DNA from: a virus
Reading direction: 5' to 3' (one strand)
DNA: 64,000 nt
Virus record (IMG/VR): IMGVR_UViG_3300044695_006747
Span: 122,824-186,823 of that record
Below, in pieces: positions 1-64,000 of this stretch. The position numbers and the translations under genes were made by a program. Every line of letters begins with the position of its first letter. Position 1 is the first letter of the stretch. The notes beneath the pieces are model-generated. The model saw nothing but the letters and a program-made list of their open reading frames with translations, was not told the DNA's origin and did no database searches.

Positions 1-518
1 TTGTCCTCTATATTATCTAATTTAACGGCCCTATCACCAGAACGATTGTAGTCCAGAAAACAGTATAAGTTATCTAGGTTATGATGAGATGCCAATAATG
101 CGGATTCCCATATTGTTCCTTCATTACACTCTCCGTCTCCAATAACAACATATATTTTACCTTCTTCTTTTTTAATTTTTTTTGCTAGAGCCATGCCAAC
201 AGCAATTGGAAATCCATGTCCTAAAGAACCAGTTGATGCTTCTATAACAGAAATATTAGAACAAGGATGACCTCCAAAGTGGGAGTCAAATGAACAAAAG
301 TTATTCAATAAAACTGGATCTATTTTTTTGAAATGTTCTAATATAACATATAATCCAAGGGCGGCGTGTCCTTTCGATAATATAAATCTATCTTTTGGCT
401 GTATAATAGAATAGATATTATATAGTATATCTAAAATAGATAAAGAACTAGGAATGTGTCCTTCTTTATTAATTTGAGCTAGTTCTAATATTCTATTGAT
501 AAGAAATTTTTTATTCAT
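1..518 (-). CDS. Transketolase N-terminal subunit, 3' end cut by the window
   Basis: The 172 visible codons give a thiamine-diphosphate-binding transketolase N-terminal half. SKGHAALGLY is at residues 48-57, and the cofactor motif runs from GDGE at about 127 to N158 (GDG-ECNEG...LDYN). Separate N- and C-terminal transketolase subunits occur in pentose metabolism and in clusters for branched surface sugars. The ATG overlaps the stop of the upstream dehydratase-like gene (TAATG), which suggests translational coupling, so a role in glycan precursor synthesis fits better than housekeeping metabolism. The C-terminal subunit, if present, would lie to the left of the window. Confidence 0.88.
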   Translation of the reverse strand, partial: MNKKFLINRILELAQINKEGHIPSSLSILDILYNIYSIIQPKDRFILSKGHAALGLYVILEHFKKIDPVLLNNFCSFDSHFGGHPCSNISVIEASTGSLGHGFPIAVGMALAKKIKKEEGKIYVVIGDGECNEGTIWESALLASHHNLDNLYCFLDYNRSGDRAVKLDNIED

Positions 519-1669
519 TATAGGCTATCATTAACTATATTACAAATTTTATTAATATCGTTCTCAGATAAAGAAGGATGATTTGGGAGATACATACCAT
601 ATTTGTGAACTAAATCTCCAAAGGCATATTGTTTTTGTCCATATAATTTGGTATAGAATGGTTGTTTCGAAATACTACCGCATACAAGAGGACGACATTC
701 AATATTATTTGCTATCAAATTTTTAACCATATCGTTTCTATTTGGATGTATAATAGGATAAGCAAAATTACTTACAAAATTTTGAGATTTAATTTGCCAA
801 AAATTATTTACTATCATACTGTCATACTGTAAAAAATTTTGATATCTTTTTTTATTTCTACTATCAATAGTTTTTAATTGTTGTATCCCCAAAAAAGACT
901 GTATTTCTGTTGCTCTAACATTAAAGCCAGGATAATAGAATGTATATAAACTATCGAAACTATCAATATTATGTTTATTTCTTAAGAGTTGAGCAGTTTC
1001 ATCCGATAAGTCTCTATCCCATCCATGTGATCTAATGGATAGTAATATTTCATATAGCTCAAAATCATCTGTGGATATAATTCCACCTTCAATCGTAGAA
1101 AAATGGTGTCCAAAATATGTCGAAAAAGTTGACATTAATCCAAAGCATCCAGTCTTAGTGTCATTGTACAATGATCCAACACTCTCACAAGAGTCTTCAA
1201 GCAAAATAACATCATATTTATTACATAATTGTTGTATTTCATCAAAACTATTTGGAAATCCAAGAATATTAGCAACCATTAAACACGAAGGTTTTTCTTG
1301 CTCTAGTAATCTTTCAAGATGATTTGTATCAATTCCTAAATTATTTTTGTCACTATCACATAGTAATATTTCAAAATCAAACTGTATTGCTGGACTTATA
1401 GTTGTTGACCAGCCCAAACAAGGTAGCACAATTTTTTTATTTTTAAGCCTACCAGATAATTTAAGAGCATATAACATTAATAAATTAGCTGATGATCCTG
1501 AGTTTACAAACACAGAGTATTTTCTACCTAACCACTCTGACCATTTATTTTCGAATTGTTTTGTTAATTTATCTTTTGTTAATCTGGGATATGTAGACAA
1601 CCAAGCGCATAGATTATCTATGTCTTTGTTTGTTATTGTATCATAAGCTAGTTTAATTGGTATTGACAT
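518..1669 (-). CDS. DegT-family PLP enzyme, RfbH/ColD-like sugar 3-dehydratase
   Basis: 383 aa, full length for the DegT/DnrJ/EryC1/StrS fold. SGSSANLL (57-64) matches the cofactor-phosphate region, and LLEDSCES supplies the Asp that pairs with the pyridine nitrogen (D159). Where aminotransferases of this family carry the Schiff-base lysine, this protein has His (GHHFSTIEGG, H188 at the Lys position). A His there is the hallmark of ColD and RfbH, which remove a sugar 3-hydroxyl instead of transaminating. I infer a 3-deoxy- or 3,6-dideoxy-sugar dehydratase feeding the glycan island. It is coupled to the transketolase gene downstream. The exact nucleotide-sugar substrate cannot be read from sequence. 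Confidence 0.85.
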   Translation of the reverse strand: MSIPIKLAYDTITNKDIDNLCAWLSTYPRLTKDKLTKQFENKWSEWLGRKYSVFVNSGSSANLLMLYALKLSGRLKNKKIVLPCLGWSTTISPAIQFDFEILLCDSDKNNLGIDTNHLERLLEQEKPSCLMVANILGFPNSFDEIQQLCNKYDVILLEDSCESVGSLYNDTKTGCFGLMSTFSTYFGHHFSTIEGGIISTDDFELYEILLSIRSHGWDRDLSDETAQLLRNKHNIDSFDSLYTFYYPGFNVRATEIQSFLGIQQLKTIDSRNKKRYQNFLQYDSMIVNNFWQIKSQNFVSNFAYPIIHPNRNDMVKNLIANNIECRPLVCGSISKQPFYTKLYGQKQYAFGDLVHKYGMYLPNHPSLSENDINKICNIVNDSL

Positions 1670-1672
1670 ATT

Positions 1673-2545
1673 TTATCTCAATGGTAATAGACTTGTTTTA
1701 TGTTCTGCTAACAATGATCCATATTTTACAGTGCTGGCTATATTTTCATTTCCTATAAAATCTAATAAAATATTAGCTATTATTTCTTCTGGAGGCCCGA
1801 ACAGATTATTATCAAATTCTTTTATCATTCTTATGATAGCATTCGAATATTTGTTCATTATATGAGACCCACCGTATGCAATTTTATCATTATGAAGTTC
1901 TGGTATATATATTTTATTATTGTCCAACATATCCAATTTAATAACTCTTCTGCATTCTTCGATATCAAAGCGCATATCTGGCCTCAATCTAAATACCCAG
2001 TCATATTTTTTATTATTTTTATATTCGCTCTGTAATTTAAGTAAATTTGCTTTATATATCAAATAAAACATCTTACACGATCCTATAACTCCGTTGTGTA
2101 TTCCTCTTCCATCCCAATTATATTTACATTTTGTTAAAATATTCCATTGAAGAGGAGAAAACTCAGATGCATAAAAAGCATAATCGTTAACTTCTATTTC
2201 TTTAGCTTCAAAATTTTGTATAATATCTTCGACATTAATATCTATATTGTGACTACCTGGTTCTGATAATCCGTGAGCACTAGACCAGCAATTTGCACTA
2301 TTTTGTTTATTCCATGTGGCAATAAAAACATCAATATCTCCATATTGACTTATCAAATTTTTAAATTCTAAATAATTTTTGTGTAAACGTTTATAGTCTC
2401 TAATATGGCCAGATATACAGAAGGCTATAGATAGCTTATCGTCTGTTTTATATTTTATGTCTAGATGTTCAGATATAATATTTTCAGCTTCAATTAGTTG
2501 TTTATAGCGTTTTCTAAAAAATATTTTTTGAATAGTTTTCCACAT
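1673..2545 (-). CDS. Putative glycosyltransferase-like protein
   Basis: 290 aa, soluble, no signal peptide. The order CISGHIRDY (about 43-51), DVFIATW and WVFRLRPDMRFD resembles a family of putative glycosyltransferases in large viruses and surface-polysaccharide clusters, where RLRPD carries the metal-binding acidic residue of a GT-A-like fold. It lies 4 bases from the dehydratase and 10 bases from the HAD-nucleotidyltransferase gene, inside one operon. Donor and acceptor are unknown; the family call rests on motif resemblance only. Confidence 0.55.
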   Translation of the reverse strand: MWKTIQKIFFRKRYKQLIEAENIISEHLDIKYKTDDKLSIAFCISGHIRDYKRLHKNYLEFKNLISQYGDIDVFIATWNKQNSANCWSSAHGLSEPGSHNIDINVEDIIQNFEAKEIEVNDYAFYASEFSPLQWNILTKCKYNWDGRGIHNGVIGSCKMFYLIYKANLLKLQSEYKNNKKYDWVFRLRPDMRFDIEECRRVIKLDMLDNNKIYIPELHNDKIAYGGSHIMNKYSNAIIRMIKEFDNNLFGPPEEIIANILLDFIGNENIASTVKYGSLLAEHKTSLLPLR

Positions 2546-2555
2546 AATTATAATA

Positions 2556-3917
2556 TTATTGATTAATTTTTAAGAAAATTTCTAAATCTTCTGGTGTTCC
2601 TAAACCATACATGTTTTTAATATGATAAGTTCTAATCTTTTTATTATCCTGTATAGCTTCATTAAATACGGGACAAACATAGAATTCATTATTTATACGA
2701 ATATTTTTCTCTATCATTTGTTGTGCGTAGCGAACGAAATCTTTTCCTTTATTCCAATAATATATGCCAACAGTAGCTATATTAGATATTGGTTTTTTTT
2801 CTGCTACTTCGTTTACAAGATTATGTTCATCTAGTTTAACGAAAGACCATTTAGGGTGTGTTGATTCAAAAGTTAATATGCAACCATCCAGACTAGAATT
2901 TTCCATAGTATACATAAAATCATTACTATTCCAATCTATATATTGATCAGAATTAGCTATTAGTAGAGGATCATTTGTATTTATTAAATCTTTTGTCAGT
3001 AATACTGTGCAGGCAGCGCCTTCTGTGATGTGATCAACACAGATAATTTTGCAGTTGGGCGCAATAAGATTGAGTAAGTATTTTAAATTAAAGTCTTCAT
3101 AATGTTTTTGTTGAACAATAAAAATATAGTTAGCATCTATATTGATATTATCAACAATTCTTTTTATCATTGGTTCGCCATTAACATCTATTAGTGGCTT
3201 TGGAAAAGTATATCCAGCTTTCTCAAACCTAGAAGCTGCACCAGCCATTGGTATAACTATATTTAGTTTATCGTTAGACCATTTATTAGATATGGCTATT
3301 TTATTCATAGTATTAACTTTATTTATTAGTGAACTATTTATATCTTTAGTTCTTTTGACTTTTATAACAAAAGCTCCACTATTCTCTGCCGCCTGTATTC
3401 CTAATGGCGAATCTTCTACAATAATAGTTTCTTTTGGGCAAACTCTTGCAGATATCATACATTTAAGATAAATTTCTGATGATGGTTTTGCAAGCATTAC
3501 ATCCTCATTCGAGTAGAATATATCAATATACTTTATATATCCTGTATAATACAGTGCAGATTTTACGGTTTCTCTTATACTATTTGACGCTACTGCTATT
3601 ATTGCTCCAGATTCCTTTAGTTGTTTGAGCGTCTGAATAATATTGGGATCTCCCTGTAAATTTTCTATATATTTTGATGTTTTTTTCTGTTTATTTAACC
3701 ATATAGTATTATAGGAATTTTCTGGTAGTCCTTTATTTTTAGTCAGTAGTTTTAGTTTATCGAATGTTTTCATTCCATCATATAAGGATATGTGTTCTTC
3801 ATATGATATGATAAAAGATTTATCAAATTCACTTATTGCTTCATTAAGAACATTGAAATGCATGTCTTTCATATCTACAAGCACTCCATCTAGATCAAAA
3901 ATAATTAGTTTAATCAT
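2556..3917 (-). CDS. HAD phosphatase / sugar nucleotidyltransferase fusion
   Basis: 453 aa with two domains. Residues 1 to about 200 are a beta-phosphoglucomutase-like HAD hydrolase: nucleophile motif FDLDGVLVD (D8, D10), VASNS for motif II, and VEDSPLGIQAA for motif IV. From about residue 218 a nucleotidyltransferase begins with IPMAGAASRF and FPKPLIDV, the NTP-binding loop of sugar-1-phosphate nucleotidylyltransferases, and later has NSDQYIDW. One chain could therefore dephosphorylate or isomerise a sugar phosphate and activate it to an NDP-sugar. It overlaps the downstream-acting GDPD-like gene by 8 bases. Substrate unknown. Confidence 0.85.
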   Translation of the reverse strand: MIKLIIFDLDGVLVDMKDMHFNVLNEAISEFDKSFIISYEEHISLYDGMKTFDKLKLLTKNKGLPENSYNTIWLNKQKKTSKYIENLQGDPNIIQTLKQLKESGAIIAVASNSIRETVKSALYYTGYIKYIDIFYSNEDVMLAKPSSEIYLKCMISARVCPKETIIVEDSPLGIQAAENSGAFVIKVKRTKDINSSLINKVNTMNKIAISNKWSNDKLNIVIPMAGAASRFEKAGYTFPKPLIDVNGEPMIKRIVDNINIDANYIFIVQQKHYEDFNLKYLLNLIAPNCKIICVDHITEGAACTVLLTKDLINTNDPLLIANSDQYIDWNSNDFMYTMENSSLDGCILTFESTHPKWSFVKLDEHNLVNEVAEKKPISNIATVGIYYWNKGKDFVRYAQQMIEKNIRINNEFYVCPVFNEAIQDNKKIRTYHIKNMYGLGTPEDLEIFLKINQ

Positions 3918-4365
3918 ATGTATATTCTTTTATATAGTCACTACATATTCCATATGAATTTAATAATTCTTGTTTAGAATAAAAAGATATCTCTGGTAAA
4001 ACACATACTGTCTTCTTGTTTAGTGACGATCCAGGATATGCCCAGCCTATGCTTTTGGAAGTTAATGTATATTTATCTTTTTCATGCCAAAAAAAATGTA
4101 GATCAGGATATTCATTTTGAATCTGTAATAAATAAAATAAACAATCAGAATTTTTACAATGTATCCATATATTGGGATTGGTTAATAATTCTGAAGGCAT
4201 ATCGTATTTAGGCGAATCATGTCCCAACATTAGTTTATTATTTACAAACCATAAATCTATTTCAACATTATATTTTAGATTTAATGCATTATTGATATAG
4301 TTTGGATGATTTTCCTTACTAATATTTTTACCAGTAAGATTTCCTCGATGTGATATATATATCAT
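3910..4365 (-). CDS. Glycerophosphodiester phosphodiesterase-like (PI-PLC-like fold)
   Basis: 151 aa, shorter than classical GDPD enzymes (about 240 aa). ISHRGNLTG at the N-terminus gives the catalytic HRG, VEIDLWFVNNKLMLGHD supplies the metal-ligand E-x-D and the second His, and the following part keeps the barrel-like pattern. Similar short proteins sit in glycan clusters of phages and bacteria. It may act on a lipid- or glycerol-linked phosphodiester; no direct evidence for the substrate. Overlaps both neighbours by a few bases. Confidence 0.65.
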   Translation of the reverse strand: MIYISHRGNLTGKNISKENHPNYINNALNLKYNVEIDLWFVNNKLMLGHDSPKYDMPSELLTNPNIWIHCKNSDCLFYLLQIQNEYPDLHFFWHEKDKYTLTSKSIGWAYPGSSLNKKTVCVLPEISFYSKQELLNSYGICSDYIKEYTYD

Positions 4366-4979
4366 ATTATTTTTGTAAAATATATTTTAGCTTGATTACC
4401 ATATTGATCTATGGGATAAACATTAGTAATAGCAAATTGATTCAATTTAAGGAAATCTGTAGTCTCTGATAGAGAGTTTTGATTAAGGTATATTGCTTCG
4501 GGAATGATCGAAGCAATAAGACTTCCTTCGTGGACTAAGCTAATATATTTACCTAAACCATGCAAGATATCTAAATCGCTACCGTTAGCGTCTATATTCA
4601 GATAGTCTATACAGTTAATTTTTTCTTCAAGACTATCTATAAAAATATCTAGTCTAGTTACAGAAACTTTTGTGTGTTGTGTAACGATAAAATCGTTTCT
4701 TCCTGGCCATACATTCATACAATTATCAGAAAAATTCAATAAAGAACTTAAATTGTGATTATTTGTACCAGCGATATTAAATTTTGATATAGCTTCATAA
4801 TTAGATACTGCTTTTTGTATAGTATAGCAATTTTTAAGTTGATTATTTTTTATACGCTCATTTAGAGTTTCAATGAGTTGTTCTACTGGTTCAAAAAAAT
4901 AAATCCTATCATTTTCTTCAAATATTTTATTACTAATATAGTTGGATTCTAAGCCAGTTCCAATATCAAATATAATCAT
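4362..4979 (-). CDS. FkbM-family SAM-dependent methyltransferase
   Basis: 205 aa. FDIGTGLESNYI is the glycine-rich SAM loop, IYFFEPVEQLIETL the acidic end of strand 2, VSVTRLDIFID and IDYLNIDANGSDLDILHGL the FkbM signature (D-G-x-D...L-G). FkbM enzymes O-methylate sugars and polyketides. Its place between a glycosyltransferase and the GDPD-like gene, with 4-base overlaps on both sides, points to methyl decoration of a glycan. Compare the second FkbM protein at 52807-53418. Confidence 0.8.
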   Translation of the reverse strand: MIIFDIGTGLESNYISNKIFEENDRIYFFEPVEQLIETLNERIKNNQLKNCYTIQKAVSNYEAISKFNIAGTNNHNLSSLLNFSDNCMNVWPGRNDFIVTQHTKVSVTRLDIFIDSLEEKINCIDYLNIDANGSDLDILHGLGKYISLVHEGSLIASIIPEAIYLNQNSLSETTDFLKLNQFAITNVYPIDQYGNQAKIYFTKII

Positions 4980-5707
4980 TTTGGTAATAGATCATCAGAT
5001 GTGTATGGGCTTCTATGATTGTTTGTGTGAAAATCTTCTGACGGAACCCATGTACCATCTATTGCCCCTATATTTTGAATTCTAGATATCAATGGTTTAA
5101 TTTGATAAAAATTCATATTATCATTTTGAAATATGTTTTGATCAAGATAGGTGTCCCATGAAGAAGAGTTATTTTCTCTATTACAGTCTTGTGTCCAGTT
5201 TTCCTCAAAGACTTGAAATTTATGTTTCCAAAAAGCACATCCCCAACAAGTAAAATGTTTTTGTCTTAGCGTGTCTGATATAGATAAGTTCTCTAGAGAG
5301 CTTGTTTTATTATATCCAGCAACGCTGATAATCTCTTTGTCGTCATGATATTTTTCTAAACATTCGATAAAAAAAGAGATACAATCTTTAGACAAAACAG
5401 TATCATCCTCTAAGTGTATAGTTGCATCATTTTCTTCTAAAGACATCAGTATTGCTTGTCTAGTATTTGCATTACACCCAATAGAAGGATTATTTACTAC
5501 ATATTTAGTATTAATCCAGTCTATATTTTTAATCATACTAGGTATAGTATTATCAAAATAGTCTATAGAAATATACAGATTTGTTTTTGATATATTAATT
5601 TTACAAAATTCTATGCTAGCTAATAGACTATCTAATACTGTATCTAAATAGTCAGCTCTTTTATAGCATGTTAGAGAAATGCCTATTTTATTATTCTTGT
5701 ATAACAT
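4976..5707 (-). CDS. Family-2-like glycosyltransferase (GT-A fold)
   Basis: 243 aa. ISLTCYKRADYLDTVLDSLL is the nucleotide-sugar-binding start of a GT-A fold, LYISIDYFD follows, and HLEDDTVLSKDCISFF supplies the DxD-type acidic triplet (EDD) that binds the metal-sugar nucleotide. CWGCAFWKHKF near residue 165 is typical of GNT-I-like glycosyltransferases. It overlaps the SET-domain gene by 17 bases and the FkbM gene by 4. Probably adds one sugar to the island's product. Confidence 0.78.
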   Translation of the reverse strand: MLYKNNKIGISLTCYKRADYLDTVLDSLLASIEFCKINISKTNLYISIDYFDNTIPSMIKNIDWINTKYVVNNPSIGCNANTRQAILMSLEENDATIHLEDDTVLSKDCISFFIECLEKYHDDKEIISVAGYNKTSSLENLSISDTLRQKHFTCWGCAFWKHKFQVFEENWTQDCNRENNSSSWDTYLDQNIFQNDNMNFYQIKPLISRIQNIGAIDGTWVPSEDFHTNNHRSPYTSDDLLPK

Positions 5708-6149
5708 CTTTTAATGATTTTTTAGTAATATTCTTAAAATATTCTTCTCCATAATTAACAAATATTTCATCGCCAGTTTTAATTGGTTTTTTAGCGATAA
5801 TATCTACATATAACTTAGGAAAATTAAAAGCCGTATCGGCATTATTTTCATCTTGATGATTATATATCATTCCATGTCCAGCAACCATAAAAAATAGAAA
5901 TCCATGATTTTTGCATTCACTACAATCACACAAGGGTTTGGGATAACAGTATTTCCATACGGTTGGTTCTAATTGATATCTTGATCTATTCATTAGAGGT
6001 ATTAATGGACATCTTTCTATAACCTCATGTTCCGATATGTCTGCAACTGCTACAACTCCTCTGCCGTCTATTGGTGACATAAAACATTTGATTTTTGTAG
6101 ATTGAAAATAATCAACAGAAATATCTTTTGAGGCAGTTTCTTTTTCCAT
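5691..6149 (-). CDS. SET-domain protein (putative lysine methyltransferase)
   Basis: 152 aa, close to a minimal SET domain. IDGRGVVAVADISEHEVIERCP (about 27-48) is the first SET strand pair, MIYNHQDENNADTAF carries the NH motif, and IKTGDEIFVNYGEEYF is the C-terminal motif with the catalytic Tyr. A short Cys cluster (CDCSECKNHG) lies between. SET enzymes methylate lysine in proteins using SAM. They are uncommon in phage genomes; the target could be a host or phage protein. It sits at the upstream edge of the glycan island. Confidence 0.8.
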   Translation of the reverse strand: MEKETASKDISVDYFQSTKIKCFMSPIDGRGVVAVADISEHEVIERCPLIPLMNRSRYQLEPTVWKYCYPKPLCDCSECKNHGFLFFMVAGHGMIYNHQDENNADTAFNFPKLYVDIIAKKPIKTGDEIFVNYGEEYFKNITKKSLKDVIQE

Positions 6150-6161
6150 CTTTTTATACCT

Positions 6162-6695
6162 TTATATATTGAAAAAATACCATCTATTATAGTTTTTTAT
6201 ATTATTATCTGAATTAATATAGTTTAAATAATACTTAATATCTTGCCAGTTAGAAAAAATCATTTCGTGAGGAATAGTTCCAAAAAGCCAATCTGGAGCA
6301 AATCTTTTTCCTTGTACCATATGTATTATAATAGGTTTCTTCTGTCTGTTTGCCCAAAAAATTTCTTCATAAGTGCCGCATGGATGCACTTCTAAATCTA
6401 AATTAACTATTAGAAAGTCACTAATGTCTACGAGTCTGAGATCAACAGATCTAATTGTTTTCATTAAATAAGAAAGCTCATCATATTTTTGATCGCTTTT
6501 AAGTTTAATTTTATACTCATGAGTTTTTTGGTCTTCTTGTCCGAGAACTGTTGGTTTTTTTATAGGATTAAAAACAACAATTCCTAAATTTTCTAGAAAT
6601 GGAGTAATATTATCTCTCCATCCATTTCCTCGATCAGCAACCCTGTCCATTGCTCCAGCCAAATATACTCTTTGATTTTTTAATCTACTATTCAT
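6162..6695 (-). CDS. Nucleoside 2-deoxyribosyltransferase-like protein
   Basis: 177 aa. RVYLAGAMDRVADRGNGWRD and VVFNPIKKP begin a Rossmann-like fold, and VDLRLVDISDFLIVNLDLEVHPCGTYEEIFWANRQKKPIIIHM resembles the nucleoside 2-deoxyribosyltransferase superfamily (D-x-S-D and GTxxE, Glu as nucleophile). Members exchange or hydrolyse bases on deoxynucleosides or nucleotides. It lies between the SET and macro-domain genes and may belong to nucleotide salvage or to nucleotide-based conflict with the host. Confidence 0.7.
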   Translation of the reverse strand: MNSRLKNQRVYLAGAMDRVADRGNGWRDNITPFLENLGIVVFNPIKKPTVLGQEDQKTHEYKIKLKSDQKYDELSYLMKTIRSVDLRLVDISDFLIVNLDLEVHPCGTYEEIFWANRQKKPIIIHMVQGKRFAPDWLFGTIPHEMIFSNWQDIKYYLNYINSDNNIKNYNRWYFFNI

Positions 6696-6770
6696 GATTA
6701 GTAAATAAGACCTTTATAAATACCATATCCTATACTAAATAAAACTACATAGTAATATACATAATTTATT

Positions 6771-7319
6771 TCACTTGACATAGATATACACAGGAATATC
6801 GATCCATATGTCCTCTATTAGATTCTCAATAAAATTCCAATTTCCCCCAGCTAATCCAGAACCAAATTTTGGAGCATGGATTTCATATTTTATATCTTCA
6901 ATATTATTTTTTGATAGAGATAAAATTTTATTTCTAATATCATTCATACAAAAAACCAATGAACCATAATTAAGAGGTCTATGATTTTTTGGATTAATAG
7001 TTCCATTTTGTGCGATCATATTACAAACAATAACTTTTGTTTTTGTCAAATTATTATTTGCTACATTTATATATTGTGTATGACCAAGAACAGACTTATT
7101 GCCAAGAAGATGAAAATTTTCTTTTACTATTGGAAATTTGTCGCCTATGTATTTGGCAAAACCCGCTCCAAATAGATTTATATTATTACAAACATGAGGT
7201 ATGAAAACAGTTGTTGGACTATTAGTTAAGCCAAGCCTGCTAATAGCAGACTCAACAATATCATTTTTTGTATATATAAGCTTATTATTTTGTGTTTTCT
7301 TTTTTGTATAATTAATCAT
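6771..7319 (-). CDS. Macro-domain protein (ADP-ribose-derivative binding or hydrolysis)
   Basis: 182 aa from the ATG that overlaps the previous stop (TGATG); a longer reading would run into the upstream gene, and GGAG is 8 bases before this ATG. VCNNINLFGAGFAKYI is the macro-domain loop that contacts ADP-ribose, LGHTQYINV follows, and APKFGSGLAGGNW is the phosphate loop, as in Poa1p-type ADP-ribose-1''-phosphate phosphatases. Phage macro domains may reverse ADP-ribosylation or remove ADP-ribose products. Strong family call, unknown substrate. Confidence 0.8.
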   Translation of the reverse strand: MINYTKKKTQNNKLIYTKNDIVESAISRLGLTNSPTTVFIPHVCNNINLFGAGFAKYIGDKFPIVKENFHLLGNKSVLGHTQYINVANNNLTKTKVIVCNMIAQNGTINPKNHRPLNYGSLVFCMNDIRNKILSLSKNNIEDIKYEIHAPKFGSGLAGGNWNFIENLIEDIWIDIPVYIYVK

Positions 7320-7555
7320 CACCATTTCTCCAAAGGACATTTTTGATCAGCCCAAGCCAATTTATTTAAGAACACTTTTTTTCTTGATAAATTACATCCA
7401 CAAACCAAACATTGGTTATTTTCAAACTTGTCGCATTTTATACATATATCATATCTTTTATTGATTAGATTCTGTGAACTTTTTGGTAGTCCAGCCTGGA
7501 TATGAAAATATAAAGACTTGAGAAAAGTTTTTATTCTACGAAATAGGGTTTTCAT
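7319..7555 (-). CDS. Small Cys-rich zinc-ribbon protein
   Basis: 78 aa. After a basic N-terminus comes ICIKCDKFENNQCLVCGCNLSRK and later DQKCPLEKW: CxxC, CxxCxC and a last Cys, a plausible zinc site. Resembles short phage zinc-binding proteins of unknown role. Translationally coupled to the macro-domain gene. Confidence 0.65.
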   Translation of the reverse strand: MKTLFRRIKTFLKSLYFHIQAGLPKSSQNLINKRYDICIKCDKFENNQCLVCGCNLSRKKVFLNKLAWADQKCPLEKW

Positions 7556-7814
7556 AAATTGGTAAAAAATTATTATCGTTATTTATGTAATACAAAGAAA
7601 CTGTTTTAACCACAGTATTAGCTTTTAACCATCTAACAAAACCATTCCTCATAGATATGCACAATCTAGATCCATCTTTTTTTATATCTGTAGTTATTAA
7701 GAATAACTCATCATTATAGAAAAAGGTTCTTCCGCTAGGTATTTCTTCAATATAGAAATCTCGATCCTGAATCAGATTCCCAATCGTCCCATAGTTCTTG
7801 TGCTCTGAGTTCAT
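7536..7814 (-). CDS. Hypothetical protein
   Basis: 92 aa, no recognised family. Mixed aromatic and charged, for example FYIEEIPSGRTFFYND, and no membrane segment. It overlaps the upstream Lys-rich gene by 68 bases in another frame, so one of the two starts may be later than drawn. The 20-base overlap with the zinc-ribbon gene is normal for this operon. Confidence 0.5.
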   Translation of the reverse strand: MNSEHKNYGTIGNLIQDRDFYIEEIPSGRTFFYNDELFLITTDIKKDGSRLCISMRNGFVRWLKANTVVKTVSLYYINNDNNFLPIYENPIS

Positions 7815-7950
7815 TTTTCTTAAGTTTATATTGTTTTTTTTGTTTATTCTGGGCGTACTGTTCTTCTGATATGTCTGTTTTTTTGTTTTTGGTGTTGTTT
7901 TCTACAACTTTTCTTTTTGGTTTTTTGTCTGGTTCTTCAAAGTGATTCAT
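7747..7950 (-). CDS. Hypothetical Lys-rich protein
   Basis: 67 aa, very rich in Lys and Asn (KKPKRKVVENNTKNKK, then KQKKQYKLKK) with a short acidic C-terminus. First gene after the promoter at 7975-8002. Probably disordered or nucleic-acid-binding; function unknown. Confidence 0.5.
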   Translation of the reverse strand: MNHFEEPDKKPKRKVVENNTKNKKTDISEEQYAQNKQKKQYKLKKNELRAQELWDDWESDSGSRFLY

Positions 7951-7974
7951 ACGATTATCCTATGCTTACGCTAT

Positions 7975-8002
7975 ATTATAGTGATCAATCTGAAACAGTC
8001 AA
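7975..8002 (-). promoter_or_regulatory. Sigma70-like promoter for the 1-7.95 kb operon
   Basis: Minus strand TTGACT-N16-TATAAT, 25 bases before the ATG at 7950. It follows the stop of the subtilisin gene, and no other good promoter was seen down to the left edge, so the whole glycan island may depend on it. Confidence 0.65.
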
Positions 8003-8059
8003 GGTTGTGAATTGAAAAATTTTTGGTTGACAGCATCACGAAATGCTCTTATAACTTAT

Positions 8060-8965
8060 TCAGAGTTGGCTTATTACTGGTTGTATTAGTGGTACTTTAC
8101 CGTTTAGTTTCTTGTTATGCTTATAGAAAATTTCTAAGAATTCTTTTCTGTTTTTCGGCTTACTTATACTATTAGTATTACAAAAGTCTAGGTATAATGA
8201 AGCGCAACCAACAGCAAATGGATTAGACATACTAGTTCCACTCATTATTGAGTAGTTATTTTTCGGAACACAACTTAGTATATTCTCTCCTGGTGATAAA
8301 AAATCCAATTCTTCACCAAAGCATGTAAAATCAGAAATTTTTAAATCTTCATTTATTGAACCTATTGCTATTGTTTCCTCATATTTTGCTGGATACAAAA
8401 TTGGGTGATCTAATCCCATGTTACCAGCAGCACAAAAAACTAAAACATTATTTTTAATAGCATATTTAATAGCAGAATATACATCTCTTGAGTTTTCTAT
8501 TGATCCTAAAGACATAGTGATAATGTCGCTGGCTCTATCAACAGCCCAGACTATTGCTTTTGCAACAATGTCGTTGTTACCATTGCCTTCTGCGTCTAAT
8601 GCTTTTATTGGTAATATTTTTGTGTCAGGAGCTACTCCGACTATTCCTTTTTTATTATTTGACGCGGCTACTATTCCGGCCACATGAGTTCCATGACCAT
8701 TATCATCTTCTGGATAATTTGAATTATCTATAAAATTATAACCTTGAATTAGATTATTTTTTATATCTTCATGATTAAGATCGCATCCAGTATCTATAAC
8801 AGCAACTTTTATATTCTTACCAGTATATTGTGTCCAATTAGAATCTATATTAAATTTCACTATTTGCCAACCAAACATTTGGCAAGAACTAGTATTTAAA
8901 CCATATATTTTTTCTTCTTTATATGGTAATAATTTACAAAGATCTTTTTTATTTTTTTTTCTCAT
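8060..8965 (-). CDS. Intracellular-type subtilisin (S8 serine protease)
   Basis: 301 aa. The triad is plain: VAVIDTGCD (Asp, about residue 57), NGHGTHVAGIVA (His, about 93), and SGTSMSNPFAVG (Ser, about 253); the oxyanion Asn is in CAAGNMG. There is no signal peptide or obvious pro-domain, as in cytoplasmic subtilisins. The gene overlaps the actin-like gene by 4 bases (ATGA), so the two are made together; processing or turnover of a phage or host protein is likely. The last gene of its operon. Confidence 0.92.
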   Translation of the reverse strand: MRKKNKKDLCKLLPYKEEKIYGLNTSSCQMFGWQIVKFNIDSNWTQYTGKNIKVAVIDTGCDLNHEDIKNNLIQGYNFIDNSNYPEDDNGHGTHVAGIVAASNNKKGIVGVAPDTKILPIKALDAEGNGNNDIVAKAIVWAVDRASDIITMSLGSIENSRDVYSAIKYAIKNNVLVFCAAGNMGLDHPILYPAKYEETIAIGSINEDLKISDFTCFGEELDFLSPGENILSCVPKNNYSIMSGTSMSNPFAVGCASLYLDFCNTNSISKPKNRKEFLEIFYKHNKKLNGKVPLIQPVISQL

Positions 8966-9963
8966 AGAATCTTAGAGGCTATCAAACAGCCTTTAGAAAC
9001 AGCGTGTAAAGGATCACTAGAATGACAGACCTCTTTGACAACCAGTGGAAAATTATTTTGAGTAAGTTTTTCTGTAAATTTTTCTATATAACCCTTTGCT
9101 TGAGAAGTACCTCCGGCTATAACAATTTTTAGAGGATTCTTAAATTTAGGTAATAATTTATGTCCTGTTAATGCTACAGATAATTGTTTTGTTGTATAAT
9201 CTATAAGTCTATCATAGTATGCGGAAACTGCCTCAAGCACAGGATTTTCATTCGGTTCACCGATTTTAAAATCGCCGCCCTCCTTTTCTGCTTGAACAAC
9301 ACTATCAGGCTCTCCGGTCGCTACAGCGCTCATACGATCAATCCAATCTCCAGACTTTGTGGTGCTGAATGTAACTGTTGGTTCACCATTCAACATTACG
9401 CAAACATTTGTCATACCAGCACCACAACTAATAGCGATTCCAGTATAATCCTCATTCTCTAATTCAGCATAACAAAGAGCTTCTGCTTCATTAATTGATC
9501 TTGCATCATAACCACATTCTGCTAATACTGTCTTAACTACGTCTTCGTGATACCCCACATCAAAATCTTCATCTTCTTGATCAACTGGTTGTGCTGGAAC
9601 ACAAAATACTAATTTTTCTCCTGCTTCTGATGCTGTTCCCGCAACTTCTTTTAGAATAAATGCTAATATTCTTTTGGCGTCTTTTTCTTTAGCAGACACG
9701 ACGCCCCTGTACATTGGTCTTTTTGCTGTATCATTTCTTTCTACAGCTTTTTCTATAGCGTCTTTACCAAGAATAATAAAAGATCCGTCTGTATCCTTGA
9801 TAAAAACTTTACCAGACAATCCTTTTTCTATCATTTTCGTGGCTACGGGTGTTGTTGGTTTAATTACATAAAAAGCATCTCTAAAATCTTTATATGCAAT
9901 ACCTCCATCAGTTTCGCTTGATAAAACAATAAAACTTGTACCAACATCTAAACCCTTTGCCAT
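8962..9963 (-). CDS. Actin-like ATPase (ParM/MreB/Hsp70 fold)
   Basis: 333 aa. LDVGTSFIVL is phosphate-1, VVSAKEKDAKRIL matches the connecting region, INEAEALCYAELE the connect-1 region, GIAISCGAGMTNVCVM phosphate-2, and IVIAGGTSQAKGY the adenosine motif. Length and motif order fit bacterial actin-like filament proteins. In phages and plasmids such proteins position or segregate DNA. Followed at once by the subtilisin gene and preceded by a small membrane protein, a possible partner. Polymerisation is inferred from the fold. Confidence 0.82.
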   Translation of the reverse strand: MAKGLDVGTSFIVLSSETDGGIAYKDFRDAFYVIKPTTPVATKMIEKGLSGKVFIKDTDGSFIILGKDAIEKAVERNDTAKRPMYRGVVSAKEKDAKRILAFILKEVAGTASEAGEKLVFCVPAQPVDQEDEDFDVGYHEDVVKTVLAECGYDARSINEAEALCYAELENEDYTGIAISCGAGMTNVCVMLNGEPTVTFSTTKSGDWIDRMSAVATGEPDSVVQAEKEGGDFKIGEPNENPVLEAVSAYYDRLIDYTTKQLSVALTGHKLLPKFKNPLKIVIAGGTSQAKGYIEKFTEKLTQNNFPLVVKEVCHSSDPLHAVSKGCLIASKIL

Positions 9964-9966
9964 AAT

Positions 9967-10269
9967 TTATCCTTTCATGTTTTTTAGTTTATTTACTGCA
10001 TCAGAAATATTTTCTTCTGATTTTTTGGTTGTTGATATTGTATCAAATTTTTTCTCAATACCTTTGGTATCTATAGCAACAACATATTTCTTATCATCTA
10101 TACTAATTGCAGCAACCTTCTTCTCCAAGGATTTACTACTATTATTCTTCACAGAATATGTTGGCTCACTAGACATATTTATAGTAAAAATTTTACCTAA
10201 AATATATCCAACAATTAAACTTAATATATTAATATATATTAGTATATGATAGATTAAATTTTCTGTCAT
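9967..10269 (-). CDS. Small membrane protein, possible partner of the actin-like ATPase
   Basis: 100 aa. One N-terminal membrane segment (LIYHILIYINILSLIVGYIL, about 5-24), then a basic and polar cytoplasmic part with KKVAAISIDDKKYVVAIDTKGIEKKF. It lies 3 bases before the ATPase gene. It could anchor filaments to the membrane, but only the neighbourhood suggests this. Confidence 0.6.
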   Translation of the reverse strand: MTENLIYHILIYINILSLIVGYILGKIFTINMSSEPTYSVKNNSSKSLEKKVAAISIDDKKYVVAIDTKGIEKKFDTISTTKKSEENISDAVNKLKNMKG

Positions 10270-10275
10270 TGGTCA

Positions 10276-10584
10276 TTATTTTTGAGGTTTGAGTATATAC
10301 TTACTATAGTATACACTACAATCTTCGACTACATTAATATTCCAGCTTTTGTAGTCCATAAAGTGACCAAATACAATATGACAAGGATCTGAACACAGAG
10401 TAATTAAATTGCTTGGATCTAACTCTCTGTCTGGATTAAGATGCACAGGCTCAATATGATGAACCTCAACGTTTTTTGACCTTCCGCAAGCCGCACATTT
10501 AGGATTTTGTTGTAGATGTTGTTTCCTAATCTTGGGCCATTTGCTTGATCTTGTAGCATATCTTATATTGAATATGCCAAACAT
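10276..10584 (-). CDS. HNH endonuclease
   Basis: 102 aa. NPKCAACGRSKNVEVHHIEPVH is the first half of an HNH ββα-metal site (CxxC, HH), LDPSNLITLCSDPCH supplies Asn and the second Cys pair, and the trailing H completes the motif. Compact like stand-alone phage HNH nucleases, including those that assist DNA packaging and homing enzymes; the context here does not decide between them. Confidence 0.8.
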   Translation of the reverse strand: MFGIFNIRYATRSSKWPKIRKQHLQQNPKCAACGRSKNVEVHHIEPVHLNPDRELDPSNLITLCSDPCHIVFGHFMDYKSWNINVVEDCSVYYSKYILKPQK

Positions 10585-10950
10585 TTATTTTAAAATATCT
10601 AAATATTTTGTTTTATTTTTATATCCTATAATTTTTTTTATCTGTTTACCTTTAGATATTATTCTTGTATCTGGAATAATTGATACATTATTTTCTATTT
10701 TTAATTTTTGATTATTTTCAATATCTATTATACATATAATTTTATTTTCAATATTCATAGTTTCTAAATCTTTTTTTAATATTTCACAATAAGAACATTT
10801 TTCTGAACTAAAAATTAGTAATATATCATGATCTATTTGTTTTTGAAGAACAACAGCTTCTTCCAGACTATTTACATATACTGGAGGATGTGCGTGTGTG
10901 ATAGTTGATAAACAAAATAAGTATACAAAACCTAAAAAATATTTTCTCAT
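10585..10950 (-). CDS. Secreted thioredoxin-like protein
   Basis: 121 aa. Hydrophobic N-terminus (FLGFVYLFCLSTITHA) reads as a signal peptide. The mature part has ILLIFSSEKCSYCEILKKDLE, a CxxC active site (CSYC) in a thioredoxin-fold setting, and VSIIPDTRII with the cis-Pro loop. It would act in the periplasm as a thiol reductant or oxidant. It shares 4 bases with the RuvB-like gene. Confidence 0.75.
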   Translation of the reverse strand: MRKYFLGFVYLFCLSTITHAHPPVYVNSLEEAVVLQKQIDHDILLIFSSEKCSYCEILKKDLETMNIENKIICIIDIENNQKLKIENNVSIIPDTRIISKGKQIKKIIGYKNKTKYLDILK

Positions 10951-11837
10951 AGTGATCCTATAACCCTTCCTTTGGTTGTACGATTAACAAATCCTTTTCT
11001 AACAAGATATGGCTCTATACTATTTTCGATTGTTTCTATTGCTATGCCAGTGATGGATGAAATAGATTTTAATCCTAATGGGGATCCTTTAGACTTTTTA
11101 AGAACATCAATATACATTCTATCGTAAATATCTAGTCCTAATTTGTCAATTCCTTGTACTTCAAAAATTTTGTCTATACTAGTTTCGGTTGGATTGCACA
11201 ATTTATAGTTTTTATACCATTGTAGTCTAGCATTTAAAATTCTTGGAGTGCCTTTGCTTCTTTTAGCAATTTCCAAAAGGTCTTGATCGTCTATGACTAT
11301 TCCCAACTTATTAGCATTCAATCCTGCTAGTTTAGCTAGATCATTGTCGCTATAAAAAGATAGATGTTCTTTGATTTGAAAACGATCATAAAATGGTTGA
11401 CTTAAACTACCACCGCTAGTTGTCGCTCCCACCAAAGTAAATGCTGGAATTTCAATTTCTTCTGGTTCTGTTTCTAGAACTATATTTACTACAAAATCTT
11501 CCATTACAGGATACAAAAATTCTTCTACAATTTTTGGCAATCTGTGAATTTCGTCAATAAATAGTACTGATCGCTTTGTCATTCTCAGTAGATATGGTAA
11601 AACGCTTTTAACACTTCTTAAATTTGCCGCATTAGCAGTATACAAATTAACATTTAATTCAGACGCAATAGCACTTGCTATTGTTGTTTTTCCAAGACCC
11701 GGAGGACCGTCGATTAAAACGTGAGGAAGTATTGTTTCTTCGTCTTTAGCACCGGCTATAGATACTCTAAGTCTAGAGATAACATCTCCCTGTCCAATAA
11801 TTTCATCAAAGGTTGTTGGTCTAATTTTATTTGACAT
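10947..11837 (-). CDS. RuvB-like Holliday-junction branch-migration helicase
   Basis: 296 aa from the ATG with a GGAG site (MSNKIRPTTFDEIIGQ); an extension to 11885 would read through that site. DGPPGLGKTTIA is Walker A, VLFIDEIHRLP Walker B, LVGATTSGGSLSQPFYDRF the sensor-1 and arginine region, and the last 60 residues form the RuvB winged helix. Slightly shorter than cellular RuvB (about 335 aa). No RuvA or RuvC is visible, but endonuclease VII at 29567 could resolve the junctions. Confidence 0.88.
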   Translation of the reverse strand: MSNKIRPTTFDEIIGQGDVISRLRVSIAGAKDEETILPHVLIDGPPGLGKTTIASAIASELNVNLYTANAANLRSVKSVLPYLLRMTKRSVLFIDEIHRLPKIVEEFLYPVMEDFVVNIVLETEPEEIEIPAFTLVGATTSGGSLSQPFYDRFQIKEHLSFYSDNDLAKLAGLNANKLGIVIDDQDLLEIAKRSKGTPRILNARLQWYKNYKLCNPTETSIDKIFEVQGIDKLGLDIYDRMYIDVLKKSKGSPLGLKSISSITGIAIETIENSIEPYLVRKGFVNRTTKGRVIGSL

Positions 11838-11848
11838 ATTTTCTCCAA

Positions 11849-12259
11849 TTAGTCTGTTTCGGGTTTTTCTTCTTCTTTTATCCAAAATACAAAATCATTC
11901 GCTTCATCGTCAAAAGCTGTTTCTATCAGTCCTTTTTGCACCAAACCACTAACTATATTGCTGACCATCCTATCATTCAGGCGATATATTATATCGGCAA
12001 AAATAGAATCATTTATCGTGTATCGTATTTGATTTGTTTTTTTGTTTTTTTGTTTCTTAACCAGTTCTTTGATAATGACCAATGATTCTTGATGAGATAA
12101 TATCTTATCTAGTTCTTCCTGTTCGCTTTCAACAACATCATCTATTAAGATATCTAAATTATCTGGATTGTTCCAGACTCCAAAATTATTGTAAACTATG
12201 GCTCTGGCTTTATCTGTAAAATTGTCTAAATCTGGAACTACAAACCATGTTTCACTCAT
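11849..12259 (-). CDS. Hypothetical protein, paralogue of the 32218-32598 product
   Basis: 136 aa, acidic, unknown family. The C-terminal stretch GLIETAFDDEANDFVFWIKEE matches LVECAWDDELNEMVFWQKET of the protein at 32218-32598, and both are preceded by a helical region. Possibly winged-helix-like; function unknown. Located between the RuvB-like gene and a very acidic protein. Confidence 0.6.
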   Translation of the reverse strand: MSETWFVVPDLDNFTDKARAIVYNNFGVWNNPDNLDILIDDVVESEQEELDKILSHQESLVIIKELVKKQKNKKTNQIRYTINDSIFADIIYRLNDRMVSNIVSGLVQKGLIETAFDDEANDFVFWIKEEEKPETD

Positions 12260-12267
12260 CTTGATTT

Positions 12268-12672
12268 CTAATTGAGAATATCAAATAGTCCTTTGTAATA
12301 TTTTGGTTGATTAATAAAATGAACAGCATGAGATTGCAAATGTGCTTTGTATGCTGAGTTTATAGGATCAGCAACCCAATATTTTGTTTTCCAAATTGGT
12401 TCATTTGCATAATTGGATCCCAAATACTGGAGTTTGTCTTTTCCTCCAGTATTGGGATTCCAACTATTCACAGGAAACACTATCATCTTATCGAAGTCAT
12501 AATCTTTTTTAAAGATATCGTTGATCATTTTGCTTATCCATTCAGACAACGGAGAGTTTTGATTCATATCAAATTTGAAATAAAACTTATATGGATCATA
12601 CTGATCACTATAATCATTATTATAGTAGTCATCATCGTATTCGTCATCTTCGTCATCGTATGGATCTTGCAT
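12268..12672 (-). CDS. Hypothetical protein with acidic N-terminus
   Basis: 134 aa. The first 30 residues are almost only Asp, Glu, Tyr and Asn (DDEDDEYDDDYYNNDYSDQY), followed by a mixed domain with SEWISKMINDIF and VFPVNSWNPNTGGKDKLQY. No family recognised. Acidic ends recur in this region (compare rIIB-like), which could be DNA mimicry or solubility; unknown. Confidence 0.55.
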   Translation of the reverse strand: MQDPYDDEDDEYDDDYYNNDYSDQYDPYKFYFKFDMNQNSPLSEWISKMINDIFKKDYDFDKMIVFPVNSWNPNTGGKDKLQYLGSNYANEPIWKTKYWVADPINSAYKAHLQSHAVHFINQPKYYKGLFDILN

Positions 12673-12675
12673 TTT

Positions 12676-13779
12676 TCATCCTATACAAAATTGGTCACTT
12701 AGTTGGTTAGCAAGGTCTTTGGCCGCACTACTCAGAAAGCGATTGTTGCTGAAATACAACGCTGTGGACGCTTGGTTTAGGTAGTCAACGACCGTTTTTA
12801 AAAGTTTGGTCTGCTGACCGCTCAGATTTAAACAATCGCCTCCACGACACGCTGGCTGAACCATTTCGGGATCACCATAAGCCTTTTCTGGCATACCATC
12901 ATCCTCGTCATTTAGATCATCATTATTGTATGACTTATTGTGAGGATCATTTACTAGTGTGCTAAGAATCTGCTTGGCAACGTCTATTGGCACTGGTAGA
13001 TTATTAGCATCAGCCTGTTTGTAAGCCTTGGCATAACCCTTGTACCATTCGTCGCTGCACTTTGCAGGATCAATAACAATATTGGTTGTTTGACCAGTAA
13101 GAGCAGATTGCAAATCAGCCACATTAATTACATCCCCAGTTGATCCTGGCAGCATACTGGTAAAGTAAGGAGCCTTCCCCTCCCAACCCTTACGCCACCA
13201 AGTATAAGGAACACGATAAATCTGATTGGCCTTGATCGCTCGTGGATCACCACCAAAGTAATTTACTAGTTTCTTCTGTAGGCCATTCCAGTATGTCTTA
13301 TTTTTACCAACAAGTTGTCGAGACTTGTCATCAAAAAGCCAGTAGCACTGATAACCATTACGAGTATCAACTACCCAACTAGGCTTAACCGGAAAGTTGT
13401 TAATCTTTTCAAGAAATCTCTTCTTATGCTGCATCACAACACTAGGCTTAAAGTATTTACCCTCGCTGTCTCGACCAGCATCCATATCACAAAAGCAACA
13501 AGTAAACTGATCGATATGGAAAAGTTTACGACCACCATTCACATAAAAGTAAACATCAGAACCTTTGTTTTGATTAGCATCTAAAACCTCATCAAGACCA
13601 TCATCAAGACTATTAGTATGACTCATGCTACTAATCTTCTTACGAGGATTGCCGTTATAAACCAAGATATTATTTTGCTTGAAAGAAGTCAAAAATTTTT
13701 GACGAGCATGAGCATATCCATTAGCGTGAACATTGTTATTCTTATCAAACGGATTAAAACCAAGATTATCGCTAAACAT
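12676..13779 (-). CDS. RepB/AEP-superfamily DNA primase
   Basis: 367 aa, taking the ATG with AGG seven bases upstream; a TTG 14 codons earlier is possible. CCFCDMDAGRD gives the DxD metal site of archaeo-eukaryotic primases, SWVVDTRNGYQCYWLF the following strand, and GDPRAIKANQIYRVPYTWW the RepB-primase-like third motif. This family primes replication of plasmids and many phages. Codon use is GC-richer than in the small genes around. It follows the rIIA/rIIB-like genes. Confidence 0.78.
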   Translation of the reverse strand: MFSDNLGFNPFDKNNNVHANGYAHARQKFLTSFKQNNILVYNGNPRKKISSMSHTNSLDDGLDEVLDANQNKGSDVYFYVNGGRKLFHIDQFTCCFCDMDAGRDSEGKYFKPSVVMQHKKRFLEKINNFPVKPSWVVDTRNGYQCYWLFDDKSRQLVGKNKTYWNGLQKKLVNYFGGDPRAIKANQIYRVPYTWWRKGWEGKAPYFTSMLPGSTGDVINVADLQSALTGQTTNIVIDPAKCSDEWYKGYAKAYKQADANNLPVPIDVAKQILSTLVNDPHNKSYNNDDLNDEDDGMPEKAYGDPEMVQPACRGGDCLNLSGQQTKLLKTVVDYLNQASTALYFSNNRFLSSAAKDLANQLSDQFCIG

Positions 13780-13845
13780 TTCTTTACCTATTTCTTCTGT
13801 GAACCTATATTGGGGTGGCAACCTCTACCACCATTAGCAATATAA

Positions 13846-13932
13846 AATAGCGGGAGGGAATCGAACCCTCTCAAATAGCGTGTATATCATTCGATACCAG
13901 AGGCTATTATCTTAGTCCCCAGACTCCACTAA
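13846..13932 (-). tRNA. tRNA-like gene with abnormal anticodon arm
   Basis: A perfect T arm (GAGGG-TTCGATT-CCCTC) and a mostly paired acceptor (TTAGTGG with CCGCTAT) lie between the primase and rIIB-like genes. A 6-bp stem AATAGC/GCTATT stands where the anticodon stem should be, but it encloses 23 bases instead of 7, and no standard anticodon can be assigned. It may be a tRNA with a tiny insertion, a decayed gene, or a tRNA mimic. Confidence 0.5.
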
Positions 13933-13941
13933 TTCTTTTAA

Positions 13942-14817
13942 TCAACCAGGGTACGAGTTGTCGTAATCGTCCTCGTCCTCATAATCCTCATCTTCATCTT
14001 CGTCATCAAACTGATCCCAGTAATCATCACGGATATCATAGTCCTCATCCTCGTCATCATAACCAGCATACTCATCCTCTGAGAATGTTGCCGAATACAA
14101 CGGCTTGAGAAGTTCTCCTTGATATTCACCAACCACAAGATATTCGCATGTGCGAAGTTTCTCACAGTTACAATCACTAGGAACACTCACAACGTCCTTG
14201 GGATTAATCTTGACGATCACAATCTTGTCGCCGCTCTCAAGACTACCATAACCAGCAACATAGTTCAATGCACCAGCATGAAGTCCATCAGAACAACCTC
14301 GACTACGATCATCATCAACCTTTGCTCTGGTCATCTTGCAGATGTTACCAACGCTATTGTCAAATACTCCACGATACTTATCCTTGTAGTCATTCCTGAC
14401 TGCCTTATAAGCAAGGAAACAACCATCCTCAGTAATGGGCAGATGCTCATGCTCAAGGAAATCATACAGTTCCTTTTGACTCTGCATACTAGGATTATCC
14501 ATAAGATTATTCAGGAAATTAACTAGGGGCTGAAAAGGCAGACCCTTGCTCATGAACTCCAGAATACGCTTACTGATACTACCATGAACAACCTCGCCCT
14601 CATAAGTGACTTGGCCGTTCTTAATCTCCACAAGACCATCACTAAAAGTAGCAACAGCCTTTTCAACATCCACAATCTCCAAGAGTTCATCAGCGTTTGC
14701 AGTTGGCAACGCCTCAAGAATCATCTTGTAATTAATATGATCCGGCAAAACCTGATACGTCCTGTTGTTAAGAACAAGCGTAAGATTACCATCAACCCAC
14801 ATAAAAGGAACACTCAT
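13942..14817 (-). CDS. rIIB-like protein
   Basis: 291 aa from the ATG preceded by AGGAG. The order VHGSISKRILEFMSKGLPFQPLVNFLNNLMDNPS, LYDFLEHEHLPITEDGCFLAYKAVR, then DGLHAGALNYV is the RIIB-like core known from T4-type and other phages. The last 45 residues are strongly acidic (Asp, Glu, Tyr runs). In T4, RIIA and RIIB act at the membrane in lysis timing and exclusion of superinfecting or competing phage. Same order here as in T4, rIIA first. Confidence 0.85.
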   Translation of the reverse strand: MSVPFMWVDGNLTLVLNNRTYQVLPDHINYKMILEALPTANADELLEIVDVEKAVATFSDGLVEIKNGQVTYEGEVVHGSISKRILEFMSKGLPFQPLVNFLNNLMDNPSMQSQKELYDFLEHEHLPITEDGCFLAYKAVRNDYKDKYRGVFDNSVGNICKMTRAKVDDDRSRGCSDGLHAGALNYVAGYGSLESGDKIVIVKINPKDVVSVPSDCNCEKLRTCEYLVVGEYQGELLKPLYSATFSEDEYAGYDDEDEDYDIRDDYWDQFDDEDEDEDYEDEDDYDNSYPG

Positions 14818-14843
14818 TTGTTTTCTCCTGTTCTCCTGTGAAA

Positions 14844-17489
14844 TCAACCTATAATTTGACCGAATTGAACCCTCAACTTATCAACATCATTAATCACACT
14901 AAACCAACCATTGACATTACTACCATAATAATCACGATTTCTATCATTTTGCTTGAGAGGATTAACATTTCTCAATTCTCTCAAATTGCCACTAACAGGC
15001 ATAACACATATAGTATACTTCAGTATCGGATTGTTGTCAAGTTCCGCTTTAATCGTTTTTCTAAGATCAGCGATCTTTGGAGCAACATACTCATTGTCAG
15101 AATCTGCCTTCTTAAAAATTTTCTTGTATTGTGAAACCTTTTCGTTTTCATAGATACTATCAATGATACGATTGATCTGATTATAGATAACATTAGCATC
15201 TTTAATCTTGGCACTATCAAGACCATTGATTCCAAAATCGCTCAATAGTTTAGTCATGTGACCATAGTAGTCATCCTTATTAAACTTTTTGATATCAAAT
15301 TCGCTACGATGAATAGTATCAGCAAAGAACTCCAAAGTCATCAGACTATCTAGAGTTTGCACAATATCCTTGTTATTGATAAAGTCAGCATACTCAAGTC
15401 CGAACATATTAAGCATATGAAATAGGAACTGTCGATCCACATATCCTTGACCATAGCCATGATTCATCTTATCATCTGAGTTATATTCAGAACGACACTG
15501 TTCTACAAGATTATTAAACTGATAAATATCCTTGAACTTACTATCATTAAGTTTCTTCAAGCGAGTCTTGAACCAAGTGTTAAAATCCACAAGGTTGTAC
15601 CCCTCCTTGATTAAACGATCCACCACTCCATGCTTGATAGCATAAATATTTGTATCATCAAATATCTTGTACTTCTCAAAGAAGTCTTTGTGGCTATACA
15701 AACCGTTGATGGAAGGATAATCAGTAGTAGCAGTAGCATATCTCAGGATAGGAATATACACAATCTCGTCTGCATCTTCTAGATCATTAAGACTATCAAC
15801 ACTAAGACTGTGCATATAGGAAGCATCATTATAGTCATAGTTTAGCGGACTAGTATTCTTCAGATCACCAAAGATCAAGAAAATATCTTGGTCACTAACA
15901 CTACCCTTACTACCCTTACTACCCTTGGCTTTAGGAGTTGACTTAATAAGATCACGATACTCTGACACATCTAGAATATTCTTTTCACCAACATCAGCAA
16001 CAAGATCAGCAAAGTTATTCTTTACATCAGTATGATCTTTAGCATTAACCATAAGATATGCGAAACAATCATTCTGATTGCAATACTTTGTCACAATCTT
16101 TTTGGCTGTTTCAGTAGCACTAATGTCGCACCAGAAGAAAATCATCTGACCAGACTTTCTGCCGGAAGTGTTCCAATAGTTATATCCCTTGCCAGTAAGA
16201 GTATCGTGGTGGATTCTGTCTGTCATATAAACCATACGACGAGAACGATAGCCCGATGTTCTGTAATTGAACACATACAGATTCTCATCCTTCTTGAGTT
16301 TATACTCAATATCTTGACCACTAGAAATATCGTGAATTTTGCCAGCGGGATCAGTCCAACTAGCACCAACTCCCCAACCACCAGCAAGATCGTTCATCTG
16401 ATAATAAGTGCTGATCGCTTCGATCTTGGTCTTGGCGGTAGCAATCTTGTCGCTAAAATTCTTCTTGAGTTCCAAGAAAATATCTTGGGTCTTTTCCCTA
16501 AGAGCCTTTACAACACCCTTAGTATACTGTAGACCCTCTCGACTAACATCCATCTCAAGTTCACCAATATTGAAATCAAGTTCAAGATAAAGACCCTGAC
16601 CAATGATTTCACCAACGAAAGCCTTCCACGAAGCAATGTCGGCCTTATTGAAAGCACGATTCCACTTAGCGATATGATCTGGTGTTTCGGCCTTTTCCTC
16701 ACCAATAAGATGAGAAACCTCAACAGGATATGCGATATTACCCATCAGAGCAATAACGCCACTCTGAATACGATGGTAATTGTTCGGAAACTTATTATTA
16801 TCGTTATTGAGTCGGCAAACACGCCACCCATCACCATCAATAACAACATTTCGCTGGCTATATTCCTTGGTAAAATCCCAATGAACGCCGCCATTAATAA
16901 TGGGCTTCATTCGGAAATAATGAAAAACCCTAATAGCCTTCTGACTAAACTCTTGGAAATCATATTGCTTAACAGCAAAACTAATCTCCAAACCATTAGG
17001 CTCAGTAGTATCTGTAGAATGAATAAGATTCAACGTAGGCACACCCGCATCATCAATAGCAGCAATATAAGTATACTGCTTACCATTGAAATAAGAGGTT
17101 GTGGTAAAACTCTTAGTATAAGCAAACGGACTCTTAGACCCTAGACCAAGACAGCCCACAAAATCGTTACTATCATTTTTATTGCTAGCACCATAAGTAG
17201 TATACAGACTCTCCATGTCTGCCTGACTAAGACCAGTGCCGTAATCACGCACACTGAAATTAGGATCAGCAGCAGTTGGCAACTTTACAAGAAAAGGATT
17301 CTTGTTGCCTGCACCAACATGAGAGTCATAAGCATTTGTGGCAAGTTCACGAATAACTGCCATTACTTTGTCGGAATAAAGAGAATCCGACAAAATCTTA
17401 AACATTTTGCTAGTTTGAGCAATCGTAAACTGATTCGACGCACTAATACCAGCACTGTGAACCTCAACCGTTCGATCCGCAAGTTTCAT
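14844..17489 (-). CDS. rIIA-like protein with GHKL ATPase domain
   Basis: 881 aa. The N-terminus is a GHKL (Hsp90/gyrase-type) ATP-binding domain: VMAVIRELATNAYDSHVGAG holds the ExxxNAxDS of the N box, VRDYGTGLSQADM the D-x-G-x-G box, and CLGLGSKSPFAYTKSF the G2 lid. The remainder lacks a recognised domain, as in T4 RIIA (about 725 aa). Start ATG has GGAG upstream and follows the promoter at 17521-17548. Together with rIIB it is the strongest phage marker here. A promoter-like site lies inside its 3' part (15012-15040). Confidence 0.88.
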   Translation of the reverse strand: MKLADRTVEVHSAGISASNQFTIAQTSKMFKILSDSLYSDKVMAVIRELATNAYDSHVGAGNKNPFLVKLPTAADPNFSVRDYGTGLSQADMESLYTTYGASNKNDSNDFVGCLGLGSKSPFAYTKSFTTTSYFNGKQYTYIAAIDDAGVPTLNLIHSTDTTEPNGLEISFAVKQYDFQEFSQKAIRVFHYFRMKPIINGGVHWDFTKEYSQRNVVIDGDGWRVCRLNNDNNKFPNNYHRIQSGVIALMGNIAYPVEVSHLIGEEKAETPDHIAKWNRAFNKADIASWKAFVGEIIGQGLYLELDFNIGELEMDVSREGLQYTKGVVKALREKTQDIFLELKKNFSDKIATAKTKIEAISTYYQMNDLAGGWGVGASWTDPAGKIHDISSGQDIEYKLKKDENLYVFNYRTSGYRSRRMVYMTDRIHHDTLTGKGYNYWNTSGRKSGQMIFFWCDISATETAKKIVTKYCNQNDCFAYLMVNAKDHTDVKNNFADLVADVGEKNILDVSEYRDLIKSTPKAKGSKGSKGSVSDQDIFLIFGDLKNTSPLNYDYNDASYMHSLSVDSLNDLEDADEIVYIPILRYATATTDYPSINGLYSHKDFFEKYKIFDDTNIYAIKHGVVDRLIKEGYNLVDFNTWFKTRLKKLNDSKFKDIYQFNNLVEQCRSEYNSDDKMNHGYGQGYVDRQFLFHMLNMFGLEYADFINNKDIVQTLDSLMTLEFFADTIHRSEFDIKKFNKDDYYGHMTKLLSDFGINGLDSAKIKDANVIYNQINRIIDSIYENEKVSQYKKIFKKADSDNEYVAPKIADLRKTIKAELDNNPILKYTICVMPVSGNLRELRNVNPLKQNDRNRDYYGSNVNGWFSVINDVDKLRVQFGQIIG
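15012..15040 (-). promoter_or_regulatory. Possible internal promoter for the rIIB-like gene
   Basis: Minus strand TTGACA-N17-TATACT with CCGATA in the spacer, inside the rIIA-like coding sequence about 200 bases before the rIIB-like ATG. It shares the consensus of the intergenic promoters, but a coding-region match could be chance. Confidence 0.4.
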
Positions 17490-17520
17490 TTTGTTTCTCC
17501 AAGTGTCCTGTGATGCTCCT

Positions 17521-17548
17521 AGTATACATCGTCAATCCGCGTTGTCAA
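17521..17548 (-). promoter_or_regulatory. Promoter of the rIIA-like operon
   Basis: Minus strand TTGACA-N16-TATACT with TG before the -10 box, 32 bases before the rIIA-like ATG. It overlaps the 3' end of the upstream membrane-protein gene. Confidence 0.75.
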
Positions 17549-17828
17549 CATTACGCTTTCTGGATTGCAAGATTTCTTTCATTTTCATTGTCGCAAAAGT
17601 TCCCGCAAACGCACCTAAAAATAGTGGAATAACATAGATCATATTTTGACTAAAACTAACCACACCAAATGCTGACAAAGAAGTTATCATTCCGGCCATA
17701 AAAGATGACATTAAATTTTGTCTAGATTCTATGCAAAGTATATAATAAGCATAGAACATATCCAATATAAAATATGTAGCAAATATTAGTAGAGCAATAT
17801 TTATATCAAATTGATTCGTTATTGTCAT
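17532..17828 (-). CDS. Small membrane protein
   Basis: 98 aa from MTITNQFDIN, which limits the overlap with the upstream gene to 23 bases. Three hydrophobic segments are visible: ALLIFATYFILDMFYAYYIL, MAGMITSLSAFGVVSF and VIPLFLGAFAGTFATM. The basic tail is KMKEILQSRKRNV. Phage inner-membrane proteins of this size are common; no function inferred. Confidence 0.6.
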   Translation of the reverse strand: MTITNQFDINIALLIFATYFILDMFYAYYILCIESRQNLMSSFMAGMITSLSAFGVVSFSQNMIYVIPLFLGAFAGTFATMKMKEILQSRKRNVDNAD

Positions 17829-18117
17829 CTTCCCAAAAGTCATCCTCTTTTGATGCCCAATGTTCATCGCTATCATTATCATAATTATCTTCTAAATCCT
17901 CATCATCTTCTTCTTCTGCTAACATAATAGTAAAGTTATTTAATATTTCAAGCATCATATCAACTTTAAATGATATATCTTTAACCTGCTTTTTGACATC
18001 ATTTATTTCCTTTAATATTTTTTCGTGATCTTTTTCCAGATTCGTAATGTCTCTAACAAATAATTTATCAGACTGATTGATTTTTTTAATTACATCATCA
18101 AATTCTTTTGACATCAC
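17806..18117 (-). CDS. Coiled-coil protein with acidic tail
   Basis: 103 aa. Heptad-like region about 10-65 (EFDDVIKKINQ, LEKDHEKILKEINDVKKQVKDI) and an acidic C-terminus (EEEDDEDLEDNYDNDSDEHW). Translated with the membrane protein downstream, so a peripheral membrane complex is possible. Confidence 0.55.
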   Translation of the reverse strand: MMSKEFDDVIKKINQSDKLFVRDITNLEKDHEKILKEINDVKKQVKDISFKVDMMLEILNNFTIMLAEEEDDEDLEDNYDNDSDEHWASKEDDFWEDDNNESI

Positions 18118-18160
18118 ATTCTCCTTATTTAAGGAAATATTATCTCACTAATTAATACAC

Positions 18161-18694
18161 CTAATCAATACAATCACACTCATACTTTTCACAGTATGAA
18201 CATTTTGGGCCAGGATCGGGATTTGCCCAAGCATTACTATTGCCATCGAAACTTTCTTTGCCAGTATCTATGCACACAACTCGTTTCTTTCTACCTCTTT
18301 TTACAACCCCGACATTATACCAATGACAATCCCAGAATTTTAGTCCAGTTTTAGTATAAATTTCATCTACTAAACATTGAATATCGGCCATACTAATTTT
18401 GGTATTAGCAGTATGAGTTTTAGCCAATTCTGTTACATATCCCCAATCACTAGGTTCTGGTTGATAAAGATCATCTTCTGGTGCAAATTCTAGTCTACAG
18501 ATTTCGCTATAGATTTTTGGCGCTAGATCAAATTTGGCTAATTTCTTATGATATCTATAAGATTCTTGTGCTTTCTTTTTATTACGAAACTCTTTGAATA
18601 CTAAATCTTTCTTATCTTTAATAGGATATACTTGACAATACCCACCCTCATCAAACCAATCGCTATAATCTATTAGATAATCAGAATTAATCAT
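18161..18694 (-). CDS. Protein-kinase-like protein with C-terminal Cys knuckle
   Basis: 177 aa. FDEGGYCQVYPI (14-25) resembles a glycine-rich loop, DLVFKEF holds the candidate VAIK lysine (K34), WDCHWYNVGVV the catalytic-loop pattern D-x-H-x-x-N (D122, N127), and VCIDTGKESF a DFG-like metal Asp (D143). Small for a kinase, so a minimal or atypical kinase fold of the sort found in phages. The end, CSYCEKYECDC, is a likely zinc knuckle. Activity is inferred. Confidence 0.6.
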   Translation of the reverse strand: MINSDYLIDYSDWFDEGGYCQVYPIKDKKDLVFKEFRNKKKAQESYRYHKKLAKFDLAPKIYSEICRLEFAPEDDLYQPEPSDWGYVTELAKTHTANTKISMADIQCLVDEIYTKTGLKFWDCHWYNVGVVKRGRKKRVVCIDTGKESFDGNSNAWANPDPGPKCSYCEKYECDCID

Positions 18695-19016
18695 AAGTTT
18701 TATCTACTATAATAGAACCCATAATTTCTTGAGCCACATGAATGGCTTCATTTAAGTCAGATGTTTCACATAACTTAATTGGGCCTTTTGGAATATCAAT
18801 CCAGTATGATCCATATACTCCATAAAAAACATTTCCCAAAGCATGATCGTGCATTAGAAAATCAGTAGCGTCATGGAAAATATCCAAATACCATTCCCCA
18901 TACTCATCCTGAACTTCTTTTACTGTATCAACTAAAAGAAAGCGAAAATTAGGATGTTTAAAATCTGGATCACTATAAACTACTCCTCTATAAAATTTAT
19001 TTGGTAAACTTACCAT
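18687..19016 (-). CDS. Hypothetical protein
   Basis: 109 aa, soluble, rich in aromatic residues (FYGVYGSYWIDIPKGPIKLCE). No family recognised. Shares 8 bases with the kinase-like gene and 20 with the upstream gene, so all three are one operon. Confidence 0.55.
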   Translation of the reverse strand: MVSLPNKFYRGVVYSDPDFKHPNFRFLLVDTVKEVQDEYGEWYLDIFHDATDFLMHDHALGNVFYGVYGSYWIDIPKGPIKLCETSDLNEAIHVAQEIMGSIIVDKTYD

Positions 19017-19377
19017 AGTGATTGTATCCCTTCCAATCTCCGGTTAAAAATTCTTGTCTATTAGAATAGAGAGGCACAACTTTCTCATCGGCGTTATGAG
19101 GATTATCCATTATTCTCAAATCGTAAAGATCGTGTCTTTCATTTATAAGACCATAAGCAACAGGGTTATCAAACACAGCAAGAAGTTTATTGTATTCTTG
19201 TTTTAGTCTGCTAAGTTCTTGTTCACAACTAAACCATCTTTGTGAATCACTACTATCTTCTCTGAGTTTTTGTAGTTCATCTTTAGCATTATTTACCACA
19301 AAACGATCAGCACCACTTGCCCAAGCAAATTCGATTAGAAAATCAATAGGATTGGCATTTTCATTCATTTCAGACAA
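18997..19377 (-). CDS. Hypothetical protein
   Basis: 126 aa. Helical N-terminal half (DFLIEFAWASGADRFVVNNAKDELQKL) with coiled-coil tendency, then NPVAYGLINERHDLYDLRI and NADEKVVPLYSN, a pattern seen in many short phage proteins of unknown role. Confidence 0.55.
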   Translation of the reverse strand: MSEMNENANPIDFLIEFAWASGADRFVVNNAKDELQKLREDSSDSQRWFSCEQELSRLKQEYNKLLAVFDNPVAYGLINERHDLYDLRIMDNPHNADEKVVPLYSNRQEFLTGDWKGYNHYGKFTK

Positions 19378-19588
19378 ATCCTATGCGAGTTTTTTCTGTG
19401 GTAACAACAGCCTCTATCTCAGAAGAGTTAAAAGTTTCCGTACAATATGATCGACCATTCCACCAACCACACTTATAAGTAATAGAATGATTGGGGCCGA
19501 TACTAACACAAATAATACTTCCATGAACATCATCTGTCAACTTAACTTTGGTTCCAATATTGTAAAATTCTAGAGAGTTTTTGCTCAT
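19370..19588 (-). CDS. Hypothetical protein
   Basis: 72 aa from MSKNSLEFYN, just after a Shine-Dalgarno-like AAGGAAAAC. A longer frame to 19648 is rejected because it would translate the tRNA gene. Beta-rich pattern (VKLTDDVHGSIICVS, SITYKCGWWNGRSYCTETF) suggests a small barrel. Immediately downstream of tRNA-Leu. Confidence 0.6.
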   Translation of the reverse strand: MSKNSLEFYNIGTKVKLTDDVHGSIICVSIGPNHSITYKCGWWNGRSYCTETFNSSEIEAVVTTEKTRIGFV

Positions 19589-19623
19589 TTGTTTTCCTTG
19601 TTCTTCAAAGGTTTTGAAATAAG

Positions 19624-19696
19624 TAGGAGCGATGGGATTCGAACCCATACTTGCGAAATTTTAAGTCTCGTGTCTCTGCCGTTGGACTACGCTCCC
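19624..19696 (-). tRNA. tRNA-Leu(UAA)-like
   Basis: Acceptor GGGAGCG/CGCTCCT (G1-U72 wobble), D arm with GG, anticodon stem CGAGA/TTTCG with loop CTTAAAA (anticodon UAA) and T arm ATGGG/CCCAT. The variable loop is short (CAAGT), unlike a normal class II tRNA-Leu, so charging with leucine is not certain. No CCA is encoded. Confidence 0.85.
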
Positions 19697-19700
19697 ATAA

Positions 19701-19781
19701 GGTAATCGACTACAACAATACAAGTCTGAGGTTGATTATGCTTGTGTGCCTCATCCATTATAACTGTTGTAGCCGACTACC
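19701..19781 (-). repeat. 17-bp imperfect inverted repeat before tRNA-Leu
   Basis: GGTAATCGACTACAACA at 19701 and TGTTGTAGCCGACTACC at 19765 pair over 17 bp with two G-U pairs, enclosing 47 bases. The arm ends four bases from the tRNA 5' end. A processing site for the tRNA precursor or a transcript-end structure of the upstream gene are both possible. Confidence 0.55.
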
Positions 19782-19802
19782 GTTTATTTAAACAATCGAC
19801 TC

Positions 19803-20084
19803 TCAGCCGTTATTGTGAGCCTTGAGGCGACGAACAATCTCAGCCATAGCCTCGACGTTATCAACCGTCCTAGCAGGCTTCGCACGTTCCATAGCGGGCA
19901 GTTCAATACCCTTCTTAGCAAGATCGGCCTTTACGCGAGCGTAACGAGCCGCTGTGCTTGCAACCTTCTGACCAGTCTTAGTAGCAATCTCAGCATAAGT
20001 CTTGCTGCTAAAAACAGCCTCAAGAAATGCCTCATCGCTGCAACGAACACGGGTCTGCTTCTCAACATTAGTAACTTCAGCCAT
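19803..20084 (-). CDS. Hypothetical small helical protein
   Basis: 93 aa from the ATG behind GGAGG; another ATG two codons upstream is less well placed. Ala/Lys/Arg-rich helices; TYAEIATKTGQKVASTAARYARVKADLAKKG looks like a helix-turn-helix or histone-like fold. GC-rich codons compared with the flanks. A leader of about 75 bases separates it from the promoter at 20163-20190. Confidence 0.6.
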   Translation of the reverse strand: MAEVTNVEKQTRVRCSDEAFLEAVFSSKTYAEIATKTGQKVASTAARYARVKADLAKKGIELPAMERAKPARTVDNVEAMAEIVRRLKAHNNG

Positions 20085-20162
20085 AATCAACCTCCAAATC
20101 TTAAAACATCAACAGTCTTTGCGAGTCAGTCACGCGACCGATCCTCTCGCTTGGACTCTCCT

Positions 20163-20190
20163 ATTCTATCATCTTTCATCGGCTTGTCAA
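20163..20190 (-). promoter_or_regulatory. Promoter before the 93-aa gene and tRNA-Leu
   Basis: Minus strand TTGACA-N16-TAGAAT with CCGATG in the spacer and TG two bases before the -10 box. It overlaps the 3' end of the glycosyltransferase gene. Confidence 0.75.
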
Positions 20191-20955
20191 CTGCTCAACT
20201 TGAATTTTCGAAAATTCACAATATTTTTTGTATAACTCAGATATCTTACAATTTTTATCTATACTTAGATGTTTTTCGCTATCTGACCATGTGGATGTAT
20301 ATAAATGAATACAGTATGTTTTTTCAGATATCTTTATATTTGATGATAATAAATATTCTTTAACTTTCCAATATTCAAAAGGACAAAAAGTAATTGGTGA
20401 ATATATTTTTGGATTTAATTTTAAATCCTTAATTTTTTTATCCAAAAATTTTGGACCAATTTTACCCCAAGGAACATTGCCTTCATAATGATTGAAGATA
20501 CGATAAGACTCATCGAAACAAATCTTAAAAAACTCAGAATTTGGAGGAGACTTTATAATACCATTACATAAACAAGAAACTCCTTTAGAAGAATAATGTT
20601 CAGCAAAAACATATTCATCATCTATATCAAACTTATTTATACAGCAACTATCTGTGTCGTGCCACCATCCACCATTTATAGATAAAAGCCTATATCGAAA
20701 CATATCAGAAAAACTACCATATTTCCAACTAGAACTAATATTATTAGTATAAATAGTGCATTGTTTAAATTTTTTTATATCAATAATTGCATTTGCATCC
20801 TTAATACAAGTATCTTTTGGTGCATTATCTATGTCATTATAAGTATATAAATGATATTCATAATTATTTTTGATAAAACTATTAATACATAATATTTCAG
20901 TGTCTAATAATTTTTTTCCATACCAAAAAGATTGAATAATTTTATTCTGATTCAT
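20176..20955 (-). CDS. Glycosyltransferase, DxD-sugar-binding family
   Basis: 259 aa. IIQSFWYGKKLLDTEILCINSF and YEYHLYTYND at the N-terminus, then GSFSDMFRYRLLSINGGWWHDTDSCCI with the D-x-D triplet, is the pattern of capsular-polysaccharide and Och1-like glycosyltransferases (Gly_transf_sug). Overlaps the pyruvyltransferase-like gene by 14 bases. Together they form a second, smaller glycan module away from the 1-7 kb island. Confidence 0.82.
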   Translation of the reverse strand: MNQNKIIQSFWYGKKLLDTEILCINSFIKNNYEYHLYTYNDIDNAPKDTCIKDANAIIDIKKFKQCTIYTNNISSSWKYGSFSDMFRYRLLSINGGWWHDTDSCCINKFDIDDEYVFAEHYSSKGVSCLCNGIIKSPPNSEFFKICFDESYRIFNHYEGNVPWGKIGPKFLDKKIKDLKLNPKIYSPITFCPFEYWKVKEYLLSSNIKISEKTYCIHLYTSTWSDSEKHLSIDKNCKISELYKKYCEFSKIQVEQLTSR

Positions 20956-21616
20956 AGTATTTTTTTAAGGAGTCAATTAATAATTCTTGATATATTTTTA
21001 TATTCTCAAAATATCCAAAATTTTTCCTGTTAGAAGCACTCAAATAGTCTATAAATTTATAGTCTCCACCGATAATATTATTACTAATAACAAGTCTTTG
21101 ACAAGGAATACCGTATGCTTCGGCTATTATTAGTCCATGTAGACTGGAACTCAAAATATTTTCACAAGATTTTACTTCTTCGATAAAGTTTTTCCAGTTT
21201 TGAATTACATTAATTTTATATCCAGAACCACTATATCTTCCTTGATCTATATAGTGTTCTATAATTCCTATTTTATATTTTTTTTCTATTTTTGGATTAT
21301 AGATAAGAGGCAATAATATTGCTGGATCAGATAACGTATCACAACTAGAACTTAGATTTTTAGCTGTTAATTTACCTCGTAATGCTAAAATTTTACATTT
21401 AGGAACGTTATATTTTTCATTTTTTATAAGTCCAGAACCCCAAACAATATCATTTTCTTTTAATGCCCAACTAATTATGCTACCAACGCCCAGTAATTTA
21501 GAAGAGTAATTTGCAGAAACATTTTGTGTCCTGGTATTTAATATATTTTCAATTAATGGTTTTGTTAATGTATCTCCTACATTTTTATTACCATCACATT
21601 GATATATCTTAATCAT
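20942..21616 (-). CDS. Polysaccharide pyruvyl transferase-like protein
   Basis: 224 aa, short for the family. Start IKIYQCDGNKNVGDTLTKPLIE matches the N-terminal N-x-GD motif, IVWGSGLI follows, and ENILSSSLHGLIIAEAYGIPCQ is the conserved S-S-LH-G-x-I-A-E-A-x-GIP signature. These enzymes put pyruvate ketals on surface sugars. ATG overlaps the upstream stop (ATGA). Confidence 0.82.
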   Translation of the reverse strand: MIKIYQCDGNKNVGDTLTKPLIENILNTRTQNVSANYSSKLLGVGSIISWALKENDIVWGSGLIKNEKYNVPKCKILALRGKLTAKNLSSSCDTLSDPAILLPLIYNPKIEKKYKIGIIEHYIDQGRYSGSGYKINVIQNWKNFIEEVKSCENILSSSLHGLIIAEAYGIPCQRLVISNNIIGGDYKFIDYLSASNRKNFGYFENIKIYQELLIDSLKKYYESE

Positions 21617-21729
21617 TTTGAAGTTTTAGAATTATTTTTTTTTCTAAAAATACGTTCATAGTTTTTTTCCCAAGTTTTATTATCTACATTTTTGGGTCTT
21701 CTTTTATCCCCTTTTCCATTTTGACTCAT
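21613..21729 (-). CDS. Small basic phage protein
   Basis: 38 aa, MSQNGKGDKRRP at the start, then NKTWEKNYERIF and a Lys-rich tail. Very similar short proteins with GKGDxRRP and NYxxIF occur in many phages. Stop overlaps the next ATG. Function unknown. Confidence 0.65.
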   Translation of the reverse strand: MSQNGKGDKRRPKNVDNKTWEKNYERIFRKKNNSKTSK

Positions 21730-21765
21730 ATTTATGACTCCAGAACAAAACTCCAGTAACGACTA

Positions 21766-21933
21766 TCATCTTTCTGAACTACCCATAAAAAATGTTTCGT
21801 TAGTCATAAAACCCAACATAAATCCTGCTGATAACAATCCTAAAAATGGATCATTCGACCATAAACACGAAAATATAAAAATGCCAGCAGCGAGATACAC
21901 AATAATTAATTTTTGTTTTTGCTGTCTATTCAT
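21766..21933 (-). CDS. Small two-segment membrane protein
   Basis: 55 aa: basic start MNRQQKQK, then LIIVYLAAGIFIFSCLW and FLGLLSAGFMLGFMT as membrane segments. First gene after the promoter at 21950-21977. Confidence 0.55.
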   Translation of the reverse strand: MNRQQKQKLIIVYLAAGIFIFSCLWSNDPFLGLLSAGFMLGFMTNETFFMGSSER

Positions 21934-21949
21934 AAAAAGTTCCTAACTC

Positions 21950-21977
21950 ATTATAGCATTATTGAAATTTTAAGCAA
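21950..21977 (-). promoter_or_regulatory. Promoter for the 20.2-21.9 kb glycan genes
   Basis: Minus strand TTGCTT-N16-TATAAT, ending 17 bases before the ATG at 21933. Weaker -35 than most, no CGATA in the spacer. Confidence 0.5.
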
Positions 21978-22019
21978 CTAATCTCTCAGTTGGTGTATAT
22001 CTTATGTATGGGGTATACT

Positions 22020-22688
22020 ATGAAAAAATGTGGAATATATAAAATAATTAATACTAAAAACGACTTCTATTACATAGGGTCTAGCGTTGACATAACTTCC
22101 AGATTTGGTAATCATAGATCTAGTCTACGCAAAAATATTCATAATAATCCTAAACTGCAAAATGCTTGGAATAAATATGGTGAACATTGTTTTAATTTTG
22201 AAATAGTTGAATTGTGTGATCCTAAAAAACTGTATCGTATAGAGCAAAAATATCTAAATAAAATTAGGAATTGTAGTAAAACTTATAATATAGTTTTCAT
22301 TATTGGTGGTTTTCCAGATAGTGCTGGACATAAAAATCCTAGATGGATTAATGTTAGCCACAATAAGAAAAAGATTATTAAGCGATATTGGCAAGAGCAT
22401 CATACTGTAAAAACTATTCAATTTATGAAAGATGAGTTTGGATATGGGGGTTCTATTGCCAGAAGAATTATCAAAGAAATTAAAGATGAACTCAATATGC
22501 CTAATAGGATGAAAGATAATACTATTTATCATTTAAAGAATCTCAAAACTGGAGAAAATTTTAAGGGTACTAGGCAACATTTTATTAAACAATATAATAT
22601 ATGTTATACAACGGTTAGTGAATTGGTACTTGGCAAAATACTGCAAACTAGATCTGGATGGATAGTGTCTCAATCTTCCAAAACATAA
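22020..22688 (+). CDS. GIY-YIG homing-type endonuclease
   Basis: 222 aa on the plus strand against the trend. CGIYKIINTKNDFYYIGSSVDITSRFGNHRSSL is the GIY-YIG core (GIY, YIG, Arg, His), Glu in EQKYLNKI. The C-terminus has a repeated DNA-binding look: NTIYHLKNLKTGENFKGTRQHFIKQYNICYTTVSELVLGK, a NUMOD-like helix-turn-helix. Typical free-standing phage homing gene, converging on and overlapping the HhH gene by 19 bases. Start taken at MKKCGIYK; TATACT lies directly before it, so leaderless or later expression is possible. Confidence 0.85.
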   Translation: MKKCGIYKIINTKNDFYYIGSSVDITSRFGNHRSSLRKNIHNNPKLQNAWNKYGEHCFNFEIVELCDPKKLYRIEQKYLNKIRNCSKTYNIVFIIGGFPDSAGHKNPRWINVSHNKKKIIKRYWQEHHTVKTIQFMKDEFGYGGSIARRIIKEIKDELNMPNRMKDNTIYHLKNLKTGENFKGTRQHFIKQYNICYTTVSELVLGKILQTRSGWIVSQSSKT

Positions 22689-23386
22689 GACCAATATCGA
22701 CTATCGTCCTTACCCTGCAAATGATCCCAATAAGCACACCTAGCAACATAGGATGGGATTTTGTTTTTCCCACAATTAACACTCCAATGCTGTTCAGCCT
22801 GCTTATATTGCTTAATACCACTATTGCTCTTATTATACTTCAAATGCTCCATATCGTACAAACGAAGCATATGAACATCCAAACACAATACTCTTGCCTC
22901 ATTAGGATGAATCATTTCAAGAGCAAAACTAACTTTAGCCAGCCCAATACCGCTAATTTTATTCACAATAGAATCACGCTTCTTAACATGACCCTTCTTT
23001 GATGTAAAATAAAAATCTTTAGGATTATCCCAAAACTTTGTGGCAAAATCCCAAATATACTTTGTACGATTGTTGTGTAGACCAACTCCGCTTTTGTGAA
23101 GTTTTTCTCTCAAAAGATTCTCGTCATCAAGCCATTCATCAAAATTCTTGATAGCATTGTATCCGGCACAGTTGCCCTTCCAAGTAGTATGCACAGAGCA
23201 ATATGCAAAAAGATAACGACGAAAAATATCCTCCACATTTTGTGGACGCACACTCTCCCAATATTCCTTATATGAAACTACCTTATCTTTAGGAAAAGTA
23301 GCAAAGAAAATATCGGCCTTGGTCTTATCAAGAGTTGTATTCTGAACTGGAATAACAGTGTTTTCAACAATCATGGTTTTCTCCAA
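22670..23386 (-). CDS. HhH-GPD-like DNA repair protein (putative glycosylase)
   Basis: 238 aa. IVNKISGIGLAKVSFALEMIHP is a helix-hairpin-helix, followed by RVLCLDVHMLRLY, whose Asp sits where HhH-GPD glycosylases keep the catalytic Asp. LHKSGVGLHNNRTKYIWDFA resembles the preceding helix. Probably base-excision repair or recognition of a modified base; no iron-sulphur Cys cluster is seen. Promoter at 23400-23428. Confidence 0.6.
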   Translation of the reverse strand: MEKTMIVENTVIPVQNTTLDKTKADIFFATFPKDKVVSYKEYWESVRPQNVEDIFRRYLFAYCSVHTTWKGNCAGYNAIKNFDEWLDDENLLREKLHKSGVGLHNNRTKYIWDFATKFWDNPKDFYFTSKKGHVKKRDSIVNKISGIGLAKVSFALEMIHPNEARVLCLDVHMLRLYDMEHLKYNKSNSGIKQYKQAEQHWSVNCGKNKIPSYVARCAYWDHLQGKDDSRYWSYVLED

Positions 23387-23399
23387 TGGGTATGCTACG

Positions 23400-23428
23400 A
23401 TTCTACACTACTGGTATCGGTTTGTCAA
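23400..23428 (-). promoter_or_regulatory. Promoter of the HhH-GPD-like gene
   Basis: Minus strand TTGACA-N17-TAGAAT with CCGATA in the spacer and TG before -10, 14 bases before the ATG at 23386. Confidence 0.78.
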
Positions 23429-23439
23429 GACTCGTTTCT

Positions 23440-24753
23440 TTAAACGGTTCTCGCAGCACCATGTAGAATTTTAAATGTTGGAAAACGCAAACTAATTCCA
23501 CCGTCTTGATTTTTAGTTTCCTCAAAATATTGAACGGTAATAATCTTTCCAAGAATCTTATTGGGATCTTGATAAAATTCTTGACGCTGCTCAATAGTGA
23601 AACCACTACCAACTCGTACAATATTGTTCTTATGTTGAATCATAACACAACTCAACATTGTTTCTTCCCACTCAGCACTATCTTTAACATATCTGAAATC
23701 GCCCATTTCAGTATCAATTACTTCATACTCATCATCAAAAAACTTCTTAACTTTGAGTAGGTCTTTGGATCGCTTACCTTTATATGGTTCGTCTGCTCGC
23801 AGCATCACACCCTCCCAAAAAGAATCGGCTGCTTCTTTGACCCACTCTTGAAAATGCTCATCATTATGAATCAATTCTTGCTCAAGCAGAGTGAGGCATG
23901 GACATTCGTTCTTAGTCATAATCTCTGTCAGATTTGCCAAACGAATAGAATACGGACGATTCCGCTCACCCTTCTTGCTATAAAATTCATCATGCGTAAT
24001 CATATCAAAAATCTTAAATGATGGATTAGGAATAGTATGATCCTTCTTCTTGAGTTGTTTCATTACTCCTTGAAAATCTTCGTTACCATCATCGTCTACA
24101 AGACAAAGTTCACCATCAAACACTACATTAGTAATGTTAAGAGCCTTAATCCCATCCCTAACGACGCCAAGAGTATCAAACTCTTTTCCCGTGCGGGAAT
24201 AGAAGGTAGTATCACCATTACTATCAACAATCCCAATACATCTAGCACCATCAATTTTTCTGCTAACATACCATCCGTCCTTCCAATCTACAAGTTTAGG
24301 CTCATATTTATCTGCCAGAGCAACGCTAAACTCTGGAATATGGTCAGGAATAGCCTTGTTGATAATCTTGTCACCAGCACGGGTTTTCAAATCCTTGTCA
24401 ATAATACAATGGATAAGTTCCTCGTATTCAGAATAATGCTCAATAAAACTATTCACAGCAGAGATAGCGTCATGTCCAGTAATCTTTCGACTCTTTAGAG
24501 CATCCAGTAGATCAAAGAAATTTTTGTATTCGTTCTTTCTGGCTACAAGATGATTCTTCTTCTTGAGATTATCACTAGTGACATTGTATTGCCACAACGG
24601 ATGATAGGTATAAAGCAAAATACTCTTGGTGAAAGATGCTGCGGCACTACTGTGTCCACAATAATCCAAAATAATTCCTTCCTTATCCTTAGTGCTACTA
24701 GTGGCCCTAAGATCACGAACCATTCCCATCACATAATTGAAATCGTGAATCAT
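23440..24753 (-). CDS. ATP-dependent DNA ligase
   Basis: 437 aa, T4-ligase-like length. SRKIDGARCIGI holds the nucleotidyl motif KxDG, FYSRTGKEF motif Ia-III, VVFDGELCLVD motif III/IIIa, FWEGVMLRADEPYKG motif IV and DLLKVKKF motif V. The C-terminal OB domain follows (GKIITVQYFEE). Seals nicks in phage replication and repair. Its own promoter lies at 24779. Confidence 0.92.
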   Translation of the reverse strand: MIHDFNYVMGMVRDLRATSSTKDKEGIILDYCGHSSAAASFTKSILLYTYHPLWQYNVTSDNLKKKNHLVARKNEYKNFFDLLDALKSRKITGHDAISAVNSFIEHYSEYEELIHCIIDKDLKTRAGDKIINKAIPDHIPEFSVALADKYEPKLVDWKDGWYVSRKIDGARCIGIVDSNGDTTFYSRTGKEFDTLGVVRDGIKALNITNVVFDGELCLVDDDGNEDFQGVMKQLKKKDHTIPNPSFKIFDMITHDEFYSKKGERNRPYSIRLANLTEIMTKNECPCLTLLEQELIHNDEHFQEWVKEAADSFWEGVMLRADEPYKGKRSKDLLKVKKFFDDEYEVIDTEMGDFRYVKDSAEWEETMLSCVMIQHKNNIVRVGSGFTIEQRQEFYQDPNKILGKIITVQYFEETKNQDGGISLRFPTFKILHGAARTV

Positions 24754-24778
24754 CTAAAAATTCTCCTGTGTTTCCTAG

Positions 24779-24807
24779 AGTATATCACACAGCAATCCCA
24801 TTGTCAA
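24779..24807 (-). promoter_or_regulatory. Promoter of the DNA ligase gene
   Basis: Minus strand TTGACA-N17-TATACT with TGTGA before -10 and no CGATA, 26 bases before the ligase ATG. Confidence 0.75.
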
Positions 24808-24818
24808 GTATCGACAAC

Positions 24819-24980
24819 CTAGTGTCGTTTCTTGAATCGTTTACTTAATTTACCTACTAAATCACTTCCTGCTGTTGGGAAAAAACACGGCAAAATAGAA
24901 TGAACAATTAGATAAAAACCAGCCAGTAAACAAGAACATCCATAAAATAGAGCAAATATCATATGCTCTATGTATGTCAT
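24819..24980 (-). CDS. Small membrane protein
   Basis: 53 aa from MTYIEHMIFA; a longer frame to 25079 would overlap the next gene by 80 bases. One long hydrophobic segment (MIFALFYGCSCLLAGFYLIV), then a basic end. Confidence 0.5.
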   Translation of the reverse strand: MTYIEHMIFALFYGCSCLLAGFYLIVHSILPCFFPTAGSDLVGKLSKRFKKRH

Positions 24981-24999
24981 ATTATTTTCTTTTAAATGG

Positions 25000-25650
25000 T
25001 TAATCCACTTTTTCTTTAAAGTCATAAAAGTACATCTCTTCATCGCTTTCGCTAACCCATCTGCTACCAGTATGCTCACAACTAAATTCTTTGCTAAAAA
25101 CTTTCCAATCCGGTTTTGTTAATTTTCTGCTTATAAAAGATCCGCCATCCATCCACAATACCCTATTATTTGGTTGAATAAAATATTGACCGCCTTCTCC
25201 TGCGAATACATGGCCGCACTTATGACCAGCCGCCATTTCTCCGTATCCAGAATGATATTGTGGCCCCAAACACCAATCTATAGTAAACATATATTCACAT
25301 TTATGTTTTTGCTTATTTTTTAATAAAATATTTGCTGCTCTATTTTTTAGATACTCTACTATTTGAACACTAGCATAGTAACTCATACTATCCCAAAGTT
25401 GAACCCAATCCAGAGGAAATTCTGTACCTCCTTTTTCAATAGAATGGAGATAATGCACAGGAACTCTAGCGTGTTGACTTCCATATTCTGTCATAATGCT
25501 AAAAAGACCACATCTTTGTGGTATACTAGTAAAATTAAAAACTTCTACTACTAGTCTTTCATTATCAACACTTGGTTCATCATCATATAAAAAGGCTTTG
25601 TCTAAATAAGCAACAAATGTAGGAATATTAATATTAAGATAGTTACTCAT
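25000..25650 (-). CDS. Hypothetical protein
   Basis: 216 aa, soluble, several Cys and His (CGLFSIMTEYGSQHARVPVHYLHSI, AAGHKCGHVFAGEGG, FSCEHTGSRW) that could bind a metal. LDWVQLWDSMSYYASVQIVEYLKNRAANIL is a long helix. No family recognised. One base from the protease gene and likely co-expressed. Confidence 0.55.
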   Translation of the reverse strand: MSNYLNINIPTFVAYLDKAFLYDDEPSVDNERLVVEVFNFTSIPQRCGLFSIMTEYGSQHARVPVHYLHSIEKGGTEFPLDWVQLWDSMSYYASVQIVEYLKNRAANILLKNKQKHKCEYMFTIDWCLGPQYHSGYGEMAAGHKCGHVFAGEGGQYFIQPNNRVLWMDGGSFISRKLTKPDWKVFSKEFSCEHTGSRWVSESDEEMYFYDFKEKVD

Positions 25651-25651
25651 T

Positions 25652-26410
25652 TTATTTTTTCAATTTTTGTTTTGATTCTTTTATCCAGTCTAAAAATTTG
25701 GAGACTCTTGTGTGTCCTGATTCTTCACCGTATTTTGACATTGGTGATCTTCCAACAGCCATAACGCAAGAATTTATACCAGCTAATTTACCATCTATAA
25801 ATAGTCCACCACCACTATCTCCGCTACCAATCATATACTCTAATACACTATGATCTGTATTTCCCCATTTGGATGGTGAGCAGATTAGCATATCCTTATC
25901 TACTCCATCAACAATATTCGACCCTGCTCTTAGTTTATTGTCCGATTTATGTGTTCCAGTATTAAAATTTCCTGTTAATCCCCATCCTGCTATTGATGCT
26001 ACTTTGCCTGTTTCATTCTCATCTGTATATAGAGGCGGAAAATTTTTAAGATCAAATCCTTGTTCACAATATCCTAAAGCAATATCTCCTGTCCCAAATT
26101 CTCCCCCAAAATCTTTGTGAATAACTATATCTGTTAATAAGAATTTTTTATCATCTACTCTAACATAGCAAGTCTTGTAGCCTTGTACAACATGGGCTGC
26201 TGTTAGAACAAAATGTTTTTCTATAATAACTCCAGAAGCACAAAATAAAGAATCATCTTGATAATTGCCACATACTTTAACAACACAGTAGAACTGTGAG
26301 CCAAAATCTAGATATTTTTGATCTGGGATATTTGGATCTATTGTTCCTCCATAAGAAAGAGAGCAAAATCCTAGAAACGCAATAAGAAAAATCTTTTTAA
26401 TTGCAACCAT
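25652..26410 (-). CDS. Secreted trypsin-like serine protease (S1)
   Basis: 252 aa. N-terminal signal peptide (KKIFLIAFLGFCSLSYGG). GVIIEKHFVLTAAHVVQG carries His of the triad, GTGDIALGYCEQ the Asp, IGSGDSGGGLFIDG the Ser (GDSGG). An S1 protease exported to periplasm or beyond is unusual for a phage and could process envelope or virion proteins. A hairpin (26411-26441) lies on its ribosome-binding region. Follows DUF1501 and VWA genes. Confidence 0.9.
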   Translation of the reverse strand: MVAIKKIFLIAFLGFCSLSYGGTIDPNIPDQKYLDFGSQFYCVVKVCGNYQDDSLFCASGVIIEKHFVLTAAHVVQGYKTCYVRVDDKKFLLTDIVIHKDFGGEFGTGDIALGYCEQGFDLKNFPPLYTDENETGKVASIAGWGLTGNFNTGTHKSDNKLRAGSNIVDGVDKDMLICSPSKWGNTDHSVLEYMIGSGDSGGGLFIDGKLAGINSCVMAVGRSPMSKYGEESGHTRVSKFLDWIKESKQKLKK

Positions 26411-26441
26411 AATAAAGCCCTCCGTTGAAAAGTGGCTTTAT
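26411..26441 (-). promoter_or_regulatory. Hairpin over the protease ribosome-binding region
   Basis: On the minus strand AATAAAGCC pairs with GGCTTTATT around a loop containing most of CGGAGG. The start codon follows the stem directly. It could mask the ribosome-binding site or act as a processing end for the DUF1501 message; no T-run follows, so a terminator is less likely. Confidence 0.5.
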
Positions 26442-26455
26442 TATATTACACTATT

Positions 26456-27700
26456 TTAGAATAATTCCTTAATAACTTTTCCACTATTTGCTATCTTCAT
26501 AGGTCGCCCATTTTTAGAGGTAAAAGTAGTCTCAAGAGAAATACCTAAACTACTCAAAACGCTGGCCATTAAATCTTGAGAAGTATAGGGATCGGTAACT
26601 ATCTCTTTTCCATCCTCATTTGTTTCTCCAACAACAACTCCACCCTTAAATCCTGCCCCGCCAACCACCACACTCCAACTTCTGGCCCAATGATCACGAC
26701 CACCATTACCATTAATATTTGGTGTGCGACCAAATTCTCCCATCCAAATAATAGCAGTATCTTGTAGCAGTCCACGATCACTTAAATCTTCCACCAAAGC
26801 ACTCATAGCCTTATCCAACTCTGGAAGTTTTTGATTTTCTAATGTGGCAAAAATACCAGCATGATTATCCCAACCACCCATATCTACTTCTACGAATGGG
26901 ACTCCCATTTCTACTAATCGTCGTGCCATTAAACAACCTCGACCAAAACCAGTGTTACCATATCGTTCTCTAACTTCTGCTGGTTCTTTTGATACTTTGA
27001 ACGCTTCCATCTGTTTGCTAGTCATTAATTTAACTGTTTTATCAAGCACCTTGTTGTGATCTAGTGCTGATCCACCACGAGATTCTTTGATAAACTTATT
27101 TTCGATTGCTGCTAACATTTCTAGTCTTTGAGATAATCTTGATGGATCAATTCCCATATTAAGATCACGAATATTACCATTGCTATCCACAACAAATGGT
27201 GAATAAGTCATACCCAAAAATCCTGGGCCAACACTAGCACCACCAACACTAACAAACGGAGGAATTTCTAGTTCTGGAACTTGATCTATTAATTCGTGAG
27301 ATATAACGCTACCATAACTAGGATAGTCTACTGTTGGACTAGGAACATAACCTGTGTGCATATAATAGCGACCTCTAGTATGGTCAGCCTCTCTTGTACT
27401 CATGCTTCGCACAATACTTAACTTATCCATATTTTTAGCGATCAATGGAAGATGCTCGCAGATTTGAACTCCATCAGCATTAGTATTGATTGGCTTAAAT
27501 GGACCACCTGTTGGTGTTCCGGATTTTAAATCCCAAAGATCAATAGTGCTTGGGCCTCCACCCATCCATAAAAGTATAGCGCTCTTATGTCTTTTCTTTA
27601 GATCAGAAGCATTTGCTAAAATAGTATTGGTAAAATTTGTAGCCGGAATAGTTAGCGATGATGCTGCGGCTAAATGAGATAAGAAATGTCGTCTGTTCAT
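26456..27700 (-). CDS. DUF1501 protein with Tat signal
   Basis: 414 aa. NRRHFLSHLAAASSLTIPA is a twin-arginine-type signal. The rest is a DUF1501 (sulfatase/alkaline-phosphatase-like) protein: WMGGGPSTIDLWDLK at the N-terminus, DHTRGRYYMHTGY, PFVEVDMGGWDNHAGI, and WMGEFGRTPNINGNGGRDHWAR. DUF1501 is extremely common in Planctomycetes. In a phage it is very unusual and suggests acquisition from such a host. Four bases overlap with the VWA gene. Enzymatic role unknown. Confidence 0.88.
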   Translation of the reverse strand: MNRRHFLSHLAAASSLTIPATNFTNTILANASDLKKRHKSAILLWMGGGPSTIDLWDLKSGTPTGGPFKPINTNADGVQICEHLPLIAKNMDKLSIVRSMSTREADHTRGRYYMHTGYVPSPTVDYPSYGSVISHELIDQVPELEIPPFVSVGGASVGPGFLGMTYSPFVVDSNGNIRDLNMGIDPSRLSQRLEMLAAIENKFIKESRGGSALDHNKVLDKTVKLMTSKQMEAFKVSKEPAEVRERYGNTGFGRGCLMARRLVEMGVPFVEVDMGGWDNHAGIFATLENQKLPELDKAMSALVEDLSDRGLLQDTAIIWMGEFGRTPNINGNGGRDHWARSWSVVVGGAGFKGGVVVGETNEDGKEIVTDPYTSQDLMASVLSSLGISLETTFTSKNGRPMKIANSGKVIKELF

Positions 27701-29586
27701 ATTTTATCTATCTTTCTTTGTGGTTTAGGAATTAGTTTTGGTTTGGCTTTATCATCTGATTGATTATTATTACCTCCACCACCATTGTTTGGTTTTGGTG
27801 GCTCCTCATAATCTTCATACCATTTATACGAGATTGGAGTATTAAGTTCTTCATTTGCTATTAATGCCCAAGGAGTATCTGGATAATTGTCTACTACAAA
27901 TCTTAAATATTTTTGAGATCCTTCATAACATTTTTTGAGTAAACTATTATTTAGATCGAAGTCCTTAGATGGCATTAGTATCCATATATTAGATTTTGGA
28001 TCTTTCTTTTTCAAGCCGGTTTTCGCTTCTGCTAAAACCAGATTATAACTCTCTATTCTACATTTTGTAGATAGTATACGCCCCATAGCAAGAGCGTATG
28101 AAACTTTCCATCTATCTTCTAGTGTAGAATATGATGATTCGCCACTTAGTAATGTAGTGTAGATTTGATTAATTTTAGGTTCAAGTTTAGCAGAAAATCT
28201 TTGTGCCATATTTAGTTCATTTACAAAACTACCCTCATCAAATGCTTTGAATCGTAGTGTTTGTTCACCAGAAATATTAAGGGGAATTGATGATGCTTGA
28301 ACTAGTGCTTTTTTACTAGCATGAGACTGTGCTTCTTTATTTTGTATACCATACGATCTATAGTCTGGTCTATACTTAGTCATAATTTCGTGATCAAAAA
28401 ATCTGGAAATGTATGATGATAGTGGGCTAATCTGTTTTTTATCTACTCTAGTATTTCCCCTATTAGGATGCACACTAAAATATAAGCCTCCAGTGTCCAA
28501 ACAAAGTTTCGACAAAGCAAACGGGCCAAACCCACTGTCTAATGTTTCTTTATCAATTGGTAAACTATTAATATCTAAAATCATATCATATAAAGATTCT
28601 GGGCCTTGATTAATTTCTACCCATTTTTCAGTTTGATCGTACTTAGGATCAAATTCCACAAACTTAAATTGTGCTGTATTTTTGCCAAATGGTGCGGGGT
28701 TTCCAACAACATAAATCATAGTCGCTTTCGATCTTGCTAGATTAGATACTACATCTAAATATTGAAAATCATCACCAACTTCGTCTGTAAATACAATCAC
28801 TAATAATCTGGAACCAAAAACGTATTCGGATTTGCATACTTCACCAATAGCAGAGAATGTATTTTCGATTCCGCTTTCATCTAGCACGATTGATTCTACT
28901 GCTGTCTTTAGTGTTGACGGATCATCTGTGAGTTGTCTTGTGATTTTGGTAAATTTTTGCCCAAAACTATAAATTCCATGTTTAATATTATAAGTAGTAT
29001 TAGCAAATTCTAGTTCTTGTAATATCTTTTGAAAACGATCAGCAATTAATTGTCTTTGATGACTCAAACTAACGCTGGCATCTAGTAGCCAAATAACGTT
29101 TGTGTCTTTAGATTCCCCGCTTTTGATAATCTCAACAGTCAATCTGTCCAATGCTCCACCACTAGATGATTGTGATGAAAATCCTGAACCTAAATTTGAA
29201 GAGACTCCAGATAATGTTTGACCAACTAAATCAGACGAAAATTCTGAGCCAACTTCTTCCATAGGTTCAACGGTTAAATTAGAAGGAACATCAATATCAT
29301 TAACAGATATAGATGAATCCTGTTGTTGTTCAACTATTACTTCTTCAGTTAACGAAGAATTTTTATCATCAAATGTGAAAGTTTCTGGAATATTAACAGG
29401 AATCTCAAAATCTACGTTTTCTTCAATGACGCTTGATGATGTTATTGTTAAAGGTTGTTCTGAGTCCAGTGCTTTTCCTATCATTAGTGATAGCAATAAC
29501 AGAGCCATGCTGTTAATCACAAATGCTATACAATAGTGTTCTGTTGTTTCTGAGGATAACATATCCCTAATTTGACGAATCATCAT
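27697..29586 (-). CDS. Membrane-anchored von Willebrand factor A protein
   Basis: 629 aa. One N-terminal membrane anchor (CIAFVINSMALLLLSLMIG, about 18-36) and a low-complexity Glu/Ser/Val linker to about 150. A VWA domain begins at TNVIWLLDASVSLS with the DxSxS of a MIDAS metal site and continues to LLVIVFTDEVGDD. The C-terminal half is helical, and the tail is Pro/Asn/Gly/Lys-rich. Such proteins are common in Planctomycetes. It probably lies in the periplasm and forms an export or adhesion pair with DUF1501. Confidence 0.82.
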   Translation of the reverse strand: MMIRQIRDMLSSETTEHYCIAFVINSMALLLLSLMIGKALDSEQPLTITSSSVIEENVDFEIPVNIPETFTFDDKNSSLTEEVIVEQQQDSSISVNDIDVPSNLTVEPMEEVGSEFSSDLVGQTLSGVSSNLGSGFSSQSSSGGALDRLTVEIIKSGESKDTNVIWLLDASVSLSHQRQLIADRFQKILQELEFANTTYNIKHGIYSFGQKFTKITRQLTDDPSTLKTAVESIVLDESGIENTFSAIGEVCKSEYVFGSRLLVIVFTDEVGDDFQYLDVVSNLARSKATMIYVVGNPAPFGKNTAQFKFVEFDPKYDQTEKWVEINQGPESLYDMILDINSLPIDKETLDSGFGPFALSKLCLDTGGLYFSVHPNRGNTRVDKKQISPLSSYISRFFDHEIMTKYRPDYRSYGIQNKEAQSHASKKALVQASSIPLNISGEQTLRFKAFDEGSFVNELNMAQRFSAKLEPKINQIYTTLLSGESSYSTLEDRWKVSYALAMGRILSTKCRIESYNLVLAEAKTGLKKKDPKSNIWILMPSKDFDLNNSLLKKCYEGSQKYLRFVVDNYPDTPWALIANEELNTPISYKWYEDYEEPPKPNNGGGGNNNQSDDKAKPKLIPKPQRKIDKI

Positions 29587-29926
29587 GTTTCCTATTTTTG
29601 GCCATAATTAAATAGTTTACAGCCTTAATTACACCATCCAGATCATCTCCTAATTTTCCTAGGCCGGTATTACATGGTTCACATAACCAACCTCTAAAAC
29701 TGTCATCGTTATGATCGTGATCCAAACACCATTTGCGTGGAACTTTTCCACAACATTCGCAAAGTTCTGGTTTATTTGGTGCTTTTTTATGAAGTTTGCT
29801 TCTTACTTTGCTGTGTTTTCTAACACAACTTCTGCATCTACTATCAAGATTATCTTTGTACATACTGTGTTTGGGAAAACTTTTAGGATTTTTTCGTTTT
29901 CCACAATAAGTACAAATTTTTCTCAT
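29567..29926 (-). CDS. Recombination endonuclease VII-like (His-Me finger)
   Basis: 119 aa. Two Cys pairs (CTYCGKRK, CRSCVRKH) precede the core ELCECCGKVPRKWCLDHDHNDDSFRGWLCEPCNTGLGKLGD, the endonuclease VII pattern LDHDH-x-FRG-LC-xxCN-x-LG. T4 gp49 resolves branched DNA before packaging. Complements the RuvB-like helicase. 20-base overlap with the VWA gene. Confidence 0.9.
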   Translation of the reverse strand: MRKICTYCGKRKNPKSFPKHSMYKDNLDSRCRSCVRKHSKVRSKLHKKAPNKPELCECCGKVPRKWCLDHDHNDDSFRGWLCEPCNTGLGKLGDDLDGVIKAVNYLIMAKNRKHDDSSN

Positions 29927-30042
29927 TTGTATTTCTTGAGTTTCTTTTTAAGTTTTTTTAGATATTTATCTTCTTGCAATTTTTCAGAATCTTTATCTTC
30001 TTCTTTCTTTAGTTTTTTCCAAAACTTTTTCCATACGCTCAT
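29923..30042 (-). CDS. Small Lys-rich protein
   Basis: 39 aa, MSVWKKFWKKLKKEEDKD followed by Lys/Leu repeats; amphipathic and strongly basic. Stop overlaps the endonuclease VII start (ATGA). Lies 18 bases downstream of the tmRNA 3' end. Confidence 0.55.
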   Translation of the reverse strand: MSVWKKFWKKLKKEEDKDSEKLQEDKYLKKLKKKLKKYK

Positions 30043-30059
30043 ATTATTCTTTCTTTAAG

Positions 30060-30413
30060 TGGAGGCGGGGGAAGTCGAATCCCCGTCTTGTGATAACTTT
30101 AATATAATCTCTACAAGTTTATTTTGTTCATAAATTTTGAGAAAGATTAAAGAACAAACAACATTCATCTTTCCGTACCAACTAATCTCAGGCTAGAACC
30201 CGTTGGCTATTCTAGCAGCCGAAGGATTTTACGACAATCTTTTGAACGCTACCTTCATCGCTTTCTAAGATTGTTGCTGTTATTTAATTAAGCAGCAAGG
30301 GCTAACTGATTTGTGCCAGTTAAAGCATTTGGTAGATTTTTAAAGTGGCCTTTCCACCAACCACTACTTGCTAATTATACCAAATTTTATCCAATCGATA
30401 CCGTTACGCCCCC
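30060..30413 (-). ncRNA. ssrA: tmRNA (transfer-messenger RNA)
   Basis: 354 nt. The tRNA-like ends pair as GGGGGCG/CGCCTCC with discriminator A, and the T arm is GGGGA-TTCGACT-TCCCC. The tag reading frame at 30329-30288 encodes NALTGTNQLALAA then TAA, with the protease-tag ending LALAA. No CCA is encoded. tmRNA frees stalled ribosomes and tags the nascent chain. It is rare in phages. No SmpB gene is visible, so host SmpB is presumably used. Promoter at 30425-30452. Confidence 0.9.
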
Positions 30414-30616
30414 TAATCTTTATTATTATACACAAAATCCTTATTTTGTAAAGTCTCTAGTTTGAGATAGAGATATTCAAAAAATACTCTATACATCATC
30501 TTCTCTTTTTCTAGAAGTTTGATTTCCTCATATTGTAAAATATTAAACCCAATTGATATTGATAACAAACCAATTATGAAAGTATAATACGGTAGGTGTT
30601 TTGAGCGATTAGTCAT
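30413..30616 (-). CDS. Possible small membrane protein over the tmRNA promoter
   Basis: 67 aa with one membrane segment (YTFIIGLLSISIGFNIL) and a charged helix. Its stop ends on the first base of the tmRNA, and its 3' part overlaps the tmRNA promoter. Composition is coding-like, but the position makes it doubtful. Confidence 0.4.
   Translation of the reverse strand: MTNRSKHLPYYTFIIGLLSISIGFNILQYEEIKLLEKEKMMYRVFFEYLYLKLETLQNKDFVYNNKD
30425..30452 (-). promoter_or_regulatory. Promoter of tmRNA
   Basis: Minus strand TTTACA-N16-TATAAT with TGTG before the -10 box, 12 bases before the predicted tmRNA 5' end. Confidence 0.7.
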
Positions 30617-30689
30617 ATAATATTTACTTGTCTTGAATCGAATATGGTGTATGATACTTTATCAAAGTTATAACAAGGAGATTCGGCTT

Positions 30690-31199
30690 ATGAGTCAATG
30701 CGTCAACTGTTTCAAAGAAACAAATAATCCAAAGTTTTGTTCCAGATCATGCGGTGTGTCATACAATAATCGAATAAAGCCTAAAAGAATTGCAACAAAA
30801 AAATATTTTAAGTGTTTATATTGTAAGAAGAAAACTCAATTTTATACTAATAATCCAAGAAAATATTGTTCAAAAAGTTGTAGGATAATACATAATAGAA
30901 ATACTTCAGACAGTCTCATAGAAGTGAATGGGTTTGGCAGTGGTCATTATCATAATGCAACAATCAGAAAATATTTGATAAGAAAACATGGGAATAACTG
31001 TATGATCTGCGGACAATCTGGAGACAATTGGAATGGTAAACCTATTACGCTTATTGTGGATCATATTGATGGAAAGTCCAACAATAATATGCTTGATAAT
31101 CTCCGTATTGTTTGTCCAAACTGCGATTGTCAATTGCCTACTTATAAGGCTAAAAACAAAGGCAACAGTTCTAGATCATATTTTATAGTTCAAAAATAA
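30690..31199 (+). CDS. HNH endonuclease with zinc knuckles
   Basis: 169 aa on the plus strand, started at the ATG after AAGGAG. Two Cys-rich knuckles come first (CVNCFKETNNPKFCSRSC and CLYCKKKTQFYTNNPRKYCSKSC), then the HNH core: NCMICGQSGDNW, LIVDHIDGKSNNNMLDNLRIVCPNCD. It sits exactly between tmRNA and the intron-split tRNA, facing the tRNA, as a mobile homing gene would. A plus-strand TTGTCT-N16-TATGAT lies near 30630. Confidence 0.85.
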   Translation: MSQCVNCFKETNNPKFCSRSCGVSYNNRIKPKRIATKKYFKCLYCKKKTQFYTNNPRKYCSKSCRIIHNRNTSDSLIEVNGFGSGHYHNATIRKYLIRKHGNNCMICGQSGDNWNGKPITLIVDHIDGKSNNNMLDNLRIVCPNCDCQLPTYKAKNKGNSSRSYFIVQK

Positions 31200-31200
31200 A

Positions 31201-31472
31201 TAGCGCGTGTTGGAGTCGAACCAACCTTTTGAATACCTTATCTTACCACTATAACTTTCGTTACCCAAATGGTTTGTGGTCTGGACTTTATCTTTACCAT
31301 AACTTTAGTTTTAGGTACTGCCTGTCAAGTCTCTACACCTTACTATTTAATAGTCTTGGCTCGGTATTAGCATTTTAAAGCCTTCACCGAATTTAAGCAG
31401 TTCTACTCTACTGGTTTCCCAGTAGGCACTCATAATTTTAAGAGTATGTGCAACTACCGGCTGCAACGCGCC
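31201..31472 (-). tRNA. tRNA interrupted by a group I intron (anticodon probably UAU)
   Basis: Exon 1 (31472-31440) has acceptor GGCGCGT, D arm and ATACTCTT; exon 2 (31241-31201) has ATAAGGTAT, T arm GTTGG-TTCGACT-CCAAC and acceptor ACGCGCT plus A. The simplest splice gives stem ATACT/GGTAT with loop CTTATAA, anticodon UAU (Ile). The variable loop is short, so Leu is unlikely. The D arm is a little irregular and the splice points are not certain. Confidence 0.75.
31242..31439 (-). mobile_element. Group I intron
   Basis: 198 nt. The core elements are clear: P-like AATTCGGTGAAG, Q AATACCGAGCCAAG (31368-31355), R TGTAGAGACTTGACAGG (about 31338-31322) and S AAGATAAAGTCC (31294-31283), in the usual order. 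The intron begins AAAATTATGAG and ends in G. No ORF lies inside; the HNH gene next door could be its mobility enzyme. Position after U34 matches that of introns in cyanobacterial tRNA-Leu. Confidence 0.88.
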
Positions 31473-31503
31473 ATATTGTAAAAGATCAACCACCAACTCT
31501 CGT

Positions 31504-31532
31504 ATTATACCTTATCGACCAATCCCTGTCAA
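31504..31532 (-). promoter_or_regulatory. Promoter of the intron-containing tRNA
   Basis: Minus strand TTGACA-N17-TATAAT with TCGATA in the spacer, 32 bases before the tRNA. It overlaps the last codon of the TrmH-like gene. Confidence 0.78.
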
Positions 31533-32074
31533 CCCTTGAGAAATTTTTCGTAATAGTGGCGATAAAAACCCATAATTATGCCACTAGTTGTTCCAACATT
31601 TAAAGACCTAACACTTCCATAAGTAGGAATAGTTAAAACACAACTACAAGCCATAAGAATCTTTTCTGATAAACCAGCATTTTCTTCTCCAAAAATAAAA
31701 ATTGGTTCATCAACATTGGAGAAATCAAAATTAAAAGGATCGAATGTAATATCTTTGTATTCTGGAATATTATTTTCAATAGCAATTAATGTACGACCAC
31801 TTGACGAATGTGATTTAATAAAATCTTCTTCAGTTTTATGATGATACATTGGGGTATAGTGGTGGGTTCCTACACTACCTCTTTTATCCCATTTCTTTTT
31901 GCCTACATAATGAACGCTACGAAATCCAAAAAAATTAGCATTACGAACCATAGTGCTAAGATTAAAATCTCCACTGATATTAATCATTGCAACACTAGCG
32001 GGAATACTTTTATCCTGACAATATTTGGCAATATCTGGTATAGCCAAGTCTTTCAAACTATCAAGCACGTTCAT
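31529..32074 (-). CDS. SpoU/TrmH-family RNA 2'-O-methyltransferase-like
   Basis: 181 aa. Motif 1 NLSTMVRNANFFGFRSVHYVG (N and R of SPOUT 1), motif 2 FIFGEENAGLSEKIL, motif 3 LTIPTYGSVRSLNVGTTSGIIMGFY: all three SpoU motifs with the SAM knot. Lacks extra RNA-binding domains. Probably methylates a tRNA or rRNA ribose. Last in its operon, next to the intron-split tRNA. Confidence 0.88.
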   Translation of the reverse strand: MNVLDSLKDLAIPDIAKYCQDKSIPASVAMINISGDFNLSTMVRNANFFGFRSVHYVGKKKWDKRGSVGTHHYTPMYHHKTEEDFIKSHSSSGRTLIAIENNIPEYKDITFDPFNFDFSNVDEPIFIFGEENAGLSEKILMACSCVLTIPTYGSVRSLNVGTTSGIIMGFYRHYYEKFLKG

Positions 32075-32258
32075 CTTTTTCCAATTTTCTTTGTAAGCCT
32101 TTTAATTCTTGTTCTAATCTAACTATCTTGTCATACATATCAGAACAACGTTGACATATATCGGAACTAATATAGGCTCTTGTTTCCCATATTTCTTCTT
32201 TTAAAAAAGATACTCTATCAAGAATCTTTTCTCTTTCGTTTTCGCTTGGGTTTGTCAT
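32061..32258 (-). CDS. Small coiled-coil protein
   Basis: 65 aa from MTNPSENEREKI; the upstream extension overlaps the preceding gene. Heptad pattern ILDRVSFLKEEIWETRAYI and DKIVRLEQELKGLQRKLEK with a CQRCSD knuckle between. Confidence 0.55.
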   Translation of the reverse strand: MTNPSENEREKILDRVSFLKEEIWETRAYISSDICQRCSDMYDKIVRLEQELKGLQRKLEKDERA

Positions 32259-32598
32259 TTTTTGGAGTCTCCTTTTGCCAAAAAACCATTTCATTAAGTT
32301 CATCGTCCCAAGCACATTCAACCAAATCTTGTGCTGCCAGTTTAGCCAAACCAATATTATGAATCCAAATCGTTATCTCATCAAAAATTTTTTGATTAGC
32401 ATCTTCGTTTAGTAGTGGGTAATTATTATCGTCATAACCAAGGCAATTACTTTTAACTAAACCAACCATTTGATTGATACTGATATAGTCATCCAAATTA
32501 TCCTCATGACTATTTTCACTAATATTTTTAGCCGCAGCCTCTCTCATTTGAGAAACATAACCATCGAGATTATTAATAGCGTAAATTTCTTCGCTCAT
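32218..32598 (-). CDS. Hypothetical protein, paralogue of the 11849-12259 product
   Basis: 126 aa. Acidic helical N-terminus, then LVECAWDDELNEMVFWQKET, alignable with the end of the 11849 product, and a basic tail (KPKRKRKRKDS). May be a nucleic-acid-binding regulator; unknown family. Confidence 0.6.
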   Translation of the reverse strand: MSEEIYAINNLDGYVSQMREAAAKNISENSHEDNLDDYISINQMVGLVKSNCLGYDDNNYPLLNEDANQKIFDEITIWIHNIGLAKLAAQDLVECAWDDELNEMVFWQKETPKNDKPKRKRKRKDS

Positions 32599-32609
32599 GA
32601 TTTCTCCAA

Positions 32610-32873
32610 TTACTTGATAAATTTAGATACACCAGCAGATTCTTCAGAATCATCTTTAATACGGTCAATCGTATCTTGTAGAGTTACCTCGCCTCTTGGT
32701 AGCCATTTTACATCATTATACAGTGCTGTCAATATCTGAGGCATCCAGTGCTGATAAGCATCTGAATATTGGTCTGGAAAATAAATCTGTAGCACAGCGT
32801 CTATTTTTTTAAGAGATTCTGCTATTTCTTCTCTCAAATCAAGCAAATCATTTATTTTTGATTGATTATTCAT
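32610..32873 (-). CDS. Hypothetical helical protein
   Basis: 87 aa, acidic, LDLREEIAESLKKIDAVLQIYFP then YQHWMPQILTALYNDVKWLP. No recognised family. Abuts the zinc-ribbon gene (start and stop share a base). Confidence 0.55.
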   Translation of the reverse strand: MNNQSKINDLLDLREEIAESLKKIDAVLQIYFPDQYSDAYQHWMPQILTALYNDVKWLPRGEVTLQDTIDRIKDDSEESAGVSKFIK

Positions 32874-33298
32874 TAAACGAGTTCTCTGGCCGACTCCTGA
32901 TGGTCTTTCCTTTTCAGTTTAAGAATCTTGTGCTTAACCTTCCAAACTCCAGTCTCAGGATTCTGGTAATCTGGCCCCATATAAATATGAGCAAACCCTG
33001 CGTTCTTGTCCAAACCCCAAGCATGAATACCCTTACTATCAATCTTCTCAACAACAAACTTACCTCTATAACCCATAGGAATAAGTTCGCCACTGTGGAG
33101 GAAATATGGGCCTCCTCCAACCTTAATCTTGTCTCCCTTTTCCAGTTCCTTCCAATTAAAATCTTTTACAATTTTAAGTGTTCGCTTCTCCTTATTGGTT
33201 ATTTTAAAAGAGAAAACATGGTTGCAGTTTTTGCAAACATAGGCTCGCGGCCCAACCATATTGGAACAATTCGGACAAGTCTTTTTACCCTTTGGCAT
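32873..33298 (-). CDS. Zinc-ribbon protein
   Basis: 141 aa. KTCPNCSNMVGPRAYVCKNCNHVFSFK is a four-Cys zinc ribbon, followed by a basic linker and a beta-rich domain with LEKGDKIKVGGGPYFLHSGELIPMGYRGKFVV, perhaps an SH3- or KOW-like barrel. A nucleic-acid-binding role fits. Promoter at 33332. Confidence 0.65.
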   Translation of the reverse strand: MPKGKKTCPNCSNMVGPRAYVCKNCNHVFSFKITNKEKRTLKIVKDFNWKELEKGDKIKVGGGPYFLHSGELIPMGYRGKFVVEKIDSKGIHAWGLDKNAGFAHIYMGPDYQNPETGVWKVKHKILKLKRKDHQESARELV

Positions 33299-33331
33299 CG
33301 GTAGTCTCCTGTGTTGGTGTTGAATACTCTA

Positions 33332-33359
33332 TGTATATCACACTTATCGGCGTTGTCAA
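33332..33359 (-). promoter_or_regulatory. Promoter of the 31.5-33.3 kb operon
   Basis: Minus strand TTGACA-N16-TATACA with CCGATA in the spacer. It lies 34 bases before the zinc-ribbon ATG. Confidence 0.75.
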
Positions 33360-33577
33360 GCGGTTTTCTTTAGACCATCCACGATTGTGAGTTTACCAGG
33401 AACATAATGACAAAAATAACTAGAATGAATTTTTCGTTTAATTAGATTATCTTCTTCAATTTCTGTATAAACATTAATTCTATAGCGATTCTCCCAAACA
33501 TTAATAATCTTAGTCATAAGATGATTTCTAGGCTTAGGCACTTGCTTAAAAAGCAGACTTTCAATTTCAAGATCCAT
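33356..33577 (-). CDS. Hypothetical protein
   Basis: 73 aa, basic, VPKPRNHLMTKIINVWENRYRINVYTE then a beta-like C-terminus ending in KKTA. It shares one base with the next gene and ends within the downstream promoter. Confidence 0.5.
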   Translation of the reverse strand: MDLEIESLLFKQVPKPRNHLMTKIINVWENRYRINVYTEIEEDNLIKRKIHSSYFCHYVPGKLTIVDGLKKTA

Positions 33578-33783
33578 TAGTTGTTTTCTCCATCAGAGCG
33601 TGTTGCAATAGTAATATAAAGATTATGAAATTTTGGATCATTCATTTGGAGTAAATCTGCTTCGTAGAATTCACCAAGATATTTGTCGAATACCACAACT
33701 TTTTCTTGCCAATCAAACTTACCAAATCCTTTAATATCATTTGCTTGTTGGTGAAGAAAATTATATAGATCAAGCCAATTCAT
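33577..33783 (-). CDS. Hypothetical protein
   Basis: 68 aa, MNWLDLYNFLHQQANDIKGFGKFDW then VVFDKYLGEFYEADLL. Resembles short phage proteins of unknown role. Confidence 0.5.
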   Translation of the reverse strand: MNWLDLYNFLHQQANDIKGFGKFDWQEKVVVFDKYLGEFYEADLLQMNDPKFHNLYITIATRSDGENN

Positions 33784-33834
33784 TTATCTAGCCCTCCGAA
33801 AAATAATTAGTTTTGTGGATACAATCGGTTAAGA

Positions 33835-34053
33835 TTATCTAGCACGACGATTAGCACGATGAAGAATTCTAAGTGTTTCTGTAGCATTTGCAGGACAAAC
33901 GATTAGGTCTGGTGCAGTTTTGTGAGAAAAATTCATAAAACCCACAGCACGATTTTCTACGCTACAATCTTTGCAAATCATTTTGCGACCAGTTTCAACC
34001 AGAAACTCGTAGCGATCAAAATCAATATCGTTTTGACAATAAATACAGTTCAT
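33835..34053 (-). CDS. Small zinc-finger protein
   Basis: 72 aa. CIYCQNDIDFDRYEFLVETGRKMICKDCS has two CxxC pairs in a DksA/treble-clef-like spacing, then a basic end (HRANRRAR). Probable zinc binding; possible transcription regulator, unproved. Confidence 0.65.
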   Translation of the reverse strand: MNCIYCQNDIDFDRYEFLVETGRKMICKDCSVENRAVGFMNFSHKTAPDLIVCPANATETLRILHRANRRAR

Positions 34054-34073
34054 TGGTATCCTCCTGTCAACGG

Positions 34074-34101
34074 ATTATACCATAGTTGTCGGCATTGTCA
34101 A
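34074..34101 (-). promoter_or_regulatory. Promoter before the zinc-finger gene
   Basis: Minus strand TTGACA-N16-TATAAT with CCGACA in the spacer and TGG before -10, 20 bases before the ATG at 34053. It overlaps the end of the deaminase gene. Confidence 0.78.
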
Positions 34102-34533
34102 CTCGTCGGCTGAAATCAAAATTCCAAAGTTGTCACTAAAATTGCCACAATCTGTGCTATAATAAACATCGTTTAATCCAACACTCTGCAATAGTTTATT
34201 ACAATTTTCACAAGGCTTACTCCCTAAGATCAATCCTTTTCTGTTAATACGCATAACAACAATTGACCAACTAGGATCAATGGTATTATAACTATCAAGC
34301 AATTTAGAAACCAAATGACTTTCAGCATGAAAAAATGGATACTCCTTGTATTTAGGAAGATTAAAATCTTCACCTATTCTATAAGCACCAGTATGAGTTT
34401 TAATAGGATTGTTTTGTGTGAAACCAATAAGTTTTGTTCCATCATATGCAGCAGCATAGTGGTAGCATCTAATTAGTCTGGTCGGATTCCAGTTGTTGTA
34501 TGCTCGTCGTATTGTCTTGTCTATTATTTTCAT
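34075..34533 (-). CDS. Cytidine/deoxycytidylate-deaminase-like protein
   Basis: 152 aa. FFHAESHLVSKLLDS gives the zinc-binding HAE with the catalytic Glu, and GSKPCENCNKLLQSVG the PCxxC pair. LIRCYHYAAAYDGTKLIGF is the first strand of the fold. Substrate unclear (free nucleotide, or tRNA or DNA base). In phages such enzymes usually supply dUMP, matching ThyX at 36474. Confidence 0.78.
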   Translation of the reverse strand: MKIIDKTIRRAYNNWNPTRLIRCYHYAAAYDGTKLIGFTQNNPIKTHTGAYRIGEDFNLPKYKEYPFFHAESHLVSKLLDSYNTIDPSWSIVVMRINRKGLILGSKPCENCNKLLQSVGLNDVYYSTDCGNFSDNFGILISADELTMPTTMV

Positions 34534-34666
34534 TATTTCTTGCCAATACTGGCGGGCCTAGATTTGTATCGTGTACTTCCCAGATTTCATTATCAGTTAA
34601 TGGAATTCTTTTTGGTTCTTTAATTCTTGGGTTATCTGTTAGTGGTATTCGTTTTGGTTCTTTCAT
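34469..34666 (-). CDS. Small protein with an internal tandem repeat
   Basis: 65 aa. The motif KEPKRIPLTDN occurs twice at the N-terminus, separated by PRI, then a polar Asn/Gln-rich tail. The repeat is also visible in DNA (about 34606 and 34646). Overlaps the deaminase gene by 65 bases. Likely a short binding peptide region. Confidence 0.5.
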   Translation of the reverse strand: MKEPKRIPLTDNPRIKEPKRIPLTDNEIWEVHDTNLGPPVLARNNENNRQDNTTSIQQLESDQTN

Positions 34667-34675
34667 AAAATATCC

Positions 34676-34825
34676 TTATTTTGATGCTAACATATATAAG
34701 CCGACATTGGCAAAAGCATAGCCAATATATGTAATTAACATAGCAATATTTTTATGCACAATATATTGCTCTAATGCGACATATAAATAAACACATCCAG
34801 TAAAAGCAATCAACCATGCGCTCAT
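34676..34825 (-). CDS. Small membrane protein
   Basis: 49 aa, almost wholly hydrophobic: AWLIAFTGCVYLYVALEQYI and NIAMLITYIGYAFANVGLYML form a two-segment hairpin. ATG overlaps the UVDE stop. Confidence 0.55.
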   Translation of the reverse strand: MSAWLIAFTGCVYLYVALEQYIVHKNIAMLITYIGYAFANVGLYMLASK

Positions 34826-35739
34826 ACAATAACTCCTTTACAGATTTCGGCGTGATGCTCTATAGCATAATCTTTTGCTTTCAACTCCATGTCAATATCA
34901 AATTCTAATCCATAGTTGTCAAATGGATTTTCAGCATAGTCAGCATGAGCCCTTGGATTATTTCCGGGCTTGCTTTCACTGTAATGAAATAGTGGACGAT
35001 ATTCTCCCCATGTAAGATAACAAGACTCCAATGCTTCTTGTTCCTCCATATTATCTGGATTACACTTGTGATGCAGATAGTCAAAGGTAATTGGTATGTT
35101 TGTGGCTGGATTAAAATGTTCGATAAGTTCTTTCACACTCCAGCAGTTAATTTTGTCATCATTTTCAATAACCAGTCTGCTCCTGCAATTAGAATCAAGA
35201 CGATTAAAATTTTGAATAAAGCGACTAATGATCTCAGAGTGTGTTCCATTTTTATTGTGTACATGAAGGTTCATCGGAGCATTATAGTTTGCCGGTAGAC
35301 CAATACGATCAAAAAACCAACTATAGAAATTGAGTTCAATAATAGTTTTATTAACAGCCTTATCGTTCATAGATGCAAGAACATTAAATTCGCTTGGATG
35401 ACAAGTAACACGAACATTCGTGTTCTTGATAGACGATGCGATATTATCGAATTCATTATTGATAGAATCGTAATTAGGCAAATCTTCCAACTTTACATTT
35501 GCTTCGTCATAAGTAATTAGTGGAAAAATATCACTACTAACACGATAAACATAGTTATTTTCAGCACAAAATTGTATGGTCTTGTCTGTGACCATAAGAT
35601 TGTTCTGGATTCTGCCTCCAAGAATGGTTAGTGCTTCTTCTCTTGGTAGCGAATTAAATCGCTTGTAAGTCATAGTTTGATGACTAAAACCCTGCTCTTT
35701 GAGTTTGAGGCTAATGCAGCAAAGACCGTATCTGTTCAT
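34822..35739 (-). CDS. uvsE: UV-damage endonuclease (UVDE/UvsE)
   Basis: 305 aa from MNRYGLCCIS, with AAGGAG seven bases upstream. RYGLCCISLKL, RVSSDIFPLITY, RVTCHPSEFNVLAS, LNLHVHNK, RLVIENDD and ITFDYLHH are the TIM-barrel metal ligands of UvdE, in order. It nicks 5' of UV photoproducts without a glycosylase. Functional partner of the ligase. Promoter directly upstream. Confidence 0.92.
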   Translation of the reverse strand: MNRYGLCCISLKLKEQGFSHQTMTYKRFNSLPREEALTILGGRIQNNLMVTDKTIQFCAENNYVYRVSSDIFPLITYDEANVKLEDLPNYDSINNEFDNIASSIKNTNVRVTCHPSEFNVLASMNDKAVNKTIIELNFYSWFFDRIGLPANYNAPMNLHVHNKNGTHSEIISRFIQNFNRLDSNCRSRLVIENDDKINCWSVKELIEHFNPATNIPITFDYLHHKCNPDNMEEQEALESCYLTWGEYRPLFHYSESKPGNNPRAHADYAENPFDNYGLEFDIDMELKAKDYAIEHHAEICKGVIV

Positions 35740-35756
35740 AGAATCTCCTTGGTCAC

Positions 35757-35784
35757 AGTATATCACAGTATCGGCCAGAGTCAA
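35757..35784 (-). promoter_or_regulatory. Promoter of the UV-damage endonuclease gene
   Basis: Minus strand TTGACT-N16-TATACT with CCGATA in the spacer, 18 bases before the ATG. Confidence 0.75.
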
Positions 35785-35975
35785 GCCGCTTCTTGAGAGA
35801 TTTCTTCAACAGATAGAATCTTTACGAGAGAAAATTCTATACAAGGAAAATGTAACTTAAAATTAGACAGTGCTTCTTCTGATGAGCATCCGTCATATAC
35901 TTGATTAATTAATAGATTTTGTTTTGATAGGTCATTGTTCTTGAAAACTTGTGCGGTAATATTAAATATTCTCAT
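35781..35975 (-). CDS. Hypothetical protein
   Basis: 64 aa, soluble, MRIFNITAQVFKNNDLSKQN, one Cys pair far apart. 14-base overlap with the upstream gene. Unknown. Confidence 0.5.
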   Translation of the reverse strand: MRIFNITAQVFKNNDLSKQNLLINQVYDGCSSEEALSNFKLHFPCIEFSLVKILSVEEISQEAA

Positions 35976-36483
35976 AAATATCCTTCATAAAAGTATTTAT
36001 ATCTTCCAATCGTTTGTACTGAATCTCGTATCGACTTTGATCGTAAGTAAAATTATTGGTTTGTGTTCCAGCAGGAGCAAAATTTGCTAGGTTAAAAAAG
36101 TTTTCTTTAGATATGATCCCACATATCCATGCTATGCTAAAATCATTTTTAACTCTACTAAATATATAATAGTCTGTGTTTCTTGATTTTTGTTCCTCAT
36201 AAAGAGTAGCAGAAAAATAATCTAATGGCTTGGAGTTACATCCCTGTGCTTTAGAGTCCAGAGTAATATCATTAAATATAAAATCAACAACATCGCTGTC
36301 GCTATATTTTATATCTGGAAATAATGAACGAACACAAGCCTCTGCCAAATAGCCAGTCATTCTTTGTCTGTCTTTATTTGTTCTATGTGTTCCAATATTT
36401 CCAAATTTATTTTTATAGGCAAGATTCCTATTAGATGCTTCGTCAAAGATTTGACGAGTTATTTTTACTGGTACTATCGCCAC
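35962..36483 (-). CDS. Putative PD-(D/E)XK nuclease-like protein
   Basis: 173 aa. RMTGYLAEACVRSLFPDIKYSDSDVVDFIFNDITLDSKAQGC gives a Glu helix, an Asp and D-x-K of the restriction-like fold (DFIF...LDSKAQ). SRVKNDFSIAWICGIISK continues the core strand. May be a Holliday-junction or host-DNA nuclease. The fold call is tentative. Confidence 0.5.
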   Translation of the reverse strand: MAIVPVKITRQIFDEASNRNLAYKNKFGNIGTHRTNKDRQRMTGYLAEACVRSLFPDIKYSDSDVVDFIFNDITLDSKAQGCNSKPLDYFSATLYEEQKSRNTDYYIFSRVKNDFSIAWICGIISKENFFNLANFAPAGTQTNNFTYDQSRYEIQYKRLEDINTFMKDIYENI

Positions 36484-37109
36484 GACAATGCCTCAGATAT
36501 AATGGGGAATTGTTCTGAAAAAATTTCCTTACAACTGTTAGCAATATCCATGTGTTCTTTTTGAGTTCCGTTAGATGATCGCAGCTCAATATAATGCACC
36601 CACGAGCGAATTGATCCGCTCATATAAAGTCTAGTTGGAGTAGCAAGAGGTAAAACAAACCTAGCACACTCTTTTGCTATACCATCTCTAATCATTTGTT
36701 CATACAATAATTGAGCATTTCTAAAATGATCTGATATTCTTGCATACCAATATTTCTTTTCATAGTCATCAACGCTATCTATACTATTTTGTCTATTTTT
36801 TGTATCTTGTTTTCGCAAATCAAATAAAGGTATTTCTTCCGCTAAAAGAGTAGCGTCAGCATATCTTTGACTAAATTCTTGAAAAGTAAAACTACGATGA
36901 CGTAAAATTTGTGCGGCCAATCCTCTTGTAGTATTTATTTCGAGAGTCATATAAGCCATTTCAAATATAGACCAATGTTTATGATCTATACAATACTTGA
37001 GTAGTCTACTTATATTATCATTATCTTGATTCTTTGGATTGCTTACTCTTGCACAGTATGCTATTTGTTTTTCTGCGTCAGGAGTTACACTAATTAATTT
37101 TACGTTCAT
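36474..37109 (-). CDS. thyX: FAD-dependent thymidylate synthase
   Basis: 211 aa. RHRSFTFQEFSQRYA is the ThyX motif RHR-x7-8-S-x-R. AYCARVSNPKN, HWSIFEMAYMTLEINTTR and RFVLPLATPTRLYMSGSIRSWVHYIELR are further family blocks. Makes dTMP from dUMP with methylene-THF and FAD. The 10-base overlap with the nuclease-like gene places it in a nucleotide-supply operon. Confidence 0.95.
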   Translation of the reverse strand: MNVKLISVTPDAEKQIAYCARVSNPKNQDNDNISRLLKYCIDHKHWSIFEMAYMTLEINTTRGLAAQILRHRSFTFQEFSQRYADATLLAEEIPLFDLRKQDTKNRQNSIDSVDDYEKKYWYARISDHFRNAQLLYEQMIRDGIAKECARFVLPLATPTRLYMSGSIRSWVHYIELRSSNGTQKEHMDIANSCKEIFSEQFPIISEALSWR

Positions 37110-37254
37110 TATTCCACCATTTCATAGTTCTATCCCATACTGGTTTAAAAAAATACGCTGTAATCACGCTAGAAATACCACCAATAATACCATTAGCAAC
37201 TGCTACTGGCACAACTACGCATGTGTAAACAATATTTTTCTTTTTAATAGTCAC
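37090..37254 (-). CDS. Small membrane protein (GTG start)
   Basis: 54 aa. KKKNIVYTCVVVPVAVANGIIGGISSVITAYFF is a basic start and one membrane hairpin, followed by KPVWDRTMKWW. GTG overlaps the end of the upstream gene; no ATG is available. Confidence 0.5.
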   Translation of the reverse strand: MTIKKKNIVYTCVVVPVAVANGIIGGISSVITAYFFKPVWDRTMKWWNNERKIN

Positions 37255-37492
37255 TTACGTTTGCTTTTTTAATTTCTAAATTATCACGATATTCTTTTTG
37301 ATGATCCAGCCATTTATTATCTGTGATATGATTATAAATAGCAATAGCAAGTTTACTAACACTTTTGGCAACACCACTAGCATCTGGCTCAGTAGAATCT
37401 AATTTAGCCCAATAATATTGATTGTCTTCTTTATCTTTGATAGTTTCATAGCCTTTAGATTTTGCCCAAGAACGAACCTCAGTCCATAGCAT
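37244..37492 (-). CDS. Hypothetical protein
   Basis: 82 aa, MLWTEVRSWAKSKGYETIKDKEDNQYYWAKLD, then a helix. The start region resembles short phage DNA-binding or regulatory proteins, unproved. Confidence 0.5.
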   Translation of the reverse strand: MLWTEVRSWAKSKGYETIKDKEDNQYYWAKLDSTEPDASGVAKSVSKLAIAIYNHITDNKWLDHQKEYRDNLEIKKANVSDY

Positions 37493-37502
37493 TTGTTTTC
37501 TC

Positions 37503-37775
37503 CTAACAACTCATATTACCAGATTTGGGCGGCTTGTCAACGTATTGCCTTATATTAGGATCATAATTTTCTATGGGTTTATCATAATGCTTCCATGCTG
37601 CTTTATGCTTGTATGCTATTATTTCCATTCTTTGTTCTTTGATTTCATTCATCTGATAAACTATAAGATCATACATTTCTATTAAAAGTTTGGCTATACT
37701 ATCATCAGAACAAGACTTTATTTTATCTGATAAACCATCAAGACATTCGTATTTTAGTGGAATATGTTCTTTCAT
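37503..37775 (-). CDS. Hypothetical protein
   Basis: 90 aa, helical middle (LIEMYDLIVYQMNEIKEQRMEIIAYKHKAAWK) and a Pro/Lys-rich tail ending CxxC-free. Shares 4 bases with the next gene. Confidence 0.5.
   Translation of the reverse strand: MKEHIPLKYECLDGLSDKIKSCSDDSIAKLLIEMYDLIVYQMNEIKEQRMEIIAYKHKAAWKHYDKPIENYDPNIRQYVDKPPKSGNMSC
37513..37540 (-). promoter_or_regulatory. Possible promoter before 37492
   Basis: Minus strand TTGACA-N16-TAATAT with TGG before -10, overlapping the end of the 90-aa gene, 20 bases before the ATG at 37492. It would drive ThyX expression. Confidence 0.55.
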
Positions 37776-37963
37776 TTTTGTAATTGTTCTTCACTAGAAT
37801 ATTTTATTTTAGACTGAAAACCAGCAGCATATCCTACCATGTATACTTTTTTATATGATTCAAAAGTGTTGCCAAATACTCCATAAATCAGAGAATAATT
37901 TTCTTTAAACCATTCATTAAAAGATTTTTCTTCATCACATAATTCATCTGAGTTTTCTGTCAT
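37772..37963 (-). CDS. Hypothetical acidic protein
   Basis: 63 aa from MTENSDELCDEEKSFNEWFKENY; a start 12 codons upstream would lie in the preceding gene. Glu/Asp-rich start, then VYMVGYAAGFQSKI. Confidence 0.45.
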   Translation of the reverse strand: MTENSDELCDEEKSFNEWFKENYSLIYGVFGNTFESYKKVYMVGYAAGFQSKIKYSSEEQLQK

Positions 37964-38567
37964 GTTTTCTGTACCTTTTGTAAATAGATAATATACCATT
38001 AATTAGACTGGGATCAAGATTAGTACGAATAAAATCATCATCATTATCGGTGATATATGCTTGAAGTTCATCGTTCAACACACTTTTATCATAACCTCTT
38101 TTAAGTATATGTTTAGATACTTTAAGAAAGCCCTTTTTATTTTTAGATATAAAATTATCTATTTCATTCTTATATCTAGAATCATATCCATACATAGCAT
38201 GAGATAGTTCATGTCTTAATGTGCTATTATTTTGTGCTCCTATAATATAAAATGTATCATGTCTATATTTTAGTAGTCCTAGTAGTTCTTTTTCTTGAGA
38301 AGTTAATGGATCAAACAGTCCTTGTTTAAACGGAATTAAAACTGAACTAGGAAAATTAAATCCTATCCAAAGATCACTGTATAGATCAGCACCGTATTGT
38401 AAACTGTAATAGTTTTTGATATCTCCAAGTGTAAATATCTTGTTACGATACTTTCTGCTCGGACTTTCATAGTATTCTTGGAAACGAATAAAAGTTTCAC
38501 CTAATTCTTTTTGAGAATCGGCACTAATCCAAATACTATTATATGGTTGTTTTTTAAGTTTTAACAC
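37944..38567 (-). CDS. Putative zinc metallopeptidase-like protein (HELSH)
   Basis: 207 aa. STLRHELSHAMYGYDSRY (about 117-134) is a HExxH zinc-peptidase motif with a following helix; an aspartate or glutamate third ligand could be in LNDELQAYITDNDDDF. No signal peptide. Resembles phage ABC-type hypothetical peptidases. Catalysis unproved. Confidence 0.6.
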   Translation of the reverse strand: MLKLKKQPYNSIWISADSQKELGETFIRFQEYYESPSRKYRNKIFTLGDIKNYYSLQYGADLYSDLWIGFNFPSSVLIPFKQGLFDPLTSQEKELLGLLKYRHDTFYIIGAQNNSTLRHELSHAMYGYDSRYKNEIDNFISKNKKGFLKVSKHILKRGYDKSVLNDELQAYITDNDDDFIRTNLDPSLINGILSIYKRYRKHDRKLR

Positions 38568-38568
38568 A

Positions 38569-39303
38569 TTATGTCCATAGGTGATGTCTTAGATTGATTA
38601 ATTCAATCATCATAGCCGTATCCTCATTGTCTTGATCTAGTTCCATTTGATAGGTTTTTTCGAATAACTTTTGCTTTTCTTTTGCTTTTTTGTTATCTAG
38701 AACATCATCAATATCTAAACCAAAAGTTTCTTCACTATATGGATCTTTTCTATTTGGCCTGTCATTTTTCCACCATTCATATAGTTTTTTAATCTTACGA
38801 GATGCTTTTGCTTGTTCTGTTAATTTTCCCTTGCTTTTTAGATTACAAGCCCAATCAAAATAATCATAGGACGCTTCAACACACCTACCATGCTTAAATT
38901 TGTATTTTTTATTTCGATCCCAAAGGCTTAGGTGAGACAGTTCTATCTCAACAAAATCTACTAACTCATTAAACAAACCATAAAGAATACGAGTATCAAG
39001 ATCGTAGTATTCTCCCGGTTTTAATCCAGTATTTAAGTAATGAGTTTTATCAAAATAACGATTACGAATATAAACTTTAACTGTTCGATAAATATCATAT
39101 GGAAAATACAGAATATCTTGTAGTTTTTGTAAACCAGTATCGCTTAACCAAAATCTATATGGTCTTTCTTTTCGCTGTTTATCTTTCCATTCATCCCATT
39201 CTCTAAGTCCAAGAGCGTGTGGCTTTTTCTCTCCGCGAATCCAGTCGGAAAATTTAGAACAACTCCAATAATTTATTCTAGTTTTTAATATACTACCAAA
39301 CAT
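38569..39303 (-). CDS. Conserved phage protein of unknown function
   Basis: 244 aa, soluble, basic N-terminal half. SKFSDWIRGEKKPHALGLREWDEW, then RPYRFWLSDTGLQKLQDILYFPYDIY. Similar proteins are frequent in phage genomes, but no role is known to me. 11-base overlap with the upstream gene. Confidence 0.6.
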   Translation of the reverse strand: MFGSILKTRINYWSCSKFSDWIRGEKKPHALGLREWDEWKDKQRKERPYRFWLSDTGLQKLQDILYFPYDIYRTVKVYIRNRYFDKTHYLNTGLKPGEYYDLDTRILYGLFNELVDFVEIELSHLSLWDRNKKYKFKHGRCVEASYDYFDWACNLKSKGKLTEQAKASRKIKKLYEWWKNDRPNRKDPYSEETFGLDIDDVLDNKKAKEKQKLFEKTYQMELDQDNEDTAMMIELINLRHHLWT

Positions 39304-39676
39304 TTCTATAAATACCCTTTGGTAATTTTTGTTCGTAAGGTTTGATTGTCCAACCTATTTTCATTAAATCCAAACTAATTTCATCAGTGACTACACTTTC
39401 TGGCACATATCCAGTACGATCACTAGTTCCAGAACAATACCATACCGTATAATCTTCTCCGCAGTCTCTTAAATCAGCAACTAATCCCCCAGCAAACCGC
39501 CACGAACAAGTCCATTCTTCTTTGCCATAGAAAAATTTATTATTACACAATGCTGCGTATAGATTTTGACTATAAATTTCACTATACTTGCATTTGTCTG
39601 CTATACAATCACTTTTACAAAGATCAAGTTCTAAATTTGGTTTCATCGGTAAATCACCACTGGTTGCATAATCCAT
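39293..39676 (-). CDS. Hypothetical Cys-containing protein
   Basis: 127 aa, with CKSDCIADKCKY and later CSWRFAGGLVADLRDCGEDYTVWYCSG. Cys pairs could bind a metal. Overlaps the 94-aa secreted protein gene by 34 bases. Confidence 0.5.
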   Translation of the reverse strand: MDYATSGDLPMKPNLELDLCKSDCIADKCKYSEIYSQNLYAALCNNKFFYGKEEWTCSWRFAGGLVADLRDCGEDYTVWYCSGTSDRTGYVPESVVTDEISLDLMKIGWTIKPYEQKLPKGIYRNVW

Positions 39677-39927
39677 TGTGTATAAGGTCTGGTTACTACT
39701 GTTTGTGTTCTACAAAATAGTTTTTGTTGTTCAACGATCACATTTTGTTGAACTACATAAGGAACCCATTGATAAATCACAATTGGTTGTGGTTGCTGAA
39801 CATAAACTACTTGAGTTTGAACAACTGGTTGAACTGGTTCTTGATATGCTATCCATTCTTGAGCATATAGGTTTGATCCAACACTTATAATCATTAGCAT
39901 TACAAAGCATCGTGCTAAATTGTACAT
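39643..39927 (-). CDS. Secreted Val/Gln/Pro-rich protein
   Basis: 94 aa. Signal peptide (NLARCFVMLMIISVGSNLYA), then Val-, Gln- and Pro-rich repeats (VQPVVQTQVVYVQQPQPIVIY and so on) up to the end. Low-complexity secreted proteins of this type occur in Planctomycetes. No enzyme signature. Confidence 0.6.
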   Translation of the reverse strand: MYNLARCFVMLMIISVGSNLYAQEWIAYQEPVQPVVQTQVVYVQQPQPIVIYQWVPYVVQQNVIVEQQKLFCRTQTVVTRPYTQWIMQPVVIYR

Positions 39928-39940
39928 ATTATCTCCTTAA

Positions 39941-40135
39941 TTAACTTTTATCTTTTCCACACCATTCTGGAAAATCAGTAATTTCTAAATTTCCCAATAG
40001 AAGCATGGAGGGTTTAGTAGCAAGATTACGAATAGCATAACATTTGTGGTTATCAGAATCATATCCACAGTCTATTATATCATACTCTGTGACGCTGTGC
40101 AACATTTTAATTAATTGTTCTATGTTTAGATTCAC
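39941..40135 (-). CDS. Hypothetical protein
   Basis: 64 aa, MNLNIEQLIKMLHSVTEYDIIDCGYDSDNHKCYAIRN. Soluble, shares 4 bases with the upstream gene. Unknown. Confidence 0.5.
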   Translation of the reverse strand: MNLNIEQLIKMLHSVTEYDIIDCGYDSDNHKCYAIRNLATKPSMLLLGNLEITDFPEWCGKDKS

Positions 40136-40407
40136 AGTATCGCTCCTCCGTAAAATAATTCTAATCCAATAATATATTTAGAATCAGAATTTGGATTAAT
40201 AATTATATGAGTATCATCTATTTCTGATATATCTTCTGTTGTCCATAAAACATGGCTAACTTTCATACTATCATCAAAAAAGAAAATATTTTGTCCACTA
40301 AACTTCCATCTTGTATAGTCATGACTTTTACCATCATGGATTAATCGTATCATAACAACGCCCGAAAATTTATCTTTATCTTGTAAATATCTTGCTAAAG
40401 TAGTCAT
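40132..40407 (-). CDS. Hypothetical protein
   Basis: 91 aa, beta-rich (FSGVVMIRLIHDGKSHDYTRW, IFFFDDSMKVSHVLW). Shares 4 bases with its neighbour on each side, showing a tight operon. Confidence 0.5.
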   Translation of the reverse strand: MTTLARYLQDKDKFSGVVMIRLIHDGKSHDYTRWKFSGQNIFFFDDSMKVSHVLWTTEDISEIDDTHIIINPNSDSKYIIGLELFYGGAIL

Positions 40408-40529
40408 TCTACATCATAAAGTTCTGGAAAAATGTCAAGATATAAATCAGCAAATGGGGCGTTAATCCCATCGTTAATTTGTATTCCGTAAATTGGACAT
40501 TCAGAGTTTTGTTCTTCGGAATTTGTCAT
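40404..40529 (-). CDS. Hypothetical acidic peptide
   Basis: 41 aa, MTNSEEQNSECPIYGIQIND and a hydrophobic end LYLDIFPELYDVE. Stop overlaps the next ATG. Confidence 0.45.
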   Translation of the reverse strand: MTNSEEQNSECPIYGIQINDGINAPFADLYLDIFPELYDVE

Positions 40530-40608
40530 ATAATTTATTAAATGCAAAAAGTACAAAATTAGCGAATAGGATACCTAGCGATATTTCTAATACTTTGAGT
40601 AGGCTCAT
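40501..40608 (-). CDS. Possible small membrane peptide
   Basis: 35 aa (LLKVLEISLGILFANFVLFAF plus basic end). Overlaps two genes in other frames, but all three look coding-like. Uncertain. Confidence 0.35.
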   Translation of the reverse strand: MSLLKVLEISLGILFANFVLFAFNKLYDKFRRTKL

Positions 40609-40717
40609 GATTATATCTAGGTTTTTTATATCCACAAAATACTTGGCTTGTGATTACGCCCATACCAGCCATTAGGGTAACTGTAACTCCGACACAAAAA
40701 ATAACAAGATTACTCAT
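40559..40717 (-). CDS. Small membrane protein
   Basis: 52 aa from MSNLVIFCVGVTVTLMAGMGVIT: one membrane segment and a basic, Pro-containing tail. A longer frame to 40849 is a shadow of the next gene. Confidence 0.5.
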   Translation of the reverse strand: MSNLVIFCVGVTVTLMAGMGVITSQVFCGYKKPRYNHEPTQSIRNIARYPIR

Positions 40718-40868
40718 TAGAGAGATTTCCCAAAGATAGAATACTAGGAACCCACAATCCCACAAAAATAGCCTGATCTCTTGATAGTTCGCTATCTCCC
40801 ATAAACCAAAGACTAACGCTAAAAACAAAACTAGCAAAAGCGGCCACAAGAAAATAATACTTACTCAT
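40710..40868 (-). CDS. Small membrane protein
   Basis: 52 aa, MSKYYFLVAAFASFVFSVSLW then a polar turn and FVGLWVPSILSLG: two membrane segments. Overlaps the next ATG by a few bases. Confidence 0.5.
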   Translation of the reverse strand: MSKYYFLVAAFASFVFSVSLWFMGDSELSRDQAIFVGLWVPSILSLGNLSNE

Positions 40869-40898
40869 ATCTATTCCTATCTATTTGTAAAAGTTTAA

Positions 40899-41123
40899 TT
40901 AAGCCCTACCGTCTTTAATCATATTTAAAAGTTCCACAACATATCGTGCTGTATCTGGAACATTATTTCCACCAAGATAATAACTACCAACAAAATCATA
41001 CATACGTTGTAGATTGTTGTCCTTGGTGAACTCACTATAGTATTCTGAACCATACTCCATGTAAATGTATGATCCCACGCTATCTAAAAAATTTGAGATT
41101 TTTCGGTAAATTTCTGTGTTCAT
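40899..41123 (-). CDS. Hypothetical protein
   Basis: 74 aa, helical, RKISNFLDSVGSYIYMEYGSEYYSEFTKD. Shares 4 bases with the next gene. Confidence 0.5.
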   Translation of the reverse strand: MNTEIYRKISNFLDSVGSYIYMEYGSEYYSEFTKDNNLQRMYDFVGSYYLGGNNVPDTARYVVELLNMIKDGRA

Positions 41124-41371
41124 GAATAAGTATCAATCTTAGCATCATGGTCTGTATAATCTCTATACTGATCCAGTTTAAAACACTGGGTCATCGTATC
41201 CATCAACTTATTTGCTTGGATTGTGAGCATCACTCTCAGCCCCTCAATACCGTTAACAATCTCATCCCTGCTCAAATCATGCTCAAGAATCCCCTCGCTC
41301 AGAGTACCAAGATTTTCAGCAAAGTTGTATAATGCTGAGATTTCGTTTTCTAAATCAAATCGGTCTTTCAT
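41120..41371 (-). CDS. Hypothetical helical protein
   Basis: 83 aa, acidic helices (LENEISALYNFAENLGTLSEGIL, EGLRVMLTIQANKLMDTM). 17-base overlap with the phosphoesterase gene. Confidence 0.5.
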   Translation of the reverse strand: MKDRFDLENEISALYNFAENLGTLSEGILEHDLSRDEIVNGIEGLRVMLTIQANKLMDTMTQCFKLDQYRDYTDHDAKIDTYS

Positions 41372-42038
41372 ATTTTATCTCCACAATTCCAGAGTTAATA
41401 GTAATAAAAGAACATGAATTTTCTGTCCAACAGCCACAGTTATGGTATTGTACCATATCGGATAGTTTTGTCAATACTGAGTGTGTATGTCCACAGATAA
41501 CAACATCACAATCTTTATCTTTACAATATTGTATTGCACGATCCGCTATTTGTTCTGAACATCGCAGAAATGTTTTACTATTTCTTTTTGCTAAATTAGA
41601 ATAGTAGTATTCATTATTGTGAAATCTATCGTACCTTTGAATGAGTCTATAAATTTTATCAGCAAACTTTGTGAATATTGGATATTTGGAAATAAAATTA
41701 TCAAAAATATCTCCATGAAGAATAACTATCTTTTTATCTCCGCTATCAGTAAAATATTCATCAACAAAATCCACACCGATAAGGTGACTAACTAATTCTG
41801 CTGGCCCGTCATGATTACCACTAATCCAAACTACTTTTATATTATCGGACAGTTGGCGTAGTTTCTTTAATATTTTCCAGTGGTCTTTGCGTAGTCGCCT
41901 AAAATCCCAACTGTCAAATAAGTCCCCATTAATAATTAGAGTTTGAGTGGATAGTTTGTCAAGAAATTTAGATAGTTGCTCAACCTGACAAACATCACTA
42001 CCCAAATGAATGTCACTAATTACAACAATTTCATTCAT
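41355..42038 (-). CDS. Metallophosphoesterase (calcineurin-like, LpxH/YfcE type)
   Basis: 227 aa. VISDIHLGSD (metal Asp and His), INGDLFDSWDF (GDxxD), WISGNHDGPAE (GNHD), VILHGDIFD and VVICGHTHSVL (GHTH) are the complete dinuclear metal set. The LpxH-like length fits a small phosphodiesterase; the substrate is open. A promoter-like site lies inside its 3' part. Confidence 0.85.
   Translation of the reverse strand: MNEIVVISDIHLGSDVCQVEQLSKFLDKLSTQTLIINGDLFDSWDFRRLRKDHWKILKKLRQLSDNIKVVWISGNHDGPAELVSHLIGVDFVDEYFTDSGDKKIVILHGDIFDNFISKYPIFTKFADKIYRLIQRYDRFHNNEYYYSNLAKRNSKTFLRCSEQIADRAIQYCKDKDCDVVICGHTHSVLTKLSDMVQYHNCGCWTENSCSFITINSGIVEIKYERPI
41447..41474 (-). promoter_or_regulatory. Possible internal promoter in the phosphoesterase gene
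   Basis: Minus strand TTGACA-N16-TACAAT with CCGATA in the spacer, about 75 bases before the 83-aa gene start. Coding constraint cannot be excluded. Confidence 0.4.
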
Positions 42039-42118
42039 CGTGATTTTTTAATTACCCATTCAACACAAGTAATTAACATTTCGCAGCATACGAAGTAGAA
42101 GATTATATTCTGTATCAT
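42035..42118 (-). CDS. Possible small peptide
   Basis: 27 aa, IIFYFVCCEMLITCVEWVI, one hydrophobic helix. Overlaps both neighbours by 4 bases, which supports it weakly. Confidence 0.35.
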   Translation of the reverse strand: MIQNIIFYFVCCEMLITCVEWVIKKSR

Positions 42119-42327
42119 TTGTCTATAATAACTAAGCTAAATATGAAACTTAATATCCATGTTACTATCATAATATAAAAAGATGCGGTAAATACCCAAT
42201 AAGCATCTTTGTTGTGGTTGAGTTGAAAAATATCAACAACATATTTGAGAATAAACAAACTCAACACTCCAACAAAAACTGATATTGCCGATGCTACTAT
42301 AAATCCGCCTATTAGTTTTAGTATCAT
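42115..42327 (-). CDS. Small membrane protein
   Basis: 70 aa. LIGGFIVASAISVFVGVLSLFIL and WVFTASFYIMIVTWILSFIFSLVII are two membrane segments with a short polar loop (NHNKDAYW). Confidence 0.55.
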   Translation of the reverse strand: MILKLIGGFIVASAISVFVGVLSLFILKYVVDIFQLNHNKDAYWVFTASFYIMIVTWILSFIFSLVIIDK

Positions 42328-42440
42328 TTTATTTTGGTGCTACCTTTAACATATCTTGGAGAGTAAGGACAGTTAACACATTTTTTGCCACAGCATACTT
42401 TTCTGCTTACAAGAAATTCTCTACTTAGTGGTTGGGTCAT
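42324..42440 (-). CDS. Small Cys-rich protein (DUF5522-like)
   Basis: 38 aa. VCCGKKCVNCPYSPRYVKGS resembles the DUF5522 signature CGxxCxxCPY. Overlaps flanks by 4 and 20 bases. Likely metal binding. Confidence 0.6.
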   Translation of the reverse strand: MTQPLSREFLVSRKVCCGKKCVNCPYSPRYVKGSTKIK

Positions 42441-42642
42441 TCCATACTCTTTCTAAATAATCCAGAGTAAATCTTACTGTTCCATCGTCATAGAAACAAT
42501 CGTAGTCTCCACCAGATATTTCTTTATACTTTTCAGGCCAAACTTGATGCAATACATTCATAACAACCTGACCATGACGAAGTTCAAATTCGTTTTCATA
42601 ATAAACTTTGTCAACGAGATTTAAAAATTGATCAAAAGTCAT
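42421..42642 (-). CDS. Hypothetical protein
   Basis: 73 aa, MTFDQFLNLVDKVYYENEFELRHGQVVMNVLHQVWPEKYKEI; aromatic and acidic. Similar short proteins are common in phages. Confidence 0.55.
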   Translation of the reverse strand: MTFDQFLNLVDKVYYENEFELRHGQVVMNVLHQVWPEKYKEISGGDYDCFYDDGTVRFTLDYLERVWNDPTTK

Positions 42643-42806
42643 ACAAATAACCTGTCCTGTAGTAATTCTGAGATAGTTTTATTAATATTGATTCCGTTTA
42701 TAACTATCTCTTTGTCAGAATCATATTCATCAATTTCCATATATTTCATAGCATTGTTAAAGCACCAATAAATAGCAAACTTTTGTTCTTTAGTAAGATT
42801 ATTCAT
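42639..42806 (-). CDS. Hypothetical protein
   Basis: 55 aa, MNNLTKEQKFAIYWCFNNAMKYMEIDEYD. Overlaps both neighbours by 4-8 bases. Confidence 0.5.
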   Translation of the reverse strand: MNNLTKEQKFAIYWCFNNAMKYMEIDEYDSDKEIVINGININKTISELLQDRLFV

Positions 42807-43008
42807 ATCCTATTTCCCAGTTAATATCTTTGAAATCTTTTAATCCGGTATCGCTGTGTATCATAGGATAATATCCCCACAGATATATAACCTCACCCTT
42901 TGTCCAACCACATTCATCTGGAATATAAAACCATATAGGACTACCTTGTTGTAAAGTATAATGTTGACAGAGTGGTATAAGCAATATGAGCGAATAAATA
43001 TATCTCAT
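42799..43008 (-). CDS. Small secreted or membrane protein
   Basis: 69 aa. N-terminal hydrophobic segment RYIYSLILLIPLCQH (signal-like), then aromatic- and Gly-rich WFYIPDECGWTKGEVIYLWGYYP. Confidence 0.5.
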   Translation of the reverse strand: MRYIYSLILLIPLCQHYTLQQGSPIWFYIPDECGWTKGEVIYLWGYYPMIHSDTGLKDFKDINWEIGYE

Positions 43009-43292
43009 TAAATATATGTTTGTCCATCAAGAGGATCGTTATCATGAGGATAGTTAAATGGGCCTAATACTTTGCGTCTTTTGTCTTTGATAAAGTTTAT
43101 AACATCAAAAAAACAAGTTTCACAAAGATCGATACTATACTTTGTGCCATCATCGTTTGATCCATATCCCCAGCAACTTTCAAGAGTTGCATAATCTGGC
43201 CCAATATCGCTATAATTAGTGGTGCTTTTTCCACAAGCGTCACAACTAACATCATCGACTACTTTTGTGGTTTTTGTTTTCCAAGTTCTCAT
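43008..43292 (-). CDS. Zinc-binding protein
   Basis: 94 aa. VSCDACGKST and SIDLCETCFFDVINFIKDKRRKV give two CxxC pairs with a spacing seen in conserved short zinc proteins of phages and bacteria. Function unknown. Confidence 0.65.
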   Translation of the reverse strand: MRTWKTKTTKVVDDVSCDACGKSTTNYSDIGPDYATLESCWGYGSNDDGTKYSIDLCETCFFDVINFIKDKRRKVLGPFNYPHDNDPLDGQTYI

Positions 43293-43489
43293 TTATTGTA
43301 CCAAGTTACATCTTTATATTTTGGATATGGATAATCGACCGGCCAATATTTTTTTGGTTCAGCATTTTGTGACAGACTTTCTACTTTAGTTATTAGTTCC
43401 TTAACCTTTTGCTCAAGATTAACTAATGATTCTATTACAATATCAATCTTTTGTTTTTTCGGTTTGCTCTTGATCTTTTTCTTTTTCAT
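43289..43489 (-). CDS. Hypothetical coiled-coil protein
   Basis: 66 aa, Lys-rich start (KKKKIKSKPKKQK), then IVIESLVNLEQKVKELITKVESL as a coiled coil. ATG overlaps its neighbour. Confidence 0.5.
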   Translation of the reverse strand: MKKKKIKSKPKKQKIDIVIESLVNLEQKVKELITKVESLSQNAEPKKYWPVDYPYPKYKDVTWYNK

Positions 43490-43674
43490 ATCATTTTTTC
43501 CACAGTTCCACTTGGCCCATTAATAATCTCAAGAATAACCCTCATAGCCATATCAACATCATAACACAATGTAGCAACTTTTTCATTGTTATAATCAAAC
43601 TTCGCTGCTATTTGCTGAATTTCTTCAGCAACAATCTTTATGTCGTTTATATCTTCTTGGTTGAGGTTTCGCAT
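43486..43674 (-). CDS. Hypothetical helical protein
   Basis: 62 aa, DINDIKIVAEEIQQIAAKFDYNNEKVATLC, acidic helix. Shares 4 bases with the upstream gene and 28 with the next. Confidence 0.45.
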   Translation of the reverse strand: MRNLNQEDINDIKIVAEEIQQIAAKFDYNNEKVATLCYDVDMAMRVILEIINGPSGTVEKMI

Positions 43675-43790
43675 AATATCAATTTTGATCCATCTTTAAA
43701 TTGTAGAGTAAGAGTCTCTGGCTTACTAAAAGACAGAATATAACTAACAATATCTTTATGTTGACGTAAAATTTCTAGTAACTTATCCAT
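43647..43790 (-). CDS. Hypothetical protein
   Basis: 47 aa, MDKLLEILRQHKDIVSYILSFSKPETLTLQFKDG. Frame is open in a region otherwise empty; length and 28-base overlap make it likely but not certain. Confidence 0.45.
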   Translation of the reverse strand: MDKLLEILRQHKDIVSYILSFSKPETLTLQFKDGSKLILCETSTKKI

Positions 43791-43793
43791 AAA

Positions 43794-43985
43794 CTACCAG
43801 TGATGAATAATATTAGCAACAATGAATCCGCAAGTAATAAAGTTAACCAATATAATACTTAATTTAATACTAAATGCTGTCCATGCTTCATATTGAGTTA
43901 AGATAGGAATGTCAGGAGCATCATAATCGTCCTGACCAACCCTATGATCTATTGCTCTGGCTAGTATTAATAGTTTTCTATTCAT
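43794..43985 (-). CDS. Small membrane protein
   Basis: 63 aa: basic and acidic N-terminal half, then WTAFSIKLSIILVNFITCGFIVANII as one membrane segment at the C-terminus. Confidence 0.5.
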   Translation of the reverse strand: MNRKLLILARAIDHRVGQDDYDAPDIPILTQYEAWTAFSIKLSIILVNFITCGFIVANIIHHW

Positions 43986-44203
43986 TCGGTAGTTGGTGTT
44001 TTATTTACTGGAATATACTTTTGGAGCGTAGCCAACTTGCTATCAGCATCATCAAGAATATCCACATACTTCTTTAGTTCTTCCAGAATATCTGAATGTT
44101 CACCGATACCAACACTATTATTCATATAAAGATTAAGAGTAGCAACTGCTTCACTAATCTTAGAATTGTAATGATCGACCAGAGCCTTTAGAAAAAGATT
44201 CAT
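43982..44203 (-). CDS. Hypothetical helical protein
   Basis: 73 aa, LKALVDHYNSKISEAVATLNLYMN and ILEELKKYVDILDDADSKLATLQ, coiled-coil-like. Overlaps the next gene by 4 bases. Confidence 0.5.
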   Translation of the reverse strand: MNLFLKALVDHYNSKISEAVATLNLYMNNSVGIGEHSDILEELKKYVDILDDADSKLATLQKYIPVNKTPTTE

Positions 44204-44212
44204 ATTATCTCC

Positions 44213-44368
44213 TTAATTGTTAACTATTTTCTTGAGTTTTTTATTTAACGATTCAATTACCTTATTCACAGATGTACTAACATTGTAGTCTTTTTTGTAA
44301 GCATCAAGAGCATCTAACATTCTCCATGCTTCTTGCTTGCTAATTGTTATTGTGGTATTGTTTGACAA
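44213..44368 (-). CDS. Hypothetical protein (TTG start likely)
   Basis: 51 aa if it starts at TTG 44368; an internal ATG at 44323 would give 36 aa. ITISKQEAWRMLDALDAYKKDYNVSTSVN then a Lys-rich end. 22-base overlap with the upstream gene. Confidence 0.4.
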   Translation of the reverse strand: MSNNTTITISKQEAWRMLDALDAYKKDYNVSTSVNKVIESLNKKLKKIVNN

Positions 44369-44799
44369 GTTTTTTCCCTACAACTTTCACATAGAGTAGT
44401 AATCCAGCCACCTTTATTTGGTTTGCCAGAGTTTCCACAAACTTCGCACACTTTATAAGAGTATTCTTCTGCCATACTAACAATACCATCTACATAATCA
44501 TCACCACCAGTAAAATAAATGCGAAGTCCACCATACTTTTCTTTTATTTGGTCAAACTTAACAGGAAAATACTCTAGTTCCGCCTTAATCTTTTCTGGTT
44601 GATCTGCTAGAATTCTTTTTCTGTCCTCTATATTTTTTTCGTGCTGAGATATTCGCCAGCAAACAGATGACAATAATTCATACCACCCGTTTCCAACCTC
44701 ACACCCCCAACACATACACGATTCCATACGACTTTTATTCCTATTAGAGAATAAGTCGGGATATTTTTCGTACAGTTGGTTTTGAAGTTCAGCGTCCAT
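44347..44799 (-). CDS. Conserved phage zinc-binding protein
   Basis: 150 aa. CMCWGCEVGNGWYELLSSVCW, FDQIKEKYGGLRIYFTGGDD and SYKVCEVCGNSGKPNKGGWITTLCESC are blocks found in very many phage proteins of unknown function. The C-terminal CxxC pairs form a zinc site. Confidence 0.75.
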   Translation of the reverse strand: MDAELQNQLYEKYPDLFSNRNKSRMESCMCWGCEVGNGWYELLSSVCWRISQHEKNIEDRKRILADQPEKIKAELEYFPVKFDQIKEKYGGLRIYFTGGDDYVDGIVSMAEEYSYKVCEVCGNSGKPNKGGWITTLCESCREKTCQTIPQ

Positions 44800-44800
44800 T

Positions 44801-44983
44801 TTACTTTTGTTTATACTTCTTTTGATTTTGAAGCGTGGAAAGAATACTCATATACTTTTCAGCATCACTCTTGTTGTTAAATTCAGTCACAATAGCCTGA
44901 CCATCACTCTTGGGAAGATTAATTGGTTGACCATTCTGAGTAACAACAAACTTACCATTCTTTTCCGCAACGCCAAGACTCAT
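44801..44983 (-). CDS. Hypothetical protein
   Basis: 60 aa, GVAEKNGKFVVTQNGQPINLPKSDGQAIV then a helix. First gene after the promoter at 45024. Confidence 0.55.
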   Translation of the reverse strand: MSLGVAEKNGKFVVTQNGQPINLPKSDGQAIVTEFNNKSDAEKYMSILSTLQNQKKYKQK

Positions 44984-45023
44984 ACTATCTCCTAGATAAA
45001 AAGTAAAAAGGCAACTATCAAGT

Positions 45024-45051
45024 ATTATACCAGACTATCGGCAGTTGTCAA
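45024..45051 (-). promoter_or_regulatory. Promoter before the 60-aa gene
   Basis: Minus strand TTGACA-N16-TATAAT with CCGATA in the spacer and TGG before -10; 41 bases before the ATG, inside the last codons of the 143-aa gene. Confidence 0.78.
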
Positions 45052-45456
45052 ATCAGACTTTACCATTTTTCCATCACGAACCACATAAATATGAACACCA
45101 GTATATGATGATCTAATATATTCTCGTCCACCATCAATCATGTTTCCATTATCAAAAACTTTGCACTCATGACGAAACTGAGAATATTGAAGATCACCAT
45201 CGTCATCCTCAACCAATCCAAAAGTACAATCCTCTATAGCGTCTGCATTTAAAATATATACATTACCACCATATACTCTAATAGAAAAATATCTATTACC
45301 AAATGTTGGATGCGGAGTCTCTCTATAGAAAATATCTTCTGGAGCATCAGTATAATGCAAATCGGTTGTACAAACATATGTTACGGGTACATTATCTTTA
45401 GCAGAATAATGCTCAATAACCTTATCGGTATTTGTAATTGGGAAGTGTTTAATCAT
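45025..45456 (-). CDS. Hypothetical protein
   Basis: 143 aa, soluble, beta-rich (YFSIRVYGGNVYILNADAIEDCTFGLV, DGGREYIRSSYTGVHIYVV). No family recognised. ATGA overlap with the lipoprotein gene. Confidence 0.5.
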   Translation of the reverse strand: MIKHFPITNTDKVIEHYSAKDNVPVTYVCTTDLHYTDAPEDIFYRETPHPTFGNRYFSIRVYGGNVYILNADAIEDCTFGLVEDDDGDLQYSQFRHECKVFDNGNMIDGGREYIRSSYTGVHIYVVRDGKMVKSDLTTADSLV

Positions 45457-45722
45457 TTTTTAAGTAGATCTAGAATATTTGGTGATGAAATTATAACTGG
45501 ACTTGGTGGTTTTTCTTCTGTTGGTTTTTCCATACAAGGACAATTGAAATGATGTATAAAATATCCGCCATGAGATAGAATAAACAAATGTTCGTCATGT
45601 AATACTGTGGTCAAATAAAAAGACTGACTAATAGTATGCTTATCTCTATCCTCTTGGTTTTGTTTACGTTCTTCACAACCGCAAAATAGTAAACAAAAAA
45701 GCATCATCCATGAATACTTCAT
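45453..45722 (-). CDS. Small lipoprotein
   Basis: 89 aa. SWMMLFCLLFCGCEERKQ is a lipoprotein signal with a lipobox-like LFCGC (Cys as anchor). The rest is polar and Pro-rich at the C-terminus. Confidence 0.6.
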   Translation of the reverse strand: MKYSWMMLFCLLFCGCEERKQNQEDRDKHTISQSFYLTTVLHDEHLFILSHGGYFIHHFNCPCMEKPTEEKPPSPVIISSPNILDLLKK

Positions 45723-45728
45723 ATTTCA

Positions 45729-45944
45729 TCACATATCTTCTTGTTGGAGATATTCATCAATATCAATCTGAAACTTTTCTGTTTCTCCTAAAACTACAGC
45801 AGCATGATAAAGAATATGATCGCGTGGATCATTTCCATCCACAATATATTCTTCATAACTCAACTGCTCACTATCGCTATCCCAAATATATCTAGCACAT
45901 TCCATAGCAGCATCAGTATAAGAGAGTTCGGTTTGGCTTTTCAT
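45729..45944 (-). CDS. Hypothetical acidic protein
   Basis: 71 aa, AAMECARYIWDSDSEQLSYEEYIVDGNDPRDHILYHAAVVLGET. Acidic, helical; shares one base with the upstream gene. Confidence 0.55.
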   Translation of the reverse strand: MKSQTELSYTDAAMECARYIWDSDSEQLSYEEYIVDGNDPRDHILYHAAVVLGETEKFQIDIDEYLQQEDM

Positions 45945-46351
45945 TAGATATTCTCCATATTCTTTTCGATAATGTTAGCAATAGTATTAAACTTACGTCC
46001 AATATCATTCAAATCTGCCAGACAAAAAAAATCATTATCGGTATCAAAATCTCCTAAAGATGTTTGAACACCCGACCATTCTCTAACAACTTTTGGCAAC
46101 CCTTGAGATTGATTGCCAAAGTAAACAAAACCAGCCTCAAATCCATCTACACTTCTAGTTTCTAGAGATTTCTTATGGTTCTTTTTCATTGATTCATTAT
46201 ACAGTTCGCAAAGAACACCCAGACAACAGTGTTGCTCTTGTCCCTTTTTATTATACTGTTTCAGCCAACTCTTACCCTGCTTATATTTACCACTACGCAG
46301 AGCCTTAATCCACTTTTTAGCAACGTCTTTTTTCATCCGAATTGTGTCCAC
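45944..46351 (-). CDS. Conserved phage protein of unknown function
   Basis: 135 aa. KKWIKALRSGKYKQGKSWLKQ, HCCLGVLCELY and FFCLADLNDIGRKFNTIANII match a common phage family with WxxALRSGxYxQG and CCLGVLCEL. Role unknown. Confidence 0.7.
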   Translation of the reverse strand: MDTIRMKKDVAKKWIKALRSGKYKQGKSWLKQYNKKGQEQHCCLGVLCELYNESMKKNHKKSLETRSVDGFEAGFVYFGNQSQGLPKVVREWSGVQTSLGDFDTDNDFFCLADLNDIGRKFNTIANIIEKNMENI

Positions 46352-46815
46352 TTTCTTTCAGAGATAATGTCCTTAAATTTTTCACCAGCAGGAGTTAGTT
46401 GCACCATTCCTTCAACGCAGAAAACGCAACCCTCTTTATCGCCGGGATTATCATATCTATCCCCACCTTCTTCATCATAACTATCAAAATAAAGAGTAAG
46501 TCCAGTATTCTTACTAAAAGCATTTTTCAGATCGGTAACGAGTTTATCATAGTCCTGAAAAATATCTTCCACAATCTGATCCTCACTCAATTCAAGTCGG
46601 ATAACAGGCTTAGATTTATCCTCAATAACACCATCATGCAAAGCGTCAATAATTTGGTCAGAATCATCCCATGCCAACCAGCGACCAATATTACCCCAAC
46701 CAACATTTTTGAAATACTTGGCCTTTTCAATAGCCTTGATTTCATCTGGACAGATTTTCTTTAAGTCCTTATACTCGATAACATATCCGCCAACAGCAAA
46801 ACTACCCATTCCCAT
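46333..46815 (-). CDS. Hypothetical protein
   Basis: 160 aa. GSFAVGGYVIEYKDLKKICPDEIKAI at the start, acidic Asp/Glu-rich centre, and YFDSYDEEGGDRYDNPGDKEGCVFCVEG. No family recognised. 19-base overlap with the next gene. Confidence 0.55.
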   Translation of the reverse strand: MGMGSFAVGGYVIEYKDLKKICPDEIKAIEKAKYFKNVGWGNIGRWLAWDDSDQIIDALHDGVIEDKSKPVIRLELSEDQIVEDIFQDYDKLVTDLKNAFSKNTGLTLYFDSYDEEGGDRYDNPGDKEGCVFCVEGMVQLTPAGEKFKDIISERKWTQFG

Positions 46816-46843
46816 ACTTCATTTCTCCAAGGGTGATAGCACC

Positions 46844-46871
46844 AATATACCATAGTATCGGCAGTTGTCAA
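46844..46871 (-). promoter_or_regulatory. Promoter of the 45.4-46.8 kb operon
   Basis: Minus strand TTGACA-N16-TATATT with CCGATA in the spacer and TGG before -10. It lies 29 bases before the ATG at 46815. Confidence 0.8.
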
Positions 46872-46885
46872 CAGCACCTTTAAGA

Positions 46886-47434
46886 TTATTTGGTGCTTCG
46901 TGGATGGCCTTTTGGCAATAAATCATTATCCTGTTTATAGTTCGGATTAGATGGGCGACCATTTCTTAGTAAATATAAAAATGCGTTAACTCTTGCTATT
47001 GCCCATCCATCTCTACTCATTTTAGGAGCATGACTAGTGCTAAATGCTCCTGCTCCCCTTCTGTATACAGCCTTTAACATACCAAGAGTAGCCTTACTTC
47101 CTTTATCTTTTTTATTATGTTCTGTGACTAATGCTCGTAGTCTTTTGGTTAAACTCTCATCAAAACTTATGTTTCCTTTGTCATCTTTAGCACTATCTGG
47201 TTTATTTTTCTTTGATCCTTTTTTTTGATCTTTTTTAGGGGCCGGAGTTTTTCGTGGATCATTTGGCCCAGGTTTTCCATACTGTAATGCTTCTGCTGTT
47301 TCGCCTTTACCGTGCTTACAATGCTGGCGACAACTAAAGCCGGGAACTTGATTTGGCTTTCCACAATTACAATAACTCATATCCTTAGCGGATAAGTATT
47401 CTTTTATTGCTTCTAGATATTTGTTTGTTCGCAT
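46886..47434 (-). CDS. DUF5872-like conserved phage protein
   Basis: 182 aa. Start has Cys/His (YCNCGKPNQVPGFSCRQHCKHGKG), then a Lys/Pro-rich linker. The conserved end TEHNKKDKGSKATLGMLKAV, RRGAGAFSTSHAPKMSRDGWAIARVNAFLYLLRNGRP and DNDLLPKGHPRS is a widespread phage domain, elsewhere fused to head-maturation or ParB-like proteins. Possibly virion-related. Confidence 0.7.
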   Translation of the reverse strand: MRTNKYLEAIKEYLSAKDMSYCNCGKPNQVPGFSCRQHCKHGKGETAEALQYGKPGPNDPRKTPAPKKDQKKGSKKNKPDSAKDDKGNISFDESLTKRLRALVTEHNKKDKGSKATLGMLKAVYRRGAGAFSTSHAPKMSRDGWAIARVNAFLYLLRNGRPSNPNYKQDNDLLPKGHPRSTK

Positions 47435-47463
47435 AGTATCCTCACATAATACTATACACCAAA

Positions 47464-47841
47464 TTAATAGGTCAAGTTTGTAAAAACTATTCCCTTTTTC
47501 TTGAGATACGGTATGGGTTCATCAAATTTTTCAATATCGCTCACAACCCAACCATATTTAGATTTGTTTGGATTCCAACTGTAAAATTCATCTAGTTCTT
47601 CTACTTTGTGTCTATTATAGTCATCTACCCAAGATTGTTTGTCTGGATATTGAAAACTATGACTAAAAGTAATCGTACCAATGATACGAGACTTAAATTG
47701 ACTATATTTTCCCGGAGTTTCAATTATTGCTAACTCAACCCCTTCATACTTTTCTGGTAGAGGATATGAGCGTGTTTCCACACTTTTGTCGCCATTAATT
47801 AAAAAAGTTGACCAAGGAATCTGAATATTTAAACCAGTCAT
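47464..47841 (-). CDS. ASCH/PUA-like RNA-binding protein
   Basis: 125 aa. IPWSTFLINGDKSVETRSYPLPEKYEGVELAIIETPG and GWVVSDIEKFDEPIPYLKKKGIVF are the ASCH fold pattern. ASCH domains bind RNA or hydrolyse modified nucleosides. Shares one base with the next gene. Confidence 0.7.
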   Translation of the reverse strand: MTGLNIQIPWSTFLINGDKSVETRSYPLPEKYEGVELAIIETPGKYSQFKSRIIGTITFSHSFQYPDKQSWVDDYNRHKVEELDEFYSWNPNKSKYGWVVSDIEKFDEPIPYLKKKGIVFTNLTY

Positions 47842-48026
47842 TAAGTGTCCAAAAATTTATTAAAGAAATCGGCCATTCCCTTTAATTCTTCCCTAGTAAG
47901 TTTCATCTTCATCCAATCCCAAGAAATACTATTACTAATAGTTAGATTAACAATACTTCCAAACTTCTCAAGATCAAAAGTAAAAATATCTGCTTTATGA
48001 GTATCTTTCTGAACAATATCGTTCAT
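47841..48026 (-). CDS. Small protein of the LADF family (array member)
   Basis: 61 aa from MNDIVQKDTHK. IFTFDLEKFGSIVNLTISNS then ELKGMADFFNKFLDT. The ending matches those of the 49023, 50637 and 51147 genes (L-K/R-x-[LM]-A-[DN]-F), a small paralogue family here. Confidence 0.5.
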   Translation of the reverse strand: MNDIVQKDTHKADIFTFDLEKFGSIVNLTISNSISWDWMKMKLTREELKGMADFFNKFLDT

Positions 48027-48292
48027 TTGGTAGCCTCTTTCAAATCTCTTGACAAAGTTTGTGACGCTTCTCGTACAGTAGGAAGCCAATAAATATTGTA
48101 GATTTCATCCCATGATGGAAAAGAATAGAAAGGATCACCATCATTCATACAATTCCCCTCACTATCATAAACATCATAAAAAACAACATTTCTCTTGTCA
48201 AAATCTTCCACAGAGTCATAACAAGCATAAACATTATAATAACCAAAACTAATTGATTGGTCATAAACATATTTAGCAACGAGTTCGTTCAT
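48023..48292 (-). CDS. Hypothetical protein
   Basis: 89 aa, MNELVAKYVYDQSISFGYYNVYACYDSVEDF, then CMNDGDPFYSFPSWDEIY. Aromatic, acidic. Confidence 0.5.
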   Translation of the reverse strand: MNELVAKYVYDQSISFGYYNVYACYDSVEDFDKRNVVFYDVYDSEGNCMNDGDPFYSFPSWDEIYNIYWLPTVREASQTLSRDLKEATK

Positions 48293-48453
48293 TTTTCCTC
48301 CGCAAAACTGTTATCAAAACTCTGAAAAAGACCATCAACATCTTCAACATTCCAAGCATATGGACTATTGTTATTGTTCTTGATATGTTCGCTCAAACAT
48401 TCAAGAGCATCCAAAATCATTTGCATATCATGTTTTTCAATGTAGTAGTTCAT
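48289..48453 (-). CDS. Small protein (KHD-ILDALE family)
   Basis: 54 aa. YIEKHDMQMILDALECL, AWNVEDVDGLFQSFDNSFAEE. Alignable with the start of the 51492 product (LDKHDVGLILDALESY, WTEEEVGNLVNYLNNTFEE) and weakly with 55192. Confidence 0.5.
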   Translation of the reverse strand: MNYYIEKHDMQMILDALECLSEHIKNNNNSPYAWNVEDVDGLFQSFDNSFAEEK

Positions 48454-48602
48454 TTTTCCTCCACAGAAAGAATGTGACAGTTATTGGGGTAAGCATTTTC
48501 GCACTGTTCAATAGCGTGTTCTTTATCGTCTGCCATGCAGTAGAAAGCGTAAACTTCGTGATGGTTTTTAGGCCAATAGTATTTTACAAGATATTGTCTC
48601 AT
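48450..48602 (-). CDS. Hypothetical protein
   Basis: 50 aa, MRQYLVKYYWPKNHHEVYAFYCMADD then a helix ending in SVEEK. First gene after the promoter at 48627; shares 4 bases with the next gene. Confidence 0.55.
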   Translation of the reverse strand: MRQYLVKYYWPKNHHEVYAFYCMADDKEHAIEQCENAYPNNCHILSVEEK

Positions 48603-48626
48603 GTTGTCTCCGTTGTGTGTTTTGCT

Positions 48627-48655
48627 AGTATATCACGCTTATCGGCTATCGTCAA
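48627..48655 (-). promoter_or_regulatory. Promoter of the 47.4-48.6 kb operon
   Basis: Minus strand TTGACG-N17-TATACT with CCGATA in the spacer, 25 bases before the ATG at 48602. Confidence 0.75.
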
Positions 48656-48664
48656 GAGCAACTT

Positions 48665-49039
48665 TTAGTCAGAACACCAACCACCAACAGCATAATGAAT
48701 TTTATCCCCATTCTTAAAAGGAACACCCAAAGGATCATTCCATTTTTCATGCTTTGTTTCGATATAATCAACAGCCTTATCTTCGCTATCAAACGGATCA
48801 ATATTAACCCACTTGATATTATTTTCCATTGTGTTGATTTGACCAGTATAGCCTAGATCATCAACCGCCTCATAATAAGCAGCATCATAATCAAAGTCCT
48901 CATCATCCTCATCATAATTATCGCTGATATAATCATGAGGATAACTTTCTTCAATTTCGTCTTTATCCTCAATCCACAAAGACTGAATCTCGTTTTTGTT
49001 ATCGGTTTCGTAAACTCTGTAATCAAATGAGGCGCCCAT
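48665..49039 (-). CDS. Hypothetical very acidic protein
   Basis: 124 aa, Asp/Glu-rich in the middle (SDNYDEDDEDFDYDAAYYEAVDD). AVGGWCSD at the end. Overlaps the next gene by 17 bases. Confidence 0.5.
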   Translation of the reverse strand: MGASFDYRVYETDNKNEIQSLWIEDKDEIEESYPHDYISDNYDEDDEDFDYDAAYYEAVDDLGYTGQINTMENNIKWVNIDPFDSEDKAVDYIETKHEKWNDPLGVPFKNGDKIHYAVGGWCSD

Positions 49040-49217
49040 TGTTTTCTCCCGCTGTATTAATAAAATTTGCCAATAATTTTAGATCATCTTTACTAAAACG
49101 TATCTGATAAGGCTCATTATCAAACGTGTATATCTCAACCAAAAATGGTTTGTATTTTAGATTAGGATTGTGCTGAATACGCACCATACTATCATCAAGA
49201 TATATTTCACTAGTCAT
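49023..49217 (-). CDS. Small protein of the LADF family (array member)
   Basis: 64 aa, FLVEIYTFDNEPYQIRFSKDDLKLLANFINTAGE, similar in length and ending to the 47841, 50637 and 51147 products. Confidence 0.5.
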   Translation of the reverse strand: MTSEIYLDDSMVRIQHNPNLKYKPFLVEIYTFDNEPYQIRFSKDDLKLLANFINTAGENNGRLI

Positions 49218-49432
49218 TCTAGTCCCAGTTCTTGATCGAGTTCGCTCAATTTATCTAATGCTTGATTTCTTTGAAAATTTAATCCGGCCACAAACCCACA
49301 CTCAAAATAATAGAAATCATTAGGAGTTCCCTCATGATCTCCATCTATCCATATTGTTTTTGCTAACTCTCTAGAACGAGAATATCCAGTCTTTATAGCC
49401 TCTAGTTGTTTTCTTTTAAGATTTTCACTCAT
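49214..49432 (-). CDS. Hypothetical protein
   Basis: 72 aa, ENLKRKQLEAIKTGYSRSRELAKTIW then FYYFECGFVAGLNFQRNQALDKL. Helical. Confidence 0.5.
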   Translation of the reverse strand: MSENLKRKQLEAIKTGYSRSRELAKTIWIDGDHEGTPNDFYYFECGFVAGLNFQRNQALDKLSELDQELGLE

Positions 49433-49592
49433 CTTTTTCTCTATAAAATATTACCACATTACTACTATAATCTGTAGTTACCATAATTTTTCGCTCGTCG
49501 TATTCTAAATCATGCTTATAACAGAAATCTTCTGCTTCTCGTAACAGTTGTTTTAAAGAAAGACCAGAAGCGTATAGTTCTTTTTGTATCAT
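49425..49592 (-). CDS. Hypothetical protein
   Basis: 55 aa, MIQKELYASGLSLKQLLREAEDF then a beta-rich end. Shares bases with both neighbours. Confidence 0.5.
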   Translation of the reverse strand: MIQKELYASGLSLKQLLREAEDFCYKHDLEYDERKIMVTTDYSSNVVIFYREKDE

Positions 49593-49813
49593 TATAGATC
49601 AATATTTAGTTTAAATTCTTCCACCGCCCAATAAAATGTTTCTCTAATCTCATTCAAAGCATGGTCAGCATCCTTAAAGTCATGGCCATGTTTTTGGTTA
49701 CTTCTAAGATACTCAGAAAAATTCTGTATCATACCAAGCATATTTTCTGCCTGATTATGAATTTCGTATTCTCTATTATCTTCTGGAATATTGAATTCAA
49801 GTATGGCTTTCAT
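49592..49813 (-). CDS. Hypothetical protein
   Basis: 73 aa, NMLGMIQNFSEYLRSNQKHGHDFKDADHAL, helical, acidic. Unknown. Confidence 0.5.
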   Translation of the reverse strand: MKAILEFNIPEDNREYEIHNQAENMLGMIQNFSEYLRSNQKHGHDFKDADHALNEIRETFYWAVEEFKLNIDL

Positions 49814-50013
49814 TTCTTTTCCCCAAAATCCAAATGGTCAGGGTTAATTAGGTCGATCATATAATCTTTTGCTGCCGCAAGCATAACTTCATCACCACAA
49901 TTAACTAGCAAATCGGTAAGATCAAATACTATTTTATCAACCAACTCACACACTTTAGTAAAGTCTGATCGGTCTAAATTTTCTAGTTCTTTTTTGATAT
50001 TTACTTCACTCAT
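49810..50013 (-). CDS. Hypothetical protein
   Basis: 67 aa, SEVNIKKELENLDRSDFTKVCELVDKIVFDLTDLLVNCGDEV. Helical, part of the chain of ATGA-linked genes. Confidence 0.5.
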   Translation of the reverse strand: MSEVNIKKELENLDRSDFTKVCELVDKIVFDLTDLLVNCGDEVMLAAAKDYMIDLINPDHLDFGEKK

Positions 50014-50164
50014 TTGTGTTCTCCAAGTGTCTTAAAATATCAACAGCAATACTTAAAAGATAAGTAGATTGACCATTACTCATTGGCCTAAGAACGGGGA
50101 GTGCATTAGCCTGTTCATAAACGGCTAAAAAATTATGTACGATTTCTTTGAGTTCTTTAGTCAT
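50006..50164 (-). CDS. Small protein (MT-ELK family)
   Basis: 52 aa from MTKELKEIVHNFLAVYEQ; a start 12 codons earlier lies inside the preceding gene. Start similar to the 51356 product (MTDELKNRIRDFIVSWD). Confidence 0.45.
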   Translation of the reverse strand: MTKELKEIVHNFLAVYEQANALPVLRPMSNGQSTYLLSIAVDILRHLENTNE

Positions 50165-50408
50165 TATTTTCCCCAATTTCTTCACCAGTATGGTAATCAA
50201 TAACTGGCTTATTACAAGACTCTATCATTTTAGAAAGAACATTCTTTAAACCCTCAAGATCATCACTAATAGCATAAGTTGGATTTTCAGATATATTCAC
50301 AATATCCCCATTCTCATCAGTATAAACTGAATGAACTCCATAACTAATATCAATATTCCCAAGAGGAATTTTAGTTACATATTTAACAACTCTATAACTC
50401 CAACTCAT
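50157..50408 (-). CDS. Hypothetical protein
   Basis: 83 aa, SWSYRVVKYVTKIPLGNIDISYGVHSVYTDENGDIVNISENPTYAI then a helix LEGLKNVLSKMIE. Resembles conserved short phage proteins. Confidence 0.5.
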   Translation of the reverse strand: MSWSYRVVKYVTKIPLGNIDISYGVHSVYTDENGDIVNISENPTYAISDDLEGLKNVLSKMIESCNKPVIDYHTGEEIGENND

Positions 50409-50635
50409 TTCTTTTCACCAATAGTCTCATAAACAATTTCAGAGTCTAAAATAGAATCGAACCAGCAACTTTTTACACTTTTATTTGGGATTTTTATTTT
50501 TGCAACTTCTGCATACTCTTTAATCAAATCCATATACGGCGATGGTATGGTAATTTCTTCTTTACCATCTTGAAAAACAATAGCAATAGTATATCTTCCA
50601 ATTTTTTTGAGTCCTATTTTCCTAATATCGTTCAT
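50405..50635 (-). CDS. Hypothetical protein
   Basis: 76 aa, beta-rich start IGLKKIGRYTIAIVFQDGKEEITIPSPY, helix, then a short end. Unknown. Confidence 0.5.
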   Translation of the reverse strand: MNDIRKIGLKKIGRYTIAIVFQDGKEEITIPSPYMDLIKEYAEVAKIKIPNKSVKSCWFDSILDSEIVYETIGEKK

Positions 50636-50636
50636 A

Positions 50637-50834
50637 TTATTCTCCTATCTGCTCCATAATCTTATATAAAAAATCCGCTAATTTCCTAAGTTCTTTAGTA
50701 TTGCATTGAAAAATAACATCTTTGCCCTTTAAATCATCATAAATTGAAATATGATGATATTTACCATCTTCACTAGTAAGAACATCAATACTAATGTCCT
50801 CATCAATCTTAAATTGATTTTTTATAGTATTCAT
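50637..50834 (-). CDS. Small protein of the LADF family (array member)
   Basis: 65 aa. FKIDEDISIDVLTSEDGKYHHISIYDD, FQCNTKELRKLADFLYKIMEQIGE. Closely parallels the 51147 product (YTIDKDISVEIFMPNEYSCYFSVYND, LKGLADFIYKTIGEK), so the two probably arose by duplication. Confidence 0.55.
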   Translation of the reverse strand: MNTIKNQFKIDEDISIDVLTSEDGKYHHISIYDDLKGKDVIFQCNTKELRKLADFLYKIMEQIGE

Positions 50835-50846
50835 TTCTTTTCTCCA

Positions 50847-51071
50847 TCATACCATGTTACTGTTTTTTTCAAAATGGTTTTTAATGGTTTCTTTTAGGTC
50901 ATCCACTGTCGTTGGGCTGTAATAATCCACAGATGCTTCTATGCTTTTAATACACTCGTCAATAATTGCTTTAGCGAAATCTTCATAAGATGATGGGAAT
51001 ATACTATACGAACAAGATTCTGTATCAAGATCTTCAAAACGATTTGCTATTGATTTAATCAATTTATTCAT
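50847..51071 (-). CDS. Hypothetical protein
   Basis: 74 aa from MNKLIKSIANRF. A longer frame would read into the preceding fragment gene. Helical with SYEDFAKAIIDECIKSIEAS. Confidence 0.45.
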   Translation of the reverse strand: MNKLIKSIANRFEDLDTESCSYSIFPSSYEDFAKAIIDECIKSIEASVDYYSPTTVDDLKETIKNHFEKNSNMV

Positions 51072-51147
51072 TCTTTTCCCCAATAGTCTTATAAAGTACA
51101 TTAGATAAAATAACGTGTTGAATGAAATATACTATTTTAGTTTTCAC
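51064..51147 (-). pseudogene. Truncated LADF-family remnant
   Basis: 27 codons from GTG, ending VLYKTIGEKNE, which matches the end of the neighbouring 51147 product (DFIYKTIGEK). The N-terminal domain is missing, so it reads as a deletion remnant of a tandem copy. Confidence 0.45.
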
Positions 51148-51359
51148 TATTTTTCTCCAATGGTTTTGTAAATAAAATCGGCCAAACCCTTTAGATTATC
51201 TCTAGTAGTTTGAAAGGCCACAGAACTATCGTTTCGATCATTGTAGACGGAAAAATAACAAGAATATTCGTTTGGCATAAATATTTCCACACTAATATCT
51301 TTATCAATAGTATAAGTAGGATTATTAAGGCTAGTCATATAATCATCCTTCATACTCAT
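51147..51359 (-). CDS. Small protein of the LADF family (array member)
   Basis: 70 aa, YTIDKDISVEIFMPNEYSCYFSVYNDRN, LKGLADFIYKTIGEK. Best-preserved member of the local family. Shares its stop/start with the remnant and the next gene. Confidence 0.55.
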   Translation of the reverse strand: MSMKDDYMTSLNNPTYTIDKDISVEIFMPNEYSCYFSVYNDRNDSSVAFQTTRDNLKGLADFIYKTIGEK

Positions 51360-51499
51360 TTGTTTTCTCCAATAGTTTCTTCCAGTAGACCAATAGCAGT
51401 TTCCAAAAATAAATCACAAGTTGCCCAATTAGCATCCTCAATAGTATTATCCCAACTAACAATAAAGTCACGAATTCTGTTCTTAAGTTCGTCAGTCAT
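51356..51499 (-). CDS. Small protein (MT-ELK family)
   Basis: 47 aa, MTDELKNRIRDFIVSWDNTIEDANWATCDLF and a Glu-rich end. Start similar to the 50006 product. Confidence 0.45.
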   Translation of the reverse strand: MTDELKNRIRDFIVSWDNTIEDANWATCDLFLETAIGLLEETIGENK

Positions 51500-51815
51500 T
51501 AGTTTTTTCCACAGAAAGAATATCACTATTCAAAATATTAATTTTAACACTATCGTAAGATTGAACACTTAAAAAATCAGTAAATTCTTCCACAGAAATA
51601 TCCTCTGGCAATACTGCTTCTATTTCGATAGCCATCTTAACTTTAGTCATTGTTTCCTCAAAAGTGTTATTCAAATAATTGACCAAATTCCCCACTTCTT
51701 CCTCAGTCCACACATAAGCATTACCATTCTTTTTCCCATGCTCAATATCTTGTTGATAACTCTCCAGAGCATCAAGAATTAGGCCAACATCATGTTTGTC
51801 AAGATTAATGTTCAT
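51492..51815 (-). CDS. Small protein (KHD-ILDALE family)
   Basis: 107 aa. LDKHDVGLILDALESYQQDI, WTEEEVGNLVNYLNNTFEETM, then a beta-rich part (DSVKINILNSDI). The first half is a paralogue of the 48289 product. Confidence 0.5.
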   Translation of the reverse strand: MNINLDKHDVGLILDALESYQQDIEHGKKNGNAYVWTEEEVGNLVNYLNNTFEETMTKVKMAIEIEAVLPEDISVEEFTDFLSVQSYDSVKINILNSDILSVEKTND

Positions 51816-51893
51816 TTGTCATTTTCCAAATACTTGTAAATAAAATCGGCCAATCAATTTATTCCATCATCTGTATTTTTTAGAATCACAGAA
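51812..51893 (-). pseudogene. Decayed LADF-family copy
   Basis: Minus-strand frame VILKNTDDGIN, then an in-frame TGA, then LADFIYKYLENDK and TGA. The C-terminal motif matches the living members at 50637 and 51147, so this is a broken copy just ahead of the 107-aa gene. Confidence 0.5.
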
Positions 51894-52242
51894 AGAATTC
51901 TTCAAAAAACTTTTCATTATCAACCTTCAATGAATCAGCAACACTATCGGAAAATTCAATAATTTCTTTAATTAGAGAGTTATATTTATCTTTGATAGCA
52001 TTTTCTTGCTTTTCTAAATCTTCCCAATCTAAGTTATATTTGCAATAATTTCCCTGACTACTATCAGGACTTAAAAAACCTGTGATTCCATCCGACCAAC
52101 AAAAACGCGGTTTATCACGAAGTTTAATGTTGATATCAACAGAAATTCCTTCTTCCATCATTTTATTTGATAAATCAATATAATAGTCTAACTTAGTCTT
52201 TGTTTCAGCATCAAGCGAACTAATATCAATCTTAGTAGTCAT
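51886..52242 (-). CDS. Hypothetical protein
   Basis: 118 aa, acidic, helical. LDYYIDLSNKMMEEGISVDINIKLRDKPRFCWSDGITGFLS. Unknown; last of the overlapping chain. Confidence 0.5.
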   Translation of the reverse strand: MTTKIDISSLDAETKTKLDYYIDLSNKMMEEGISVDINIKLRDKPRFCWSDGITGFLSPDSSQGNYCKYNLDWEDLEKQENAIKDKYNSLIKEIIEFSDSVADSLKVDNEKFFEEFFL

Positions 52243-52323
52243 TATTTTTCTCCAAAAAAAAGTAGTTTGAGGGTTTCTTGCCCAATTTTATTTGATTCTT
52301 TTGATTTCTTTCCCATTACTGCC

Positions 52324-52500
52324 CTATTTACCATAATTGAAGAATTGATTATTAGAAAGTAGGGGCTTGATTTCCCTGAGTCTGTTATGAATAATGGTCA
52401 AATTTCGTGCTTGAGGAACGATTTTCTCATGTAGAGTTTGGCTAATAATAGTCTTGAGGAGAGCGATTTCTTTATCGGTCAAGAGAACATTCCTATACAT
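52324..52500 (-). CDS. Hypothetical small protein
   Basis: 58 aa. TDKEIALLKTIISQTLHEKIVPQARNLTIIHNRLREIKPLL, helical. First gene after the promoter at 52546. Confidence 0.5.
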   Translation of the reverse strand: MYRNVLLTDKEIALLKTIISQTLHEKIVPQARNLTIIHNRLREIKPLLSNNQFFNYGK

Positions 52501-52545
52501 TTTTACCTTTACCTATTAAGAAAAATACCATTACTACTAGTAACC

Positions 52546-52574
52546 AGTATACCAGACAAACCAGTGGTTGTCAA
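52546..52574 (-). promoter_or_regulatory. Promoter before the 58-aa gene and small-gene array
   Basis: Minus strand TTGACA-N17-TATACT with TGG before -10 and no CGATA. Starts a long array (to about 48.7 kb). Confidence 0.75.
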
Positions 52575-52806
52575 GAGGGTTTATCGGCCATTTCCTATTG
52601 TGGCCTTTAGCCAAATTTACATACGGGCCAATTTAATAAGTAAATTTCGCCAATTTTTGTGAACAAATAGAGCATATACGCTACGAAACCACAACCATTA
52701 TGTTTCTTTATGATTCATCTTGTTGATTTTGGTATGGTTCATGGTGGGAATATGACAAAAAATGTGGGATAAAATATGATTCTCTTTAAATAAAACCATA
52801 ATAATA
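52575..52806. other. Intergenic stretch without a recognised gene
   Basis: 232 bases downstream of the FkbM-like gene stop. Two GGCCA/TGGCC-type short inverted repeats are visible near 52590-52635, but no coding frame with a start site and no RNA signature. Confidence 0.5.
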
Positions 52807-53418
52807 CTAGAAAGTTCCCTCTTTCACGCTGCTATGAACAAAACAATCATCAACTTCTAATTGTTTGTCGAAAATGTATCCTTGAGATTCTAGCAACTGT
52901 CGAACCTGTTGTCTCTTGGTTGTCTCATGATTGTGTTCGTAAGTTATGCAGCCAAAAGTATATTTGTGAAAAGGAAAAACGGACAATATCTCATACTCAC
53001 TACCCTCAGTATCCAAAGACAGGTATTGTATCTTACTGGGAAAGTTGTGTTTGATAAGATAATGCTCAAGGGGATAGGCCATAATTCTAACACGGTCGGC
53101 CTTTATAACATTAGGATTGTTTTTACCACTATTCATGGTATCAGATATGCCGCCCCAATCTCCCGCACAAATAAATTCTATTTCTTTTTGTTCCTTGTAT
53201 ACGCAACCAATCTCAACAGTGGTATTTGTTCTGTGAGAATAATTTCGTGGAAAAGGGTCAATGCCCAAACCCTTCCATCCTAAAGCATCTAATACGCTTG
53301 TGTTACTTAATGCTGTTCCATCATTGAATCCCACATCCACAAACATTCCGTTTTGAAAATATGACAATACCCATAAGTCTTGTTTGAATTGTGAGTATGC
53401 TACTACTTGTTTGTTCAT
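52807..53418 (-). CDS. FkbM-family methyltransferase
   Basis: 203 aa. MFVDVGFNDGTALSNTSVLDALGWKGLGIDP is the SAM loop, YSQFKQD at the start and IQYLSLDTEGSEYEILSVFPFHKYTFGCITYEHN the FkbM end (LDTEGSE). The second FkbM protein in the window, and not closely similar to the one at 4362. Its glycan substrate is unknown. Confidence 0.85.
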   Translation of the reverse strand: MNKQVVAYSQFKQDLWVLSYFQNGMFVDVGFNDGTALSNTSVLDALGWKGLGIDPFPRNYSHRTNTTVEIGCVYKEQKEIEFICAGDWGGISDTMNSGKNNPNVIKADRVRIMAYPLEHYLIKHNFPSKIQYLSLDTEGSEYEILSVFPFHKYTFGCITYEHNHETTKRQQVRQLLESQGYIFDKQLEVDDCFVHSSVKEGTF

Positions 53419-53573
53419 TTGTGTTGTGATGAATATTCTACTTTGACCGGACTTGGAACCAGACTATCCTTGTAGTATCTAATAACATAGTGACTAAAAA
53501 TCATGAAACCGATAGTTAAACATCCGGCAAAAATTAAACTCTTTAAGAAAGGTTTGTGATATTCCTCATTCAT
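53415..53573 (-). CDS. Small membrane protein
   Basis: 52 aa with one membrane segment (SLIFAGCLTIGFMIFSHYVI) and a polar end. ATGA overlap with the FkbM gene. Confidence 0.5.
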   Translation of the reverse strand: MNEEYHKPFLKSLIFAGCLTIGFMIFSHYVIRYYKDSLVPSPVKVEYSSQHK

Positions 53574-53688
53574 CGTTATCAATCTCCCCATATTCTTGTG
53601 CTAAAAAAACATATGTGCTCATATAAAATATGATACAGAAAAATATAATTAGAAATCCATAGTCCTTAAAATAACCCAGATCATTCAT
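53566..53688 (-). CDS. Small membrane protein
   Basis: 40 aa, GFLIIFFCIIFYMSTYVFLA as one membrane segment. Shares 8 bases with each neighbour. Confidence 0.45.
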   Translation of the reverse strand: MNDLGYFKDYGFLIIFFCIIFYMSTYVFLAQEYGEIDNDE

Positions 53689-53779
53689 TGTTGTTAAAAT
53701 TTTTCCAAACGTATGCTGCTAGTTCCACTGTTCCTGTTACTACTGCTAATCCTAATACTATGAAAATTATTGTGTTCAT
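53681..53779 (-). CDS. Small membrane peptide
   Basis: 32 aa, TIIFIVLGLAVVTGTVELAAYVW and a short Asn-rich end. Start of this chain of tiny membrane proteins. Confidence 0.45.
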   Translation of the reverse strand: MNTIIFIVLGLAVVTGTVELAAYVWKNFNNNE

Positions 53780-53846
53780 AAAACTGACTGACTGTGGGCA
53801 TCATGGCGAACCGATAGGTTTAGCAAAAACAAAAGGGCTTCCACAT

Positions 53847-53874
53847 ATACTAGACTAATGAACATAGTGGTCAA
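53847..53874 (-). promoter_or_regulatory. Possible promoter for the FkbM operon
   Basis: Minus strand TTGACC-N16-TAGTAT, at the end of the 58-aa gene and 68 bases before the first peptide ATG. Weaker than others. Confidence 0.45.
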
Positions 53875-54047
53875 GTTGGTTTGTGTTCTATCTTAAGAAT
53901 ATGAGATGTACTTTCAGAAGTTATTTCTTGAAGTTTAATAACTAGCATCAATGATACATTGGGCCTCGCTTCTTTCTGTATCATATTCTGAATGTCTTGT
54001 AATAACTTTTCTCCATTAATCTGTTGATGCAAAGAATATGCTAACAT
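53871..54047 (-). CDS. Hypothetical small protein
   Basis: 58 aa, LHQQINGEKLLQDIQNMIQKEARPN then a beta-rich end. Its ATG lies 11 bases after the CGCTGACTAC-type repeat at 54058. Confidence 0.45.
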   Translation of the reverse strand: MLAYSLHQQINGEKLLQDIQNMIQKEARPNVSLMLVIKLQEITSESTSHILKIEHKPT

Positions 54048-54057
54048 AGTAAAATCT

Positions 54058-54102
54058 CGCTGACTACATCCAAAAATCCGAATAGATTATATTAGGTAAA
54101 AC
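54058..54102 (-). repeat. CGCTGACTAC element, copy 1 (divergent)
   Basis: Plus strand CGCTGACTAC, ATCC, degenerate AATCC/GGATT region and ATTAGGTAAAAC. Directly upstream of the 58-aa gene. Confidence 0.5.
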
Positions 54103-54194
54103 AAAAATAATCACACTTGTATCCAACACACTCCTCAAAACTCAGATATGATAAATCTGTACAAAGAGGCGGCAAGCAAAAGACAGCACAAACT

Positions 54195-54239
54195 CGCTGA
54201 CTACCACCAAAAAAACGATCCGATAGGATCGGCTGAGAC
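54195..54239 (-). repeat. CGCTGACTAC element, copy 2
   Basis: CGCTGACTAC, then CGATCC-TATC-GGATCG as a perfect 6-bp hairpin on the minus strand followed by seven T, so it may also end the transcript of the 32-aa gene just upstream. Confidence 0.6.
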
Positions 54240-54337
54240 TATTCTTCTTTCAGAATAGAATATAGCGTGGATATTAATCCCACAACAAACAAAATACCAA
54301 CTATAAAAATAAGAACAGATCCCGTGTTCACGCTCAT
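54239..54337 (-). CDS. Small membrane peptide
   Basis: 32 aa, SVLIFIVGILFVVGLISTLYSI: one membrane segment, acidic end. Located between tRNA-Gly and the repeat. Confidence 0.5.
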   Translation of the reverse strand: MSVNTGSVLIFIVGILFVVGLISTLYSILKEE

Positions 54338-54408
54338 AACTTGATCTGTTATAACCTTGTTGGTACAGTCTCAGAGATTTAAAAAATTGGCCCCATAAGT
54401 TGCCACGA

Positions 54409-54481
54409 AGCGTGAGAAGGGATTTGAACCCTCAACATTCAGGATGGAAACCTGACACTCTGCCAATTGAGTTACTCACGC
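54409..54481 (-). tRNA. tRNA-Gly(UCC)
   Basis: Acceptor GCGTGAG/CTCACGC, stem TCAGG/CCTGA with loop TTTCCAT (anticodon UCC), T arm GAGGG-TTCAAAT-CCCTT (last pair G-U). No CCA. 73 nt. Confidence 0.9.
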
Positions 54482-54687
54482 GATGTTTTGTCTAAAATTA
54501 TTTCTAATTGAGAAGAAATATATTCTTCGGTTGTAATGTAATTATATTCAAGTGTGTTCTTGTTGTTTTGTGGTTGACAGTGCTTATAGTTTGTGGTATA
54601 GTCGAGTTTGTTAAAAGAATAGTCTTCAAGATTAACTGTGGGCAAACCTACTATAACCGCAACGCTAATAGCGCTTTCAATAAACAT
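54472..54687 (-). CDS. Hypothetical protein
   Basis: 71 aa: a short hydrophobic start (IESAISVAVIVGLPT) and polar Asn/Thr/Glu-rich body. Its stop lies 10 bases inside the tRNA-Gly gene, a mild argument against it. Confidence 0.4.
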   Translation of the reverse strand: MFIESAISVAVIVGLPTVNLEDYSFNKLDYTTNYKHCQPQNNKNTLEYNYITTEEYISSQLEIILDKTSRE

Positions 54688-54698
54688 AACTCACTGAG

Positions 54699-54800
54699 TC
54701 AAGCCTGTGTAAAAGCCATAAGCAACACCAAAGCAAATACAAAAAGCAAAAATAAAACACCCCACTTTGGAAAGGTAAAATGCCGTCCTAACACTAACAC
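54699..54800 (-). CDS. Possible small membrane peptide (GTG start)
   Basis: 33 aa with FPKWGVLFLLFVFALVLLMAF, one membrane segment. No ribosome-binding site is clear, and a TTGCGT-N17-TACAAT promoter-like site lies just upstream, so the start is uncertain. Confidence 0.3.
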   Translation of the reverse strand: MLVLGRHFTFPKWGVLFLLFVFALVLLMAFTQA

Positions 54801-54973
54801 TATTGTAACACAAAGGCGAGCAAGACGCAAACCCTTGGTATCAAATAACTTACAAGCGAAACCTCGATTGTGTAAATTTTTATACCTTGACGACTATAGC
54901 AGGAGAACTTATATATTATTCAGCCGGGGCAGATATAATACTTATAAGCATCTATCTCTCTATGATTTCCTGA

Positions 54974-55001
54974 TTGACAACTTTGTCCACCCTGCTACAA
55001 T
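54974..55001 (+). promoter_or_regulatory. Plus-strand promoter-like site, antisense to 55020-55217
   Basis: TTGACA-N16-TACAAT on the plus strand, opposite to the general direction. A transcript from here would be antisense to the 55.0-55.9 kb genes. No plus-strand gene follows. Confidence 0.45.
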
Positions 55002-55019
55002 ACTATGAGTCTCTAGGAC

Positions 55020-55217
55020 TTACTGATCCTTTGGTTTTTTATCCAAAAATTTTTTGAGTTTAGCAGCATATGTGTTCCAGAATTCACACTCCTCTTCTAG
55101 ATTCCATATTTCTGCTGTAACATCTGTCACATCATTTGGCAACCAATCAGAGTTATCATTAACCCATTGGTAAAATTTATCGAAAATTAACTTACGATGA
55201 TTGTTGATCACAGACAC
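55020..55217 (-). CDS. Hypothetical protein
   Basis: 65 aa, HRKLIFDKFYQWVNDNSDWLPNDV then an acidic helix (EIWNLEEECEFWNTYAAKLKKFLD). Overlaps its upstream neighbour by 26 bases. Confidence 0.5.
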   Translation of the reverse strand: MSVINNHRKLIFDKFYQWVNDNSDWLPNDVTDVTAEIWNLEEECEFWNTYAAKLKKFLDKKPKDQ

Positions 55218-55380
55218 GAGAATGTTCCAGATCTTTAATTAGAATACTAATATAGGAACTACTAGCCTGTTCACTAGGATTATATTGCCGATAAAATTCC
55301 AGAGCATTTAGGATAATATCCATATCCACTCTAGGAAATCTGTAACTATCATATTCAGGATCATACTTCATAGTAGTCAT
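55192..55380 (-). CDS. Small protein (ILxALE family, divergent)
   Basis: 62 aa from MTTMKYDPEYD with AAGGAATA before it. RVDMDIILNALEFYRQYNP weakly resembles the ILDALE start of the 48289 and 51492 products. Confidence 0.45.
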   Translation of the reverse strand: MTTMKYDPEYDSYRFPRVDMDIILNALEFYRQYNPSEQASSSYISILIKDLEHSRVCDQQSS

Positions 55381-55438
55381 TATTCCTTGATGCAAAGTAA
55401 CAAAAAGTAAAATAGGCTAACAGAATATATAAACTCAT
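55361..55438 (-). CDS. Possible small membrane peptide
   Basis: 25 aa, LYILLAYFTFCYFASR. Overlaps the next gene start by 20 bases; supported only by position and hydrophobicity. Confidence 0.3.
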   Translation of the reverse strand: MSLYILLAYFTFCYFASRNNDYYEV

Positions 55439-55614
55439 TCAAACTCCGATATGCTAGTAATATTCTCAGGACCAAAATCCCCAAAGAATTCAGGGTCTGT
55501 ATAGAGTTTACTATTCAAATAGTCAACAATACAATCCTTGTTATAAACACCCTCAATCATTTTGCAAGTATCATCATCAATAACAAGTTCAATTTGTACT
55601 TTCACAAGTTTCAT
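55435..55614 (-). CDS. Hypothetical acidic protein
   Basis: 59 aa, KLVKVQIELVIDDDTCKMIEGVYNKDCIVDYLN then acidic end (PEFFGDFGPENITSISEFE). Resembles short phage regulatory proteins, unproved. Confidence 0.5.
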   Translation of the reverse strand: MKLVKVQIELVIDDDTCKMIEGVYNKDCIVDYLNSKLYTDPEFFGDFGPENITSISEFE

Positions 55615-55774
55615 GTTTCTGCTCCATGATAAGTTGGTTCATATAATAACCAGCAACAGATTGCCACTCTTTACACTGGTCCATATATCTTTTTTCACCA
55701 GTAATACCATACCAGTTAAGATTATGAGAACAGCAATCTAACGCATGATTAATAGCACTAATAATTTCATCCAT
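55589..55774 (-). CDS. Hypothetical helical protein
   Basis: 61 aa from MDEIISAINHALDCCSHNLNWYG; a start 19 codons upstream would overlap the previous gene. Cys/His-rich start, helical. Confidence 0.5.
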   Translation of the reverse strand: MDEIISAINHALDCCSHNLNWYGITGEKRYMDQCKEWQSVAGYYMNQLIMEQKHETCESTN

Positions 55775-55931
55775 TTTTAATCTCCTCTTCTGCATCATCA
55801 ATATACCACTCATATTCACCATCTCTAGCAAACCCGATCAAATCTTCACTGAGACTATCAATAGCAAAATCTGCTTCTGGACTATTAACGTCAGTAATCT
55901 CAGGAAAATCAAAAACAACATAAACTTTCAT
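55767..55931 (-). CDS. Hypothetical acidic protein
   Basis: 54 aa, KVYVVFDFPEITDVNSPEADFAIDS, DDAEEEIKNG. Has AAAGGG before the ATG, which lies 16 bases after repeat copy 3. Confidence 0.5.
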   Translation of the reverse strand: MKVYVVFDFPEITDVNSPEADFAIDSLSEDLIGFARDGEYEWYIDDAEEEIKNG

Positions 55932-55946
55932 AGTGACCCTTTCTTT

Positions 55947-55994
55947 CGCTGACTATCGCCAAGACTGCAAATCCGTAGGATTAGGTAAGACGGG
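55947..55994 (-). repeat. CGCTGACTAC element, copy 3
   Basis: CGCTGACTAT, GCCA, then AATCCGTAGGATTAGGTAAGACGG. The minus strand forms an AATCC/GGATT hairpin and ends in AGTCAGCGAAA directly before the 54-aa gene start. Confidence 0.6.
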
Positions 55995-56273
55995 CTGAAT
56001 AGGTCGATCATTATCATCTGATTTTATAGAAGAGATTTCCATTAATCATCTCTACTAATATTAGTCGTAAACCCTTGACAGATAACGACTTACGCCTCCA
56101 TTGTATCGTCTAGCCTCTGGAGTAGCAAGCAACCTTTTTGAGATTCTTTGACAAAATCTCGATCTGCCATCTTGACAGGTGCCGCGGGCGATCTGCCGTT
56201 TTGGCAGACTCAATGTATGCTACGGCTTGCACTAAGTCAGTTAATGTATTATATAGTTTACATTAAATAAAAG
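55995..56273. other. Intergenic region between the 54-aa gene and DUF932
   Basis: Contains the first, degenerate double-hairpin copy (56164-56207), a short GAGATT/AATCTC inverted repeat near 56140, and a possible 29-codon frame (MEISSIKSDDND... to about 56040) that ends in the CGCTGACTAC repeat. No firm gene. Confidence 0.5.
56164..56207. repeat. Double-hairpin element, copy 1 (left hairpin degenerate)
   Basis: CTGCCATCTTGACAG, 14-bp spacer with GCCGCGG, CTGCCGTTTTGGCAG: 44 bp in total. Right hairpin intact, left one mismatched. Lies beyond the DUF932 terminator. Confidence 0.75.
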
Positions 56274-56305
56274 AACCGCCGCAGGGCATTACCCCTACGG
56301 CGGCT
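56274..56305 (-). terminator. Intrinsic terminator of the DUF932 gene
   Basis: Minus strand GCCGCCGTAGGGG-TAATG-CCCTGCGGCGG, an 11-bp GC-rich stem with one mismatch, followed by TTCTTTT. It begins 24 bases after the DUF932 stop. Confidence 0.85.
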
Positions 56306-56328
56306 CTCACCACGCCACGAAAGGAAGA

Positions 56329-57273
56329 CTAGATCGCGTTGGCAAACTCTAGGGCAGATTCCAACGCCTTGTTGTTCTCATTAGCGTTCTGGCCGAACCA
56401 GAGGCTATCGAGTCGGTTGTCGGTCGTGCGACCCTTACCATAGTTCAGATATTCATTGAACCCGTTATAGGCAGCCCACCAAGTACCGCGAACATTAGCC
56501 GCAGTTTGCTTTGGGCCTTCGATACGAGCCAGAATATCGTCCATAATATTACGGGTACGAGTCTTGATATCCTCGTCAGCACCCTTAATATTCAGCACAA
56601 CCTTAACATACTTCTCAATATCCTTCTGGTTGAAACTCTTGCTAGCAAGGAACCGATACTGTTCCGCAGTAGCCTCAAAACCAGCGTTAATATTATCCAT
56701 AATATCGCGGACTTGTTCCAGATTTTTCTGGCTGGAGCGAGTGTGACGAATACGGATCAGTTTGCTATCATTATGCTTGTGAGCATACGACAGCGTGTTC
56801 ACGCAGACCACGCGAATCGGAGTGTATCCGACACGAATAGCCGTTGTACCGTCGTGACTATTACTCAGCAGGATAAACTTGCTAACCTCATCACCCGGAA
56901 CAATCTCACTATTGTCACGGTTGAGTTGAGCAAGCACCCAGACCTTTTGGCCGAGATGCAGCGATCCGGCAGTATGGATCGAACACTCGTTAGCATCAAG
57001 GAAAGGCTGGAACCAATCAAACGCATCCTTATTCTGGAGGGGAGTATAACGAGGGCCAACAACGCCAAGAATACTACCATCACTCTTGCGGTATGTCGCA
57101 CGATGATTCACGGGCGTACCGTCAACGGTCTGCAAATCCTTCAGACCAACTTCCCAATCCAGACCAGCAGCGACGATAGCATCATTCACATTGATACCCT
57201 CGTCAACGCTATTACCAAGGCCATGCCAAGGCGTCTCACCAACAAACATCATCTTTTCAACAGCAGCAGGCAT
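56329..57273 (-). CDS. DUF932 phage/plasmid-like protein
   Basis: 314 aa from the ATG after GAAGGAG. WHGLGNSVDEGINVNDAIVAAGLDWEV, YRKSDGSILGVVGPRYTPLQNKDAFDWFQPFLD, AGSLHLGQKVWVLAQL, FILLSNSHDGTTAIRVGYTPIRVVCVNTL are the DUF932 (TIGR03299) blocks. Common on phages and plasmids; role unknown, probably DNA-related. GC-richer codon use. It has its own promoter (57321) and terminator. Confidence 0.9.
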   Translation of the reverse strand: MPAAVEKMMFVGETPWHGLGNSVDEGINVNDAIVAAGLDWEVGLKDLQTVDGTPVNHRATYRKSDGSILGVVGPRYTPLQNKDAFDWFQPFLDANECSIHTAGSLHLGQKVWVLAQLNRDNSEIVPGDEVSKFILLSNSHDGTTAIRVGYTPIRVVCVNTLSYAHKHNDSKLIRIRHTRSSQKNLEQVRDIMDNINAGFEATAEQYRFLASKSFNQKDIEKYVKVVLNIKGADEDIKTRTRNIMDDILARIEGPKQTAANVRGTWWAAYNGFNEYLNYGKGRTTDNRLDSLWFGQNANENNKALESALEFANAI

Positions 57274-57320
57274 AATCAAACTCCTTCGTGGGTGTTAACT
57301 TCTTTCGTTCCGATACGCTG

Positions 57321-57348
57321 ATTCTACAGTATGTATTCGGCTTGTCAA
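57321..57348 (-). promoter_or_regulatory. Promoter of the DUF932 gene
   Basis: Minus strand TTGACA-N16-TAGAAT with CCGAAT in the spacer; 48 bases before the ATG, and just left of double-hairpin copy 2. Confidence 0.8.
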
Positions 57349-57373
57349 GCGTTAGAAATCCAGAAAATCTTTT

Positions 57374-57417
57374 CTGCCATTTTGGCAGGCGGGCCGCGGA
57401 TGCTGCCATTGTGGCAG
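57374..57417. repeat. Double-hairpin element, copy 2
   Basis: CTGCCATTTTGGCAG + GCGGGCCGCGGATG + CTGCCATTGTGGCAG. It touches the stop codon of the phosphoribosyltransferase gene (57418) and precedes the next promoter. Confidence 0.85.
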
Positions 57418-57918
57418 TCACCCAATATTTAACAGCGAAACCCCAAGATCACGCTTGCACAGTTTAGAACCATCCTCGTCGTTACGATAAGCACATTCGT
57501 TAGGCAGATAGCAATAGACCCCAACACAATGAGAACGCGAATACTCATCCTTGATAACCTTTTTGATATGCCGAACGGTCGAACCAGAACAGATTAAATC
57601 GTCTAATATAATATATTGAAAAGGGGCCACTCCCTCGGTACGAAACTCTGAATAGCATCGTTCCCCCTTTCTTACCACAACAATATTCTTGTTGAGTATT
57701 TCTGCGATTTGTGGAACCACCATCAATCCACTTACACCGCAGCAGGCAATGCTATCAAAACTATCTGCTATTTTTCTCAAATCACAAACAGCCTTAATAA
57801 TAATCTTATTACGAGCCTTATGATTCAAAACGTGACAAGTGTGGCTAGCCCCTTGGATATATTTTCCATCAGCGGTCTTGCGAACATCTTCAACTTTTTG
57901 ATTTAAAATATTGCTCAT
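57418..57918 (-). CDS. Phosphoribosyltransferase-like protein
   Basis: 166 aa. FQYIILDDLICSGSTVRHIKKVI is the PRPP-binding loop (DDLxxxGST), and CCGVSGLMVVPQIAEIL and VVRKGE complete a type I PRTase fold. Purine or pyrimidine salvage, or a regulator. Stop adjoins the double-hairpin element. Confidence 0.8.
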   Translation of the reverse strand: MSNILNQKVEDVRKTADGKYIQGASHTCHVLNHKARNKIIIKAVCDLRKIADSFDSIACCGVSGLMVVPQIAEILNKNIVVVRKGERCYSEFRTEGVAPFQYIILDDLICSGSTVRHIKKVIKDEYSRSHCVGVYCYLPNECAYRNDEDGSKLCKRDLGVSLLNIG

Positions 57919-57924
57919 AAAAAC

Positions 57925-58014
57925 GATGGACGGTACGATTCGAACGTACTAAGAAAGGATAGATAAAGCGTTATGCTTAGGTATAGAATACTTGTCCCAC
58001 CAAGTTGCGTCCAT
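57925..58014 (-). tRNA. tRNA-like gene with abnormal anticodon region
   Basis: 90 nt. Acceptor ATGGACG/CGTCCAT and T arm GTACG-TTCGAAT-CGTAC are perfect, and ACTTGGTGGGACAAGT forms a D-like arm with GG. The centre between them (57947 to about 57985) has no 5-bp stem with a 7-base loop, so no anticodon can be read. Probably a non-standard or decayed tRNA. Confidence 0.45.
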
Positions 58015-58028
58015 CAGACGAGAAAGGG

Positions 58029-58196
58029 CTATTCGTTGTCTAGTTCATCTACTACATTATGATAGTAGTGTTCATACTCTTTTTCATCCTCAAAATCATC
58101 ATAATCTGGTTCGTCAGAATAGTCAGCATATTCATAGAGTTCTTCTGCATCCTCTGCAACGCGATCATAGTCAAACTCATATTCATCTTCAAACAT
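58029..58196 (-). CDS. Very acidic small protein
   Basis: 55 aa, about half Asp/Glu with many Tyr (FEDEYEFDYDRVAEDAEELYEY, DEPDYDDFEDEKEYEHYYHN). AAGGAG precedes the ATG. Highly acidic phage proteins are often DNA mimics or inhibitors; only the composition hints at this. Confidence 0.6.
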   Translation of the reverse strand: MFEDEYEFDYDRVAEDAEELYEYADYSDEPDYDDFEDEKEYEHYYHNVVDELDNE

Positions 58197-58217
58197 AGCC
58201 ACTTTCTCCTTTTCTCT

Positions 58218-58245
58218 ATCTTACACCAAACCAAACAACTGTCAA
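58218..58245 (-). promoter_or_regulatory. Promoter of the acidic 55-aa gene
   Basis: Minus strand TTGACA-N16-TAAGAT with TGG near the -10 box and no CGATA, 22 bases before the ATG. It overlaps the end of the PD-(D/E)XK gene. Confidence 0.7.
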
Positions 58246-58655
58246 GACCCAAGAACTTTTTCAATCTCATAATCACAAGCAAGATTAATCTTATCTTTTT
58301 GATTATTTTTTGGAGACTCTTTTCTTAGATTAAATAAGGTATTATTTTCTGTCAGTATATCTGAGGATACTAGATATACTTTACCATCTTCTAGATCGTA
58401 TGCGGCAAAGTAGTCAAACATTGAAGCATCATAATAAAACTGATAGTTTGGGCCACTCTTTTTTAGAGGTATTTTAATACAACCATCTACAGGTGTTATT
58501 GCTTTAGATTGTATCTTTATTAGTTTACCATCTTTTTCAGCAATAATATCTATTTTAGAGATATCTCCTTCTTCTGTGAATACGGAGTATCCCAGTTTAG
58601 TCAATGCTAAACCAACACCAAACTGCCCTATATTACCTTTTCTTTTACTGTGCAT
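58242..58655 (-). CDS. PD-(D/E)XK endonuclease-like protein
   Basis: 137 aa. KGNIGQFGVGLALTKLGYSVFTEEGDISKIDIIAEKDGKLIKIQSKAIT carries the core: D in KIDII and IQSK for the Q/E-x-K of the restriction-like fold, as in the PDDEXK_5 group related to group I intron endonucleases. Possible homing or nicking enzyme, next to the tRNA cluster. Confidence 0.65.
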   Translation of the reverse strand: MHSKRKGNIGQFGVGLALTKLGYSVFTEEGDISKIDIIAEKDGKLIKIQSKAITPVDGCIKIPLKKSGPNYQFYYDASMFDYFAAYDLEDGKVYLVSSDILTENNTLFNLRKESPKNNQKDKINLACDYEIEKVLGS

Positions 58656-58713
58656 TATTATCTCCTAGAGTAGTTTACTAGTAATCTGCTACTCTAGTTA
58701 TACACCATATTAG

Positions 58714-58786
58714 TGGAGGCGGTGGGACTCGAACCCACGGTTTTCGGTTTAAAAGACCGCTACTTTAGCCACTAAGTTACGCCTCC
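58714..58786 (-). tRNA. tRNA-Lys(UUU)
   Basis: Acceptor GGAGGCG/CGCCTCC, stem GCGGT/ACCGA with loop CTTTTAA (anticodon UUU; the outer pair G-A is mismatched), T arm GTGGG-TTCGAGT-CCCAC, discriminator A. No CCA. Confidence 0.88.
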
Positions 58787-58796
58787 TTGTTCATCT

Positions 58797-58824
58797 ACTA
58801 TACCATACGTTATCGGCTTGTCAA
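58797..58824 (-). promoter_or_regulatory. Promoter of tRNA-Lys
   Basis: Minus strand TTGACA-N16-TATAGT with CCGATA in the spacer and TGG before -10; 10 bases before the tRNA 5' end. Confidence 0.78.
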
Positions 58825-58838
58825 CCCCAAAACTTTAG

Positions 58839-58919
58839 TGGTGGGTGAGGGACTCGAACCCCCGAAGTTAAAAACACCTGATCTACAGTCAGGCCCATTT
58901 GCCGCTTTGGTAACCCACC
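58839..58919 (-). tRNA. tRNA-Tyr(GUA)
   Basis: Class II, 81 nt. Acceptor GGTGGGT/ACCCACC, stem CCTGA/TCAGG with loop CTGTAGA (anticodon GUA), long variable arm, T arm GGGGG-TTCGAGT-CCCTC. Confidence 0.92.
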
Positions 58920-58925
58920 ATTTTT

Positions 58926-58970
58926 CGCTGACTACAACCACCCTAACCGAATCCATAGGATTAGCTAAGA
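58926..58970 (-). repeat. CGCTGACTAC element, copy 4
   Basis: CGCTGACTAC, AACCACCCTAACC, then GAATCCATAGGATTAGCTAAGAC. Lies exactly between tRNA-Ser and tRNA-Tyr, where it cannot be coding. Confidence 0.65.
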
Positions 58971-59057
58971 CGGAATCTGAGGGATTCGAACCCACGGAGG
59001 ATTTTAACCCTCGGCGGTTTAGTAAACCGCTGCCTTAAACCACTCGGCCAAGATTCC
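58971..59057 (-). tRNA. tRNA-Ser with anticodon ACU
   Basis: Class II, 87 nt. Acceptor GGAATCT/AGATTCC, D arm and long variable arm as in tRNA-Ser, stem GCGGT/ACCGC with loop TTACTAA (anticodon ACU). Bacteria normally read AGU/AGC with GCU; A34 is unusual. Confidence 0.85.
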
Positions 59058-59060
59058 AAA

Positions 59061-59133
59061 CTGCCCAGGTAGGACTCGAACCTACAACCCAGCGGTTAAC
59101 AGCCGCTTGCATCTACCATTGTGCTACTGGGCA
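59061..59133 (-). tRNA. tRNA-Asn(GUU)
   Basis: Acceptor TGCCCAG/CTGGGCA, stem AGCGG/CCGCT with loop CTGTTAA (anticodon GUU), T arm GTAGG-TTCGAGT-CCTAC, discriminator G. 73 nt. Confidence 0.92.
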
Positions 59134-59162
59134 ACTCTCGTAACTCTAACGTCAGCCTCCGA

Positions 59163-59233
59163 TTCCGAGACTACGATTCGAACGTAGAATAAAGGATCCA
59201 AAGTCCTCTGTGATACCGTTTCACCATCTCGGA
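59163..59233 (-). tRNA. tRNA-Gln(UUG)
   Basis: Acceptor TCCGAGA/TCTCGGA, stem GAGGA/TCCTT with loop CTTTGGA (anticodon UUG; the outer pair G-U), T arm CTACG-TTCGAAT-CGTAG, discriminator A. 71 nt. Confidence 0.9.
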
Positions 59234-59234
59234 G

Positions 59235-59307
59235 AGCCGATGGAGGGATTTGAACCCCCGACAAACGGTTTACAAAACCGCTACTCTACCAACTGAGTTA
59301 CATCGGC
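59235..59307 (-). tRNA. tRNA-Thr(UGU)
   Basis: Acceptor GCCGATG/CATCGGC, stem GCGGT/ACCGT with loop TTTGTAA (anticodon UGU; the outer pair G-U), T arm GGGGG-TTCAAAT-CCCTC. 73 nt. Confidence 0.9.
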
Positions 59308-59311
59308 AAGA

Positions 59312-59521
59312 CTACATATCATACTCTTGCTGCCACTCTTTGTCAATATCTCGTCGTGTACGTCGCCTTTTTGGACGACTATCCATAGCGGTATCACGAT
59401 ACTCTTTGTGACCCGTAGACACTTCCCAAGGCTTTTTAACCTTGAGTTTAATAGCGTTGCCGTACTTCCGCCGTGGTCGCGTATCGTCGTTGTTGGGGAG
59501 CGTAATCATGCCATTGTCCAT
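59312..59521 (-). CDS. Hypothetical basic protein
   Basis: 69 aa, Arg/Lys-rich: NDDTRPRRKYGNAIKLKVKKPWEVST and DSRPKRRRTRRDIDKEWQQEYDM. Possible nucleic-acid binding. Ends five bases before tRNA-Thr, overlapping the membrane protein gene by 74 bases. Confidence 0.5.
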   Translation of the reverse strand: MDNGMITLPNNDDTRPRRKYGNAIKLKVKKPWEVSTGHKEYRDTAMDSRPKRRRTRRDIDKEWQQEYDM

Positions 59522-59708
59522 TTTCGTGCAAGTAGAAAACCTTATCCAAGTTAGGGTCGTAAGCCATTAAACAATATTGTATCGGGTGTTTTACAACTGT
59601 CAAGGGCTTTTGTATTTGTGGGATTTTAATATCACCCTTTTGATAATCCTTAAATCCAGTATAGGCCAATCCCAAAACCGTTACCAGAACTCCTATCCAT
59701 TGTATCAT
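59448..59708 (-). CDS. Small membrane-anchored protein
   Basis: 86 aa from MIQWIGVLVTVLGLAYTGF, with GAGG eight bases before. One N-terminal membrane segment, then a soluble part ending QQRRYATTAEVRQRY. The longer frame to 59756 lacks a site. Confidence 0.55.
   Translation of the reverse strand: MIQWIGVLVTVLGLAYTGFKDYQKGDIKIPQIQKPLTVVKHPIQYCLMAYDPNLDKVFYLHENGQWHDYAPQQRRYATTAEVRQRY
59576..59603 (-). promoter_or_regulatory. Promoter of the basic 69-aa gene
   Basis: Minus strand TTGACA-N16-TACAAT, inside the membrane protein gene, 55 bases before the ATG at 59521. Confidence 0.55.
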
Positions 59709-59773
59709 ATTCGATCCTCGTGTCAATACTCTTGCCATGATATGTTTATCGACCATCCCGGCCTAAAACTTTA

Positions 59774-59817
59774 ATGCCATTTTGGCAGTTGGGCCGCGGA
59801 GGCTGCCACTATGGCAG
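59774..59817. repeat. Double-hairpin element, copy 3
   Basis: ATGCCATTTTGGCAG + TTGGGCCGCGGAGG + CTGCCACTATGGCAG. The right hairpin supplies the last codons and stop of the upstream gene (59809). Confidence 0.82.
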
Positions 59818-60051
59818 ATCTTCCTCCCTCTCTTTAGCACGAATCATAACCTTGGGCGTTTTAATAACCTGAGTTAAACTATCAGCATTTTTATAATCGC
59901 GGAATCCACGTTCGTCAACATAGAAATATTCGTCAAAAATATCAAACTCATTAGTATCATTAAATACCGCAATAGCAGCGTCCATAGGACTACTTTCAGG
60001 AATACTAATAACCTTTTCAACCGTATTACTTTTTACATACCATTTGCTCAT
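59809..60051 (-). CDS. Hypothetical protein
   Basis: 80 aa, SKWYVKSNTVEKVISIPESSPMDAAIAVFNDT then acidic and aromatic. Ends inside the double-hairpin element, so the element was probably inserted or spread into its 3' end. Confidence 0.55.
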   Translation of the reverse strand: MSKWYVKSNTVEKVISIPESSPMDAAIAVFNDTNEFDIFDEYFYVDERGFRDYKNADSLTQVIKTPKVMIRAKEREEDLP

Positions 60052-60054
60052 GGC

Positions 60055-60294
60055 TCAACTCCCTAGACTAATACGAACGGACGTAACATCAAGGCTACCA
60101 TCATCAAGTTTTGTAACGTCAATATCATTATCTTCCAGAATCATCCACAAGTCTGGCAAAGCCACAAGAGTATCATAGTTATTACCGAAACTCAAATCGC
60201 TATCACAAACCATTTCCATAACATCGGTATAGTCTAGATTATTATGGTCGCAATAATCTTTGAGAGTAACGCAAGTGTGAGTAAAAGTCTGCAT
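60055..60294 (-). CDS. Hypothetical protein
   Basis: 79 aa, acidic: CVTLKDYCDHNNLDYTDVMEMVCDSDLSFGN. Three bases from its downstream gene. Unknown. Confidence 0.5.
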   Translation of the reverse strand: MQTFTHTCVTLKDYCDHNNLDYTDVMEMVCDSDLSFGNNYDTLVALPDLWMILEDNDIDVTKLDDGSLDVTSVRISLGS

Positions 60295-60303
60295 TATAGC
60301 CTT

Positions 60304-61008
60304 TCAATGGGCAGGGAATAGAACATTAGCCAAACCGCGAACACACAGGTCACATGATATACTATCTTTCGTGCCGGTGCAAGTGATTTCCGACCGACCA
60401 CGACGGATTTCCGGACACGTTACAAACTTGCTACCATTCAGCACAACAAGTTTAGGCAACGCTTTCCGCCATGCTTCCGCCTTGACTTTACTCTTTGGAC
60501 GCTTCGGGGCGATTTTCATATCACTATCACACCACGCAAACAACTTGAAACCTTGTGCCAGTGCTTCGCCCATGTCATTATCATCGTGGACACTAGCATA
60601 TACATTCATATACTTTTCCAGACTAACAAGCCGACTATCATAAATATGGGTATAAAACCACATATCGGGCAGACTATCACCATCGGCAAGAATACTCTCA
60701 CACGCCCACGTTACATTAGCAACATAGTCTAGGTCAAGTTCGCCATTGAGAAACCAGTCGCCACGTTCGTGCCAGCGAATAGACTTTTTACGCTTTTTAG
60801 CGTCAAGAATCATAGCACGGATTTTATGCTTTTCCGTGACTATGTTAGCAAACCCGGCAACGCGAGCGTTCTTATACTGATTTTCCGTAGCCTCAGCATA
60901 GCAACCGTTATTTAGATAATCGCAGTCGCTTGGGCAAGTATCGCCAACCGGACGCGAAACCACAATGCAACCCTTACCCAACTTATCGTTACCGTCTGCC
61001 GTTTTCAT
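60304..61008 (-). CDS. DUF7227-like Cys-rich phage protein
   Basis: 234 aa. CPSDCDYLNNGCYAEATENQY, IRWHERGDWFLNGELDLDYVANVTWAC and SEITCTGTKDSISCDLCVRG are blocks of a phage protein family annotated as DUF7227-like. The Cys and His could bind a metal cluster. GC-richer codons. Promoter at 61031. Confidence 0.7.
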   Translation of the reverse strand: MKTADGNDKLGKGCIVVSRPVGDTCPSDCDYLNNGCYAEATENQYKNARVAGFANIVTEKHKIRAMILDAKKRKKSIRWHERGDWFLNGELDLDYVANVTWACESILADGDSLPDMWFYTHIYDSRLVSLEKYMNVYASVHDDNDMGEALAQGFKLFAWCDSDMKIAPKRPKSKVKAEAWRKALPKLVVLNGSKFVTCPEIRRGRSEITCTGTKDSISCDLCVRGLANVLFPAH

Positions 61009-61030
61009 GGTTATCTCCTCGTGTCTACCG

Positions 61031-61058
61031 ATTCTACACTATGGTATCGGGTTGTCAA
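61031..61058 (-). promoter_or_regulatory. Promoter of the DUF7227-like gene
   Basis: Minus strand TTGACA-N16-TAGAAT with CCGATA in the spacer, 23 bases before the ATG. Confidence 0.8.
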
Positions 61059-61082
61059 CAGGAAAAACTTCAAGAAAAATAA

Positions 61083-61126
61083 CTGCCACTTTGGCAGATC
61101 GGCCGCGGAGCCTGCCGTTTTGGCAG
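61083..61126. repeat. Double-hairpin element, copy 4
   Basis: CTGCCACTTTGGCAG + ATCGGCCGCGGAGC + CTGCCGTTTTGGCAG. It lies between tRNA-Arg and the DUF7227-like promoter. Confidence 0.85.
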
Positions 61127-61132
61127 ACAGAA

Positions 61133-61204
61133 TAGCCCCAGGAGGAATCGAACCTCCAATAACCGCTTAGAAGGCGGTTGTTATATCCATTTAACTATGG
61201 GGCC
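61133..61204 (-). tRNA. tRNA-Arg(UCU)
   Basis: Acceptor GGCCCCA/TGGGGCT, stem ACCGC/GCGGT with loop CTTCTAA (anticodon UCU), T arm GGAGG-TTCGATT-CCTCC, discriminator A. Confidence 0.92.
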
Positions 61205-61270
61205 ATAAAAACCGATAGCCGCCAGTTCGACACTAGCGGTCTATCGGATATTATAGCAGTTATGCTAGGC

Positions 61271-61525
61271 TCAGGCAACGGCCTCAACTTCCTTGGCAAC
61301 CTTGCCATTGTGGGCATCACCAGCAGCCTTGGCAGTCACGCCAGTGACCCTAGCACGCCAGACCTTATAACCCTGCTCGCTGAAAGCCTTGACCTCTCCA
61401 GCCTTGACATTCGCGTGAACGTCGGCAGGCAGAGCATCGGTCAGACAGGTGGAGATCGAATCCACCACAACCTCACGGTCAAGATCATCGGCAACAATAT
61501 CGACAACAAAAGAAAACTTCTTCAT
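61271..61525 (-). CDS. Hypothetical protein
   Basis: 84 aa from MKKFSFVVDIVADDL with AAAGGG upstream. Ala/Val-rich, with a C-terminal KVAKEVEAVA. GC-richer codons. Its promoter lies at 61569; tRNA-Arg is the next downstream gene. Confidence 0.6.
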   Translation of the reverse strand: MKKFSFVVDIVADDLDREVVVDSISTCLTDALPADVHANVKAGEVKAFSEQGYKVWRARVTGVTAKAAGDAHNGKVAKEVEAVA

Positions 61526-61568
61526 GGCAAACCCTTTCAAGTTAGTGTTATCAAACCTTACAAAACCA

Positions 61569-61596
61569 ATCTTATCACGCAATCATCACTTGTCAA
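61569..61596 (-). promoter_or_regulatory. Proximal promoter of the 84-aa gene
   Basis: Minus strand TTGACA-N16-TAAGAT with TGA before -10, 44 bases before the ATG. Confidence 0.7.
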
Positions 61597-61656
61597 GAGC
61601 CAATCCGAACTTTTGTTTTATCGTGATCGGTTGGCGTCTTGTCGTGTGATGCTATC

Positions 61657-61684
61657 AGTATACCACTGTTATCGTCACTGTCAA
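61657..61684 (-). promoter_or_regulatory. Distal promoter of the 84-aa gene
   Basis: Minus strand TTGACA-N16-TATACT with ACGATA in the spacer and TGG before -10. A tandem arrangement with the one at 61569. Confidence 0.75.
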
Positions 61685-61749
61685 CCACGCTCCTGAATGT
61701 TTTTTTGGATTTTTCCTAAGTGTATGGTATCAAAGAAGTTACGTTCAGT

Positions 61750-61793
61750 CTGCCATTTTGGCAGTTGGGCCGCGGCGCCTGCCGCTTTGGCAG
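61750..61793. repeat. Double-hairpin element, copy 5
   Basis: CTGCCATTTTGGCAG + TTGGGCCGCGGCGC + CTGCCGCTTTGGCAG. It touches the stop of the L7/L12-like gene. Confidence 0.85.
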
Positions 61794-62162
61794 TTATGAG
61801 AGATAACCCTCACAACCCAAAGAGGTCAGGTCACGCAGCAACCCTTCGGCCGCATCGGGAGTCTTAGCGGTCATAGTGATGGGATTACCACCACCACGCC
61901 AATATCCGCTCTCGTCGTAGCGACCAACCATACCATCGGTCCAATCCTTCGCTTCCTTGAGTCCCCAGCCTGTGTGCTGTCGAACAGCCTTGATGCAAGA
62001 AATGCGGTTATTGGTATCCATACCCTTGGTGATCGTAACCCTACGCTTCTGGTTTACGCCCAATGCAACCTCAAAAGCGGTCACGATACGCTCGTAAACA
62101 TTCTGGTGGCAGTTAGCAGCCAGATCCATAGCCTCACGAACACTCAGTTCCAACTTGATCAT
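61794..62162 (-). CDS. Protein with ribosomal L7/L12 C-terminal-like domain
   Basis: 122 aa. RISCIKAVRQHTGWGLKEAKDWTDGMVG matches the L7/L12 C-terminal domain pattern K-x-x-x-I-K-x-V-R-x-x-T-G-L-x-E-A-K. In ribosomes this region recruits translation factors. A phage protein with it may interact with elongation factors or regulate the host translation; otherwise it is unrelated to the rest of L7/L12. Confidence 0.65.
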   Translation of the reverse strand: MIKLELSVREAMDLAANCHQNVYERIVTAFEVALGVNQKRRVTITKGMDTNNRISCIKAVRQHTGWGLKEAKDWTDGMVGRYDESGYWRGGGNPITMTAKTPDAAEGLLRDLTSLGCEGYLS

Positions 62163-62641
62163 ACGCCAAAACTTTCTGTATACTTAGGGGTGATTTCTTG
62201 AATACCGTCAAAACTACCGTTACGCTCTTCTAGAATATAAACTTGCTTACCATCAGTAATCAAGGTGTCATATTCTGTTCCATCCCAAACAAACTCGTTA
62301 TTGTCGCTTTCTCGTCGCCAGTGTGGATCACGAAGTGGATTATAAAACAACTTCTCAAGATTGTCAACAGGCAGAGCGGGATAAAAATCCTTCCTCAACA
62401 TAACTTCTTCACATCGCACCCACCCACTAACATCATGCACACCAGCCTCAAATACCTGTTTAGCCTTATTCGGCCGGTTCCACAACTTACAACCCCGCAT
62501 CTCTAACTGATATTTTTTGGGGTCAACGTAGTATACATCAACTGTTTCCCCACCCTGCTTAACCTTTATTTGCCAGTGCATATAATGCTGGCCATTACTC
62601 AGGTGAAATCGAACTTCGCCATGTAGTTTGTTCTGTTTCAT
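62159..62641 (-). CDS. Hypothetical protein
   Basis: 160 aa, beta-rich: EVRFHLSNGQHYMHWQIKVKQGGETVDVYYVDPKKYQLEM, NNEFVWDGTEYDTLITDGKQVYILEER. 4-base overlap with the L7/L12-like gene. No family recognised. Confidence 0.6.
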   Translation of the reverse strand: MKQNKLHGEVRFHLSNGQHYMHWQIKVKQGGETVDVYYVDPKKYQLEMRGCKLWNRPNKAKQVFEAGVHDVSGWVRCEEVMLRKDFYPALPVDNLEKLFYNPLRDPHWRRESDNNEFVWDGTEYDTLITDGKQVYILEERNGSFDGIQEITPKYTESFGV

Positions 62642-62647
62642 GCTTAT

Positions 62648-62676
62648 ACTATACCTTATCGACCAATCGTTGTCAA
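62648..62676 (-). promoter_or_regulatory. Promoter of the 160-aa gene
   Basis: Minus strand TTGACA-N17-TATAGT with TCGATA in the spacer, 7 bases before the ATG. A leaderless or very short leader start seems likely. Confidence 0.7.
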
Positions 62677-62811
62677 GACCTTTAAACTTTCGCTGACTAC
62701 AGCCACACTAGCCAAATCCGGAGGATTAGGAAAAACAATGTCGGCTTCCGCCATACTCGACCAACATTTCAGATAGCCTCTTTTGATATCATTGTGGCTA
62801 TCCCCGTCCAT
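62656..62811 (-). CDS. Hypothetical small protein containing the repeat
   Basis: 51 aa with AGGGAAAC before the ATG. WSSMAEADIVFPNPPDLASVAVVSE is encoded by repeat copy 5, so the gene may have taken up the element. Confidence 0.45.
   Translation of the reverse strand: MDGDSHNDIKRGYLKCWSSMAEADIVFPNPPDLASVAVVSESLKVLTTIGR
62691..62738 (-). repeat. CGCTGACTAC element, copy 5
   Basis: CGCTGACTAC, AGCCACACTAGCC, then AAATCCGGAGGATTAGGAAAAAC. Lies in the 51-aa gene, upstream of the promoter at 62648. Confidence 0.6.
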
Positions 62812-62821
62812 TGTTTCCCTA

Positions 62822-62849
62822 AGTATACCATTAGTATCGGCACTGTCAA
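62822..62849 (-). promoter_or_regulatory. Promoter of the 51-aa gene
   Basis: Minus strand TTGACA-N16-TATACT with CCGATA in the spacer and TGG before -10, 11 bases before the ATG. Confidence 0.78.
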
Positions 62850-62872
62850 TACCAATCTATAAGAAAAATATT

Positions 62873-62916
62873 CTGCCATTTTGGCAGTTCGGCCGCGGCA
62901 ACCGCCATTTTGGCAG
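62873..62916. repeat. Double-hairpin element, copy 6
   Basis: CTGCCATTTTGGCAG + TTCGGCCGCGGCAA + CCGCCATTTTGGCAG. It touches the stop of the 41-aa gene. Confidence 0.85.
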
Positions 62917-63042
62917 TTAATCGTTGTCGATATACCACCAATGGCATTGCTGGCAGAAGTTCCAAATGATTCCATAATCATCATACTTCCATACCAACAC
63001 ATCACACGCCCCACACGGGCAAATATCACTAAGAGTTTTCAT
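62917..63042 (-). CDS. Small zinc-ribbon protein
   Basis: 41 aa, ICPCGACDVLVWKYDDYGIIWNFCQQCHWWY: CxxC and CxxC with aromatic filling. The longer opposite-frame reading is rejected. Its start overlaps the next gene by 14 bases. Confidence 0.55.
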   Translation of the reverse strand: MKTLSDICPCGACDVLVWKYDDYGIIWNFCQQCHWWYIDND

Positions 63043-63241
63043 ATACTAACCTTACATATTCATCTGCCAGTTCTTTTGTAGTTATATTATGAATCCTCAT
63101 TACATCTGCTACTTTAGTCACAACGTTTCTATTCATTGCGCTTATTCGTGAGTTAAAAAAGTTCAACAAATAAATAATCGCTTGTGAACGAGTCATTTTA
63201 TCAGCGTCAATACTATTTAAGTCACTAAAGTTTTTAGCCAT
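63029..63241 (-). CDS. Hypothetical helical protein
   Basis: 70 aa, SQAIIYLLNFFNSRISAMNRNVVTKVADVMRIHNIT, helix-turn-helix-like. Possible DNA-binding. Confidence 0.5.
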   Translation of the reverse strand: MAKNFSDLNSIDADKMTRSQAIIYLLNFFNSRISAMNRNVVTKVADVMRIHNITTKELADEYVRLVYENS

Positions 63242-63491
63242 TAGGATAATCCTCTGGGTAATCTGTTACTGGTCGTTCTGGTTTAGGCTGTCCCTCATAT
63301 GGCATCCACCAAGGAGCATCCATACGATCCACAAGACCCGGACTTTCTTCACAAATAAGAATATGCGGACTCACAGGATCATCACGATGAATCTCATACC
63401 GTCCACGCCACACGCCAATATCTGGCCCAAAGTAGTAAACCTTCTGGCCGTTGATAGGGCGACGATAACCAAAAAAACTAAGCCATTCCAT
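63234..63491 (-). CDS. Hypothetical protein
   Basis: 85 aa from MEWLSFFGYRRP with AAAGGAAA before it; earlier ATGs lie in the -10 box. Contains GQKVYYFGPDIGVWRGRYEIHRDD and a Pro-rich end. Unknown. Confidence 0.6.
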   Translation of the reverse strand: MEWLSFFGYRRPINGQKVYYFGPDIGVWRGRYEIHRDDPVSPHILICEESPGLVDRMDAPWWMPYEGQPKPERPVTDYPEDYPNG

Positions 63492-63510
63492 TTTGCTTTC
63501 CTTTTCCGTC

Positions 63511-63538
63511 ATTATACCAATCATTCTGTATCTGTCAA
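63511..63538 (-). promoter_or_regulatory. Promoter of the 63.0-63.5 kb operon
   Basis: Minus strand TTGACA-N16-TATAAT with TGG before -10 and no CGATA; 20 bases before the ATG, which fixes the start. Confidence 0.75.
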
Positions 63539-63573
63539 GAGTATTAAAATACCGGCTGTTAATAGATCGACTT

Positions 63574-63649
63574 AGTGGATAGATGGATTCGAACCATCAA
63601 CTCCTCTTGTATTTAAACAAGTGGAACTCTACCTTTGAGTTATACCCAC
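63574..63649 (-). tRNA. tRNA-like gene with extended anticodon arm
   Basis: 76 nt. Acceptor GTGGGTA/TATCCAC, D arm ACTC/GAGT, T arm GATGG-TTCGAAT-CCATC. The anticodon stem is CTTG/CAAG inside CCA/AGG, with an 8-base loop TTTAAATA (or a 6-base loop TTAAAT). The expected length between D arm and T arm is exceeded by four bases. Anticodon not assignable; UAA or AAA are candidates. Confidence 0.55.
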
Positions 63650-63676
63650 CGATAGTTTTACAAATAATGTCCGGTA

Positions 63677-63847
63677 TCACGCATTACTTAACCCTAACGG
63701 CTCTCGCAGTCTTAGGTTTCTATCCGACCCCTGTTTGTAACCAGCGGAATCATTTACGCCCCGATTCCTATAATCCATACGATTGTCCGTTGTCTGGATC
63801 GGATGGAAACCGCCCACGGAAACCTCCCTAGAATCTTTATGATTCAT
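63677..63847 (-). CDS. Possible hypothetical protein
   Basis: 56 aa if started at ATG 63847; an internal GTG behind GGGAGG would give 46 aa. Composition polar and Arg/Asn-rich. Behind the promoter at 63917. Confidence 0.4.
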   Translation of the reverse strand: MNHKDSREVSVGGFHPIQTTDNRMDYRNRGVNDSAGYKQGSDRNLRLREPLGLSNA

Positions 63848-63916
63848 CTGGCTCTTGGTGACGGTTACTGATTGTATTGGTCGTGGTGAGGACGCTATCC
63901 CCCATAGATTAGCATT

Positions 63917-63944
63917 ACTATACAGCGTATAAGCCCGCTGTCAA
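63917..63944 (-). promoter_or_regulatory. Promoter of the 63.6-63.9 kb unit
   Basis: Minus strand TTGACA-N16-TATAGT with TG before -10, upstream of the 56-aa frame and the odd tRNA-like gene. To its right only partial sequence remains. Confidence 0.7.
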
Positions 63945-64000
63945 CCCCACGCTGCATAACAGCCGTAGGTTTATCGTAATGGCTTATCCTAATCTAGTCC

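Follow-up and report, generated by a model that had tools for sequence, protein, structure and literature searches.

A phage tRNA-Ile(UAU) gene with a putative group I intron after U34, abutting a convergent HNH gene

We analyzed 64,000 nucleotides (the window; positions 122,824 to 186,823) of a 186,823-base IMG/VR virus record, IMGVR_UViG_3300044695_006747, which we read as a phage, that is, a large bacterial virus. A split tRNA gene occupies 31472–31201 on the minus strand, exactly the extent that an earlier note on this DNA had given. The features at the locus, in window coordinates, are:

30057–30413, minus strand: tmRNA
30413–30616, minus strand: small ORF, directly 3′ of the tRNA in relatives without the HNH gene
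30690–31199, plus strand: HNH gene from an ATG start, within a longer ORF from TTG 30633
31201–31241, minus strand: 3′ exon of tRNA-Ile(UAU), A35 and U36 to discriminator A73 (ARAGORN on joined exons)
31242–31439, minus strand: group I intron of 198 nt, ORF-less and IC3-like (RF00028, empty sites, helix covariation)
31432–31435, minus strand: guide sequence UUAU, immediately 5′ of GAG, forming P10 with 3′ exon AUAA (31241–31238)
31440–31442, minus strand: P1 exon strand CUU, pairing with GAG 31431–31429 (from the alignment)
31440–31472, minus strand: 5′ exon of tRNA-Ile(UAU), comprising acceptor strand, D arm, and anticodon stem, to U34 (ARAGORN on joined exons)
31504–31532, minus strand: sigma-70 promoter TTGACA-17-TATAAT, directed toward the tRNA and matching the consensus at all 12 positions
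31529–32074, minus strand: gene for a SpoU-family RNA methylase, 5′ of the tRNA (PF00588, E = 4.5e-24)

Most related loci retain the promoter 5′ of the tRNA, and the 5′ exon has a near-identical sequence in intronless relatives; CCA is absent from the encoded 3′ exon. The HNH gene and the tRNA converge, the stop codon of the former ending at 31199 and the last tRNA base lying at 31201; the HNH gene is located outside the intron, so that its ORF is not intron-encoded. The HNH gene and tmRNA that had been noticed here were recovered by PHROG 1271 (E = 6e-22) and by RF00023 (117.5 bits), respectively. The Pfam HNH_3 match (E = 0.0015) is below the cut-off, and the protein has two N-terminal cysteine-rich, zinc-finger-like motifs. 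ARAGORN missed the tmRNA at 30057–30413 that RF00023 detects; its tag reading frame ends ...ALTGTNQLALAA.

A local Rfam search returned a match to the group I intron model RF00028 at 31451–31264 (minus strand), covering the whole model (1–253) at 58.7 bits (gathering score, 50), and this is the single match in the entire virus record. A fast Rfam scan of the whole window did not detect the intron, and ARAGORN called no tRNA in the unspliced DNA of this gene, intron options included. With the exons joined, ARAGORN returned tRNA-Ile(tat).

Natural empty sites are the strongest evidence for the predicted splice sites. Another 12 viral loci contain the 29-nt junction GCACATACTCTT/ATAAGGTATTCAAAAGG without a break, the two halves meeting precisely where splicing is predicted to join them. 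In most of these loci the tRNA immediately follows the same SpoU gene, which had served as bait for related loci (53 relatives). The exact 24-nt pattern of the 5′ exon had zero matches in IMG/VR because the relatives differ at base 3. L031 has a matching kind of tRNA body and is intronless. Compared with another related locus (L004), the window carries two separate insertions, the intron and an HNH block, and its exons differ from the L004 tRNA at only four bases, all of them in two doubly compensated pairs, namely acceptor pair 3–70 and one T-stem pair. Because these exon changes are doubly compensated, selection seems to be maintaining the fold of the interrupted tRNA. The earlier note had proposed a fold with RF00028 and had described a tRNA interrupted by a group I intron, inserted after U34 as in tRNA-Leu(UAA) introns, with UAU as the spliced anticodon. 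The above-threshold RF00028 score, the empty sites, and the joined tRNA agree with this description in full.

The intron extends from 31439 (5′ end) to 31242 (3′ end), where its terminal base is the omega-G. The U.G pair of the 5′ splice site is formed by U34 (31440) and G31431, and the CUU/GAG pairing of P1 is invariant across 29 related introns. P10 has four pairs in all three tRNA-Ile introns and pairs in 70.7% of cells overall among the 29, the pair at tRNA position 36 following the anticodon (UA in 24, AU in four, and GU in one). The named structure is paired in 95.4% of cells, compared with 80.1% after shuffling and at most 45% after sliding, the shuffle counts not being probabilities, as the sequences are related; 32 pairs are altered on both sides. 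The P3, P4, P6, P7, and P8 core is present, with the P7 pseudoknot. Covariation occurs in P2, P3, P5, P8, and P9, P4 and P7 are invariant, and compensated changes in P3 separate the Ile from the Leu introns. P1, P10, and the core helices are thus supported by conservation or covariation in the alignment.

Two other readings of the gene were weighed against this structure. P1 consists of just three pairs followed by a U.U mismatch, as might be expected if the intron had decayed and the tRNA were a dead gene. We consider this very unlikely in view of the complete P1–P10 core with its GAAA loops, the omega-G, the perfect promoter, and the doubly compensated exon changes. That ARAGORN alone misses the gene would also fit a chance match or a tRNA intron spliced by proteins (bulge-helix-bulge), with no ribozyme involved. 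The RF00028 score, the conservation of the P3–P8 core in 29 relatives, and the natural empty sites all oppose such a reading, which we regard as hardly credible, the group I core and its covariation being decisive against it.

Our preferred explanation, with a probability of roughly 0.88, is a working phage tRNA-Ile(UAU) gene that carries, after U34, a self-splicing intron of group I and of the tRNA-Leu(UAA) lineage (IC3-like), which we infer to be spliced in vivo. The pre-tRNA would be transcribed from its own strong promoter, the intron would fold, and guanosine would attack after U34 at the P1 U.G pair. P10 would hold the 3′ exon AUAA, the joining of which to U34 would restore the UAU anticodon. 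Maturation by host RNase P and the CCA-adding enzyme would follow, yielding a tRNA that can read AUA with no lysidine. The intron probably arrived from a related U34 tRNA, its guide sequence now fitting U36, and the neighboring HNH protein would be a separate, free-standing homing endonuclease of tRNA-Ile(UAU) genes.

In 35 long ORFs of the window, AUA accounts for 25 per 1000 codons and for one-third of those that encode Ile. In bacteria, isoleucyl-tRNA synthetases normally encounter tRNAs with GAU or lysidine-CAU anticodons, and we assume that a UAU tRNA is charged in this host. No TilS-like lysidine synthetase gene (PF01171) was found in the phage record, and bacteria generally decode AUA via a lysidine-modified CAU tRNA (PMC11938285). 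A UAU anticodon, if the tRNA is charged and decodes as expected, would let the phage read AUA without the host lysidine synthetase. The Azoarcus tRNA-Ile(CAU) intron, by its description, is likewise a group I intron in a bacterial tRNA-Ile gene that reads AUA, but its tRNA has a CAU anticodon requiring lysidine instead of the UAU seen here. Taniguchi, as cited in PMC11938285, is said to have described, in 2013, a Mycoplasma mobile tRNA-Ile(UAU) with a UAU anticodon for AUA; that tRNA has the same anticodon as the one in the window, is cellular and, to our knowledge, has no intron.

The classic tRNA-Leu(UAA) introns outside phages are small, lie after U34, have a CUU/GAG P1 with a U.G pair, and end in a terminal G. 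By description, the window intron has the insertion site, P1, and terminal G in common with them, but it differs in its host tRNA-Ile(UAU), in a guide A rather than U facing position 36, and in being phage-borne. By sequence, the intron is clearly related to the tRNA-Leu(UAA) introns in the unrooted tree described below, the label IC3-like denoting likeness to tRNA introns. The nearest named matches are the tRNA-Leu(UAA) introns of the huge phage LR756501 (80.6% identity over about 170 nt) and of Agrobacterium phage Atu_ph07. Compared with these and with the phage tRNA-Leu(UAA) introns in IMG/VR, the window intron is alike in core and site and differs in isoacceptor and in P10 partner.

A pattern scan of IMG/VR for similar introns gave at least 120 matches, some of the intron-bearing contigs possibly being cellular contamination. 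Together with Atu_ph07 and LR756501, this makes the earlier note's description of such tRNA introns as very uncommon in phages too strong. Among the matches listed, most of those with readable exons are tRNA-Leu(UAA) introns. Across every intron whose exons could be read, at least 71 entries splice to tRNA-Leu(taa); Lys(ttt) occurs twice, and Arg(tct), Thr(tgt), Glu(ttc), and Ser(tga) once each. These six lie on IMG/VR contigs (L094, L127, L172, L166, L076, and L104), after U34 of Arg(UCU), Thr(UGU), Lys(UUU), Glu(UUC), and Ser(UGA) tRNAs, and in most of them the guide bases pair with anticodon positions 35 and 36. Introns in tRNA-Ile(UAU) were found in three cases, all on viral contigs (the window, L179, and L143), tRNA-Ile(UAU) as host gene being the rarer part of the find. 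Several entries, L157 and L151 among them, were dropped as their automatic exon assignments were wrong or doubtful.

In a tree of 60 introns (51 of them Leu rows; unrooted, with unsettled bootstrap values, no cellular introns, and L166 entered with an uncorrected start), the three Ile introns cluster together (99/92) beside a Glu and a Lys intron, amid mostly Leu introns. Opposite position 36, all three Ile introns have a guide A and 50 of 51 distinct Leu introns a guide U, the sole Leu exception (L087) being a doubtful automatic assignment. The guide A of the window intron therefore pairs with U36 of tRNA-Ile. A Leu-to-Ile direction of transfer is likely on this comparison. With the same pattern, no true tRNA-Ile(UAU) intron was found in cellular genomes; the sole match there, in an Emcibacteraceae MAG (L180), was rejected because it has no tRNA halves and resembles coding DNA, and four matches to a broader viral pattern (L181–L184) were rejected as resembling coding DNA. 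A similar intron core also lies between two annotated capsid-protein pieces of Pelagibacter phage HTVC120P (19655–19799), whose capsid gene probably carries an intron.

The HNH protein has 28 viral relatives. In 43 locus entries besides the window and L179 (some contigs being counted twice), an HNH gene or its remnant stands beside a tRNA-Ile(tat) that ARAGORN reads as intronless, and the HNH-flanked tRNA-Ile(UAU) genes represent at least eight tRNA bodies in several genomic settings. Among 33 intronless tRNA-Ile loci, HNH is present in 10, a remnant in two, and neither in 21. The closest HNH (L185, 96% identity) adjoins a different tRNA, which is intronless, and the block of 90% identity between that locus and the window (30602–31222) stops short of the intron. 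L179 has the intron and an abutting HNH, as in the window; L143 has the intron and no HNH match in the stretch examined. Because of the intronless hosts, the L185 HNH, and the HNH-free L143, the gene seems to be tied primarily to tRNA-Ile(UAU) genes, and its product looks like a free-standing homing endonuclease, for which cleavage and homing are predicted. Comparison of related phages with and without the intron and HNH gene, as had been proposed, thus bore out the junction, at which intronless alleles are joined, and did not couple HNH presence to the intron; the suggestion that HNH is the mobility enzyme of the intron is weakened, since the gene accompanies tRNA-Ile(UAU) genes with or without it. 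In two entries (L041/L042, near 7002–7094), only the C-terminal 31 HNH residues match, beside tRNA-Ile(UAU), probably as a decayed copy.

The HNH gene may or may not help the intron to spread. In one scenario the enzyme would act in trans for the intron, cutting intronless tRNA-Ile(UAU) at the anticodon loop, with repair then copying the intron; such collaborative homing has already been described (PMC2988022). The combination of intron and abutting HNH in both the window and L179 is consistent with this, as is a tRNA-Leu intron of a 595-kb phage (LR756511.1, 407217–411328; L057) that appears to contain an HNH ORF. Collaborative homing also keeps some standing because, in the tRNA-Leu genes that hold introns L054, L061, L115, and L173, a convergent HNH motif lies close to the 3′ end of the tRNA. 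We nevertheless consider the scenario unlikely: the 43 entries pair HNH with intronless tRNA-Ile(UAU), the closest HNH and its block of identity go with a different, intronless tRNA, L143 does without HNH, and an HNH-like motif lies within 1.2 kb of only 14 of 60 distinct introns.

A second scenario, which we put a little short of even odds, is that HNH moves or swaps tRNA-Ile(UAU) as a tRNA-plus-HNH cassette, similar to T4 SegB, with the intron as an unrelated passenger. It concerns the HNH gene only and is therefore compatible with the working, intron-split tRNA-Ile(UAU) favored above. The same tRNA body plus HNH occurs in different surroundings (L185 compared with L191 and L194; SpoU loci compared with L198), the eight or more tRNA bodies beside HNH point the same way, and the alignment of L185 with L191 covers only the cassette, suggesting a mobile unit. 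However, several sets have only HNH and the tRNA 3′ end in common, and between L004 and the window the HNH block is inserted 3′ of an otherwise conserved tRNA, with no tRNA swap. T4 SegB is likewise encoded by a free-standing endonuclease gene beside phage tRNA genes (PMC2988022), but it is a GIY-YIG enzyme in a tRNA cluster, whereas the window enzyme is an HNH protein abutting the 3′ end of one isoacceptor. HNH lies at the 3′ end of varied tRNA-Ile(UAU) bodies in different settings in L185, L191, L194, L198, L209, and others.

More broadly, we put forward as a tentative idea, on the doubtful side, that a phage intron lineage hops among U34 tRNAs (Leu, Ile, Arg, Thr, Lys, Glu, and Ser), entering after U34, its guide bases adapting to positions 35 and 36, aided in trans by free-standing HNH enzymes at tRNA 3′ ends. 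The locus, with its empty sites and HNH neighbor, suggests how this intron class may move between tRNAs through a guide change, and it offers a testable case for collaborative homing. The intron class and insertion position were already known; the host tRNA, phage setting, guide-sequence change, and HNH arrangement are new. According to a 2014 review, all phage group I introns then known were in protein genes, despite the many phage tRNA genes (PMC3984707), and we found no description of group I introns in phage tRNA genes in the openly accessible literature, which is weak evidence of absence.

Elsewhere in the window, a tRNA-like gene with an anticodon ambiguous to ARAGORN lies at 63573–63650. 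Genes for a DUF1501 protein (E = 3e-106) and a VWA protein are adjacent at 26456–29586; genes of these types are common in planctomycetes, the pair hinting at a planctomycete host.
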